Assembly: GCA_021209875.1 (NCBI GenBank)
Contig: JAGYVD010000007.1
Span: 1,736,001-1,800,000 of the forward strand
Direction of reading: 5' to 3'
Length of the DNA stretch: 64,000 bases
Origin: Rosellinia necatrix
Taxonomy: Eukaryota > Ascomycota > Sordariomycetes > Xylariales > Xylariaceae
The translations under genes were made by a program, and so were the position numbers. Below the pieces are notes generated by a model that saw only the letters and a program-made list of their open reading frames with translations, searched no databases and was not told the origin of the DNA. How positions within the stretch are numbered: position 1 is the first letter of the stretch; each line of letters starts with the position of its first letter. Below, in pieces: positions 1-64,000 of the stretch.

Positions 1-1404
1 TACGGGAGTATGATTGTATACGAGAATGAAGAGACTGTAGCTGGTGACGTATGTAATGCTATCCAATTTGGCGCTGATAACTGCTCAAAATCATGTACTC
101 TATTACCAAGATTATCGCATGTGGAATTTTGGAACACAGGCTGGCTATTTCTACCCATTGCGTATCATTCTGAAATCAAGAGCACCCGAACGAGTGGTTT
201 GCCGAGGTCAATGACCCTCCAGCTCGAATTGCAACCCTGCGGCTGCTCTTAAGGTTATTTCTAGCATACGACTCTGAGGTGGAAGAACGTCCTGAGAGAC
301 TGCGTTCGCTACAACGTAATGTTGTTCCGATAATTTATTGCGAGCTTTAGCACGTCGCACCTACCGATCGTCCGGGTTGTCGGGGCCCTGGCCCGTCTCC
401 AACAATGCAACATGGCAAGAGTTTCGCCGAAGTTTAGATGGGCGCGGCTGATCCACGGGTCTGGAAACTAGACCTAGGCAAGGGCAATTCCCACAAAACG
501 TAATTCCGGAGGAGGGGAACTCAATATCAGAGATTCTCTATACTACTTGCGTGATCGTGGAGACCGACCCCCGCAGAATGGACACCTAGCCCAGTTTATT
601 AGACGACTGGCCGAGTTGAGGTTATGCAAGATGGCGAGGCGGGCTGGGATGGAAAGCAAGTGATTAACTGTCAGACCCGTTGCTCGACTTGTAAGAGACG
701 GCTGCAGTACAAACACCAATGATCAGCCAGCTACGCCGCACAACTGCCTATATCCAGAGTGCCCGGCAGGGACGCAGCGAATGACATTATACCAATTCGG
801 CGGTGCCATCTGTGTTCTTATGCGGAAAGTTACACCGAGGCGGTTGAGGGTTCCCCTCATCCGGCCAGAGCCAGTCTGTGAGGTGGGAATTGTCCCTCCA
901 ATAACGACGGAACCTCCAGAACACGTTGTCGTAGCACAGGCAAGAATGCGCGTGCCATTGCAGGCCTCCAAATGCGACTCCGTCCGCAGCTTTTTAAAAG
1001 TGGTAGCGGATCAGGCGCTCCGGCTAAATTGAAAAACCACCTTATGTCTACACAATTAAGCGGAGACTGGCCGGACAAAAAACATACACACATACACACT
1101 TACACACTTACACACACACACGACCATTTGGCTCAAGTCCCATCATGCGTCTCGCTTTCTATTACCTGATTATCCGCCGAGCGCCTCCGGATTGCTATCG
1201 GGCCGCACGCGAGCAGGCCATGTATATGAGATGAGGCGCGCGCCCAGCGCGCCCCTTCTTCGCGAGTGTCTTATCTCCTAGCCTTTCTCGCCTTGAGCTC
1301 GTTCCTGGGCATCTGATCCTCCTTCTAGTAGAGAAGCAACAGCGCCAGCAGCAGCAGCAGAAGCTTCGGAACAGATTGACTTGACACGGGAAACCTCAGC
1401 CAAG
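1..1404. other. intergenic, promoter side of the sugar transporter
   Basis: No convincing gene: the short open frames here overlap on both strands and lack recognisable domains or splice structure. Two low-complexity patches lie near the 3' side: a CA-rich tract at about 1084-1123 and a short CAG run at about 1345-1361, just before the transporter start. The rest is unremarkable upstream and 5'UTR sequence. Confidence 0.6.
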
Positions 1405-3512
1405 ATGGTCGGCGTCACGGTTCAGACGGACAATCGCGTCCACCGCATGGCGGTGGAGGACCCGATCCCCTGGTACCGCAAGAAGAACCTACGCTACCTC
1501 TACTTCATGCTGTTCCCCTGTCTCATGGGCATCGAGATGACCTCGGGGTTCGACTCGCAGATCATCAATGCCGTCCAGCTCGTGCCCGCCTGGACGAACT
1601 GTAAGTCGTTCCCGCCCGGCGAAACTCATTTGGGGCCGGCCCCGACGGGGAAGCTGACCTTGCACCGGAAAGACTTCGGGCATCCGACGGGGGGCTACAA
1701 AGGCATCCTGGCGTCCGCGTTGCCGCTCGGGGCCGTCATCGGGTTGCCGTTGATCCCCTTCGTCAACGACAACCTGGGCCGGAGGTGGTGCGTCATGACG
1801 GGAAGCGTGATCATGATCATCGGGTCCCTTATCCAAGGTTTTGCAGTCAACGGTAAGTAGGGGGGACTCCATGAGGCCGCTCCTCGTCGCGTATTTACTG
1901 ACCCGTTACCCAGCGCCCATGTACATCGTCGCTCGGTTGATTATTGGGTTTGGGCTGCCATATGCCATCGTCGCCGGCTCTAGTCTCATCGGAGAGCTTG
2001 CGTATCCCAAGGAGCGTGCCATCCTGACGTCGTTGTTTAACGCCGCCTACTTTATCGGCGCCATCGTTGCTTCTGGCGTAACATATGGAACGCAACTGAT
2101 TCCGTCAGATTGGTACGTTGGGTCATTTTGATGATATTTTTCTCACCCCGAAGCTAATCAGTTTACCCTCTTAGGTCCTGGAGGTACAGTGAAGTTGTTG
2201 TCAGTTGAATTTCTTGGCCAATGCTTACTTTGAACAGGGTGCCCTCACTCCTGCAGTTATCCCCATCCTTGCTACAAGTCATATTCATATTGTACGTTCC
2301 TTTGACGCTTTGCGATTGCCCCTTTTTACCGACATTAATGTCCCCATCTCTAGCTTCATCCCGGAGAGCCCGAGATATCTCATCAGCAAGGACAGGCACG
2401 AGGAGGCCTTCAAGGTCATCGTGAAATACCACGCCGAGGGGGACGAGAACTCGGAGTTCGCCAAGGCCGAGATGGCCGAGATCAAGACGACGATCGCGAT
2501 CGAGCTCGAGCACTCGAAGCGGTCGTGGATGGACATGGTCAACACGGCGGGCAACCGGCGGCGGCTGCTGATCGCGTCGCTCGTCGGCGTCATGTCGCAG
2601 CTGTCGGGCAACGTGGTCATCTCGTACTACCTCGGCGACATCCTCGCGCTCGTCGGCTTCACGGACCCCCAGTTCGCGGCCAAATACAACATCGGCAACC
2701 AGGTCTGGGGCTTCCTGTGCGCCGTCGTCACGGCGCTGATCGTCATGCGCTTCCGCCGCCGCACCATGTATCTCTTCGCCATCGGCTGGATCCTGACCGC
2801 CTACGTCGGCTGGACCGCCACCGCCGCCGTCGCCGTCGAGCGCAAGAACGACGCCGCCGCCAAGCTCACCCTCTTCTGGATCTACTTCTACCAGCCGGGA
2901 TATAGCATCGGCTTCAACGCGTTGACGTACAGTGAGTGGGACACGGCATCTTAATGCCCCCCCTCTCCCCCCCTCCCCCCGCCTTCCCAATACGTAATAC
3001 GTGCTGACCTTCTCTTCCCTCTCACAGCCTTTTTGGTCGAACTTTTCCCGTATGCGATGCGCGCACGTGGTATCACCGTTTTCCAGTTCTTCGGGAAAGC
3101 CGCCCAGGTAAGTCGGATCGGAAAGGAACCCGAGGGTGAGGGACCGTGGGAGATGTGACCGCACTACTGACGACGAAACCAGTTCTTCGGCACGAACGTG
3201 AATCCCGTCGGCCTCGATCCCGTCAATGGCATCGGCTGGAAGTTCCTGATCGTGTACTCGGTGTGGATCTTCATCGAGAGCATCTTCATCTATTTCCTCT
3301 GGCCCGAGACCTCCGGGCGAACGCTGGAGGAACTGGCATTCCGTAAGTTTTCTCGATGCATTTCCCTGCTGTACGAGCTCGGTGTTGATTCGTCGCCTGC
3401 AGTGTTCGAGGATGATGCGCACGTAAGGAAGACGGCGGAAGCTGTCGAGAGAGAGATCCATCCAGATAGTCCGGTTTCGGATGAGAAAGCGACAGCAAAG
3501 GAGGTGATTTAA
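1405..3512 (+). CDS. MFS sugar transporter (hexose/lactose permease type)
   Basis: A 12-helix major facilitator of the sugar porter family, expected to import a sugar by proton symport at the plasma membrane. My model has eight exons: 1405-1852, 1914-2112, 2175-2183, 2238-2291, 2354-2931, 3028-3107, 3183-3342 and 3403-3512, giving 545 aa. Family marks seen: GFDSQIINAVQ in the first helix region, GRRWCVMTGS after helix 2, PESPRYLISKDR before the central loop, and the helix 10-11 block with LFPYAMRARG, followed by PETSGRTLEEL near the C-terminus. The start at 1405 was chosen because it is the first ATG of the frame. Exon 3 is only 9 nt but supplies the Ser-Trp-Arg expected before the VPSLLQ segment. 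Substrate cannot be told from sequence; lactose/hexose permease-like relatives are the closest guess. Confidence 0.93.
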
Positions 3513-5062
3513 GCCTTTGATGGGAAATGGAAACGGAGTAACAGAGTATTCGGCAGGTTTAGTAGGCACTAATTACCTACCTATAGTTACCGTTTGTGTC
3601 TGACCGTAACTTCTGCAGCATACATATTCTCAGCCACCGACAGGTTTGGCGTAGTTTATCGGCTTCATGTGCATACGGCCGTCTCAAGACGCCCGCTAAC
3701 TATTTTTATTGCAAGATAATTTTTGAGAACCGTATCTTCTTGAATGTTGAGCGTGCACTAAGTAACGATTAAAATCCATCGTACTATTACCTTTCCCTTT
3801 ATATATATGAAAATATATATAAGTTCTCACGAACTTAGCCTGGCTTGTTTCATTTATTTGCACTTGACTGTGTTGCTGGAATTCATTGTAGCGACGTGTA
3901 AGAAGACTCGTGCCGGATATATCCGTGGAATAACCCTGGCAAATACCTTAATATACGGAGAAGTTTGTTACTTCGTCTCATAGACGCTCGGTATACTACA
4001 GAGGATTTTATCAGAAGTGATGGCCTGCTCATTGATCAATCCTATGATGTAGTGCCGTCGCCCGTGTTTTGAAACACGGGCCCGAAATTCCGACCGGGGA
4101 TTTCCACGGCGCAGAATACGGTGACCGCCGTGTAAGTCGGCCAGGATTGATGGTAAATAGCGCTGTACTCATCTCCCAGCAGGGACGCCGATCAGTGGGC
4201 ACTATCAGCTGTACTACAACCGAAAAAGCATCAATACCCAGTAAGCAATATGATGGCTGAATTCACTGTGGCTGGTATGGGAATCCACTGAGAGAGGGAG
4301 AGGTTAGATGTGTGCCCCTGAACATGCCTTACCGGATTTGAGACAAATATGCCCAGGTAAATAATCAACCAGTATCGGGCTTGGTGAATTAAGTAGGTAA
4401 GAGCTAGCACTGATCACGACGCCCAAAGAAATAATAAAAATAGAATGGTGGTTTGGTCGGTCTCCGGTCTAGGACACTCAGTAAGAGTCATCCACCATCA
4501 CGAATATCATGACTATTTTATGAATCTTGAGGGGACAAAACACAGCGATGGATTTAGGTAGATCTAGTCCATCATCAAGTCCGGAAATAGCATTCATTCC
4601 GTGCCGTAGTAATGGTAGGATCGTCATCTGATTTATCATGCATATTGGGCCTGGGCTATTGCTGCCCGGCAACGATTGGTGGCGTCGACGTGCACCGCTG
4701 GACGTGCACCGCTGGACGTGCACCGCTGGACGTGCGTTGGCCGAGCCGCGTTGTTGTCGAATTGCCCCGAACGCGATGAGCCCCCAATGTTTTGGATGGC
4801 GCCTCGTGGCCTAGCCTTTCGCCCGTGAAAGAGGTATGGGAAAATATGCAATATGCCATGTTGAGCCCGGTAATAGAGCCTTATGACGCACTAATCCCAG
4901 CTCATCGTTGATCTCGTGTGTGAAGTAATGGCCCTTGTTCGCGTTCGCTGTCGGCCCGGCACCGTGCCCATGTCCAAACCATGGCCCGCAACTATACAAC
5001 AACACGTGGCCATCCGGCGCCTTGACACCTCTTTAGTATCTGCGTGCATGCCTCCCGACCCT
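3513..5062. other. intergenic between transporter and Mim2-like gene
   Basis: No gene recognised. It holds the 3' sides of two converging genes. The one clear structure is a 14-bp tandem repeat at about 4688-4735, listed separately. Confidence 0.6.
4688..4735. repeat. 14-bp tandem repeat, three copies plus a partial
   Basis: The unit gacgtgcaccgctg occurs three times head to tail and is followed by a partial copy beginning gacgtgcg. The copies are identical, so the expansion is recent or the tract is homogenised. No gene covers it. Confidence 0.85.
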
Positions 5063-5455
5063 TCAGAGTGTTGCGGCCGCCTCGATAGCGCCGGCGGCCT
5101 TGAATGTCTTTTTACTTGTCCAATTGATTTCCACATCATGTGTCCATTCCATGTATCGCGCCCAGCCTGTACGAAGCGATTAGTAGTCCATTCTCCGCCG
5201 GGGCGCTTCAAGTTCGGGCAGTAACATACTCCAATATGCAAACTTGCGGCCGAAGTATTTCCCGGCAAACGGAACTAGTATCATGGTGAGGAGCAATTGA
5301 AGCTGCTCCAGGCTCTGTTCCCACTCTTTCTGAGCATCGTAGTTGCCCTCGTCGTCTGACTCGAAGCTTTCGGTGGACGTGGAGGGCAGAGAGTCGACAT
5401 CGTCCAGGTCGGAGACGGAGAGATCGGGGATGGCGAAGGAATCGGAGAGCGACAT
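5063..5455 (-). CDS. MIM2: Mim2-like mitochondrial outer-membrane import protein
   Basis: A 109-aa protein in two exons (5455-5230 and 5166-5063) split by a 63-bp intron with GTATGT donor, ACTAAT branch and CAG acceptor. The N-terminal half is acidic and Ser-rich. The C-terminal half carries a hydrophobic helix (QLQLLLTMILVPFAGKYFG) followed by GRKFAYW, and splicing completes it as SWARYMEW. This helix plus GRK-AYW-W-R-MEW pattern is what I know from fungal Mim2, the small partner of Mim1 that inserts alpha-helical proteins in the outer mitochondrial membrane. The unspliced frame would end in a tail unlike the family, so the intron matters. The family assignment rests on motif memory, not on a search; a different small membrane protein remains possible. 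Confidence 0.68.
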
Positions 5456-7357
5456 GGCTTCGTCGGATGGCGATGGTGCGAGTGGAGGGAAGTCGGAAGA
5501 GAGCAGCGGTCGGGGCGCTACCGGTTGTTGAGAGCTCGATTATGCATCGGTCTTCAAATGCCCCAAAATCGCAATAGGTGCTGGTTAGATGGTAGGCGGC
5601 CCGGGGAACGGAAGGACAGGGTGTGAATGTGAGGCGCTGTGATGGGTGTCCAAGTATGTGTCACATCAGTAATTCCTCTCGGAAAGCTTAGGGGTGTTGT
5701 CGGTGAGGCTTGGCAGCAAGATGGGGCATGCCGACCACTTGGACGGCCTTGCCTGATTGGTTCCAGGCGCTGTGCGGGATCGGATACAGCGCTATTAGCA
5801 GCCCACCTAGGTACTTAGTCAGGGCATTCTGCCTCTTCCATACCACATTAAATACTTGACCAAGGTACGTATTACGTAGGTACCTAGGCAGGTAGGTGTG
5901 CCGAGCCGCATGTCTCACCCCAAACACCTACCTAAACAGCTCTGCGGTAGGAGTGCCTGATCTGGTTCTATAGGATTACCTAACTAGGTAGTTATTCAGA
6001 TTTATTTTTACGAAAATCTTGAAAAAATAAAAAAAAAATAAGATTACAGCAGCCTAACAGGTTGCGAGTGTCATTCAGTTACCCATGATATGATGTTGCT
6101 TACCGCCAATAACGTGGGGAAGTGGGGCCGTCATCGGTTCGAATATATGCCTGAGTACTTGGTTACATACTATGGACAGACCTAGAAGCGGGTGGCGCCA
6201 GCTGAACTATGATGACAACACACCTACCTCCTACCTACTAAAATGAATGAGAAAGATGTAGGCCAAGTAAGTACCTAGATGTAATAGCGACTTACTTTAG
6301 GTGCTGGGATAATGGTAAGTACCTATCAAAGCAGTGCTCCTCTCCGATTTTATCATCCTCGTCATCACCATACCGCGCCCATCCCTCCAGTCCAACTCCC
6401 TAACCAACAACCCTCGAATCATCATACGACTCACTACGCAGCCGCCATTGACTCTAATCGCTCAATCAACCATCTACCAGCCTAGCCACCTGGGCCTGAA
6501 TACTTGTACTAGCATCGTTTCACACCACCCCACCATTTGTCCCTCCTAACACGGGACGAAGCCATACACACTGTCCCCGGGTAAGATATCCCCCCTATCT
6601 CTCTCTGCCTAGGAGGTAGGTAGTCAGGCGTTTAGGATGGAGAATACCACAGAGACAGTAAGTATAACTGCAGCTTTCTTGGTTGCTTGTGCGTTGTGTT
6701 AGTGCGGTGCTGGTTTTTCCTATTTTGCTTCACTCCTCCAGTTTCATATTTTTTCTTTTCTTTTTTTTTTCTTCCCTTTTTTTCGTTTTAGCTTGTTTCG
6801 TTATTCTTTCGCTTGCCTGTACATGTCGTCGGGGAATCGCTAGAACCCTTCATACTTCATATGTATTCCCCTGTCTTATCGGCTTGCTTATCGCCCGCCT
6901 TATCAAGTCTACGTACAAATACCTACGGAGCTGGTCGGAAGTTTGCCCCTCCCCCATCCAGCACTCTGTCCCCCAGTCATTGCGCCCCACCAAAAACCAC
7001 GACCTGTTTTAGAAATTCGTGACTCAACCCCCAAAAAGAGTCATCATTGCTTCGTTATCAACCAACGTCCTCTATCTTGCCTTCCATCTCCCTCTCTGCC
7101 AGTCTCCCCTTTCACAACCACGTGACTTCTCTCCCTCGATAGGTACTACCATCTGCTTCTTATTGGATCCCTGCATGTTTCTTCTGTTTCGCACTACCTA
7201 CATACACCTGGAGCATCATCCACCCATCAACACAGTCGCCACAGCGCTAAATCACCCATCGTAGGAATCTCGGCCTTCTCCCCCCGACCGCAAACAGCGC
7301 AAATCCGTCGTCTTCAGCTCCGAGGCTATAGTCGTCCAACCCGACGGGCAAGTCACT
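5456..7357. other. intergenic, long upstream region of eIF2-beta
   Basis: About 1.9 kb between the divergently transcribed Mim2-like and eIF2-beta genes. No domain-bearing frame is visible. It contains several TAGGTACCT/ACCTACCT motifs (about 5805-5935 and 6225-6320) and a pyrimidine-rich tract at about 6740-6790 followed by C/T-rich sequence up to the eIF2-beta start, as is common in fungal housekeeping promoters. Confidence 0.6.
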
Positions 7358-8737
7358 ATGTCGTCCACCGAAGACAATAAAGAGGCGACCGCCATCTCTC
7401 ATTCCACCCCCGCCGAGGAGGAGGAGGAGCCTACAACGCCGCCTGAGGATGGTGGCCTAGACCTTGGGAAGAAGAAGAAGAAGAAGCCTAAGAAGGAGGC
7501 TGGCGAGGACGGCGAAGCCCCCGCCGAAGAAGCCGCTGATGGCATCGACCTGACACTGAAGAAGAAGAAAAAGAAGAAGCCCAAGATGGATGACGAATTC
7601 GCCGCGAAGCTTGCTGCTTTGGATCTCGAGAAGGAGGGTGAGGAGAAGTTGGACGAGCAGGCCGGTGATCCGGAGAAGGGCACCGGTATTTGGCAACATG
7701 ACCAGGCAACCCCTATCACCTACAACCTACTGCTCGGGCGGTTCTTCGATCTCCTTGCCGAAAAGAACCCGGACCATGCCTCTACCGGTTCTAAAAGTTA
7801 CAAGATTCCCCCGCCTCAGTGCCTCCGCGAAGGCAACAAAAAGACCATTTTCGCCAACATTGAGGATATCACTAAGCGAAGTGAGTACTACAATCACCCA
7901 CAGCGAAATCGCCCGGCCCCAATAAAGACCAGCGCCAATCGCACCTTTCCTATACCATGCATTGGTGTGCTAATAAAATATTACAGTGAAGCGAAGCTCC
8001 GAGCATGTGACTGCTTATCTAGTAAGCCTCAACTCTGTATTCTCGTAAACCGTAAATACTGGATAATTCGCTAATTTAGCTTAGTTCACCGAACTGGGTA
8101 CAACGTGAGTAATGGATCGGCTTGTGGTTGAGGATTGCCAGCCGCCACAACTTTTTGGCGCGCGCATGTCTTGCGTCAGGAGCTCTTGTTGCTCTCTCAA
8201 TCCGCATTCACATTACACTACTAACTTGTGGTATTATAGTGGATCTGTAGATGGATCAAAACGGTTGGTCATTAAAGGCCGTTTCCAACAGTAGGTTATC
8301 GTGCACATGCCTTTCATTCGCAACGACTGAGATTAGTAGGAAACAACTCGAGAGTATGTTACGAAAATACATTATCGAATACGTAACATGTCGCACCTGC
8401 AAGAGCCCCGACACAACCCTCGAAAAGGGAGAGAACCGACTTTGTGAGTACCGGACGCCTTCATACGTCAACACGAACGACTTTACTAACTATGATGACT
8501 TATAGACTTCATGACTTGTAATAGCGTAAGTTTTATACGAAATGCGCCCGTTTTCTCGTTTCTGTTGCATACCGCAATCAGATGATTCCATATCGAATTA
8601 TGCACCTACTTAACGACTCAAAAGTTAAATACGCAACTTTTTACTAATTTCATATGTAGTGTGGCTCGCGTCGTTCGGTTACCGCGATCAAGAGTGGCTT
8701 CACAGCCCAAGTCGGCAAGAGAAAAAAGATGCAGTAG
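7358..8737 (+). CDS. SUI3: eukaryotic translation initiation factor 2 subunit beta
   Basis: The beta subunit of eIF2, part of the eIF2-GTP-Met-tRNAi ternary complex, cytosolic. Seven exons: 7358-7880, 7987-8021, 8085-8104, 8240-8290, 8340-8443, 8506-8525 and 8660-8737, giving 276 aa. Seen: an acidic N-terminus with two polylysine boxes (about residues 38-46 and 69-78), known to bind eIF5 and eIF2B; a central region ending in [18 protein letters not shown]; and a C-terminal C2-C2 zinc ribbon, CRTC followed by CNSC, the last Cys pair made by exon 6 plus the CGSRRSV of exon 7. The protein ends in a basic tail. Fungal orthologues usually have three Lys boxes; I see two. Four of the seven exons are 51 nt or shorter. 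Confidence 0.95.
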
Positions 8738-9742
8738 AGTGTCCTCGTATTTCGCTTGGTATTTCACTATTCTTTTTCGGTTGCATGGCATCTGCCTCGG
8801 GACGCATTTCGGTCGGTCAATGGTTATATACAATGAGGCCTACGAGATTACACGACTTTCATCACGAGGTAAAAACGGCGCCGCATTCGTGTGCTGGTGG
8901 CTGAATTGCATAATGATGTCAACAATCGGGTTTTCAAGGTTATTCATCAGGGGTCATCCCTCGGCGAGACCAAGTCCGAGAGGGTGTCAAGTATTCGTCG
9001 TCGTGGAGGTTCACATACTCATAGCGGATAAAATTTTTTGAGCTATCGATGAACGTTTACACATATTTTCTAGATTTGGACGGTTCGGCTTTTATTCCAA
9101 ATGTACTAGATACGTCCTCTCCATCTCATGATTGATTCCGAGCGAATTCGGTTATAAGGTCTCGCATAATGTGACTAAGCTATCGTATAGCTCTACGATG
9201 GTCACCCGAATAGTGCTGGTAGTCAATGGCAGTTGGCAGTTCTTGCTTTTCCATATTCGCTTACGCTCTATGTTTCTTTTGTACCCGAACATAGTCGGGT
9301 TCGGGAACAAGTATTACTCGTGCCTCGCAAGCCCTTGGTCAATAGATCAAGGGTTCTTCATCTCGTTGCCGCCTGGCTGTTGGAGGGGGGGATGGGAGGG
9401 GGTCGCTGACATATTTCCCCACACCAGATATAGCATGATTCCCCAAGGGGGGGATTTCGGTGCGGGTTTATGATCACCTATCTTGCGAATTGCCGGTTTG
9501 AGTACTCAATCCATGTTAGGTGATGATCCTTGCTATTTATTTGGCTATGCTTAGCACCAACGTCGCCATCACATTTATCCCCAGGGCATTGATACGTACA
9601 TCGTGATATATTGTGAAGGGATCAAATATGTCTGGGCACCGCGATGGTCCGCTTTCCCCTTTCGCTTCCAGCTCTTCTAGATACTCGCCCGTAGCCACTC
9701 TAGGCCTTTCTCGTCCGTGCCCCATACCCCGTCCGGTTCCCC
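8738..9742. other. intergenic between converging eIF2-beta and HET genes
   Basis: The 3' flanks of two convergent genes. Apart from short G-rich runs at about 9384-9400 and 9445-9452 I see no gene or structured element. Confidence 0.6.
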
Positions 9743-11770
9743 TTACTCCCCATTGGTAATTCCATCATTTCCCGTATAACGATTCATTACAATGTCCACG
9801 GCATCCAGAAAGCGGTGAGGCGCATCATCGTCGTCTGGGTCATTGTCGCTATCGCACTCATCGAAGAAAATCCGCTCAACAGAGATATATATATTCGCGA
9901 CGCCAACGATGCTGATTCTCCATTCGGTATGAGGCGGGATCATGTCGTGGGCATTCCTTGGGTTTTCCCAGTCAACACCCGCACCCGAGTTTATTACCCC
10001 GAACTCCGACACTAATAATGGAGTCAATGGTTCTTCATTGACGGGAGCCTCCAAGTCGTTTGGACGGGCCAAAGTATTAAAAGGGCTTGCCTCAGTCTCA
10101 CCCGGTTGTTTGAGAACGAATGAACGCAGCGCAGCACGTAGCTGCCCGCAACTCTTTCCTTGCCTAGGATTCCCGTGCGGATGATCGAGAGAGTCGAGGC
10201 GTGCGAGAACGACAGCGACTCTGTGCCTATCGTTAATGTAGAACACCCTGGACGAAATATGGCCACGGAAGGAGTCGGGCGGTTGATGCAATCTATAACC
10301 AGTGAAATTCTTGATTTCCGTATTTATTGAAAAATTATGGGGATACTTGGATACGATTTTCCTGATTATTATGTTTCCGCTTCGTAGCGAGGGTTGTGAT
10401 AGCGGCGCGATGCGAAATGCCCGCACGGAGGACACCAGATCGACAGGCCACTCCCATGCCGTTGTGTACCGTTTGCCAATAACTAACTGGGATCCCCGGT
10501 AAATGAGACCAGTATCATTTATGACGGGGATGGTTGCGTACTGAAACGTTGTACGCGATTTGTCCCAGCGTCCGCAAAGGAGTATAATTGAAGAATGAAA
10601 ATGCATGATGACTGCAGGAGTAGAACGTGTATTAATGAATAACCCCGACTTCATTGTTTGGCGGATTTAGACTCGGACGGCTTACCGATTGGCAGGCCAT
10701 CTAGATGCAAGGCCATGTGACCTTCCCGAGAGAGTGGCATTTTGGCTTCAACAGCCTTGCCGACAAATGCCAAAACGCCAACTGCCCCATTTTTGTGATG
10801 GAAAAAGTAGTCGGCATCTGGGGCTAGGACGATATCACCAGAGTCACGGAAATCCCCGGGGCTCTCAGCGAATAAGCCAGGGAAACTCTTCATGGCCTCG
10901 TCCGGCTGGTATTTGATAGCTTTCGAACCCCATACCTGCTCTATGTGGCTCACTCGACTTGAGATTCGCGAAGCGATCTTGCCCCAAGCAAATATGGAAT
11001 GATCTTCCGGGTATTCGCGCGTTAGAGCTTCTTGTAGTCGTCCAAACGCTTTCCGCCCCTCGCCGTAGATGAGAGGCATGTTCACATCAAATATACCCAG
11101 TAGGCAATAGGCCTCATCCTCTTCTCGAGAGGTATTCCGACCCGCCGCCCATGACATCCGCTGCGCGATACTTGCCTCATTAAGGCTCTGTCCGAGGAGG
11201 AACGGTTCTTGGATACGGGTGATGGTTGAGATTTGGGCAGAGAGCGCCGAGCGCGTTCCGAGAACCCGCCACTCGCTCGAGAAGAAAATGACCTCGCTCG
11301 GGGCGATCAGCTCCTGTAACGTCCAGCCTCGAGTCACCCAATAGCTTCTGGCCAGGTTCAGCCCGATATCATCCTGGACATCGGAAAGGTACGCGTAGCA
11401 AACAGCGGCGCTGTTATACCACCGGAACATGGAATTAATGGCCTCTGATAGCTCAGCACTGCTACTCTTATCGATGCAGCAACTGGGTCTCATAGAGTCA
11501 GCAGCTCACTAGCCCAGTTCATATCATCTCCTGGGATACTCACGTATCAACCCAGACCCATTCGAACCCACTTTCGGCCGCCTGTCGACAGCAACTGCTT
11601 ATCTTGTTGAAGCCTTCCTTTTTCCCGATATCCTTCAACGGTTCGTATTGCCATTCTCGGAATGATACCTCTTCATTACCCCAGGTATGAGAGAGGACGA
11701 CATAAGGCGGTGCTTGCTTGTGAGAGATGAAATCCCTCATCTCCCAAGTGCAAGTGTTGAGTAACCACAT
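9743..11770 (-). CDS. HET-domain protein (heterokaryon incompatibility)
   Basis: A 630-aa protein in three exons (11770-11544, 11482-10686, 10611-9743). The HET domain is N-terminal: YVVLSHTWG, then WVWVDT-CCIDKSS across intron 1, RGWTLQELIAP and a block with EDEAYCLLGIFDVNMPLIYGEG near residue 210. HET domains trigger cell death when incompatible hyphae fuse, and many fungi carry dozens. The start was set at the MWLLNT methionine because family members begin this way; an in-frame ATG exists at 11896. Intron 2 (74 bp, GTAAGC donor, CTGCAG acceptor) is essential: without it two frames overlap by four bases and look like separate genes. The C-terminal 290 residues match no domain I recognise, with no NACHT, WD40 or ankyrin repeats, so the partner or sensor part is unclear. 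Confidence 0.88.
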
Positions 11771-14700
11771 CGTGAGCGTATCTGGGCAGGTGTATGAGAT
11801 GAGATACGAACGAAGCCATGTGACGGAGGGGGTTACAAATGAGCGCTCGACTAAACAAGGACCTGTCGTGAGGGGATACCTCAGAGGCCGCCGCATGCAT
11901 GAGGTGCCCTTTTTGGTGATTGGCTATATGTGAGCTGCCTCCCTTTCCGCTCTCTATCTATATTATTCCACCCAACGTTGCAATGACGAACCGGATAGGG
12001 ATTCTGAGCAACATCATAGGTGAATCCTAGAAGTAAGCGAGTAGAGCAGTATCTTATTATTGGTTCGCTAATACAAACCCCGCCCACTCTCCCAGCGACT
12101 CTACCCGCATCAGAATACCGGTTGGTGGACTAAGCTTTTTAATACGTGGCCAAAATTCAATACCGTAGGCAATTCCAGAGCTTTTTAATCCCTTATATCT
12201 GACACCCGCGATGAGACAAACCATCTTTAATATAATGATAAGTAAATGTAGCGTGAGTAGTCTGCGAAGATATTGGGGTGAATGTGAGTACGTCTTCACT
12301 ATGTGTCAAAGACTGGTCACTAATGGTCAGCAATTGGGCTGTAGGTAGGTGATAAGAGAATAGGGCAAGAGAATAATATGATTGATTCTTGAGTCGCTCG
12401 TGAGTAGATGAAGTCTCTCATCTTTATATACACCAACATGTCACTAAATACACGCCACGGGGTAGCCGCTACCACGCCCCGTGACTTGTACGCCTGACAG
12501 CATAGCTTCAGATGCACGGCACCGAGTCGCGCCCCTGACCACCAGACCTACATTGTGAGTGTCTGGGGTGAGACTGCATACACTGATATATTTATTCTTA
12601 GTAAGATTCAACGTAATTATTGCGATGAGTCGTATTCCTTGTAAGTTCTGAGGCAGCTAGATAAACTACCAAATAGTTACGTGACTGCTATACTATACAA
12701 AATGATTCTATCTTAACCACCCTTGGATGTATGACACTGACTTTTGAGGCTCGAGCCTAACAAAACAAGAACGATGCTTCTAAATTGGAGATAATTATCC
12801 AGAATCACTACGGGTCACCTACTGGACAGCAACCAGGCCGCATCTAGCTATAGTCTAAGGTGAGACCTCATCATTGTCCATCCATGGGGTTCTTTGGGGA
12901 CCATAGACCCCTATAATTACTCACAGGTATGTCACTGACACCTTGAGTGAAGTGTTAATGCGCCTTCATGTGGCTTTTATGCCTGGCGTTAGTTTCATTT
13001 AGGATTTCCTTTCCAGTGTCTACGTCGGTGATACTAACAGGCTGTATATTATTGCTCTGTAGCCAGCGGGGTATTGACTAAGAACACCAAGCATGCGATG
13101 GAAGTCGGGATCCATACCGTTTCGTATGCGTATTAGTTAACCTGGAGGCTAAATACAACGGCAGCCGAAATATTGAACATCTTAGAACCTTATGAATCCA
13201 GTTGTGGTCAAATATATTGAGGTGATGAGATTAATTTTTCAACCCAATTCCTAAGGAAGAGCGGAGAGGCCAAATACCGAGTGATGAACGTCTATGTGGC
13301 AATCCTGACGAGCTGGGAGACAGTATGGTCGGGCTTTGCAACAAAGACAAAAGTCCTAAGCATCCCTAGTGCTACGCCTTGGATAAAAAACCGTTCCAAT
13401 CTAATGCACGAAAACAATAATTGCAAAAAATAGGTTGGTAGGATCTTGGCGGGTGTGGAACTTGAGCCTGCGTAGACGACCTTTCACGTGTTAAAATCTC
13501 ACTTTTAGCATACCAATCATCGCGGACGATTAAGCATTCAACTTGATAACATATTACTGCTGCTTGTCTTGCTATTTAACAATACAATAACTATAGTACT
13601 ATAGCTATAGTCCGTAAATTTCCCCTGGAAGCCGCGACCGTGTGGTATGCATCATCCAACAAGGGAATTACTCTGGATGCACTAGTTTGCGTTTCTCGCT
13701 ACATTTTTGCTAGATAATTATAGAGCAATAGTATCCCTCCTCCAAGCGTATTGGGGCTTATCCGGTACGGCAATGGCCACCTTAGCATGTAGTCATGTGA
13801 AATATAAGAATATGAATGTTAGGTCGTGTTTGTGGGTGCACTAAGACACCTACATCATCGCTGCTATTACTGATGCTACTTCTGCGGCCACCTAGGAGGT
13901 AGCTATGAAGTATCTTTGACGTTATAGGGGATGACATGTAGCGTGGCTTAAGATACCGAACAGGTTAATTACTGACGAGGTGAACGAGTGGCATGGAGCT
14001 AAGTTACGACCTTCGCAACTTTCTCTTTCTCACGATACAGTTAACAAAGGGTTGCGGCTTTCTGTTCATTAGGGGTCGGTTATTTTATTGGTACGAGTGC
14101 ATCCTTTATTTCCCGCTATAGTTTGGTGTAAGATTTGTGACGCTAGATGTAGGAAGATTATAGCTTTCGCAATACTCAATAGATACCGGAAGAAGTTTGT
14201 CTGGGTGCAGTCATCAACACGCTCGCCATAATGTCATCCGTATATGAGACTTCGGATTTCCCACAGGAGACTAGTCAGAGTGCTACTTCCTTGGATACGA
14301 ACACATCGGTAACTACAGGTAAACCAGTTCATACATGTTGAGTGTGATGTGACGATATTTCCAAAAACTATGTCAGCCTCTGGACCTTGGGCGGGGATGG
14401 ATATTTTTAACTTATCGTATCAGAAAGAAAGCTCTGGTTCCGTTCTTTCTAGTGCTCAGGATACAAGCAGCAGCTTTGCGTCCAAGGGATCCGATCGACT
14501 CGCCGCCTTAACGCAGAGATAAGCCCTAGAAGATCGAATCCTTTCAATGCAGTTAGGTGGTATCTAGCACTACACTAGTTGAGGGCATCCGCGGAACAAG
14601 CTGCATACAACGTGCAGCCTCAGCTCTGGCCCGAGACAAGAATAGAAATATAGCGCCTAGTTGGAATTCGCCATCGCTCCCCAGACGACCCACAAGCCGG

Positions 14701-14792
14701 GCGGGCTTAGCACCTAGGTAAGCCCGGGGAGGGGCCACGGCAACTTGCACGATGATGGTGCTTACGTGGGCTCGCTCTACCGCAACCTAGCA

Positions 14793-14868
14793 GGTAGTTT
14801 CCTGGTAGTTTTTCCTGGTAGAGTCCTGGTAGTTTTCCTGGTAGTTCCCTAGTAATTCTCTAGTAGTT
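14793..14868. repeat. degenerate CCTGGTAGTT tandem repeat
   Basis: Units of the form cctggtagtttt, 11-13 bp long, recur six or seven times with spacing changes and point differences (the later ones read cctagtaatt and tctagtagtt). No coding frame. Confidence 0.75.
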
Positions 14869-15489
14869 CCAAACCAAACACGATAGGAGCGGGCGACGAG
14901 CGGATTATAGAAGGATTGGGGGGGGGAGGAGGGGGCGAGTATAGGTTAGAGAAGGCATCTTAGTTTATAAGGCGCTCTTCGGCGATGCCCACCGTAAATT
15001 GTTTCTGCTCGGGCAGACACATCGGATAAAGTGGGTATGGCGGTACTCAAAAGAGCCCTACAGATGGGTTTCCCGGAGTCCCCCTGCGGGAAATGATATG
15101 ATGTGGCCTTCAGACGACAGTGTTTCATGCCACACAAGTAGGCGCCCCCCGGTGGTTCGTCGATTCTGGGCGCGCCGGCTACTTCCGCGACATCCAGAGG
15201 TCACACGGACGAGCGACATGCCAAGTTGGATGGATGTACGTGTCCCCATTACGCGGTCTGACATGGTGTCAAGTGACGAACCAGTGTGATGGAATTTCAG
15301 GTGATGGACGTGTGCTAATCTACTTTATGACATTTACGACATTGATGACAGTATGATCGGAGCACTTCGGAAGCGCGCCATGTATCTCTGGGCGCGGGAG
15401 CGGTCTATTTTCCGTCGAGTACGGCGGCGGCCGTATCAAATTTCCTAAACGTGATGTGGGAATGATCTCATTTCTCGCAACGTAAAATT

Positions 15490-15532
15490 TTTTAATTTTT
15501 TTTATGTGTGTGTGTGTGTGCGCGCGTATATG
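15490..15532. repeat. T-rich tract with TG dinucleotide microsatellite
   Basis: A T-rich stretch runs into a tg repeat of about nine units and then cgcgcg. Simple-sequence repeat with no gene overlap. Confidence 0.8.
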
Positions 15533-15621
15533 TGTATGTAATACTATGATACTGTAGGTAAAAAAAAAAAGGGGCGCGCTGCGACGGAAATATGAGTCAC
15601 CATCGAAGAAGGGAAATACAG

Positions 15622-15655
15622 GATAAAAAATAAAATAAAATAAAATAAAATAAAA
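15622..15655. repeat. AAAAT pentanucleotide repeat
   Basis: About six consecutive taaaa units, perfect over most of the tract. Confidence 0.85.
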
Positions 15656-15987
15656 CAGACATCGTTTACCTAGTGAAATTATATTGACCCGACCATGCTT
15701 TTCGGATCCCGACGGATGGTCGTCATTAGTTATCCCGGATGGCCGTCACCAGTTATCTCGGATGATGCCAGAGCTGGTCAGAGGGCGCATTGCCGTGAGG
15801 GGGTTGTGTCTGTTTCGGTCTTTTCCTTCGAGGCATTAATGAAGCAGGAATGGCGTATCAAGATTTCCGCATATCACAGGATCGGGTCGAGCGCTCATCA
15901 TCCTTTAGGTTTAAACAATAGCTCACTCGAGAAGTGTTGCGCATGTGGTGCCATACGCCCTTCAAACAGGTGCGCGTATCGCGCGCC

Positions 15988-16102
15988 CATCCCAGGCCAG
16001 TCCCCAGACCAGTCCCCCAGGCCAGTCCCCCAGGCCAGTCCCCGGCATAGTCCCTAGCATAGTCCCTACCATAATCCCCAGGATAGTCCCCCAGGATAGT
16101 TT
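15988..16102. repeat. 13-bp minisatellite, CCCCAGGCCAGT type
   Basis: Around nine imperfect units of 12-13 bp. The first are cccaggccagtcc-like, the later ones shift to cccaggatagtcc and ccctagcatagt. The gradual drift from one end to the other is typical of an ageing minisatellite. On the minus strand it reads as a GDYARDY-like repeat, but the frame has no other gene character. Confidence 0.8.
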
Positions 16103-18106
16103 CGGGCACCGAGGGCCGATTTAACGGCCTTCTGGTCTGGCCAAGTATCGGAGACCTGGTTAACTCCGAGGTTGCGATTCGCATTGGAGAGATGGGAAAC
16201 TGGCTGGCTACCTCCCTTATTCCACCTAGCGTCGAGTGTGTATTGTGTGTGCATCACGTCCGGAGAGGTCCAAGGCATGCTTAATGTGTACCATGCAGGA
16301 CAAACCACTGTCAAAGCGCGGGGGATGACATTGGATGCTCCCTTCTGACCACCATTTGCGTGTTGAAAGTCCGTTCCGGCGTATGCTTAATATGCAGCTT
16401 GGAGGACTAACGATTGCACAGAACGGCCGAGAGGCCTTCCCGCCCAACCAGCCCAAACGTCCGAACTCAACCCATCAAGTCAGTGCGTGACAGCGTGGCA
16501 GTGCGGTGACGTACCTCGTAACGCGATCGGTAACGGGATCGGTGACCTATGAGGTAACCTGTACGTGCGGTGACCGGCACAGTATGCGCATACTGTTGTC
16601 GAGGCGAAAGATCCCTGACGGGGAGATCTCGGGATGTAGGTTGGACGTTAAGGTTCGCTCTAGAAGGCTCTTAACATGTTCTCTAAAACGGCGAGATCTT
16701 ATCGTGTAGTTAGTGAACTTTGCACCACAAACTCGAAAATGTGGCCCTCAATATATCGGTGGTCGGCGCAAAAGTCACCACGAGGCCTCCTCCGCCTATG
16801 GAACCCGCGAAGGCATTCGAACGGCCTGAACTATAATGCGCTAGATCACGTGGAGCCTCAATACCTCATCGCGACTATCGGATTCTTTGACGTCCTTAGC
16901 ACGCGGGGTACGAAGGTTCTAAGAGGACGGGCGTCTTTTGGGGGCGTGACAAAGGAACGAGATCAACGCGAGTCGAAGGCGGATGCGCTGCCGCATCGGC
17001 CATGGGAGTTTCAAGTTTTGAAATATCATGAGTAGTAGAGAGATCTCGATCAAAACGGCGCGTCCTCCCCCAAACAGCGGGATTTCATGACTCTTATGGC
17101 GAGCTTCAAGGCACACCCGTGTGCTATGTGGGGAGAAGCTGGACATTAAGAGCGTCAAACAGCATTCTAGAACGATTCTGCCGCCACCGAGATGCGCCCC
17201 CAGCCTACCGATTGCCTAAGGAAAGAGGAGGTGTGTTTGGCCCCGTAGGAACTACTTGTTGGCAGTATTCTGACTTGCTAGGCCTCCAGCTACTAGATAA
17301 TCGCCGTCACACTAGTGCCACGCGATATCTATAGCTTGGCTGGGAATCCAGAGATACTCCAAGCTGAAAAAGGTGGGCAAATGGCCTAGTGTTGGAATAC
17401 ACGCGATATAGAATTCTGTCGCCCGTATCCAGCCAAACAAAGTCTACGCCTAAGAATGGGTAGCCATGGCCGTCCCGTCTAATCTGCCGCCCGATTTTGA
17501 GTCAACGGTGTACTAAGGGTTTGGGGCGTTAGATCTGAATCGTGCGCGCCCGTGGGGGTTGTGACCGTATTGTATCAAACAAAAGACAATCTTTGGGTTA
17601 ATTTTATTAACAGAAACTACAGCTCTGGAGACCTTTGTGCAAAGGCACTTATTCATGAAACACCCATGCCTTGACTACGGCGACCGGAACCAGCGAGGAC
17701 GTGGCCGTCAGTGTCTGAGCTCGGCAAACCGCCGTTAGCGACAATAATTAACGCCCAGGTCATAGTTGAACTGACTCAATCTACGAGGCACCTCGTATAT
17801 CCCAGTTATAGGAGGTCAGACTCGTCAGCGACAATAACATGCCCTAATATCAATCCGCGCCTTGCTCGGAACCATAACCTGGATTTTGGTATGACACCAA
17901 CGAAACTTGGGCCATCCTTACAATAAGGTAGCAATCATGGGACTTATCCAAACCCCGGTCACACGAAGGGATGGGCATCAACGTTCAGCGAGGCACCGTT
18001 GAGTCAAAGGAGCTCACCGGACGATGCTAATCCCAACGATACCAATACTAAATACATTCGCTTTCGGGTCTCATGCCTACTCGGGAGAAGACGAATTTCG
18101 CCGCAC

Positions 18107-18176
18107 ATCTCCATGCCTCCATGCCTCCATGCCTCCATGCCTCCATGCCTCCATGCCTCCATTCCTCCATTCCCTC
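18107..18176. repeat. 8-bp tandem repeat CCATGCCT
   Basis: At least six perfect copies of ccatgcct followed by two diverged copies (ccattcct). Confidence 0.88.
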
Positions 18177-20126
18177 ATGATGAATGAATTCTGGTAGAGC
18201 TGCGAGACTCCGAGCCAATAGGTCCTAAGATGATCACCCAAAAACTAATCGGAATAGTCTAGCCTTGGCATGATGTGTTGTCAGTGGCTTGGTTGCGAAC
18301 ATCCCAAGTATGTAAAAGGTTCTCTTTTATTAGTATGTATCGGCCAGAGATTAGAGGGTGGCGATGGCGCGTCCATGAGAGGAAGATTAACCTTGGGTAA
18401 AGGGATGTACTCTGGAAACAGGGTATTGTATTGCTGCCGTTCGAAGCTTAACTCCGTGATGAGTGAGTGGTTCAACGTCTCTAAATTAAGGTAACACAAA
18501 AGCTAGTTTCACGGCTTATTTAGGTGCCTAACTAATAATGCAGAGTGCGGCCCGGACGATTTGAGTCCTCTCTGGCAACGCACGAGCTGTACGCATACTT
18601 GTGCAGATGTCAAGCGGTGAACTTCCACTATCCATTTGATCGCCGGGGGTGCTGACGGGCCCTGGCTGACAGCTACTGAGGCTGGTCCCTGCCTTCATAA
18701 AACGGCATGAAAGTACCTCATACGAGATCTGCAGATTACCAAATTCTAGTGGATGGCGATTACCGAGGTGATTTGCAAGCCGAATTTGACGCGAGGTACC
18801 CCTCTCCCTAGGATTTTCCTTGCATCTAATACTACTCTGTGCGTGGCTAAGCAATCTCAATTGCCTAGGGTTTCGACCCCGGTCCGTAGCCTGTACATCA
18901 TAGCATTAGGTAAAGAGTGACTGAGGGGTAGGTCAGAGCCACAAGGCCTGGAGGATATCTAATCGAAGCCACCAGTAGAAAACAAGCCATGCATGCCCGG
19001 GGAAATTAGGAAAAGAAAAGCCGGAAAACAGAAACTCGGAACAGGCTGAAGTGGGTGGCACGGACCCGGAACGATGACGGCCGTCATAAAATCTAATGTA
19101 AGAAGAGAGTCGATTCTGGGAGGGAAAGGGGGAGGGAGGAGGAAGTTGGGTTCACATCGTGGCAGTTGCATATATGGGTAGTTTTTAGAAGCTTTTTTTT
19201 TTAATTTTTTACATGATCTCGTCAGGATCGGCGAATGGACGACGATAAACTAAAGGGCTTGGCTATATACCAAGGACGGCGACACCAGATCGAAGCCGGA
19301 TTAATACAAGATAACCATATATCGGCACGAGGTAATATTCGAGAATTATTTAGGTAGTGAGTATAATTAGGCATTAATCTAGGTGGGTGCTTCGAATGAT
19401 CTACGGTGTACACTACTTGGCGGTACATCATGTACCGCAGAAACGTCCGTGCTAGGCTAGGAAGAAACTAGCCTGAGAGAAGGCTTTTGGTAGGTACGAG
19501 GACTTATCATCTGTCATTGGACGGGGCAGGGGGGAGGATTAAATATTGTAAAATGATCCTGGCTGTTCATCCTCGGCACTAGCAAGGGTCAGATGTTGGC
19601 TTGGGATCGACTACTGCGTATGGTGCATGAATCCCTGAACAATTCAAGCGAACATAAGCGGACAGACACATATGACATATGGGGGGGAGGGCCTATCATC
19701 TGCATAGTATGTACAGGAGTTCGTGACACTCCACCCTCCCCCTTCTATCCTGCACTAATGCGCAATAGGCGGCCAACGAGTTCAAGACTAGATGGTAAAC
19801 TTGCTTTGCTCCTTATGTGCTGCTTCCCCGTCTCTCGAGTTAGGCGCCCGTGAATGGTCGAGAGCTACTAAGGGCAAGCCTACGGCCGCTTCACTTCTGA
19901 CGTAAAGAGGCCCTAATCGGGATGATTTGCGCACGGCCAGTGTGATATCTGACCGCATCATGTCGAGTTCTTATAGAAAACGCAGCAGCTTGGCGAACGC
20001 GGCCATTTGTTGCGGGCCACCCCGCGTTACAACGTACGGGTCCTATTGAGCTATTCATTCCAACGAAGGCTCGTACCCTTTGCGAGGCCGTCAGACCATG
20101 TATGTCGTTCAGGAACGAGGAGCGTG

Positions 20127-20193
20127 TTCACTAATACTAACACTAACAGCTCACGCTCACATTCACACTCATACTCACACTCACACTCGCAGC
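20127..20193. repeat. hexanucleotide-like repeat, CTCACA/CTAACA
   Basis: Degenerate 6-bp units run from actaatactaacactaac into tcacactcatactcacactc. No gene is evident. Confidence 0.75.
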
Positions 20194-20325
20194 TTTCGAT
20201 TTACAAACGCAAGACACAAACGAAGGGCCTAGATACAGAAAACCCCTCCCGTTCTTGCACGCAGGGCTTAGATAGTGGTCTAAAAACCTTGATGCTATAG
20301 ACACTAATACATAGTGGCTGGTGGT

Positions 20326-20376
20326 GCGTGTATGTATGGTATGTATGTATGCATGAATGTATGTATGTATGTATGT
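20326..20376. repeat. GTAT tetranucleotide repeat
   Basis: About ten gtat units, interrupted once by gcatgaat. Confidence 0.8.
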
Positions 20377-20598
20377 GGTGTACTTCCCTCGACCGTCTTT
20401 CGCACCAAGTCCCACTACGCCGGCAGCACGACTAGTTATGTAGTTACTTAGCAGAACTGTAGGCGCATGTCCTACAACGTCAAGTCGTCTGACCATACAT
20501 GAGAGGTATGATCGATGGTTATCTTGTTCAAATTCCGACTTCGGTCTGTGCACAAATGGACCGAGCCGGTGATGTAAACAAAATGCTGCGTCCCTGTA

Positions 20599-20671
20599 GT
20601 CTGTAGTGTAGTGTAGTGTAATGTAATGTAATGTAATGTAGTGTAGTGTAATGTAGTGTAGTGTAGTGTAG
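20599..20671. repeat. pentanucleotide repeat TAGTG/TAATG
   Basis: About fourteen 5-bp units in blocks: tagtg, then taatg, then back to tagtg. Block changes rather than scattered differences suggest unit-level homogenisation. Confidence 0.85.
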
Positions 20672-22135
20672 AGCTCGCCGAGCCCCTTCTGTCGCCCGGT
20701 GCCCGGTATTATCTCGTCTGGTATTCCGAGTGGACGAAGGACGTGAAGTACGCTCGTTGAGCCCCCTGCGTTATACTTCATCGAGGTAGTATCGTATGCA
20801 TGTAGGTGTATTCCCCGAGCAGCTTCCCCGAGCAGCCGACACGTTCTGTGGGGGCGACATGCCTATCACATCGACCCTATTGGAATAGAGGCGGGCCAGG
20901 GTGATGAGCTTGGCACCGCCGACCTCGTTCGTTTTTCTTGTATAGGAGCGATCATCGCGATTGCAGCAGCCTTCCCGTATTCGACTAGCCCAAGACGCTT
21001 AGGCGTTTCTGGCCCAACCCTCCCTACCTAGCCTTGCAAATGATTGTTCAATTACGGCAATGTTACAGGACTCCCTCCCCAGAGTCGGCCCAGAGTCGGT
21101 GCGCACCTGGCATTGTAGCGGCGAGATACGCTATGGTCGAAAGGCCAGCGCCTGCGTTTGCCACACGTCCACTACCCTACAGGGACTAGAGAGCGCCATG
21201 TTCCATACGCACACTAAGATGGCGATGGTCTCCTGCTAGTTATCTCTACCGGAACACCAAGCGAAATGATGTTAGTAACTAGCGTACGCCCTCTAGCGTA
21301 CGCCCTGGTGAGGATCTCGCCGGCCAGGTACAAACGGCTGTTTCGAGCTGGTTTTGGTGCCCGCAGGAAGCTGAGGCTTTATAGCATCTCGACGGGCTGG
21401 CTGGCGATGTAATTAACCCATGGCTCAATAGGGCTAGCCGAGGCGAGCTAAGGTTGCCAGGACCCCGTTGATCCCTCAACTGTGGTTGTAGGGTATCGGT
21501 ATTGACCTAGGCGTTACGCGGAGGGCCTAAAAACAACCCCGTTGGTTGTTCCATACGCCTGCCTGTACGCTGCCTGTACACACCTTGCGTGCGTCGTCTG
21601 TCGTCGTATAGGGGTTCGGATGTTGCATTCCAACAAAAGTCCTGCCCAGACGCCACAGGTCCCGCGTGGGCTTTTGGATGTAGAAGCAAGCAGGTAAGAT
21701 GTACATGGGGAGACGCAACCGACGTGTTATCGTCGAGCTGCGATACGATGTCGCACTGGACATGTAGCACTGAAGGTATGTTGGATCACGTGAGTGGTGT
21801 GTCTTGTTGTTGTCATTGTTGTTCCTACGGCAGTCTGGGTTTGACCCTTGAGCTCTGGACGATCGATATCTTGTCATTTCTCACACAGCCGCCGAACGAT
21901 GCGTCACGCCCGCGCCACGATGCAAAATACAGCTCCTTATATGAGTACCATAGAAATAGGCCGGGTGAACGCCGATTCCGTCCGTGATATAATGCCTGTG
22001 GGGGCTAGCCTCTACAAACCCCCTATCTGCGCCTGACCTAGGTATACAATCACACTTCCCCAGAACGCCCAGCGAATAGACCTAAAAGTCTCGCTTTCTA
22101 TATGACCTAACAGTCTCGCTTTCTATACCTACTGG

Positions 22136-23892
22136 CTAGCTGTGCCCCAGGCAAGCTTCCAGCTCTGGATAACGCCGCGTGAAGTTTTCATGCATGCCCC
22201 AGTTTCGTAAATCCCATACATGATCCGAAAACTCGTTAGTGGCGTAAACCGAGCCCGTAGAAAAATCAACCGTAAACGCCCCCGTGATAGCATGCCGCCA
22301 GTTTTTGAGCCGCACATTTGTACAGTAGACATGACGAAACTCCGGTGTGTTGTATAAATCCTGCCTCTCGACAATCCCGCTGCGGAGGCGAGGCCATAAA
22401 ATAAAATCCATCCACTGGGGATGGAGGAGTGTTTGCTGGTTGGGCTGAGGCGGAAAGATGTCCCTCAGCCCAATGTAATTTTCCCTTGTAGGCTGTACTA
22501 GCCAAGCAACCATGGCCCTGAACAGTAGAAACCCGCCAACGCGTTCTAGCGGGAGTTCAATGTTGTTGGTGTCAAATATGGATGCCACCATTTCGACGAG
22601 TGGATAATTGGGAGGCGCCTGCGTTTGCAGGTTCTGGAGGCCGAGGGAGGCAAGTAGATGTCCATGCGCATGCAAAAGAGGCCGTAGATTTGGGTAGTTC
22701 GGTCCCAAAATCACCTCGCGGTGTGGCTGTCCCCTGGCGAGATCCGTCAACCGTCGGCAATCGGCGATATAGCCAGAGACAAGCGCATCCTCTTGGCAGG
22801 AAATGTTCGAAGTTGCCACCGGTATCTCCCAGTGCGACGGGACTGGGTGCCGGGCCAGATTGCCACCGGGAACGCCTAATAGTACACTGGGTACACGCTC
22901 CACGGTGGATGTTGGTAGGTTGGGGAGATGGGCACGATGCTGATCTGCGGTGCGCATCCATACTCTAGAAGTTACTGATTAGACTTCAGCCCTGTAGGTA
23001 CGACCAAAAGAATTGCGAGGGATATTTACCTGACTTGACATCGTCGAACCCAATATCACTATTAGTCATACACGACGCGGCCGGCGAGTTCATCGTCGGC
23101 GGTATGCTAGATCTCTCGAGGATGGCAGACGAGGTATTGGCGGGAAAATAATTGCTGCTATACTCGTCTGGTGCCGCTGGGGAGGACGGGCTGGAGACTG
23201 TTGACGGCAAAGAACACGGCACGGAAGCGGGCCAGACGCTCGTGGTGTCGTGAACGTTGCTATACGGGGGCAGATCCGAAACCATAGGATATTCGGGCGT
23301 GGTTGAGTGATCATACGGCGACGGCTGAGAGCCGGAACCATGGTACGCTGCTCGATAATTAACTTTCGTGGACATTAAGAGGTGGTATAGACCTGATTCC
23401 ATGGGGGCGGGCCTACAGTTTGGGTAAGGTAAACCATGCCTGGCAGATCGAATACCCAGACTTTCGCGCAACCGCCTCACTTCCTCTTCAAGCGCCCTGT
23501 TTTTTCCCAGTAAATCCCGGACGGTCTGGTCTTGGCTCTGTTGGCTCCGAAGCTCGTCGATTTCTCTCTCTAGGTTTTCTATATGTTCCTTGGTGCGCGC
23601 TCGGATGGCTCTCTGAGCCTCTCGGTCATTGGCACGCTTCCGAGCCAGTTGCGAGGGCGTCAGAGTAGATACGCTCCTGGTACCTGGACACTGATGTCAA
23701 CAACGAACCGCCACTGGTGTCGAGCTCTTTGTTTTATAACACGGGATGAGAGGGCCTACCCTTGCGCTTGCCAACCTTGGCTTTATCTGTGGCGGGCTTA
23801 GCCATGTTGACCGAAGATTCCGAATAATTTGATCCAGCCGGCGACGAGTTTCGGGACGATGATGACGGCTGTGTCTGGGTGAGATGGTCCAT
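22136..23892 (-). CDS. bZIP transcription factor with DUF3425 domain
   Basis: A nuclear regulator of 541 aa in three exons (23892-23760, 23683-23030, 22974-22136). Exon 1 gives a Ser-rich N-terminus ending in a KVGKRKG basic patch. Exon 2 opens with the bZIP: TPSQLARKRANDREAQRAIR, then a leucine-zipper coiled coil to about residue 115, then a Pro/Ser-rich linker. Exon 3 is the DUF3425 region, with ELPLERVGGFLLFRAMVAWL and HPQWMDFILWPRLR as conserved-looking segments. Intron 2 (55 bp) needs the AATCAG acceptor to keep frame; nearer AGs give stops or the wrong phase. The bZIP-DUF3425 combination is common in filamentous fungi, mostly uncharacterised, sometimes linked to secondary metabolism or stress. 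The target genes are not inferable. An in-frame ATG at 23979 is an alternative start. Confidence 0.9.
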
Positions 23893-25722
23893 ATCTGCGA
23901 AGTGGGAGCACGGACGGTGCCTGATGGGCGGGTTTGGAGCTTGCTGTGGATGCTTCGTCGTACACCGAGAGTATATCAAGAGGAAGAGGCTCGACGTGTA
24001 GGTTGAAGTTGATCGACGATGAACAACCTAAGACGCTGGGGTCTTATTGGCGTCATGGGCGAGATACATATATAATGGCCATCAGATGGGGAGCGGAGCG
24101 AGCGACCCACACGCAACACAACCCTCCTCCTCTGTTGGCAGCTGTGCTGAAAGAGCAGACTAAAGCCCCCTGTCGAATTAATATCGACGATGGTGAAAGA
24201 ATGGGAGCCAGTCCGACCCCGGTTGTTTTTGATTCTCTAGGCCCTACGGTACTGCATGCCTACATTACATCCAGGTAGCACGCTACTAACTATCTAATAC
24301 GCTGGCCTGTGACCTGTGACCAGTGACTTTCCTCAGCTTGGCTAGTTGAACTTGGATCGTCCCTCAGGCCGGTCAAACGTCAATTACAGTTCAGCCGTGG
24401 CTCAATGCGGTAATCCTTTCTTCATGCGGGAGTCCCGCGAGACCGCTGAGGAAACCCGCGCTCTGGTCTGTTGAACGGGGTGCGAGACTTCTGCTGCAAG
24501 ACATCTGCAAGACACCCGGCAGTTCCAGGTTGACTTACAAGTGCCAGAGCCATCCTCGGATGCCTCAATCCTCTCGAGCAAACAGACGGCGAGGTGGCAA
24601 GGATGGGGATAGTAAATAAACTTTGCGCTATGAAGACGCTATGGGTGGAGGTACGTAAGTAGGTACAGTAGTTGGCACATGGTAACCCATAAATGTGCTG
24701 ATGGTGTTGTGAGCCAACGACGTGTGAGCGAACGATGAGCCCTCCTCGCTCGATACACCCGAAAACGTCACTGCTCTGGTATAACGGTTGTGTGTAACAA
24801 GGTTTGTTACGCTGCGTAGGATCACACAGTAAGACAACGAGACAACGCCCCGGCTGCTTGCCCCTAGAACGCTCTACGGTCCGTTTAGGCATGAGCCTAT
24901 GCAGTCCGAATTCTAGGTCTCTGGCGCCAAGACTTCAATGTGGATACGTATAACAGGCACAAACGCTGAAACAGACAGTTGACGTATATTGAAGGCATCT
25001 TCCGAAGAGTGAGCTAGGTATACTGTACTGTGCTATAGCCCCATGGGTTGTGAGCAGGCCTGGTCCTGGTTATGCAGCTTATGGCGGAGAGCCCTAAGAG
25101 CGTACCGTTGCCGCTATGCACATAAACGATGATGAACACATAGCCTTCTCCAAGACGTTGATTTAAGTTGTCCTGGAAATTGGCGATGACGGTATCGTTG
25201 TAGCGAGACGAATGTATTGGCGGACAAATATATCCCACGTCCCGCCGCCACATTACTTGTATACGAGATCGAGGGTTTTTTTTTTTTTTCGTTTCTTTTT
25301 TTTTTTCCCCTTCTCTCTTTCGTGGTTTGGGCAACATATGACGAAGCCTTTCACACCGCGAGTGGACCCTCAAGACCAGCAACTGTGTCGTACGAAACGG
25401 TTACGCCGACCAATCGTCACGAACGACATTCTAGAAGCGTTCATTCCACTTAAATGATGACGATACGGTAGAATCTGGAACGATACGTGTTCTATGAGAG
25501 AAAAAAAAAAATAGTGCAACAGCCAGCAAACTCTATTGTGGTCGCCAGTGACCGATTAGGGCTAAACAACGTCCATCGCGTCCAAGACTCGAGACACTGG
25601 GAATCGCGGAGGGGCTTCAACCCGTCGTTGATTGGACGACTGGGAGGCGCGATGGCTCACAAGAATAGATCTAGAGCCTGGACAGTGTCCGGGAACCTGG
25701 ACCTTGGGTCCACGACACAAGG

Positions 25723-25756
<34 letters not shown>

Positions 25757-25934
25757 GCGTATGTGTATGTGTGCGTGTGTGTGTGTGGCTTGAGCACGGC
25801 GTTGACCGAGAGCCCAATTATTTGAGTTCGAGCCGGCTCAATCACTCGCTGTGAATTGGGAATAGGGCCATCATCTTCGATCTTGTTTTTTGCGTTAAGC
25901 GGTTCGGTATTGCTAATTGGCAGGCCCAGGATCC
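23893..25934. other. intergenic upstream of the bZIP gene
   Basis: No gene recognised. A T-rich tract lies at about 25276-25308, a short A run at about 25500-25511, and a TG-rich microsatellite at about 25724-25789. Confidence 0.55.
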
Positions 25935-27390
25935 TCATCCTTTCACGGCATCGACTAGCTCGTCCATGTTACCAATTTCGGTCGGCCCAGCGAAACCGGA
26001 CGGGGGTAAGGCCCAGTCTGGAAGTGGACTAACGTAACTCCAACTGCCTCCAGCATCCTCGTAGCGTAGGCTGTGCAACCACAACGACAATTCTTGCTGC
26101 CCAGGGTCGGTGTACAAGGGGGGTATCGCAGACCTCGCAAAGGCTCCCAGACATCTTTTCCGCTTTTTGCTTGTAGTATTGATCGACCATCTCATCGTGG
26201 TAGGCAACGGCATCAGCCACATCATCTTTTCCCATCCGGTTCAGTCTCGATATTATATCCTCATCTGTATTCTCGACTGCGTCGGGATCGTTGAAGCCGA
26301 GATTAATGCCCCAGACCTTTTGATTTGCGTATATTGGGTCGTTTTGGATTGGGTGTCCGAGGTGTTGCAAATGAACCCGGAGCTGGTGAGTCCTACCGGT
26401 CACGGGCAGACAACGAACAATGGAGTGCCCTTCTTTTCGTACCCACGGCCTGGACTCCCCGTCGGTCGATTCTTGGGGCGAGGCAGCCACCTCGTCAGAA
26501 GACGGCCGCACTCGCGGCTCGCGTGGGGGATAATACGCCAGCTTCTTAAAGACGGTCCGGGCATATTTCCCGTCCGCCCGTATCCTGTTCAGACCAAGTT
26601 TTGGCGATATCTGAAGGATAGGTTGATTGCAGACGACCTCTCCATCGGGGAAATTGCCGATGACCCTAGCAATGTATTCTTTGCGGACAGTTCGTTGTTT
26701 GATCTGCTCGCTGAGCAGTTCCGCGGACTGCGGGTGTTTTGCAACGAACATAATGCCACTGGTCAGCCTGTCTAGCCTGTTGCAAGGGTAGGCAATCCAG
26801 TCCCGTCCGCGCTCAGCCCTCATAATCTCTACGACCGAATTGTAATTGTAGCGGCCGGCAGGGTGGACAGGTATTCCCGACGGCTTGTTGATCACAATCA
26901 TGTCGTCGTCCTCGTGGAGAACCCCTATCGGCGCCGCTGATACGGGTGGCTCGTGCCGATGGATGGTATGCGATACCAGACTGCCGTTTTTGAGGATGTG
27001 ATTAGTGGGCACAACCTTCCCGTTCACGCATATCTGGCCAGACTCCATGGCATGCTTATAATACGAGATCGGGCGGTCTCTGAATTCACTCTCAAAAACA
27101 TCGAGAATCTCCCTGCCCCTCCACCGCTCCTTGCACCAAGTGTTGTAGGTATAACTGTAAGGCGCGACACGACGCAGACCATCCTCAATGTAATACGGCA
27201 CCGGCCAAATCGGATCCGGCTGTCTTTTCAGGGTTGTAGTTTTCCCTTGGGGTTTGCCAGTAGCCCTCGAGTCCTCGATAGACAACGACTCAACTTCGGG
27301 CACGATGATGGCTGCCGGCGCATCCCCAGCAGACAACGACATTGTCCGAGAAGGTCGGCTCACGATCGGCCGCGTGAAGGGCCTCCTCAT
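25935..27390 (-). CDS. PUS9: tRNA pseudouridine-32 synthase (Pus9/Rib2 type), frameshifted
   Basis: An RluA-family pseudouridine synthase; Pus9 and Rib2 of yeast modify U32 of mitochondrial and cytosolic tRNAs. Single exon. Seen: YYIEDGLRRVAPYSYTYNTW, the signature opening of this subfamily; an S4-like region (GQICVNGKVV); DDDMIVINKPSGIPVHPAGRY; the catalytic motif CNRLDRLTSG with its Asp; and GRTHQLRVHLQHLGHPI. At the G6 run 26118-26123 (C6 on the coding strand) one extra base shifts the frame. Before it the frame reads CEVCDTP; after it the -1 frame continues with LYTDPGQQELSLWLHSLRYE and ends at 25935, which is the expected C-terminus. Start chosen at the MRRPFTRP methionine, giving an Arg-rich, possibly mitochondrial leader; 27342 is an alternative. 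No deaminase domain is attached, unlike yeast Rib2. Confidence 0.85.
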
Positions 27391-28116
27391 ATAATACAAG
27401 GGCGAGGTGAAAGCCCAAGCCGAGCAACGCCCGTAGTCACCCAGCAGGAAGTCTAGGGCAGAGCACAAGTGCAGGGAAGAGCACAAGTCTGGGGAAGAAC
27501 ACAAGTCTGGGGAAGAACACAAGCCTAGGGAAGAACACAACACGGTGAGAGGTGTGATAGGTGATGGCAATCCTGTGAGGCCCGCGGGGTTGAGTGGTTG
27601 CTCGGCGTAAGTATCGGATACAAAGTACAATGCATTAAAGTACTTAGTCCCAGGAACACATATGCACAGGCACGCATGGAGGGGCCTCGGCCTGCAACTG
27701 GGAACTGGGAACTGGGAACGGGGAACGGGGAGGGGCCGATAAGAGAAAAAAAAACGGTGGTGGTTGGGGGTGGCAGAATTGAACCCCTCGCTAGCCGCCT
27801 ATGGCTCGCCCTGACAGCCCTGACGGCTAGCTGCCGGTCCGACACTGTTCCCTATTTCTCAGTGATGGAGGTACCTGGCTCCAAAGTACCTGGGGCCACG
27901 AGACCTCGGCCCCGTCCCCCAGCTTCCAGCTTCCAGCTTCCAGCATCCATCCATCGTCCGTCCTCATCAAAAGATCTATCGAACTACCTACCTACCTACT
28001 TACTACCTAGGCACCTAGGTGTCAAGGACAGCGCCTGAACGCCATCCTTTCACCTATCGCTGAAACCACCCGCGCTTTCCCCAACACTCCGAACATCATA
28101 CCTCCTAAGTAACACT
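27391..28116. other. divergent intergenic region, pseudouridine synthase/thioesterase
   Basis: 726 bp between two divergent genes. It carries the 18-bp repeat listed separately, a cluster of short GGGAACTGGGAA-type repeats at about 27697-27732, a CTTCCAG triplet at about 27921-27943, and ACCTACCTACCT motifs at about 27985-28020. Confidence 0.6.
27451..27540. repeat. 18-bp tandem repeat, five copies
   Basis: Five 18-bp units of the form gtctggggaagaacacaa, two of them identical and three with one to four changes. The 18-bp period keeps frame; read on the minus strand it is an LCSSPD-like hexapeptide repeat continuous with the pseudouridine synthase frame. It could therefore be an N-terminal extension, but I regard it as upstream sequence. 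Confidence 0.88.
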
Positions 28117-28744
28117 ATGGCATCATCAAAACATTTGAAAAGCAGAACCCGGCTGGATTATGCCTTCATGCTGGAATACAGGACAAGATGGTAATTATAG
28201 TGGACGCGTGTTGACGCCATGGGCGCGCTTCTCCAGGACCACCGACTTATTTTATTTTTTTCATCTCACAGGAGTGACAACGATATGTATGATCATATGA
28301 ATAATTCAGTTTACAACTTTCTGTGAGTTGGCCCCCCTCAGGTAGTTTGGTCGTCGTCGCCAGAGACTCCCCCTGACACGAACACGCCCGTCCTCTAGTT
28401 TTGACTCAATCATCAACTCGTATCTTATGGACCATTGCGGACTACATCCGCCTACTTCCGCTCAACATCCACTAATGGCGCACACGCACTGCGACTACTT
28501 CTCTGCCATTTCTTACCCCAAGGTAGCCGAGCTATGCTTGAGAGTCAACAAGCTCAGTAAATCCAGCGTGGTCTATGAGGTGGCACTGTTTGAGAAAGAT
28601 GCGGATCAAGTCAAGGCCGTGGGTGAATTTGTTCATGTTTTCGTCGATCGTTCTACTCAGCGCCCGAACCCCAACGGCATGAATAGCCAGCTGCGGCATG
28701 GTCTGGAGAAATTGCTCGTGACGGAGCCTCCCAGCAAGCTGTAA
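28117..28744 (+). CDS. acyl-CoA thioesterase-like hotdog-fold protein
   Basis: A 156-aa protein in three exons (28117-28190, 28272-28322, 28399-28744). The chain reads RTRLDYAFMLEYRTRW, then SDNDMYDHMNNSVYNFL, then FDSIINSYLMDHCGL, with the conserved hotdog features of the 4-hydroxybenzoyl-CoA thioesterase family: R-W-S/G-D-x-D-x-x-x-H-x-N-N. The Asp in WSDND is the usual catalytic acid. Later ELCLRVNKLSKSSVVYEVALFE forms the long central beta strands. It should hydrolyse a fatty or aromatic acyl-CoA; the substrate is unknown. No targeting signal is obvious. Both short exons join only with the splice sites used here, and the total length matches fungal members of the family. Confidence 0.88.
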
Positions 28745-28756
28745 CTACCTAGCATC

Positions 28757-28788
28757 GCTCTCTCTCTCTCTCTCTCTCTCTCTTTATC
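28757..28788. repeat. CT dinucleotide microsatellite
   Basis: About thirteen ct units between the ends of the convergent thioesterase and dehydrogenase genes. Confidence 0.85.
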
Positions 28789-28817
28789 TCTCACTCTCCA
28801 GGGTGCTGATAGCTCGA

Positions 28818-30014
28818 CTACTGGTACTGGAGTGTCTGCCTCGCGCCATCTTGATCACCGCTCGTCAGCATCTTCTCCAATAGCTCCAGATCCCCAAGAG
28901 CTAGCTCCGGAGCTTGCTCAGGATGGGGCTTTCCAGAGATTACGGCCTCCGCCCAGGCATGAACTTCTTCCGTAACTCCAAAGCTCTTCTCAAATATCTT
29001 CTCCTCCGTTTTGGCATCTTCGCCCACGCCGCGAACCGTAACGACCCTGTCGGGCCCTGCCTCGACATAACCCTGTTCGCAGGCGACATGGAAGTCAGAG
29101 GCTTTCATCGTCGTCCCTGCGCAGTGAACGTAAGAGCCCAAGACGCCGGTCCGAGTTTGCAGAATAGCGTTGACGGTATCCTTGGGGGGGAGGTGGCTTG
29201 AGACCAACGACGTCAGCGCGATCACGCTAGCCACAGCGTTTTCTTCTCCGAGCAACCCCCTGAGCGCCGCGGTGTAGTGAACGCCTCCATCGAGAAGGAA
29301 GCCACCCTGGTACTGGGGCGTGGTGCGCCAGGGGGTGTTGTAGTATTTGTTGCTCGTTTGCATCATGAAATACACTCTAACAGCAAAACCAGTTACCCGA
29401 CCCAGTTTCTTAATTTCGTCTGCGGCGTAGGCCCATCCCTTCATGAAGCGGAAATTCTCAGCGATAGCCAGCGTAGCTTTAGTCTCTATTGAAACCTTTT
29501 TATAGTACTCAAGAAGCTTGAGCGCCGTGTCGAGATCCTTAGCAATGGGCTTCTCAGCTAAGACGTGCTTGCCAGCGGCTAGAGCTTTCTCGATATAGCT
29601 CGGCTGGTCCGTGATGGGAAGGGCTAGGATGAGCCCTGCAACGTCCGGGCGCTTCAAGAGGTCGTCGTACGACCTGCCCGGACCAGAGTCCGAGGAATAG
29701 ACCTCAACAATAACGCCAGTATCAGCCAGAACCCTGGCGGTTTCTTCGGCCGATTTCAACGAGCGCGACCACACGGCCTTCACAGACACTACGGGAGACG
29801 CGAGTGCGGCGGGCTGGGTTAGGACCGTTAGCTACTAGGTTTCGCCGGCTTGCGTTGTAATATTAAAGACTGACGGCTTCACCGAAGAGTTCCACGAATG
29901 GACTAGGATAAATGCAGAAAGACAGCCAACGACCTGGATATATGACTCACCACATGCCGTTCCTTCATGAAAATTCCCCCCGCCAATTAGAGCAACTCCC
30001 AAGGGCTCCGCCAT
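28818..30014 (-). CDS. Gfo/Idh/MocA-family NAD(P)-dependent oxidoreductase, frameshifted near start
   Basis: A dehydrogenase of the glucose-fructose oxidoreductase family, about 352 aa. Exon 1 is 30014-29951, exon 2 29813-28818, with a 137-bp intron. Seen: an N-terminal Rossmann start with ALIGGG, then ILALPITDQPSYIEKALAAGKHVLAEKPIAKD, where EKP is the family hallmark, and a C-terminal Gfo/Idh domain with GGFLLDGGVHYTAALRGLLGE. In exon 1 the C6 run at 29976-29981 (G6 on the coding strand) holds one base too many: the ATG frame reads into GNFHEGTA, whereas the neighbouring frame gives IFMKERHV, the usual family continuation, and splices in phase to PAALASP. So the annotated start needs a one-base correction. 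Substrate unknown. An alternative is a downstream start at the MKERHV methionine, but that would lose the dinucleotide-binding loop. Confidence 0.85.
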
Positions 30015-31058
30015 TCCAGAATAAGTGATATAACAACAGTCTTGGGGGGCCGGATGAGTGGAGAATGCACCGTCGTAGCAGTCGGCGCAGATAACAAGTC
30101 CCTCAGGAGATCTCGCGAGAGTTAATTATATCTAGGTCGGGGGCGAGGATATATCGATCACGACGGCAGTATCGGGGGGGAACATCAGACGAGATACAAA
30201 GGGTTTCCATTTATTTTATAGCCATCGCGGGCGATTCAACTATGATGTCTCAGCAGTGATGAGTTCGCCTCGTTCCTTCTCCGCCCGCGACCGTGCAGGA
30301 TGAGGAGCCGTGCCGGTAAATAACCCCATCCACGGCGGAGCTGCCCAATCTGGTAATTCTAACAGCTCCTGCATTTCAAGTCGATTCCCATTGGACAACT
30401 CATTGTCTGCATCACGACGTCACACCCTCCTTCTACCCTCTGTCCCCTCCCTATCTATTCCCAGTAATCCAATCATCGTATCACCTACCTCGGGTTGTCT
30501 CTTCAGAGTGTATCTATGTATAACACAAAGGCCACGTTTCGAATAGCGTTGACGTATGACGATGACCAACCCAAAACCCAAATGACTCACAAGACAAACT
30601 CCATTGCAAAAGGAGATAAAGCAGCCGATGCTGGGTGTCTCCAATCCTATTCTCTATCGTCAAATCCCCAAATAGGTATCTAGCGAACGCTATGAGCCAT
30701 GAGAGAACGTTTTGGACACCGCATTCATTCCCCGCACTCTGTAAGCTGGGGTTAGCGTAAGGGTTTCAGCCAGACGGCCCTGAGTTGCAGGTGGTCTCTA
30801 CCTCTGGAACCGGCTCCCGCGGATTTCATACCGCCAGTCTCCAGACACCATTGAATTGAAAGATCCGAGTAGACAGGCGGTCACACTGGCGAACTACTAC
30901 TACGTGTGTCGCAGGAACGCCGAGGTTGCGTCCACAATTTACGCTATTATTATATCCATGCCATGAAGTCGTATAGACACGAATAATATTTATTTATTTA
31001 TAAATATATATACCTCAACTGCGGCAGAAATAGTACCACCGGGCCAGGCCACAGTTCG
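30015..31058. other. intergenic upstream of the dehydrogenase
   Basis: No gene recognised. A run of TATTTATTTATAAATATATATA lies at about 30986-31011, near the 3' end of the NmrA-like gene. Confidence 0.6.
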
Positions 31059-32327
31059 TCACGACTTCCCTCCCCAGACCCTAGCGAGGAATTCTTCAAG
31101 CGGGGTGAACTCGTACTCCGGAAATATCTGGTTCATATCATCCGACGAGTCCCATGCGCCCTTGAGACCGCTCAATAGGATTCCAATGCACACTGCCTTG
31201 AGAAGTGCCTGTGCCTGGTCACCGGAAACCGCATTGTGAACCGCCTCCAGACCCCACGAAGTCTTTAGATCCCCGGCCTCAAGATCTTCCACCTTCACCT
31301 TCTCGACAGTAAACGGGCGCCCTGTACATCGCGTAAGTATCATGCTCGGCGCACAGACTTTATATTAAACGAGCAGCGGGATTGCTCGTACCTCGTACTC
31401 TACCGCCAATCTCTAGCATCTGCGAGATCGTGACCCTGTTTCCGCGAATACCTCCTGTAGTAGGCCATTTGCCGCACCAGTCAACCGCCAGAGCGACGAC
31501 TGCAGCAACGTCCGCTACCGCGGTCAGGGTCATGACGGCGTCCTCGTGGCCGTCGACAACCAGTGCACGCATGTTCTCGAAGTCGATGACTGTTTGTAGA
31601 GGGTCCACATACTTCGAGGTCTTGTAAGGGAAAGCTAGGTAATCCATAAAGAGACCCGGCTGGAAGAGCGTGTACTCGATAACCTGGTCGGAAAAGGGGG
31701 TCAGTCATCTCCACTTGGAGTCGATGCAGCGTCTCAGTGAGATTATCTTACGTCTTCCTTCTCGTTAATTTCTCTTAGATACTCTCTCACTTTCTGCTTC
31801 CCCTGCCACCATGCCATATTATCTGTGCCCCGACTACGGATCGAATTAGTTCCTAGTTCATCATATGTCATGGGAGGGGGGCGTCCGCATTACCTTCCAT
31901 ATTCACTCGGTGCGAAGCGCTTCACGCCAGCACTAATAGCAGCATCAATTAGATTTTTTTGCGTCCTTTGGTCAGGGTCCGAGAGAAGCTGAACGAAAGA
32001 CAGGACGGTATGGGTCCCTCGGAGCGCCTCGGTCAGAGCCTCTTTATTGGCATAATCCACCATCTCCCACTTCACACCAAGCGCAATAGTGGTAGTCGGC
32101 GCTGGCTATAAACGCACTAAGATCAATATGAGATGCTTATGGAATAGGGGATTGTTCTTGCACTTGCGCCTCTACTAAATATCGTTATCTCGTGTTTCTT
32201 TAACGCGACGAGAGCATCGATGACCTCTCGCGCAACCTCTGCGCAAAATTTAGCCATGAAAACATCATCAAGGACAGCTTGAGCACGACTTACGCCCGGA
32301 GCCACCCGCCACAACAACCTTGACCAT
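31059..32327 (-). CDS. NmrA-like / isoflavone-reductase-like NAD(P)-binding protein
   Basis: A 317-aa protein in six exons (32327-32294, 32238-32164, 32101-31894, 31833-31752, 31683-31392, 31321-31059). Exons 1 and 2 join to make MVKVVVAGGSGQVAREV, the Rossmann glycine loop, followed by HEITIFSRG, where the Arg usually contacts NADP phosphate. Next come LRGTHTVLSFVQ, then GVKRFAPSEYG, then LFQPGLFMDYL, all standard for the NmrA-like group of atypical short-chain dehydrogenases. Members are either redox sensors acting on transcription (NmrA) or reductases in aromatic and secondary metabolism; sequence alone cannot choose. The third Gly of GxxGxxG is Ala here. The first two exons are only 34 and 75 nt and are easily missed by gene finders. 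Confidence 0.9.
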
Positions 32328-33807
32328 CTTGAGTTTGCGCTGGATTTCTGGACAAGGAGCCTGAAGAGTTCAGGGGGTGTCATGAACTTCGGTGAAAAGG
32401 TACGTAACCACAGCATACACCGAGATAAGGTAACATCTAAGAGTCGCACGCGTGTCATGTCTCTTTTTATAACCCCAGGAATGGTTGCATCCGACCGCCG
32501 CGGACGTACATATGACAGTTGCATTCAAAGACTGGGGAGCCCGTGCGCAACGTTTCTGCCGCCGCGGCGGTCCAAGTTTATTGGAGCGTGGTCACGATGG
32601 GGGATGTACCAAGACCAATCGAATGTATCCTACTCAATGCTTTTACACACTTCCCTCAAGTTGTGATGTGGAGGTGGTGACAAAAGTATTAATCGTACAG
32701 CGTCATGTATTGCTAGCGCCCGGGTCCGAACCAGACGCTGCAGCTGGTTTGGTCAGTCATGTTTGCGAAATATGAAATAATATGTCTAATGCCACAATTC
32801 CCCACGCATACCTCTGATGATTTTCGTCTTGCTTAACCATGCCTGCACCAGTGTGGACTCTACACCATTGAGCTAAGCACCTGCCCGAAATCCTAACTCC
32901 TGTCCGTGGGCCAGCCCCCGTTATGCCACGATGAAACAAAATCGGCCTAAGGCGAAAAGAGACAGATTGACACATCTATAAACGTATAGTTAACCCGTAT
33001 ATTGATTATGATTGTCCCTCTTCGGACCCTCCACAGAGATAACTACGCCGTGGACTAGATATCACCTGATGTAAATGATCGGGGCAGCGTTCCTGTTTAG
33101 GCAATTACCCGAACCTGGTAAGACCAAGACGTACGATAGGACTGTATGTTGGTGATGAATTCCGACTTGGCTAAAACAACGGTAGTGAGGGCCAATACAA
33201 AAGTATAGGCTACCCTTTTCAGAGCACATACTGTGAACACTGCCTATCAATAAACCGACCAATTAGATATGGCTGTTATGGTCCTAAAAGGAACTCGCCT
33301 GGTGCCTAGTCAGCTAGCAGTAACTGCTTTATTGAGTGCGCCCGGTTAAATTGAACGGTCGAAAGTTGACAGCAAAAAAAAAAACCGTGCATCTTCGGAC
33401 ACTGCCACTGACTACCTCGTTAGAAAACCATATTTTAGCTATCAACCGTTTTAATCGCTAGATCGTTTAGAAACGCCATATCAGAAAGACAAGAGAGCTA
33501 CAAAACGTTTTGGTGGCAGACTGGCACTAGGTAAGTAATAAGTATGTTACAGGCTTGGCGGCCGCCGTATTCGTCCTCGCTACCGTTGTTTTTAGCTGGG
33601 TCGATGGATTCCGGGAATGCTGTTGCCTACACGGCGCCGTTCGGGTCCGATTCCTTCGGGCCAGATGTCAGTAAACCCCATAAATTGCCAAATAGTATAA
33701 GGCAACAAGAATGTGAGAATGCGAGTTCCGCCTCAGCTATAGAATCCCCAGCTCTGCCCTCTGTGAAGGGTCGCGAAAGAACACCAACCATCCGTCATTT
33801 CCCACCA
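32328..33807. other. intergenic between NmrA-like and GNAT genes
   Basis: About 1.5 kb between two divergent genes. A continuous open frame reaches back from the GNAT start to 33544 but has the composition of untranslated sequence. No other gene is visible. Confidence 0.55.
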
Positions 33808-34553
33808 ATGTCTCCCAACCCAACTTTTCACGTGCGCGGCGTCGGCGAGGTGCTCGAAGACGGCCAGTTCATACTCAACGCCTTCGACGCCTCGCTCCAC
33901 CAGCTCGCGGCCATCGGGAGTGGGGGCCAGTGGGGGTCCACGCCGTTTTCCGAGCGGCCGGACACGTGGAAGCGGATAAAGATCGAGCAAGCGAAGCAAT
34001 ACCAGTCGACCGGCGAGGGCGAGCCCGTCCGGATCTTCATCATCGAGGCCGAGATCCCGTCGGCGGCCGTGGACGGGCTGCCTCCTTCGGTGCACATCCG
34101 GACGGACGAGGCGGGGAGGCGGCTTTTGGCCGTCGGGTCTGTGATGCTGTCGCACGGCATGTACCCTCACTATCTGGGCCCTCATTTCGACAAGGAGCCG
34201 ATCAAGAAGGAGCTGGATGGGACCAGCGCCTACGTCTACCTCGAGGCTCTCATCACCGACTACCGCGCCGGGCCTTGGCGTAAAGGCGCTGGCGCCGCGT
34301 TGATAGAGCATGCCCGCCGCTACTGCCTAGAGAAGTCGCTACACATCCTCTATGGGGACTGCTACGCTGGTAACGATCGAAAACTTGTCAAGTAAGTGGA
34401 GAATAAAAATGCGAAACGTATCCCAGTTTGGTGACCGAGAAATCTAGATACTATGAGGGCCAGGGGTTCTACGTCGTGAGCGATTTCGAAGGCCCGGCCC
34501 CCGATGGATCCATATGGCGAGGGGCCTTTTTCCGTACGGATGTCTTGGCCTGA
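33808..34553 (+). CDS. GNAT-family N-acetyltransferase
   Basis: A 229-aa protein in two exons (33808-34391 and 34448-34553). The acetyl-CoA-binding motif A is WRKGAGAALIEHARRYC (R-x-x-G-x-G/A pattern), preceded by the strand YVYLEALITDYR, and followed by LHILYGDCYAGNDRKLVK and, after the intron, YYEGQGFYVV, the usual GNAT C-terminal motif. The acceptor substrate is unknown. I start at the MSPNPTFHVRG methionine because the upstream part of the frame is low-information sequence; 33604 and 33544 are in-frame alternatives. The gene is clearly more GC-rich than its flanks. Confidence 0.85.
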
Positions 34554-37500
34554 TTGGGCTCATTAGAGGTTGGGATGCCATCTTGGGGATGTTATTACGA
34601 CACTGTTGGAGTCCCGGAGTAATTAGAAGAACTGTTTCTCATCAGACATATGGCATCGAAAGCAAGCTCAATAACTAGAGAGATCAATTGGGTTCCCGTA
34701 CTTTTCATTTCGGACCCCAGAAAACCGGTTATAACGATATACAGGGCCAAATTCGTACTATACTCATCCCGAAGGGTAACCGGTGAAGATGCCCCAAAAA
34801 ATGCCATTTTGAGGGGAGCCCGATCCAGGGGCCGGGTACGAACCCACCGGTTCCGGGATGAAGTATCCGTGTATCACAGTCGTATCGGGCAGTATTGGGC
34901 TTGCTCTCGGGCGAAGTTACCGATAGCAGATATTACAAGGATAGCCAGTCATTCTGACCCCTCCATCACTACAGTGCGAAAAGCGACACATCAGAGAGTC
35001 CGACAGGGCCTCACCTCCTGGGGTTCTCGACGCCAACGAGGATCTAGCCATTTCAAATGACACTACAAGCCTTAGCCCAGACTCTCTCCATTATGAAGGA
35101 GGCAATGGCACCCAGAAGATATGCATATGCCAGTACTCAAACCCTGAAATCTAAGCTGATTTGTGTTTATTTCGCGAGACCCTCCACGTTCTCCCCAAAC
35201 AAGTCAAAGAGCAGGCTTCCGTGGTCTCTCTCTTGAAAATACCCCGGCCAAAGTAATGCGAAAAGCCCAGGTATGAGCTCAATGCGGGTTTGGCGTAGCG
35301 TCAGCTGTCAGCAGCAAGCGTCGATCAATCACTTCGCAGGGCTTCGCAACCCATGCAACCGCCCTCCCCCTATATATTATTTAGCGGCAGTTGAGTCCAG
35401 GGATGGGCTGTGACAGTCGATAACCATGTTAACCGTTATGCACAAAGTAAGTACTACACTATGTAATGCCGACATAAGAATCCCAGTCTTTGATTATGTA
35501 CCTCCATCAGCATCCCTCGGCCCCAATAGATTTTTCCCGAAAATCCTAGCTTTCGGCAGTTCTGATCCTGAATGCCGGACGCCAAGCCTGCTGGTCTTTA
35601 CAGGAAACAAACGGGCTTTTTTTTTAAGCACGAATATGACCAATAGATTGATAATATGGGTGGTATGATAGGCGAGTGTTGTGAATCTTCTACCCACGAA
35701 CTTAATCCTCCTATAGGAATGATTGGCCGGGGCATTGGGGCATCGTTGGGTCGTGTGGTAGCATCCTGGTGGCCCTAAAGCGCGCCAAGACAGCTTGTTT
35801 TAACTACATGTCAGTAGGTCATCGTTCACGTAGAAGACGAAAAGTATTGAATATATCGAGTGCCTGGGTGTGTGATTGAACATTGAAGGGAATGCTTGGC
35901 TTAAAGATCATTGTTCTCTTCCTGGCTTCAGCTGGCAGTTCATTACCTGACTCTCCGGTCATTAGCGTTATGATAAGAGCTATAACACGATACACATCTA
36001 TCAGGTTGTTCACACGTTGTGGCCATGTCAATTCTAGAAAGGTATGTTCGCAAAGTCGCGATATAAATTGTCAAATGAGGCAAAAACATAATAAGTCATT
36101 AGCGTCGGTAAACGGGGCCTTAGAATTCTAGATGATATCCCAGAGGCTTTGATTGATTGGTTAAGTTTAACGTTGATACGGGAAGATGGGAATTAATTAC
36201 TTCGTACAGCCTTCTAATTACTTCGAAGGTTGCAAGCCTTATCTTAACAGGGGGTTACGATATGCAGGATACCTATTTTCTAGGCAATACGATACCAGAT
36301 CGTCCTTTCGTGGGCTCAGCATTCCATCGCTTATTGTCACTGCAACCTAATCCTCCAAACTCATCCCAAGGGCTTCGCTATTAACAAGAGTTCGGCTGAA
36401 AAGTTATACCTCGAAACAAATTTGGGGTGCAAATCCCGCGGATGTGAAATCCAGTGAGTATTTACCTACCTAAGATGTCGAAGCATATAGTTATTCATAT
36501 AAATGTAAATAACTTTTCTAGAAGGTTCACGCACTTCGACTCAGTAGCTAAGGAAGTTCGCGAATTCATACTGTTATCTTCTATAGACTAGCAAACTTCC
36601 CTCCCCGACGAGTGGCGTTTATTAAGATCGAACATTGATATCTTCATGTCATGAACTGAGCGCAAAGAAAGTATATAGACTAGTCCTAGCTAGTAATACC
36701 CAGGACTCAGTAATGTAAACAGTTGATTATTGTAGACTTCGAGAGTCAAAGGGGCTCTAGATTTATATATAGATAGTCGATTTTAGCACTACAATCACCC
36801 TGAATGTCTAGTGGTTCCCGTAGTGTGAAAGACCACCTGACGCGCCATTTACGAACTTCATGGTGATTAGTTGTGTTGAGGTTATAATAAAATCAGTGGA
36901 TGCTAGCAACAGTAGGTTTCGTAATATCCAGGCTTGGAATTTATAATGAGATGTTTCTGAGATAGTAAAAGGTATTTAATAATGCATACGAGCGCCAGGG
37001 GTCCCAGAAACAGCAAGCCGTCCAAACTCATCAAAATCTGATCTCTCAGGGTCACTAGCCATCATAATAACACTTGTAAGCTATATACAAAATAGTCAGA
37101 GATGGCCACATTCTACAGTGCTCTATTATAATAAGTAGAGCCGCCTAGTAAACAAATAAACCAAGTCTGGTTAGTTATACGGACTGGCTTGGACTTAATA
37201 AAGTGGTTAAATGAGTCCGGATGTTTCTGGGGCTGAAGGCAGGGCCCGGGGACCATAGATATAACTGTTCACAATATAAGTACACTATACTCAGTTTTAC
37301 GCAAGTTTACAATATATATTCTCAACAGCCACTTCTCGGACAAATAATGTGCCCTACATGAAATCTGATCACATTATGGCCCATGAGGATCAAGTAATTC
37401 GGCCATAGCTATCTCTTTATTCATTCGTTACATTGTATTACTAGCGACAGGAAGGAAGCGCGGGTGTTAACCCCAGCGTCGTCATACCTATCCTCATCAG

Positions 37501-39303
37501 TGAACAGAAATCCTATCAAGGAAATATGTGATATGATACTAAGAAAAAGCATGGTGATATTTTATGCTGACACACATTTGCCATAGCCTACCACCACGCC
37601 AAGTAGCTATTTCTTTGTTGCAGTCTCATTTAATTCCAAAGCAACCACACTATCAGAGTCCCGTCTGTGATCGTATAAGTAGTTGCAAACAATCAAGTGT
37701 CCGACTCCATAACATTCTACTTTCGTCTCCAGCAACTTTTGTGTCTTATCATAGTTTGTAGTTCTGTCTCGTAATATTTACAATCATATCAAAATGCACA
37801 TCTGAGCCGATATCCTTTACTGTCATGAAACTAAACATGGTCTCTAAGCCTCCGCTAAGCACGGACTAAAGTACCATGTATATAAGCCGGAGTAGCTACC
37901 GGAAACTACCGTGCAAAGAGAACTTCTCTCATCGCGCAATAACATTCATTCTGGAACTACCTACAGTTGGAACTGTAACACAGACGAAATTGCTTGGCCT
38001 TGTTCATTGGAACCTCCTTACCGCGACGCTAGTAATGACCAACAAGAAACCAAATGTATTTAGTTATGTAACTCAGTATACTCCGGTAAGATTGCCGGAA
38101 CACTCTATACGCTATTAGTACGAGTCCTTGAATCTTCTTAGCCTCGCACTCGCCGTTGACAGCAACGAGTTTCAGATATCGGCAAGCCGCAACTCGGGAA
38201 TATTACGTACTCTACAACCAATACGGTGCTTTAATAAATACGAATAACTAGAGTCCGTTTTGATGCTTCTCTCTACAGCGTCCGGTGTTGAAACTATTAA
38301 TAAGCGACCCTCCTGTGAGTACACCGAATTCGGGCAGTAGCCGATCTAACCCAAAAGAAGCGTAGGCAGGACACGTTTAGTACCTGACTACGACCCGTAG
38401 ACGGACGATGCTGCTTCTGTGACCAGAAAAGAGCTAGAACAACTATGGCAGTTGAGATTTAGCAACCTGGCATTTCTGCGAGTTTAAGGGGCCAACGTTC
38501 TTGTCATCACCATACGGGTCCCCGGTGGTTGCACCGACCAAGCCGGGATCATCCTAAGCCGGCCCAAGTCCCACCGCATACTCGACTCTTGTTTCGAAGG
38601 CCAGGTTAGCTCTGTAATAAGGCCGTCACTTTCCTAGGCCGTGTTATAGAATAGGATGCGCGGCCGGCGATCCCGCTAACCCCCATCGGTGGGTCCCTGT
38701 GTCGGTATGTTCCGGTCGGCCATAATCGGCTCAATTGGCCTTCATATCGTCGCGTATGTAGGACTAGCCAGGCTATCCCGACCAACCCCCCAGTCCAACC
38801 CTAGCAGGAATATCAGGCGTCAACACTTAGGCCATATGGCTGGCCGGATTGATTGACGAAGCAATCGATCACACCATTATCCAAGCGGTACCAATTCCAC
38901 AGGCGTCGCCAAGGCGCACTAATCGAACCTATAGAGATGCCTGCTCGGATTTCTAAGCATCTGACTCGCTTACCAGTGGGATGATTCTCGTATACGTTAT
39001 CATATGCACCAGGGGAGGGGGGGCCAAATCTAGTGTACCGAGTAACGCCAAGTGATTATAGTATCACCGGGGATCTGGGTTACAGAATGAAATTCTTAGT
39101 CGCTTGCTGTGAGGTGCGCTCGGGATGTATCAATGGCTTCATACGAAGTGGTAGCGTATGTCGTTTGAGAATAGTGAACAATAATACCAAAAAGTGGATG
39201 TGCTCTTTGCATTGAACACACTCGGTCATCGCCGTTGCAGGTGGATTCAATGGAGTTCAATTCAGGGACTATTTGGCTATTTCTGTATGATCAGATTCGT
39301 CCT
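34554..39303. other. 4.7-kb gene-poor stretch before the RiPP locus
   Basis: No recognisable protein on either strand. From about 36.4 to 38.3 kb the sequence is AT-rich with many TA steps. It could be RIP-mutated repeat sequence, but I cannot align it to a known element. Confidence 0.5.
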
Positions 39304-39717
39304 CTACCATAGCCATATATCGTCGTTGTCTTTCTGGAGGTTGCCTCTCTTCTGGACCTGGTCCTTTTTCCAGAGCCAGATGTCATCGTTATCCTTCTGC
39401 AGTTGGCCCCTCTTCTCTAGGTCGGATTTCTTCCAAAGCCAGATGTCGTCGTTATCCTTCTCAAGCTTACCCTTCTTCCACAGCCAGATCTCATCGTTGT
39501 CCTTCTCATGCTCAGCCTTCTTCCATAGCCAAATATCATCGTTATCCTTCTCTAGTTGAGCCTTCTTCCATAGCCAGATGTCGTCATTGTCCTTCTCTAG
39601 CTCGCCCTTCTTCTCGAGTTCAGCTTTCTTCCATAGCCAGATGTCATCGTTGTCCTTCTGTAGTTGACCCTTCTTCCATAGCCAGATATCATCATTATCT
39701 TTCTGTAGGTCGGAGCG
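39304..39717 (-). repeat. in-frame 45-bp coding repeat array (with 18-bp inserts)
   Basis: The DNA behind the peptide repeats: a 45-bp period (15 codons), lengthened to 63 bp at three places by an 18-bp half-unit. Copies differ mostly at third codon positions. The array runs to the stop codon. Confidence 0.9.
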
Positions 39718-39851
39718 CTCTAGGACCAGTTAGGCATCAAGAAGTGTATATGAACGATTGGACATGGCAACTCACTCCCTTCTGTAACTGGGAGGGCAGA
39801 GGCGCAGGCAAACACCAGAGGGGCAACAATAGCAAGTTGCTTGAACTGCAT
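39304..39851 (-). CDS. candidate RiPP precursor: secreted Kex2-processed repeat peptide
   Basis: A 163-aa protein in two exons (39851-39776, 39719-39304) split by a 56-bp intron (GTGAGT donor, CTAACTGG branch, CCTAG acceptor). Residues 1-19 are a signal peptide (MQFKQLAIVAPLVFACASA), followed by LPVTEG and, exactly at the splice junction, a KR Kex2 site. Then come eight units of about 15 residues: a four-residue linker such as GQLQ, AQLE or GELE, a Lys, the core DNDDIWLW (DNDEIWLW in unit 5), then KK. Three extra half-units (AELEKK, SDLEKR, DQVQKR) lie before units 3, 7 and 8. The last unit ends Trp-stop. A signal peptide plus identical cores between dibasic sites is the architecture of dikaritin precursors such as UstA and PhomA, and a UstYa-type gene lies next door. 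The core has two Trp and no Tyr. Alternative: a Kex2-processed signalling or structural peptide that is never cyclised. Confidence 0.88.
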
Positions 39852-40502
39852 GGCGGCGATTGATCAAATGTATATCTCAAGATAAAATGATAAAGGGATT
39901 CTCAACTCGGGGTTTCGGTAGATGAGGGCGAGGAAGCCAGCTGGGAATCCTATTTGGGGAGCAACGCCCTTTAAGAAACCTATGTCCTGTTGGCTCCCCG
40001 CCCTCGGAAACGGGAGAGGCGAGTGGCATGCGGGATCTCCATGATGTAATCAAAGACCGACTAACTAGTCTGTGAGTTTTGTGGTGTAAGAATTGTTGAT
40101 AGATCGTGAGCTTCCCCGCACTCCGTATCCAATACGGTGATGCAGACGCCATCCTCACAGTCGGTGAGGAATCCTACCCGTTATCAGTGGGTAATCGCCT
40201 CACCCCGACATGTTTCTTTAGGAAGGTGAATCATCTAGTGCTGACCTAAACTCGTCCATTCGCCCTCGCTAGGTCGACGGAGGTCTCTGAATGCTGATGC
40301 CATATAGCCATGCACGTCATCGTATGGATCGCCGTCATTCCACGACCCCGTCATCCCCCAACCCCCGCCTCCCCGCCTCCGGCGGAGCCATGCCGATAAT
40401 CCTTTTATTATCTAGTAAAACCCGGGCGTGGTCCACCGTTCGCTTCTGCGTTGTTTCCAGTCGTCAAACTCGGCATGTTGCACTAGATTCACAACAGTGA
40501 AA
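39852..40502. promoter_or_regulatory. divergent promoter region between precursor and UstYa-like gene
   Basis: 651 bp separate the two start codons, which face away from each other. No other gene lies between them, so co-regulation from one shared region is likely. A C-rich patch at about 40341-40389 lies on the UstYa side. I do not recognise a specific operator. Confidence 0.6.
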
Positions 40503-41551
40503 ATGGGTGTTATTCAGAAGGAAGCAAAGCCAGCCTACGCGCCCATTCCGGACGACCAGTCGGCAACCGAGTCGGACGATCTCTTATACGAGGGCTTCAA
40601 GTCGTCGTATACGAAGAAGTCTCGCTGGTCGCGATGGCTCGTATTGGGTGGTGTCGTGGTGTTTGTGGCATACTCGGCTGCCCTCGTCTCAATTCCCTAT
40701 TTTTGGTTCAAGAAGGAAAGGCTGCATGGCGCCAATGTTATTGACAGTGAGAACCTCGTTGTTACCCCAGCCGGAGCCCCTAATACTAACTCCCCTATAG
40801 CCCCGATAAGAAAACACATCAAGTATGAGCCGACATACTTCGGCCACACGGAAACATCCAAGGACTATAAACTCGTCGGGAAGCCAAGCGATGAGCTAGA
40901 CGCCAATTGGAGTTCCATCATGCAGTACTTTTATGCCGAAGTTCCCAAGGAGTTCATTCAGTCCCTTGATAGGGAAAGGGACAGCATCCGGTTGCCTAAC
41001 GGCAATTACCTGGCGAACTACGCTTTCATTCACCAGCTACACTGCCTGGTAAGTGTATCCTGCTCATGACTAGACCATCTATGATCTAACCCATCCGAAA
41101 GAAACGCCTTCATCAATCCTACTTCCCCGAGCATTACTGGCCCGACATGACAGAAGAAGAAAAGGAGTTGCAGCTCGAACACAGCTGTAAGTCTTCCCCC
41201 CGCATAGCATATATCCACCTATTTTTTATTCTACTAACCCGGTGTATAGTACATTGTCTGCAAATGCTGGTGGAAGTTGTTATGTGCAAAGCCGACGAAA
41301 CACCTCTCACCATGATCTGGTTCGATGAGAGTATCTTGCCCGGTGGTAACCGGACCATTCCCCATGAGTGCAAGAACTGGGACACGTTGATTGAGGGGAT
41401 GGAAGAGGTGAAGATAGACCCCTTTACTCCAGGACTCCTAGTTCACCCTAAGTACGGCCCTGTGGTACCCGACGGCAGAAACACAACACTGGACAACAGG
41501 ATAGGATACGTTAAAAATGCCACACCTCTAGACCGCACGAAGTGGCCGTGA
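40503..41551 (+). CDS. UstYa-family (DUF3328) protein, candidate RiPP-cyclising oxidase
   Basis: A 310-aa protein in three exons (40503-41048, 41102-41186, 41250-41551). Layout: a cytosolic N-terminus of about 44 residues, one membrane helix (WLVLGGVVVFVAYSAALVSI, about 45-64), then a large lumenal domain. Two HxxHC motifs define the family: HQLHC at the end of exon 1 and HSLHC, formed only when exon 2 joins exon 3. Between them is LHQSYFPEHYWPDM. Several Asn-x-Ser/Thr sites fit a secretory location. In ustiloxin, asperipin and cyclochlorotine pathways such proteins catalyse oxidative cyclisation or hydroxylation of peptides. Here it is divergent from a repeat precursor with Trp-containing cores, the likely substrate. 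That pairing, rather than any single motif, drives the functional guess. Confidence 0.92.
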
Positions 41552-44500
41552 GTGGTATACTAGCCACCTAAAACCTAGGAAGGTCTTATCGTCTCGGGGA
41601 GTTGCACTTGGAAAGGGTACACACTCCGTGCTTCTCTCATGGTGTGTAGTTAATTTTAAAAGAACATGATAATATTATGACCAAATGTTTTGTCACATCA
41701 CATTGATGCACTACATACGTAATTCACTCCGTATTAGCACGGTATTCACCACTACATATTAGTTTGGTGGAGAATGCCGAGCCATTGTGGGTTTATCTCA
41801 GGTGTCTATTGTTTGTTTACTTGGCTTCCATCACCATACTAACAAGAATCCTCATCTGCATGCAGACATGCATCAGATTATGTACTCGGTCCCAATATAC
41901 CTACAATGATATGTTCATAGAGGCTTGATGGGTTAGAATAGCGCTCCTATATGTGGGAGAGCGCATCGAGGAAGCAGAGTCCCGACGGCGAGAAGCGAGA
42001 TGACACGCCGAGGAAGCCGAGGGCACATCCGCAAAGCATCCGCAAACGAATGCGTGACGGAATAATCCGATGATTCTCCCCTTGTTCGTTATTGAGGCTG
42101 ATATAGATATGACATCGGAGGGGCCCCTTTTCTAGGCCACGCGACGAACTATGTCTGGCAACCTGCTGACAGCGATCTAATGTCATATGAGACCGGTGCA
42201 CCACCCTATGAAGAATTTACCACATGTTGTGCACAGATCAATATTGTTTCGAATGTCAGGGCACTCTATGCGAAGGAATGTCAATAGGGGAGCTGCTAAC
42301 GAGAAAGCCTCTTGCCTGTGAGCTTTGGAGGTATATTGATCGATTGTCTGTTAGTTGAAAGAAGCAGGCCCGACACGCATTTAGAATTGGGGACACTATT
42401 GTTTTTGATAGTTGCCTTAACACACTTCACGGTGTGGCCGATGAAATCCTATGATGCGCTGTCAATTTGCATTTGCAAGCCTCCCACCTCCCGGTCGACC
42501 TGCGTCCCACGCATATCTATAATAATCTCGCTCGGCAGTAGCTGATACATCCGCCCGCTGACCTTGTAATGAGATGATGACATTATCCAGAAAGGCCAAC
42601 AGCTTTGATCTTAACCTGGACCTGTCACCGTATGATAGAGGATATATTAGGATATGGTCTGCTGACTAACCGTTGAATTATCGTCTTTCATCGCAGCGAA
42701 CGGGCAAGGTTCTGAAATACGCAACTTCCGCCTGGGAAATCATTTCGGTCTTTAACTTTACATGACTACTTTAGCCTAGTTTTAGCCTTGAGGCGGGTGG
42801 TGGTTCGCAGGCTGGCCGTGAGAGGGCAATTTGAAATCCTAAAACATACACAAATCAAGCTTAGTATTAATGCCGCTTACCATAAGCCCATTGCGCGCCT
42901 CCGCTTCTTGTACTATCGTCGGGCAATTGCTATAGCCCTTGCAGTCTGTGTCGCATTAACGGAGTAGGGAACGAGATCGTCTAGATTAGCAAAGGTCAAG
43001 AGATCGGAGCGAGCTTCTCAATGGTACGGTGACCCAATCCTAGACACTACAAGCCCGACAGAATGGTGCCTATATGGCCGGGTGGAAAGCGGCCAAATCT
43101 CCGATACTGCCTCCTCGGCTTAGTCAAGTGTGCTATCTTAGACGAGAGGTGCCCCAACACAGGCCCTCAGTGTCGTCCATATATGTTTACGACTCATCAC
43201 CTTGCTGAAAACTCCGAATATCTTTGATAACCCCGTGGTAAAAGGAGGGCGATGGGAGTCGATGTCGCGTTATATCCCAAGCAACCGTGCCTACATACCG
43301 ATCTATCTCCTTCGGCGGCGGCACTACAGCAGAATTTATTATGATCTCAAGCACGATAACCTTGTTTATAACATCCCAAGCAACAATAACGTTTATATAC
43401 CTAAGGGCTGTAGTCCGTCAGGCCTATATCAGGCAACCAGTGTTTAATACTGTAGCCGATAATAATATCAACCCCGCCAATATAGATATAAGAGGACCCT
43501 CGCTTAGACAGGGCGCAGCAACGGATATAGATCCATGGAGGTATGAAAAGAGAAGGAGTCGCGGCCGTAGCCGGGGTCTAAACGAATGAGTGTTACAGAG
43601 AAATTCACCTCTACCCTCCCATGTCAGGTATATGGTTTTAACTTTTCAATCTCCTAGATTACCGAATATTCTCACGATTATGTTTGACAAGATAGAAGGC
43701 ATATGAGAGGGATGTGACGGTTGAGCATTCCGGATCATAGAAACATGGTAGAAAGTTCTTGATATATATAACTATATATATTGACAAGGTTCAATGAGAT
43801 AAGTCTTAGTCCTGTAATTCATCCTGCCACCGCCCTCCCTCTTTAACCTAGTCATTGCCTCAATAAAGCTATGCGTATGACAAGGATCCATCTTGGGGAT
43901 AGTTCTAGATGTATGCACATCGCCTTCTTGAGATGTGGTATACTATACACCTTGTATGTATTCAATTATCAGTATCATCGAGTTCGGGTTGGTACGTCCT
44001 TTTTTGTTCTGTTTAACTTCAAGGGATAAATAATGGTATGAGTTCGGAAATTGGATAAACGGCGAGGGCTAGGAGGTGTCGAGGGTTCTCGGTTCTATGC
44101 TGTCTGTCGTGATATTTCATGATATGTCGTGCGAGAAGCGTGTGAAGCGATAGGGCGAGACGCCCAGGGTTCGTGTACCCGCGAGAGCGAGACGGAAAAA
44201 AGATCTTCCTAGGTTAAAAAAAAAAAAAAAAAGACAGAAAGAAAAGATGGATAAAGCAACGTAGATAGAGAAGCCATTCCCTATATCAAGAAGAAGCTTC
44301 CCCTCACTTATCTCAAAATAAGGCGAGATGCGACGAGACGATATGAAATTAAGAGCGAAAGCGGGAAAGAATAAAAGAATCAAGAAATCTAGAAGTCCGG
44401 GAGCAAGCGGAGAGCATGAGTGATTTATAATCAAGCGCTTCCGTCGCCCAGGCGCAAGCGGGCGGGACAGGAGAACAACAAGAGGAGAAAAACAGACACC

Positions 44501-45473
44501 TTGATGGCTAACCCCCCCTCCCATCCCATCTCCATCCCCCATCTCCATCCACCACATCCACACCTTTGATGAGTACCTTGCTGGTTCCTCCCCAGCCGAG
44601 CCGCCTAACCCACACACCCAATCATCGCCGTCCCCCCCGGGGGGTTCGATTATACTATTGTGCACAGCTCCCCATTACCACTTTCCCTTGTCGTCCTGTG
44701 AAGGGGTCGACCTAGATTGGGCTCGAGAGGCCACTTGCCCCCCCCCTTCCCCATATCCGATCTGGGTAAGGGCCACCATATCTTGATCCAAACGAGACGC
44801 CGCGATCCCCACGTGTTCCTATGCCCTGTGCACGCCTCAAATGCCTAACCTTACCCTCCCGTCATGTCTATTTTATGGGGTACCTGGGGGGGGGAGGGAG
44901 GATCGGCTTTCTTAGGTAAGGATGGAGCCGCAACCTCAACGACATCTTATGATTATTCCATGATCGTTACAATTATAAGCGATGAGTTCGCTCGTGTCCA
45001 CCGTTTTGTTTACTTTATTACGCTCCCCAAACTATCTGCCTTTCGTGCTTGTCTTATTACAGGTCGCATTTGGGCCGTAAAGGCAGCAACTTACCTGCTA
45101 GCTCTGAGCCTTCGAGCATCGCCATCCTCTACTAGCATCATATCTGGTGCGACGCACAACGACGTGTTTGATCACGCTATTCAATATAGAGTTAACTCGA
45201 GTAGACGATACCTTACTTTTCAGCGACGGCTTGTATTGAGTTACAAAGCATAGCACGGGCGACGAGCGAGGAGAAATAGTAGAGTGAATGGGGAAGATTA
45301 AGTTTTCATTGAACTATCTACCGCCAGACGAATTTGGACTGCGTGGTCTATAAGCCCATAGTCTTGTTTTGTTTATTTTACTTTTTCATTGACCATCACT
45401 AAACCATTCCTACTTCAGGGCCAGTTGAATAATCTAGGGACAATCGGCTTCCCTGCCGTTGGGCGAGGGGAGC
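41552..45473. other. 3.9-kb gene-poor stretch after the UstYa-like gene
   Basis: No further biosynthetic gene (tyrosinase, P450, methyltransferase, transporter or peptidase) is recognisable. A frame of 182 codons at 44117-44665 (-) is low-complexity and rejected. An A run lies at about 44217-44232. Confidence 0.55.
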
Positions 45474-46053
45474 TTAGTGGCCGGGCATGTGGTCGAAAGC
45501 TTTCTCGAGCTTCTCGGTCATGAAGGGCAGCTTGCTGACGCACCAGATCTCGGTGTCCTGTTGCAACCAAGAGGTTAGCCAAGGACAAATCAACTTCCCC
45601 TCTCCGGAGGCTGCTTTCTACGGATCGATGATTTTAAAGACAATGGGATGGACTTACGGGCTTAAGAGCCTTCTTGTCCTCTACAGAGAGGGTACCGGCC
45701 TTCAGGGCGATAATTGGGGGGGCGACCTCAGGATCGTGGTAGATGGGAGAGCCGCACTCGCCGCAGAAGACACGGTGGACGGGCTTGCCGGAGGAGCCAA
45801 CGCCGGCCCAACTCTTGGTCGGGCCAGAGATGGTCAGCTTATCCTTGGGGACAACGGCGACGAGAGCTATAGGTAGCCGTGTTAGCAGAAACGCGGCTTA
45901 TATAGAGCATCAACAACATTGGAGATCTGGCGTACAGTACGTGGAACCAGTCTGGCGCTGGCAGTCGTCGCAGTGATCGTAAGCGACAGTGAAGGGAGGC
46001 GAGTCAACAGTGTACTTGACCTGACCGCAAAGGCAGTGACCGGAGAGACCCAT
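45474..46053 (-). CDS. GFA-family (CENP-V/GFA) zinc-binding protein
   Basis: A 136-aa protein in three exons (46053-45936, 45866-45658, 45557-45474). The zinc-ligand pattern of the glutathione-dependent formaldehyde-activating fold is complete: HCLCG near residue 7, CDDCQRQTG near 33 and CGECGSPIYHDPE in exon 2. The C-terminus reads DTEIWCVSKLPFM. The prototype accelerates formation of S-hydroxymethylglutathione, but most fungal members are uncharacterised and should not be assumed to act on formaldehyde. Length is standard for the family. No targeting signal is visible. Confidence 0.92.
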
Positions 46054-47754
46054 TTTGTATGATAGTAGAGGTTGATTGGGCTTAGAAGAAGGTATATGAG
46101 TGTTGATTGTCCGTGGATAGTACGAGGGAGAATCGCAGCAACAAAGAGAGGGGTCTCCTCAGCGTATAAATACCGAGTGTAGAAGAGGAGAAGGATTCGT
46201 TCACCAACCGACACGCAGGCCTAATGCATACTACTCACTGGGAGGGATCCTATCAAATCGTCCCGAGCAGGGAGCTCTCCGAGAACACCGAAACACTTCC
46301 CCTCATACTCGCCCTGCGGTTCCTTGATACAGAGGAGGGTTCAACCCACACGCGGGAATCGTCTGACATGCAGAGCAGATCCCACCAGATGTCAGCACAG
46401 TAACTCAACGAACGTACGGTGTGCAGTCAGCGTCGTTACTCGTTTGTGCCAGCCGGGAACATGCGTTTTACTGTGGCCCCTAGGATGGGCCAAAGCCATG
46501 GTGGCGGCGGCCACCTCTCTATCTCTATCAACCGGCGCGGGGCTTCATGATTTTGCTTCTTCATGGTGGGGTGGGTTGGATCCTTTGGTTGCTGTAGACG
46601 CTGTTACGTCAGTGTGAGAGCAGGGGTCGAACGTACACTAGGCCAATTAGCAAGGCTCTTGTATTTGTACGAGGGGAGAGTACCGGCCGGTCGATTTGCA
46701 TTTCACGCATCTCTTATATGGCGCTGGTAATGGCAGATCCTGGTTCGCTCCCCCGGCTGATTTGTCTTATTACTAGTTGGCGGCGGTGGGGTGTCAGAAC
46801 ATCCCCCCTGCATCCACTCATAAGTCTTGTCGACATGCCCCTCGCGCTGCCCCTCGCTGCCCCTCTCTTCCAAATCCAAGATAAGCTGTGAAGCGCATAG
46901 ATCGATGGCTCCTAATAGGCCATTCTTAGCCCTTGGGGGGCAGAATTCCGGAGAACGCTTGAAACTACTACAAGTACGTTTGTTGAATCACTGGATCCGA
47001 TGTTTGCTAGTCTTGTTGTCCAATGGCTTGTTGTCGCTTTGGGAGCCCCGCGAAAGCAGCTTGCTCTCTGGACTACTAGAGATGAGCAGTCCGCAGATAT
47101 CGTAGAAGTCATCCAAAAATACTGCTACACAGTAGATACGTCAACGGCCCCGTTGCGAGGAGAATTTGGAATATCCTCATGGTTCGAAACCCTCGGGTCA
47201 CTCCCGACGTATTTCAAAAACGCCAAGTCAACAGCCGCAGGCATGGCGCCGTCGCAACAGTGACCAGGACCACCACGCCTTGTCCTCCCCACCATCCCGT
47301 TGTACTGGAGCTGACACATTCCTATTCAAGCAGCCAATGCATCCGAGTTTGACACAGTACGAAGAATCCCTGCCCCGCCACTTCGGGATTGGGGTTGCTT
47401 GCCTTCTTGCTCTTGGAAAACTGCATCTCTTTACATCATCATTTGTGAACTCAAGGTAGAATGCTTGCTATTGGCTTCTGGTTATGAGGCATATGCAGTC
47501 CTCCAGATTGCATATCGAATACAACATTTGTAATTGTGATACACCGCATTGAGTTCGTGGCACCAGGAAGGCCCTCGTGACTTAATATGCTTAGATGAAT
47601 GGCGAAGAAGGCAGCCTTGGTATGTGTCCCAGCCTTACTCGTGTAGGTGGCAACTATTGGAGAATAAAAACCGGTCCTTTTGTTGAATAGGAGTTGATGC
47701 ACTACAACTGCGACGACTGGATGTGGCCAGCAACTTAGCAGGAGATTGATGAAG
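46054..47754. other. intergenic between GFA and DUF1365 genes
   Basis: No gene recognised. Several frames of 80-100 codons overlap around 46.8-47.5 kb without family resemblance or consistent splicing. Confidence 0.55.
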
Positions 47755-49705
47755 TTACGGCGGCGAAACAATAATCCAAGCCAGCAGGAGACGAAAAAGT
47801 AGAATAAGTAATTGAAGCATGCCCATACTTCCCCAGGCGATTCGATCCGCGATGAAGAGCTTCAGCACCATCTTTCTGTATAGACATCTGGTTTTGTCAT
47901 CCTCGTGCGATAATACGTACCCGTCCATAGAGGAAAGCCGGAACCTTCTAATGTCCCCGAGCGATTGCATGGTGGTCGCCCGGCCCGAGGCCGGCGGACG
48001 CTTGATCTTTTCAGGCAGCCTACGCAGTTTCTTTATAGCCGTAAAGCACCCATAATCCAGATAGCTTTCCGTTGTTAATGTTAGCGGTGGCTTCTTAAGA
48101 ACCAGCCTGGGAAGCAAGGCAGGATTGGATAGCCAAATGGTATGATGGTCGTTCAATTCGCAAAAGATGGCCTCGAAATCGTGCGCGTAGTGGACGAATC
48201 TTGGATAGAATGCAGGGGTCAAGACCTTAAATTCTAGATGCTCCACACCGTCTGGCTCCTTTTCGGCCATGAGTGACAATATCTGTTCATCCACCGCGAC
48301 GGGGAGAGCGTCTGAAATATATCGCACACTTAATGAGGATGGCGATTGCTTGATAAGATACCTTAGATACTTTCTAAAGATATACTCGAGCTCACGTTCC
48401 GTCTGGGTGGCGGATCGACTCGCGTTCTGATTTGAGAGGTCTGGACAACACCACATGTTACGTTTCCATTGAAAGAACGGGGCTACAGCCTCTCTAGCCG
48501 TCCAAACGTAGGGCATGATTTTATTCCTCCACAGTATCAGCAAATGCGGAAGCATTTGTATCAATGTTAGTTGCGCAGGGTCCATAGCTTCCTCGCCTGC
48601 CGAAACGATCTGAGCGTGAAGATTTACATGGCCATCCGGGGACATGAGTTCAAGTGTGTTGTCGATGGGACCCCTGCCTTCCATATTCAAGGAGAGTGGA
48701 TCACGGGCGAAGAGAGAACACGATCTATCTCGGGAATAGAAGTAGGAGCCGTTGGTGCCGTCTACACGGGTTTTCGCATGCGGCGCGAACACTGAATTTG
48801 TAATACGGGAATCATTACTCATCCCTTCGGTACATTTATCATTTGGTGTTAAAAAGTAGCGTCGTTTCCGGTTAGAGAAATCCCCGACTTCCGTAACAAT
48901 GGCCTCTAACCGTTTTCCTGTCGAGTAAAGGTACCAGAACGATATAGAATTCCAGCTACAACCCGTCAAGTTAGGAGCAGTCACAAGGTATGCATATGGG
49001 TAGCGAGAAGCTTCAACACCCTATCTACTCGTTCGTCAAAATACTCCTCCATAGAAGCTAGATGATGTCACTTACCTGGGATTCAAGGAATTCGTCAACC
49101 TTGTCCCTACAGCCCAGACGAGCGTGTCGCTGGGCGAGATAGTCGGCCACATCGATAGTATACCAAGGTGTGAAACCAGGTACTCGACAGCCGACGGATG
49201 ATATCAAACCACCAGCACGACCATTCCAATACCCAGGCGTCCCAACAAGTAGTTCTGAAGTCTCAGAGACATGTTTCCTCGTCAAGTGTTGAGTGTGTGT
49301 GATCCGGCAAGGAAACAGGAGCGGTCGACCCGGGCCAAACCATGTCCGGGACTCGGATCTGCTTCTATAGTTCCGAGCAAATTGAGCAAGAGGGTAGACT
49401 GTGGCAAATGAAGCGAAAAGCGCGACCATCCAGAAATTGGCCGTCATCGCGGATGCCAGTTGTCGGTGCCCTGTCTTCCAGACTAATAGAACAACGAGAA
49501 TGACGAGGTCGCCAAAGCTACCGAACTGCACCCAACATAGCAGTCCGCCCGCCCCTACCGAAAAACGAGGGAGGGACATAAGCATCTTATCGTGGGTCAC
49601 ATCCCATTCGTGGATGGACTCTGTACCCCGATAGTGTGTGTCACTTAGATAGAATGTAGACAGAGACGACGGGTTAAGAGAGTGGACGTTTGTTATGCAA
49701 CTCAT
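47755..49705 (-). CDS. DUF1365-domain protein
   Basis: A 631-aa protein in two exons (49705-49076, 49020-47755) with a 55-bp intron. The N-terminus has hydrophobic segments (about residues 55-80 and 90-108) that may anchor it in a membrane. The DUF1365 region starts at WFGPGRPLLFPCRITHTQHL, continues with PWYTIDVADYLAQR, and after splicing GVEASRYPYAYLVTAPNL and SISFWYLYSTGKRL. It ends with LEFKVLTPAFYPRFVHYAHDFEA and FRLSSMDGYVLSHED, which I associate with fungal members. Function is unknown; bacterial relatives sit near lipid or fatty-acid genes. The acceptor GATAG at 49021-49025 is the only nearby one that keeps frame. The true start may be a later Met, such as the one in MLMSLPRF or MVALFASF. 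Confidence 0.85.
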
Positions 49706-50484
49706 GGGCCTGTCACTAGGAAAAGCAGAGCGAGGGAAGGCATACCGGGAATTTGAGTCAAGCTTGTTGTGGCTGTGCTTGTAAGAACTACCCGCCTACA
49801 TTTTTGGTGACGGATATCTACATAAGTAGGTAGGTAGACAGGTACCCAAGGGGAAGGAAGTCCACCTACCTGGTTATGTACCTACCCGACCGCCCCATCC
49901 GGGGTGCCTAACTTGCTGTGATGGATATTCCTCTTTCTTATCTCCGTGTTCCCCTAGGTAGGTAGTCTCTAAGCAGCTACCTACCTACAACCTATAGAAC
50001 TACCTAAATTGTATGCTCGGGGAAAGCGGTATTCGGAGTCTACCTACCATGCCAAAACCCATACCTTCAACCAATGGCCCCCAGCAGGCCGCCCCGGGTA
50101 CGGCTAAGCCACAATTAGTTACAATGGTGAATCCCTGCCGCACCGGGGCCGCCGATTGAGTCAGCGGCCACTCACTTGCCAGAGACCCGCCTTCCACCCA
50201 CACACGTATACATACGCCATCCCGATTCCTTGACATTCCACCGCCCTACTTAGCCCAAGTCACTGCGCCTACGATAGCGACACATTTATCTATCCATAAC
50301 CAACACGGACTCCAATATCAACATCCCGCAAAACTAAACCCGTATTATCATCATCATCCACAACCACAACAACTCGCACACAAAAACCCCTCTTCACGGC
50401 CAACACGACCGACCATCCATCCGACCATCCATCCGACCATCCATCCGACCCTCGAAGAAAGACCCCACCAAATCCACCGTCAAG
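49706..50484. promoter_or_regulatory. divergent promoter region DUF1365/MBF1 with TAGGTAGG motifs
   Basis: Holds the densest cluster of TAGGTAGGTAG / ACCTACCTAC motifs at about 49825-50048 on both strands. Next to MBF1 is a 12-bp repeat (accatccatccg, three copies plus a partial) at about 50411-50450, inside what should be the MBF1 5'UTR. Confidence 0.6.
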
Positions 50485-51343
50485 ATGTCTGAAGAGTGGG
50501 ATTCCGTCACCAAGATTGGGAGCAAGACGCGAGGCGGTGGCGCCTCGCAGAGGGAGACTGTCGTGCGAGGCAATGCGGCCCTGAATGCCGTCAAGCGTAC
50601 CGGTGGCGCCGTCGCGACTGAGAAGAAGTTCTCAACAGGTAACCAGGTACGTTAGTTTTCCTTCTTTCTCGCTCTCCCTGTCGCTCTCCCTGCCACTCTC
50701 CCTGCCGCTCTCCCTGCCGCTCTCCCTGCCGCACCCCATGGGCCATCACCCCTCTGGTGTTCTACAGAATGGCCACGGCCAGGGCCTACGGGGGTTGGGA
50801 TGGTCAATCGGGGCTGGTGCTCCTGTGCGGTCGCATACGCTCTCGTTGCTCCTCCTTCCCGGCCTTACATTCGATTGTCCCGAGTCTATTCTTGCAGTCA
50901 CCAACGAATCATGATCCACCCTCGCCACCAAGCGAGACGCAAAACCCATATCCTACTGCCTCATTCTCCAATTCAATACCCGAAACCCTGATGACGGAGA
51001 CAAAATAGACGCTAACATCGATTTCCCCCTCCCTCAGGTCGGCAGAGGTCCCGAAGGCCAGCACCTCACCAAGGTCGACCGCAGCGACGACATCATCAAA
51101 CCCAACACAGTAGGCAAGGTGGTGGGCGACGCCATCAGCGCCGCGCGGCAGAAGATGGAGCCCAAGATGACCCAGAAGGACCTGGCGACGCGGTGTAACA
51201 CGACGGCCGGCGTCGTCGCCGAGTTCGAGCGCGGCGCCGCCACCCCCGACCAGAAGGTCCTCAGTGCCATGGAGCGTGTCCTCAACGTCAAGCTGCGTGG
51301 CCAGGGCATCGGCGAGCCCAAATTCAAGCCCAAGGGAAAGTGA
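50485..51343 (+). CDS. MBF1: multiprotein-bridging factor 1
   Basis: A 155-aa transcriptional coactivator, also known to prevent frameshifting on collided ribosomes. Two exons: 50485-50646 and 51038-51343, separated by an unusually long 391-bp intron in phase 0. The N-terminal MBF1 domain opens [12 protein letters not shown] and includes [13 protein letters not shown]. After the intron come [17 protein letters not shown] and the helix-turn-helix of the Cro/C1 type: [23 protein letters not shown] and VLNVKLRG, ending in a basic tail with KFKPKGK. All expected parts are present and the length is standard. It is divergent from the DUF1365 gene and convergent with CDT1. Confidence 0.96.
50664..50736. 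repeat. 12-bp intronic minisatellite GCTCTCCCTGCC
   Basis: About six 12-bp units with single-base differences inside the MBF1 intron, 18 bp after the 5' splice site. They make the 5' part of the intron strongly pyrimidine-rich. Confidence 0.85.
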
Positions 51344-52411
51344 GACACAAATCCTTTATCCTCCTTTACTTCCATCCTTGCAACCCACCCCCGATCTCGA
51401 GCGAGGGCCGGGTGGGGGTGGGAGTAGGAGTGGGGTCCGTTGGAAGGCGGAAATAAACGCAGTAACGAGAAGCGTGCGTGGGGTGACTTAGGGTAGCTGT
51501 TTGACTTAGTCTTCGCTCAAGCTGTGGATTAGAACTCGCCAGCCCTCCCATGTCGTTCAGCCATGTATGATGAAGCACACGGGGCAGGAAGAAGGAAAAC
51601 TGGACGAGGGGAAAAAAGGGGGTTCTCCTTTTATTTGAGAACCGGGCGGGATGTGTTTCAATACACGTTCGAGGGGCGGGACAAGGCATAGATGACATTG
51701 AATGCGCGGCGTTCCCATTGCGTTGTTTTTAACCTACCTAAAAAGCATAGGTGTCAGAACACTGGAAATGTCTCATGATTCAAATAGAGGAATAGAACGC
51801 ATCAACCACTATAGATATATCCCAAACAAGTCTTAATTAGCATGTTGCTGAATACTATATTTCCCCCTCGGATTTGGTTATACGGCTGGGATAGTTACCA
51901 TCCGTTTTTGACACGATACGCCTACCTATAATCCCGACTATCCAAAGTCCAAGTCACAGAACCTTGCACGAAAGTCAGGTGGAGGAAAGCCGTCAAAAGC
52001 GAAATCTTAACGATGCTAATTTCGATTGCTATACGCGGCAATTTGCGCAGATCCTACGGATCGGGAAAAAAAACCAATCATACACGCCCAACAAAAAAAG
52101 TACACATGGTATCCAGCAAACGGAAACCCAAACAAAGAGCACAAAGGCCCAAGACAATGCTCGCCAAAAATGCAGTAACCACTGGAGTTTCCAGTCCCGG
52201 ATGCGAACCAACGCACTGCCATGCATATGATAACAATAAACCCCCCTCCCCAATCCTTTTTGAACACCCAGTAGTCAAGTACCGTACCCCGGGTCGAACC
52301 AACACCCTGCGCGGAAGAAGAAAGAAAACTCCCAACAAAAGCTAGACGAAACTAGCATGTATATTATCCACCCGCCCGCCGGTCCGTCCGTCTACCCATT
52401 CATCTCCCTCT
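51344..52411. other. convergent 3' region MBF1/CDT1
   Basis: The 3' flanks of two convergent genes. No gene or structured element stands out. Confidence 0.6.
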
Positions 52412-54055
52412 CTAGCCCCCGCGTGCCAGGATCGTCTGCACCCGTCTGGTGACCTCGGCCTTGCTGGGCGCGCGGGCGGTCTCGAGGACGACGTGCTCGC
52501 GGCCGGCGAGCGGGACGACGCGGGCCCACTCGGGGGCGATCTCGGCTGCCAGCAGGCGGATGCACGTGGCGGCCTCGGGCTGCGAGATGCCCATGCGAAG
52601 CGAGTCCTTGATGTTCCCGAGCAGCTCCGCCATCCCGAAGCTTACCCGTCCGCCGCAGCCGTCGGCCGAGGAGCGGCTGCGCATGTCCAGGAGCGCCGCC
52701 ACCTCTTCGGCGCGCTGGAGCGCCGCCCGGCGCTCGAGCTGCGCCGGTGACAGGCCCGCCGGCATGGAGGCTTTCTGCAGGTCCTTCAGCCGGATGCGGT
52801 CCAGGAGGCTAATCTTGGCGCCGCTTGCCGGAGCGCTAGTTGTCGTCGTCGTCGTTGTTGTTGTCGGTTTGGAGGGATTTGCACTCGCGCTCGCTTTTGC
52901 CTTCTCCTTCTCCTGCTTTTTGGCTGCCATGCTCTGTTTGAGGGCTTCGAGGCGCTGATGCCCCTTTTGGACCAGGGGCAAGGCCTTCGCTACGGACTCG
53001 CAGAGCGCGACTGGGGCCTTGGGTAGAGTGTTGATAAATGCGGTTGCGCTCGCCGCCACCGGTGGGGTTTTGTTGCCGTTAATGCGGAACTTGGTCCATA
53101 GAGAACTTATGTTCGCGCGGAACAACGCATTTAGCTTGTTCTCGTCCAGGGGCCCGAGGCTGTGGGATGCGTCCATTTCGACGCAGATCTTGCCGTGGCC
53201 ATAGTTCGAGAGGCGGAAGGGATTGCTGTTAGGTGACGTTGAGGACTCGCTAAGAACGCCCAGGCAAACTCGGACATCTTCGTCTGTAACCTTCTTCTTG
53301 CTCCAGGCGCGAGTAATGTTCGGGCAAAGAACCCGCAGATCTGCCGGCACGTTTGAGCCATTGTGTGTGTAATACAAGGTCAATGCCTTTAGAAACGCAG
53401 TGTGCAGGGTTATGAGGCTTAGGACTTCCTCGGGAAGCTCTCCAGATTTGGTAGGACTCGCGTCCGATTCGACATCAGAGCCAGCAACTGATGTGTCGGT
53501 GGTGAGAGGGGTTGGATAGCGAGATGGAGACGATCCGAGACGCAGCTTCTTGAATAATAGGCCGGCATCAATGCTGGAAACATCAGAGTCGGAAGGACTG
53601 GGGCTTCGCATCCGCTTGCGTGGCGTAGGCTCGGGTTTGGGTGGCGTAGGGTTGGGGCGCTGTTTCTTGGGGGGACGGCCACGGCCACGTTTCACAGGTT
53701 GAGGAGGGGTTGTTGTTGTTGTTGTAGTAGTAGTCGTAGTAGTGGTGGTGGTGGTGATTGTCGAGGATGTGGGCTTTATTATTGAAGAAGTAGCGACTTT
53801 GACTGGCCTCTCATCGGCGGAAGAATCATCTTCGATGGACACAACCACCTTGCGTTTTCGCGAGGCGGGCGTGATGGGCTCGAGCTTCACTGCTTTCTTA
53901 GGGGTTGGGGGATTGAGCTCCTTCTTCACATTCGCATTGCGAACAGACTTGGAAACGCGGGTGAAACTGCTAATACTCGACGATGCTTGCTGTTGCTGAG
54001 GAGCCTTCACCTTAGAACCGGCCATGCCTCTCCGCTGCTGCTTCGTGGCGGGCAT
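52412..54055 (-). CDS. CDT1: DNA replication licensing factor CDT1
   Basis: A 547-aa single-exon protein. CDT1 loads the MCM2-7 helicase at origins with ORC and CDC6 in G1, in the nucleus. The N-terminal 200 residues are disordered: a possible PIP-type segment (SSSISSFTRVSK, about 26-37), an AT-hook (VKRGRGRPPKK) and an unbroken run of 16 Thr (about residues 100-115). The central winged-helix region starts at LPEEVLSLITLHTAFLKALT. The C-terminal MCM-binding winged helix covers about 415-547, with SLLDRIRLKDLQK and MAELLGNIKDSLRM. Identification rests on the order of these two winged helices and on fungal CDT1 character, not on a search. It is convergent with MBF1. Confidence 0.85.
   Translation of the reverse strand: MPATKQQRRGMAGSKVKAPQQQQASSSISSFTRVSKSVRNANVKKELNPPTPKKAVKLEPITPASRKRKVVVSIEDDSSADERPVKVATSSIIKPTSSTITTTTTTTTTTTTTTTTPPQPVKRGRGRPPKKQRPNPTPPKPEPTPRKRMRSPSPSDSDVSSIDAGLLFKKLRLGSSPSRYPTPLTTDTSVAGSDVESDASPTKSGELPEEVLSLITLHTAFLKALTLYYTHNGSNVPADLRVLCPNITRAWSKKKVTDEDVRVCLGVLSESSTSPNSNPFRLSNYGHGKICVEMDASHSLGPLDENKLNALFRANISSLWTKFRINGNKTPPVAASATAFINTLPKAPVALCESVAKALPLVQKGHQRLEALKQSMAAKKQEKEKAKASASANPSKPTTTTTTTTTSAPASGAKISLLDRIRLKDLQKASMPAGLSPAQLERRAALQRAEEVAALLDMRSRSSADGCGGRVSFGMAELLGNIKDSLRMGISQPEAATCIRLLAAEIAPEWARVVPLAGREHVVLETARAPSKAEVTRRVQTILARGG
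53705..53759. repeat. trinucleotide repeat coding for 16 Thr in CDT1
   Basis: On the plus strand it reads as blocks of tgt, agt, cgt and ggt triplets; on the coding strand all are Thr codons (aca, act, acg, acc). Mixed codons show the run is maintained at protein level or is old. Confidence 0.85.
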
Positions 54056-55687
54056 TGTGACTGCACAATCAGTCAGAGGACGGCGTCGTTAGTCAGGGGG
54101 ACCGCGATGCCGTGATGGTTGGTAGATGGTATCTGAGAAGGCGAAACCGATTGACTGGCACGCAATGACGAATTCTAAAACAGGAGTTGGGGATCCGAGG
54201 CAAGAGGTAAGTGACGGTAGATGTCGTGGCTTCGATCTAGTTGATTGTTGTTGCAGAAATATAAAATTGCGCGGAACAAGACAGGGAGGGCGAGCACAGT
54301 GGGAAGGGAGGTACCACCATATTTTGAAGGGGTTAAGTGAATGCGGGTCGTGACAGGGGCGCATCATTAGACGCGACAACCCACCTAGCCCACTTGGGTG
54401 GACGCGACTTGGGAAACCTCGGGCGCGTGAGGCACTCCATAATATTTTGCCGGCAAAGCTATTGACCCCACTAATGAGCGCACGGTTAGCAGTCGAGGCG
54501 TTAAGCCCGCGCGTGGAGTGCATCATGCCAAGACACGTTTTTTCTACCTTTCCGCATTGTGTTCCCTCCACAACAACCACGGGCAAAACAAACCCACCCG
54601 TGTCCGCGGTTAATGACCTGCATACTACTTGTAAAGCGCGAAACGAATGTTTAATGGATCCCATTCAAAGTAACGTCGTCAAAATATTTGATCCAAGCAC
54701 CCACTCGCCTCAGCTAAGTGGTACCTACCTACCGGCATCTCATCGCCTACTGCAAAGCACTCCCTTATGAACAATCCAAGGTAGTTAGACACATGCGACA
54801 GGTAGCATTACCGTGTGCCCGGTTCTCACGTGATTGATCAGCGTATCCGGATATGACAGACAAAGCAGGCAGGCCGTGCCTCGTTTTGATGCCTATCTAT
54901 ATAGTGTGTGTAATATTGCTGCCCTGCTTTGTTCAGTGGCCGGGCGGATGTTTCATGCGTTCGCCTCACCCCGCGCAAATGATGAATGAGAACGAACCCC
55001 AGCCCAGCCCCGCGCTGTTTCTTAATATGCCTAGACCACCACAGCCCGCTGTTCAATATACCCCAATTAGCATACGCTCCCATGAACTCCAATGATATCA
55101 TATAATCCTAGGGACTGTGGTCTAGGGATGCCAGCATCCGGGAGCCCATCACAAGAATGATACATTAGGGTGGGTGACATCCGAAGAATGCCTACGTACC
55201 CGACATCGCGGGACCACCTCAGTAAATCATGGCAAACCAATTCACTTTCTTGGCCCATGGTTAGGCAAGGTAGATAGATACCCTGTGCCTACAGGACTGC
55301 CTATTGGTAGGTACAAACGTGCGGACCACAGCCGCCAGTTAGTTGATTAAGGTATGAGTGTAGCAAATCCATCGCGAGAACACCCTAGTACGAAGGCCGA
55401 GTTGTTTCCACTCGTCGCAGAAAAGAATAACCCCGGGGTCTAAGCCTCTAGCTCAAACAAACGACCCATGCATGCCTTTTCCTCGGCTTTTATGTAGACC
55501 CGATGCATCTGTTTCCCTTGTGTGCGATGCCAGTAACTCCTGGAATGACGAGACACAAAGGAAAGAAACCACGCTTGCTAGCAATACAAGTTACACGGAG
55601 AAGAAGAAGAGGTGTCGATCCTCGGTCCGAGGTATACGGGCCGGGATTCCCCCGCCGCGCTACAGGGTTCCGCCACCGAGGCGACGA
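54056..55687. other. intergenic upstream of CDT1
   Basis: No gene recognised; a 191-codon frame at 54089-54664 (-) is rejected. Two ACGCGAC boxes are listed separately. Confidence 0.55.
54371..54408. promoter_or_regulatory. paired ACGCGAC boxes upstream of CDT1 (MCB-like)
   Basis: The heptamer acgcgac occurs at 54371-54377 and 54402-54408, about 315-350 bp before the CDT1 start. ACGCG is the core of the MluI cell-cycle box bound by MBF (Mbp1-Swi6, Cdc10 complex), and fission-yeast cdt1 is a known target. A role here is inference. Confidence 0.45.
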
Positions 55688-55921
55688 TCAACGGCGCAGT
55701 GCGTGTTGCCAGTGATCAGGATGAAAACTGACGGGACTCGGCGGCGGCGGGGCGGGGACATCCCAGTCGCGCTCTTGGATCGAGCGGACTGGGGTTGCCG
55801 GCTTGTTGCCCTTGGACTCGAGCGTGGCATTCAGACTGGCGAACAGATCTGATGAGCCGTCCAGGCGGGTGCCCTTCCTGGGTGGTGTGACAGGAACGGG
55901 TGCAATGATTTGGCTAGGCAT
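55688..55921 (-). CDS. small unrecognised protein, 77 aa or part of a longer gene
   Basis: The frame reads MPSQIIAPVPVTPPRKG, then LFASLNATLESKGNK, and ends in a Pro-rich tail. I know no family for it. Just upstream is a well-formed 62-bp intron (56008-55947, GTAAGT donor, CTATAG acceptor). If used, the reading frame runs back through it into an upstream exon as ATNSLRP-QGQRFIIN, so either this is a 5'UTR intron or the true start lies further up near 56.05 kb or beyond. Codon composition is GC-rich and coding-like. Confidence 0.45.
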   Translation of the reverse strand: MPSQIIAPVPVTPPRKGTRLDGSSDLFASLNATLESKGNKPATPVRSIQERDWDVPAPPPPSPVSFHPDHWQHALRR

Positions 55922-58900
55922 GTTGATGATGAAGCGTTGGCCTTGTCTATAGGTGTTAGGATCAAGAATGGGCCATACGAGGGTGCCGGCGTAGCTAGGC
56001 TGACTTACGGTCGAAGAGAGTTGGTTGCGGCCGAGAAGGATGTAAGAGGCCGGTGATGAGGGCCACGAACAAGTTGATTATGAATCCAAGTGGCGTGATA
56101 TAACAAAGCCGCGTGGGTTTGTTGTCGTTGATATGCTCCGGCTTTGGTACTCTTGGGGTGTGTATGTGGTTCCGTGTGTATGAGAGTGCACGGGGGCGAG
56201 TGTGGAAGAGAGAGAGAGTTGTATGATGAAGGTAGGGACGGGAAGGTCAAAGGGGGAAATAATGTTGAATTAAGTATCAAAGTTTGTGCAAGGCCTGGTC
56301 CGGCACTGAGTCTGACGGTACTCTGCGTCGGTGGTGCTTTGCTTGCTGGAAAGAGCGGTGGATGTGCGTCTGGTATTAAGAAACGTAGGAGGTAGGTAGG
56401 GAGGTGGCCGGGAGGAAGGTACATATACTTCGAAAGGCAGGTGTGGTAAGGGATCCAGTCACGGCCTATATATACCTGGATGTACCTAGGCAGGTACCTG
56501 CCGTGTGTGTGCACTATGTGTGTATAGCTGTGTAGTTGTGCGGGTAGAGTAAATGGCCCGAGACAAACATCGATGGGCCCCCGCGATTTGGTATCCCAGA
56601 TCTGGATCTATCTTGGGGTACGAGTACGTGTAACCACGGGGCAAGTGAACTTCCTAGAGATGCTGCCTACAGTGCTATACGGGGCTGCAAGTACCCCCAA
56701 ACGACAAAGACAGCGGACCCCAGGCTACGGTAGAGCAGAGAGGTACTTGCCTGTGCCTGTCTGCCTTGGCTCCGAGTATTGTGGCGGGCGTCGTTTGGAC
56801 GAACCGGGAGCTGCAACTTGACTGGTGCTCTCTTGTGTTCTCTAGCAAAGCCCCGTCCGAAAATGTCGGATTCCGAAAAAGTGAGTGATGATTGTTGTCA
56901 GGGTCTTTTCCCGATAGGGCGTGCGTGCTTGCTTGGGCAGGTGAGCAACAACGACAAGCTACGGCAGGGCAGGCAGGGCAGAGCACGGCAGGGCAGGGCA
57001 GGGCGGCTTAGTCGCTTTGTTGGGTTGTGTTCAATCAGCGGGCTCGAGAGAATTGGTCACAGCTGGTTGGCCGAGGAGATACGGGAGTTAGATGATGAGG
57101 GCAACAAGATGGAATGCGTTGGCCAGTTGATCGAAGGGGAGAGGGAGCTATTAGACTGGGCAGCAGGGAATGTTGGGCACATTTATTTATGAGACCTAAA
57201 GGAGATAGGAGACGACGGCGGGAAGAAGAAGAAAAGGCTACCCGTCATACAAACAAGGTATCCAGGGCAAACAGCAGCTCCAAGTAGGTACCTACCCTAA
57301 CCTTGTGTCGGTAGGTAATGCAACATGCGCACCCTAACCTGGGTCCAACCAGGTACTTCAAATAATAGGATAATGTATAGCAACTGCAGGTAAGTGGTGC
57401 GTAGTGCTGGTATGTAGGCAGGTAGCTTATGTAGGCATGTAGATGCACTAGTTACCCTCGTTCCTAGCGCAGCAGGTAGAGCATACAGGCGCGTACCCAG
57501 GGTAGGTACTTGTAGAGTTGTATTCCAAAAATAAGGTATTAATACCTACATGAGTGCCATGCCGCATGTAGTGTACCATATGTAACTTCACGTTCGATCC
57601 GAGATAATAATACCTCCCTTGCCTATCAGCTCGGTTGCGTGCTATGTACATTGTACCTACCTACCCAGGCTACTAGGTAGGCTACCCAGGGTAGGCAGTA
57701 TAAATGGGGTGCATACGGCAGGGCAGGGCAGGGCTTGGACTGGCTCGGCATGTTTGGGGGCACGTTGGGGCCCCCATTCGCCCCGGGCCCCCCAGAAAGG
57801 GTAAAAAGTTCACATTGGCCCGCTCGTACGGAGAAAACCTGGGGCTGCCTATTTCTTTTGGTTATACAAATAAATGAAAACAAATGGGAAGAGAGAGGGA
57901 GGAAAAAAGGAATCTCGACATGACAATGAACGGGGACCCAGGACATGGGACATGGCCAATACCCGCCACACGACAGTACGAGCCGTGCCAGTGCGTGCGC
58001 TTGCTCCGTCGGGTTCTCTCATTCGTGCGTTCCCTCGGATCCTCGCCCGTGGGGTGCCATCGCCGGTCACACTTTCAACCACCACGACTAAGCGTCCCGG
58101 ATTCGATGGGCCTGTTATCGACACCGGTGAGAGGGCCGAGGAATGAAGAAATCCTGATAAGCAGATTGTTTACGTATGTGTGTCGCACGCAAAGGCCCGA
58201 CAGAGAGGCTTACTGAGGTACAGGTGAGCGTGCACAAACACCTCCCTCCATCCCCGTGGGAATCTAAAAACCTACATGGTGTGCGTCGCTGCCTGTGGGA
58301 TCGAGCCGTGTCTGTCCAACGTGCAATGACACGATCCGATCCTCCTGTAATATGTAGGTAGTAACTATGGATCGTGGTTGAGTGAGTAAGTAGGTAGGTA
58401 GGCATGTAAGGAGGTAGGTAAGGTAAGGCAAGGTAAAGGTAGGTAATAAGTATGTACATACATGCCCAGAAGTACGTAGATGATACCCTTCGCCGCAAAA
58501 TATGGGTTCGTTTCGGGGTCTGCATCCTGTAAGAGTATAAAATACCTGTAGATAATTATAATCGTATTTATAATTACCATTAGGATGCGGTAACGTCAGC
58601 CCATTTTGAGAACATGTAGCGTGACAAGGCTCAATTAATGGCCGAGGGGTGTAACCCCCAATCTCCAGACTTTTTCGTCCGACATACCTGTGTAGGTAAG
58701 ATTGTATGGGCACTCATTCCCCAGCTCCTACACTGAGGCTAGTATAATCGGTGCTAGCAGGGACATTTATCTACACTACGGCGGTATAATTCGGCCGGAC
58801 AGGTTGAGGCTGGCTGGTTAGCTCCATTATCAGCTTCTTCTTTTTGTTTTTGTTTTTGTTTTGTTTCCCACCCACCACCCCTCCTCTCTCTAGTGGTTTT

Positions 58901-61900
58901 AATAAACCCAAGAAAAAGAAAGAACTTGAAAAAAAAAAAAAAAAAAAGAAGCGTGAGATAAGTTAGGCCGAAACGAAACCGTTCGCAGGTCTCGTTTCGA
59001 TAGAGGAACCCATCATTTGCGAGCATTGCCGCTACTTACGCTACCACTTCACAATCATTCCCCCAGTGCAACAGCACAGATGCCAAGCTGACATGTTGGA
59101 TGAAGGGATCCTGTTTGTCTCAGGGCTAGGGGGCCTCTCTGACGAGATACGCCGGTACGCTTACACGTGGAATGGCGGCTTCGCATGAGACCCAGGAAAG
59201 AGAAGGGGATGGTAGTCGAGTGAAGTGTGGTTAGTGTAGAGACCGTACATGTCCATTCCACGGCATCGCTGGCTTCGATACCGCCACTCGCGGAGGGTTT
59301 TGCTGTGACCGCAATCAATCCAGCAATCAAATCAGGCAAAGCGGCCCTGCAGGCGACGCGAATCACGTTTTTCCCCAGACTGCCCAGACACACCAGCGCT
59401 GTTAGTGCGGTACTGCCGTGCCACTGAACAGGAAACACCGGTTAGGTAAGTGGGCGCCGGCAATATAGCAGTTAAGGTAGCGCGTGTTCCATGTACCAAG
59501 ATGGATAGGCGAGGTGGTGCGCATGTTGCGGTTTTAGGACCTGAATAGCCGGTATGCTAAGTAACAGGCGGCATGTCAATCAGGTAGATCAGGTAGGTAG
59601 GCAGGCAGTCCGGATTGAGGCCTGCATGTGTCCATGTATGTGTGCGTGTATGTGTCTATCTATGTGGTTTACTATGGTATGTAAGTTGGCTATGTAGGTT
59701 GGTTATGTAGGTTGGTTACCTATGTGTGTACACTACCCAGATCCACCTCGCCTAGAACGGTTAGGGAAATATCACAACAATGGTTGTGGTAAAGTCAGTG
59801 TTACGGTGTTACCGTAATCAAATTACACGCCGCATGCTAGTACGCCGGTCCCCTTCCATCACTAATACGCTGCCTACGGTACCTTGGGTTGGTGCTCTGC
59901 CTACGCTTTGATATTGCTGTGCCTTTCTTGTCTCGGAACATGCTACGCGGCCATCATACGTAGTGATACGTAGTGTATATTACATTGAGTTTGGCCGATC
60001 ATGCCGCTGTTCTTGCGCGGAGAGTCTCGGTGCTCGTTAAATTATCGTCAAAGTGACTCACCGGGCTGACCGGGAAACAGCAGCACGCTTCCGAAGGGGA
60101 CAGACAGCCAGCACCCTACCTATCATGATAATTGATAATACAGATACCAAGCCAACGCGAGATCCGCCGGGACTACACTACACTACCAGAGTTTAGGATC
60201 AAATGCGAATGCGTGGCCCCTTTTAGACAGATGGTGCCTTTTTAGACCTTGGGGCCGATCCGGCTAGAATTCCCAAGATAATTCAGCTAGGGGCCCCCCG
60301 GACATGTCAAGTCAAACTAGGACCAAACTGGAGAAACGTGGAGAGCCATCAGCTCTTTGGAACGCTTCCCCGACACAGGGTGTGCGGGTTGTCCGACCCG
60401 CACGAGCATGGCGTACTATAATACAAACAAGAGTCTACATGGTCAGATTGGCTAACATAGGTGTAGCTCTATTCTATGTACATATAACTTGCATATACAC
60501 TACACTAGCATATAGTAAATACATAGTAGGTCGGTCAAGCTAACTTAGACGGGTATTTATCGTGTCGTATGCCGTGTTTATATGCTGATAGTGAAAGCAA
60601 ATGTCTACACTATGACAATGATAATTCCTAATTTTGATAATGCATCCAGTGTAAATTAACCTAGTATAATTATAGATGCCACCATGAATCGCACAAGTTA
60701 CACTAAGAGCTGTAAAGCACTGTGCATGTGTAGTGTATGGGAAATGCCGAACTAGGCAAAAATAACGCGGTTTGTAGTGTCAAATCGCTGCTACTTGGCA
60801 ATCAGCCGAGGCCAAACTCTACAATACCGGCAGTGTCAAGCGATAACTTGGTTTGACGCATTCAGGTTTGTTACCGCCGGTGGACCACGGGCCCTGGCCG
60901 CTCGGGAACACTTTTCGGAAAGAATTGTTCACAGAATCTTCTTTGCATGATTGCTGACGGTTAAGAGTGCCTAATTAAGATGGGCGAAGATCAAGGGTCA
61001 AGGGTCTGCCCGAAAGGGTCCTTCCTAACCTAGCTACATCCCATCTACCTACACCTTGAATAGACAGGGTAACTAACTACATAACACCAAGCCTGTTCTC
61101 TTAATAAATTTTTTTTTTTTCCCTCCTTCCGCCCATCCGCTCGAGTTATGCCACTCATTCCTAGAGAGCGCGTCAAATCTCGATCGATGGCGTGGGCTCG
61201 GTCCTGGCTTACTACTATTAACATATCAGACCCTTCTGACATAAATTGCCTCAGCCCACGGTTCCAACCCCGAGTTCATGGGGCACTAAGCGGTAGCCTG
61301 ATAGGACCAATTTGACCTGTCACCGTGTTCGTACACGCATTGCGTCGCCGTGCCTATCCCTCTCGTGCTAGTTTCACGACACGAGACTAATCCTAAAGTA
61401 TTCTCAGTCCGAGACTTTTTTTTGCTTGATAAGGAGTGATCAATGGACCCTCCGACACAGAGCACTTCAACCAAAGGAAAAGAAAGCCCCCGTTGTGACT
61501 TGCACACGTGGCGTAGCGCTCGACCGGGTCGATCTGCGTCACATCCGCCCCCCTTCCCCCCTCCCTCCCTCCCCCAGGGCGTTCCCCAAAACAGCCAGAC
61601 TCGACCTAACCCCCCACGTCATCTTGGCTCGTGGGTATCCCTCCCCGTGTCTGCTCTCGGCTCCATCTGTTCTGCACAGGCTTCCTTCGAGCCTTGAGGG
61701 CCTGCCTTGACGTTTCGATCCTTCATCTCGTCGAAACAAAGCCACCCGTTACTAAACCCCAGGCTAAGATCCACGTCGACCTGCACTGTCACTAACCACC
61801 ATCACCATCGTGCCCAGCATGTCCCGTCTTGCGCGTTTCTTATTTGCAGGACGATGACGGATAAGCATGCCGTTAGACAACTCATCATCTCATCTCCCCT

Positions 61901-64000
61901 TCATGCCATTGTCAGGGGCTGTGGGGTTGCATCCCAAGTCCCCCCAGACTTTTCTCAGACTCAGACACAGACACAGGAGACTTTTTTTTTTTTTTTTTTA
62001 GTCGCCCCTCTCTCACTCTCACTCCCTCCAGCCGTCCCGTCCCCCCCTTCCCCATACCCAACCGCTTGTTTGACCCGCGTCATCGGGAACTCGGCCCCAC
62101 GATGTCATGCTTCTGCTGTGCGCGCTCTCGCTCGCGTTCGGGAGAGAGAGGGAGAAAGGAGAAAGAGAGAGAGCGCCCCGCATTTGCTGGCCATAAAACC
62201 CCGACCATGGGACAAGCCCAGCCTGGACGGGTTTCATTAGCTGAAGCTTTGCCCTTCTCTGTGCCGCGTCTCGCCTGTCTCGTGTAGGTACATCCCGGGC
62301 AGACGAAATTGCGGTGTGCTCGTTGGGAGACCTGCGCGCCTGCAGCCTATAGTCGAGGTTGCCGGGCCCAGCTGAACGCAGAGGCCCGTATACTATACTA
62401 CCTGTGGTCGACCTCGCTCGTTCGCCCCCGTCCCCTCCCCCCCTTTCCTCCCATCCAGCGAAGAATTTTTCTTCAATTTATTTATTTCGGCTTACAGCCC
62501 GACTCATACGCCCGTAATTCGGGTCCTTATCCGAGACTTTGTTTTTGCCCACCCGTGACCTTTCGCCTTCCACCTAGGTAGTTGCTCAAGGCATTATTAT
62601 CTCCTGACGATCGACAACCCGGAGTTCGGTGAAGACGGCCGTGGTGGGCGATCCAGTTGTGGCCTGACTCATCCGGCCACTGACAACAAATCACCGCCTG
62701 CAGATGCAAAATGCTACGGTTGAGCTGACATAGCCTCAGCTGATGGTGCCTGACCAACCCAAAAGGCTACGAGAGGGGTGGGAAAAAGGGGGGATCCCAC
62801 CGAGATTAACTTTTCTTCGCCAAGTTCGCTACTGATTCGCGCAAAGGCGAAAGAAGGGAGGGAAGGGGGGGGGGGTTTGCACGTCATCCGTGGCATGCGT
62901 TATGTTTGGATTAGGGGGATTTAGATGTCAGCAGTGCTGCTGCAAATAGCACGTCTCTGGTATGCGCCATACCATGCCCTGTGCCCGATGCGAATCAACG
63001 GGAACCATCGTCTCCCGCCTTGCGCGGTAGCTCGCCACTGCTTCGACCAAGCAATCTCCAGCACACACGTGCTGCTGCAAGGGGGTCGGAGCCTGCACGC
63101 CCTCTCGCCTTACCCTCTCGCTGTAATATTGAGCCCGTCGGCAGTTGTGAACCGATTGGTGGCGGGTTCTGAGGAGAAACACTAATCTGCGCTACATATA
63201 TGGTACACCTTCTTGGCCGCGTGCTCTAGTACGCGTGTATTTCAGAATCAGGATGGTATGTGCCGTCTAGCTATTCGCGTCTGCGAGAGGCGATCTCTTG
63301 TGATACGTCTGTTAGACTGCCTAGGTAGGTCTGGGTAGGTCTAGAAGATACCAGATGCAGCTTTCGGACCAGCACTAATGAGCTGTCTGTTATTCTCGGC
63401 CCACCGGTGAGTACCAGTATGATGAACATTATTGGCCCGGTGACTGGAACCGTAACTGGTGCCTCGAACGTTGTACGTACATTTGTGAGTATGCGGATTC
63501 ATAAACCACCACCTACTTACATACAGCATATAGCATACAGCATACAGGGATGACTGGACTGGAGATTGTGCGTGATCCAGTCAACTCTAGCAGCCCTAGT
63601 TTCCCAGTTTCCTACGTGCCTCTACGCAGCATTATTAAGTATATGCAATCTAAATAGTACATCCCCTCGCGGTTCAAGCAAAACCAGCCTCCGTCTAGCT
63701 TTCCTCTGCTTCGTCCCCATTCGCCATGGTATAATTATACAAATAAATTAACCCGCCGGCAGGTGTGGTCGGCGATTTTAAACGTCCGCCCAAATAAACT
63801 ACTCAAGTTGGATGACTCACCCTCTCTAGTTTCGGCGAGCCCCCCCCCCCCCCCCTCCCCTTCGCACGCCTCCGTCACCACCTCGTCCCAGCCTCCCCGC
63901 CCGCCTCACGATTTACAACGAGGTATCCGTCCTCGGCCGGCGCCTCCGCGGCTGATGTCGCCCGCCCGGTCCTGCGAGGGGCGCCACTGGCACATGCGGT
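55922..64000. other. 8-kb terminal region without a recognisable gene
   Basis: Open frames are short, overlapping and without domains. It holds GGGCA-type repeats (about 56965-57003 and 57717-57733), many TAGGTAGG/ACCTACCT motifs (about 57284-57692, 58387-58445 and 59583-59607), an A run at about 58929-58947, T runs at about 61110-61120 and 61982-62000, a G run at about 62867-62876 and a C run at about 63841-63856. The C-rich end followed by an ATG at 63955 could be the start of a plus-strand gene cut by the window edge, but 15 codons are too few to judge. Confidence 0.5.

Follow-up and report, generated by a model that had tools for sequence, protein, structure and literature searches.

Tyrosine is the residue used by ustiloxin, phomopsin, asperipin-2a and the epichloecyclins. 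The best-known dikaritins are described as cross-linked via tyrosine (PMC7329392; PMC11253845), and across the 1461 fungal strains of one survey 65.6% of the repeats near DUF3328 genes are reported to contain this residue, with no enrichment of W-containing repeats near such genes (20.5% near versus 24.5% away; PMC7329392). The same survey reports that DUF3328 genes are most frequent directly beside repeat-precursor genes, and places 1758 of 7878 Kex2-processed repeat proteins (KEPs) near DUF3328 with an architecture as in the gene described below (PMC7329392). The asperipin-2a locus (aprA/aprY/aprT/aprR) is reported to pair a repeat precursor with one DUF3328 gene (PMC6514808; PMC7329392), and ustiloxin and phomopsin are reported to use two and five DUF3328 proteins, respectively, together with a tyrosinase (PMC7329392). 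Victorin and the epichloecyclins also have repeat precursors, said to be cyclised from an aromatic to an aliphatic side chain (C-terminal Phe to Leu in victorin, N-terminal Ile to Tyr in epichloecyclin; PMC9233826), and in the UstYa-type RiPPs whose rings have been described the bond runs from an aromatic side chain to a carbon of a second side chain (PMC9233826; PMC12186524). In plants, burpitides of the stephanotic-acid/moroidin type are made by copper enzymes with four planar histidines that have been compared with DUF3328 (PMC12435403); their Trp is bonded to the C-beta of an aliphatic residue three positions upstream, the stephanotic-acid type linking the C-beta of Leu2 to Trp5 (i, i+3; PMC11253845). 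A survey of the Hypoxylaceae and Xylaria hypoxylon reports an ustiloxin-like RiPP cluster in some species and notes that its RiPP search was restricted by dependence on similarity to precursors already known (PMC8403587).

Here we describe a repeat precursor gene and its neighbours in a 64,000-nucleotide stretch of Rosellinia necatrix DNA (the window). As judged from sequence, the layout is one already known, and what is new is a tyrosine-free core with Trp as its only aromatic residue. The locus probably encodes a UstYa-type RiPP whose core, Trp-only and so far undescribed, is oxidatively cross-linked.

The precursor gene and its neighbourhood

The precursor gene runs on the minus strand from 39851 to 39304 as two exons giving a 163-aa product on spliced translation (Table 1). 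The coordinates, 56-bp intron, signal peptide and eight core copies had all been given in the original prediction, made from the letters of the DNA, and the sequence bears out all of them, the first of these repeats lying behind a signal-peptide-like start. Splicing to a second acceptor, 21 nt further on, would leave the frame open too; the 56-nt intron is preferred because the alternative breaks core 1 and removes the KR after the leader. As in KEPs, the product begins with a putative ER signal peptide, judged by hydropathy (hydrophobic core LAIVAPLVFA on the Kyte-Doolittle scale, ASA-LP-type end) and by a signal-peptide-like start in 10/10 homologues, which in P0001 lies inside a longer gene model. 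The repeats and Kex2 sites of KEPs are likewise present, with eight cores, KK after seven of them and KR in the leader and linkers. Seven cores read DNDDIWLW and one DNDEIWLW, and a degenerate DNA pattern for the core matches eight times in the window, always within the precursor, whereas 100 dinucleotide shuffles gave 0.00 matches on average. That each copy is bounded by dibasic KK or KR, as had been claimed, holds downstream of cores 1-7, which are followed by KK, but not for core 8, which ends at the stop codon, nor on the upstream side, where a single K (after E or Q) precedes all eight cores and the nearest dibasic site lies further back. Cutting in silico at the dibasic sites yields eight core peptides of 13 residues each without KK, three 6-residue spacers and the leader; the computed monoisotopic M is 1075.4611 for DNDDIWLW and 1629.7787 for the 13-mer GQLQKDNDDIWLW. 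No tyrosine occurs after residue 25 of the precursor.

Table 1. Positions of genes, exons, cores and other features within the window
Feature	Position	Strand	Basis or remark
NmrA-type gene	about 31-32.4 kb	-	NmrA plus weaker NAD-binding match, about 32.1 kb
GNAT-like ORF	33535-34392	+	E 0.11, below cut-off
Precursor exon 2	39304..39719	-	eight DND(D/E)IWLW cores, KK after seven, stop codon after last
Core 8 DNDDIWLW	39307..39330	-	core pattern match; stop codon directly after
Core 7 DNDDIWLW	39370..39393	-	core pattern match
Core 6 DNDDIWLW	39433..39456	-	core pattern match
Core 5 DNDEIWLW	39478..39501	-	core pattern match
Core 4 DNDDIWLW	39523..39546	-	core pattern match
Core 3 DNDDIWLW	39568..39591	-	core pattern match
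Core 2 DNDDIWLW	39631..39654	-	core pattern match
Core 1 DNDDIWLW	39676..39699	-	core pattern match
Precursor intron, 56 nt	39720..39775	-	GTGAGT donor, CTAAC branch-like site, TAG acceptor; predicted from sequence
Precursor exon 1	39776..39851	-	start codon and signal-peptide-like stretch MQFKQLAIVAPLVFACASALPV...; spliced translation
Intergenic stretch, 651 bp	39852..40502	.	between both start codons
UstYa/DUF3328 gene, 310 aa	40503..41551	+	exons 40503-41048, 41102-41186, 41250-41551; PF11807
GFA	about 45.8 kb		Pfam frame scan
DUF1365	about 49 kb		Pfam frame scan
MBF1 and HTH	about 50.5-51.3 kb		Pfam frame scan

Pairwise comparison of the eight cores gives 0, 0 and 93 base differences at codon positions 1, 2 and 3, with Nei-Gojobori proportions of pS 0.945 and pN 0.012; for the two residues at -4 and -3 of the cores, pS is 0.67 and pN 0.33. 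Differences solely at third codon positions indicate strong protein-level selection on the core peptide, and the core copies are old and kept fixed as peptide. A recent tandem duplication was considered as the source of the repeats and ruled out, synonymous sites being near saturation at this pS.

Absent from the original prediction is a divergent UstYa/DUF3328 gene that starts 651 bp from the precursor start codon on the plus strand, the stretch between them likely being a shared divergent promoter. The PF11807 UstYa model matched two separate parts of the gene, at 60.2 and 46.6 bits for a cut-off of 25. From 15 open acceptor combinations, our gene model takes one that preserves both metal motifs and can be aligned with homologues. 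The product has one transmembrane-like stretch (residues 46-64, hydropathy) and the motifs HQLHC (177-181) and HSLHC (209-213), that is, the N-terminal hydrophobic helix-like stretch and HxxHC(x)nHxxHC pair that characterize the UstYa family, and the six His/Cys of both motifs are invariant in 28 aligned sequences (that of the window and 27 of 37 UstYa matches). In a low-confidence model of the Xylaria scruposa homologue (P0008; mean pLDDT 55.9) the motifs fall on helices 154-169 and 181-204, and a sequence search for related solved structures gave 0 matches at E 0.01. For the DUF3328 enzyme CctR, two copper ions per monomer are reported at the HxxHC motifs, alanine mutants of which are inactive, and the catalytic part is proposed to lie in the organelle lumen (PMC12435403).

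Pfam frame scans (X at stops) covered 30.0-39.3 kb and 41.4-51.4 kb on both strands, and 39.3-41.4 kb solely via the two UstYa open frames; short split exons could escape such scans. The scans of 30.0-39.3 and 41.4-51.4 kb found no tyrosinase, S41 peptidase, methyltransferase, P450 or MFS/transporter domain, and therefore within these stretches none of the tyrosinase, S41 peptidase and methyltransferase of an ustiloxin/phomopsin-type cluster. The remaining pathway genes are thus absent, located elsewhere or dispensable, and the locus looks minimal. By analogy, the NmrA-type gene and GNAT-like ORF about 5-8 kb from the precursor could be accessory genes, since an isoflavone-reductase gene is reported for asperipin-2a (PMC6514808) and an acetyltransferase for a lichen RiPP clan (PMC12048977). 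Between the GNAT-like ORF and the precursor, positions 36001-38000 are A+T-rich (GC 0.405 versus 0.509 overall) and are possibly decayed repeat DNA.

Relatives of the precursor and linkage to UstYa

A proteome search for the core and precursor, as the original prediction had suggested, found at least ten further precursors among fungal proteins. Two protein searches returned 4 relatives and then 10 including those 4; the second scored the best 8000 candidates, so that ten is a minimum. The relatives are mostly from the Xylariomycetidae with one from Thyridium, which belongs to another order and subclass of the Sordariomycetes than Xylaria and Biscogniauxia; among the ten matches listed are Xylariaceae sp. 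FL1272 and FL0255, Xylariomycetidae sp. FL0641, X. scruposa, three Biscogniauxia, Camillea tinctor and Thyridium curvatum. Together with that of the window, the 11 proteins hold 47 cores, three to eight per protein, separated by variable linkers. These cores were gathered with a pattern fixing D1, D3, L7 and W8, whose invariance is thus by construction. At the free positions, W occupies position 6 in 47/47 cores, position 5 is I in 31 and V in 16, position 2 is N (22), S (20) or A (5), and position 4 is D (32), A (10), E (4) or N (1). All 47 therefore carry [I/V]WLW and none a tyrosine, and 11/11 precursor proteins end exactly in WLW. Lysine precedes 41 of the 47 cores and is thus not essential. 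Outside the cores, Trp is confined to three proteins: P0001 has one, in the N-terminal extension of the model, P0004 has four, in a different repeat, and P0044 has one. This indicates that no variant core with W was overlooked elsewhere. A homologue in which the repeats are broken up and the signal peptide is lacking had been named beforehand as speaking against a RiPP precursor; such homologues were looked for and not seen among the ten. A search of the R. necatrix genome for further copies gave, besides the gene's own two exons, two weak matches (E 0.009, 29%; E 0.34, 31%), the former falling in a Ser/Arg/Asp-rich frame (L030).

A second type of unit occurs in two of the relatives, GDEWKDEGGPSVIWPAKR twice in P0004 (FL0641) and GNTMFWAGKKR once in P0044 (T. 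curvatum), and one precursor of this type may yield two products.

Linkage in the relatives was judged from equal-sized contigs, strain prefix and locus tags. Among the matches listed, precursor and same-strain UstYa lie on contigs of equal length in five of the ten relatives, namely FL1272 (contig 593282; tags 474023/474021), FL0255 (contig 265514), FL0641 (contig 142785), X. scruposa (contig 894332; tags 445704/445705) and B. mediterranea (contig 115179; tags 645333/645331), and in three of the pairs the locus tags differ by 1 or 2. Random co-location would have a chance of 0.3 to 2% each, assuming a 45 Mb genome. By alignment, the UstYa proteins of these five pairs share 68-89% identity with that of the window (63-83% by local BLAST). 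Of the 13 other UstYa regions of its own genome, 12 gave partial matches of 21-39%, together with two short ones (13 and 16 residues, 54-56%), and the thirteenth gave none; the linked proteins thus look like one orthologous group. No UstYa was found on an equal-sized contig for the other five relatives, nor a precursor for 32 of the 37 UstYa matches (one from a Dothideomycete), again among the matches listed, and these unpaired cases say little either way because the database is clustered at 90% identity, the number of candidates scored was capped and short precursors are often unannotated. The linkage in five of ten relatives, the divergent UstYa gene and the conserved precursor family support the original prediction of a Kex2-type repeat precursor of ustiloxin layout.

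Repeat precursors were found at no fewer than 4 of the 14 UstYa regions examined in the genome, the window included, a lower bound because the screen took single open frames. That at L017:6375-6806 (+; genome C1 about 4186374-4186805) has seven copies of PWPLY(V/A)AKD, six of them followed by (A/S)KR, with a divergent UstYa match nearby (about L017:4595-5161, minus) and an upstream frame with a signal-peptide-like start. Located between two UstYa matches, L022:4473-5021 (+; genome C8 about 4729972-4730520) encodes 11 DVADAF units behind a signal-peptide-like start; KR or RR comes after ten of them and the last ends at the stop codon, on the same plan as the window gene with an acidic stretch and an aromatic C-end. 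Five DAI(T/V)FRYP units with KR/RR sites and a divergent UstYa match nearby were found at L026:2406-2987 (-; genome C2 about 401405-401986).

Class membership and putative modification

Filing of the locus among the dikaritins, whose precursor layout it shares, is justified in part: it stands if the enzyme defines the class (two HxxHC motifs in a UstYa/DUF3328 protein of the cluster; PMC12048977), but not if the class is defined by a Tyr ether cross-link (PMC11253845), which cannot form on a core that lacks Tyr in all 47 copies. In content the locus is closest to asperipin-2a, with one DUF3328 gene each (PMC6514808). However, the asperipin-2a core is tyrosine-rich with ether rings, whereas the window core has two tryptophans and no tyrosine, and of AprT and AprR the NmrA-type gene about 7 kb off is a putative counterpart at most. 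Repeated cores, acidic residues by the core and a UstYa family enzyme are shared with ustiloxin and phomopsin, and the 13-residue pieces predicted here resemble the 13-14 residues reported for the dibasic cuts of ustiloxin (PMC6514808); in contrast, one UstYa gene and no tyrosinase were found in the scanned stretches here, and the Tyr-to-Ile ether of those compounds is impossible with this core. The victorin ring uses the C-terminal aromatic residue, as does the ring guessed below, but victorin and the epichloecyclins use Phe or Tyr and not Trp. Burpitide cyclases are plant BURP-domain enzymes, unlike UstYa/DUF3328, and the likeness to their products lies in a ring that we guess from spacing. 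The original prediction knew of no described product with this core, in agreement with which five core strings were not found in the open literature full texts searched; the supplementary tables of PMC7329392 may list some as raw predictions. Topical literature on such RiPPs gave no report of a WLW-core precursor family that we noticed.

From motifs and gene content, we consider it highly likely that a UstYa-modified peptide is produced by this locus and released by Kex2. The precursor would enter the ER by its signal peptide, and the membrane-anchored UstYa, with a di-copper site in the lumen as family chemistry suggests, would oxidise each core. Kex2 would cleave after KK/KR, the order of processing steps being presumptive, and a carboxypeptidase would trim the basic residues so that all peptides end in ...WLW, as does the uncut last copy, while the N-terminal tail (e.g. 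GQLQK) would be trimmed or retained. The acidic D-x-D-x is probably a recognition or solubility part, and [I/V]-W-L-W would be the part that is modified. Trp6 and Trp8 are the only aromatics of the 47 cores and Ile/Val5 the only beta-branched residue, and the most likely change would be an oxidative ring between the indole of Trp6 or Trp8 and the side chain of an aliphatic residue. If a UstYa-modified peptide is indeed released, a cross-link involving Trp is somewhat more likely than not; modification and Trp cross-link taken jointly have slightly better than an even chance. As a tentative first guess, the ring could join I/V5 to W8 (i to i+3), because this spacing equals that of Leu2-Trp5 in stephanotic-acid-type peptides. 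Against a Trp cross-link stand the lack of tyrosine in the cores, a conserved tyrosine being called essential in one survey (PMC6339444), and the lack of enrichment of W-containing repeats near DUF3328 genes noted above.

The UstYa could instead hydroxylate, dehydrogenate or halogenate Ile/Val, Leu or Trp without forming a ring, and a linear oxidised peptide of this kind is a serious possibility, though not the favoured one. CctR is reported to hydroxylate a C-beta and other DUF3328 enzymes to hydroxylate, halogenate or isomerise (PMC12435403), and DUF3328 is also described from polyketide and nonribosomal peptide clusters (PMC12048977), so that a DUF3328 gene by itself implies neither ring nor RiPP; the single UstYa beside the precursor and the invariably beta-branched position 5 (I 31, V 16), a good C-H target, also fit a linear product. 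On the other hand, asperipin-2a is reported to be macrocyclised with a single UstY (PMC6514808), and the presence of Trp in 47/47 cores at position 6, which was free, and at position 8, which was forced by the pattern, suggests that the aromatic side chains take part.

Three further explanations dispense with the enzyme, with release of the peptides or with the gene itself. That the product is a linear Kex2-cut signalling or pheromone-like peptide next to an unrelated UstYa is unlikely. Ascomycete alpha-pheromone repeats are of the W-C...G...C-W type, and neither this type nor MF_alpha repeats were found in the precursor, whose core lacks Cys, Gly and Pro; co-location with an orthologous UstYa in 5/10 relatives (on equal-sized contigs) also argues against chance proximity. 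No separate pheromone gene was identified in the genome, which would favour such a role for the precursor, but the two tests are weak: PF04648 (alpha-factor family), which is of yeast type, had no match in the genome, precursor included, and matched below the cut-off in 2/14 control genomes, and an ascomycete pheromone pattern gave 4 genome matches versus 7 control matches, i.e. control level. The survey of repeat precursors cuts both ways, reporting 6120 of 7878 as not near DUF3328 genes and 17/76 relatives of putative basidiomycete pheromones as beside DUF3328, whereas precursors annotated as alpha-factor or fungal pheromone were, with three exceptions, not beside such genes (PMC7329392). 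A secreted structural or effector-type protein whose repeats act jointly would account for the long charged linkers, and fungal repeat precursors with no assigned role are reported to be common (PMC7329392); we regard it as very improbable, given that the dibasic sites after most cores, the WLW terminus in 11/11 proteins, the range of three to eight cores and the variable linkers suggest that the unit is the peptide. Finally, a repetitive open frame arising by chance or artefact can be practically dismissed in view of ten homologous proteins, core differences solely at third codon positions and the 0.00 matches in shuffled sequence.

Implications for UstYa-type RiPPs

The preferred reading of a UstYa-modified peptide with a Trp cross-link leads to a wider proposal that we hold only tentatively, namely a tyrosine-free branch of UstYa RiPPs in the Xylariales and Thyridiales, encoded by a two-gene module, that joins Trp to Ile/Val (or Trp to Trp) and would be a fungal counterpart of the stephanotic acid Trp-to-aliphatic cross-link. 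If Trp is cross-linked, the copper chemistry of DUF3328 would extend beyond Tyr and Phe, widening the definition of the RiPP class. The locus is a convenient test case for substrate and bond choice by copper enzymes because it combines a short precursor, one enzyme and a fixed eight-residue core. For genome mining, the motif D-x-D-x-[IV]-W-L-W, sought at the C-terminal end of short secreted proteins, could catch loci that tyrosine-based searches may miss. From their sequence features, the precursor and UstYa genes together have the look of a compact, conserved unit for making a peptide not yet described.
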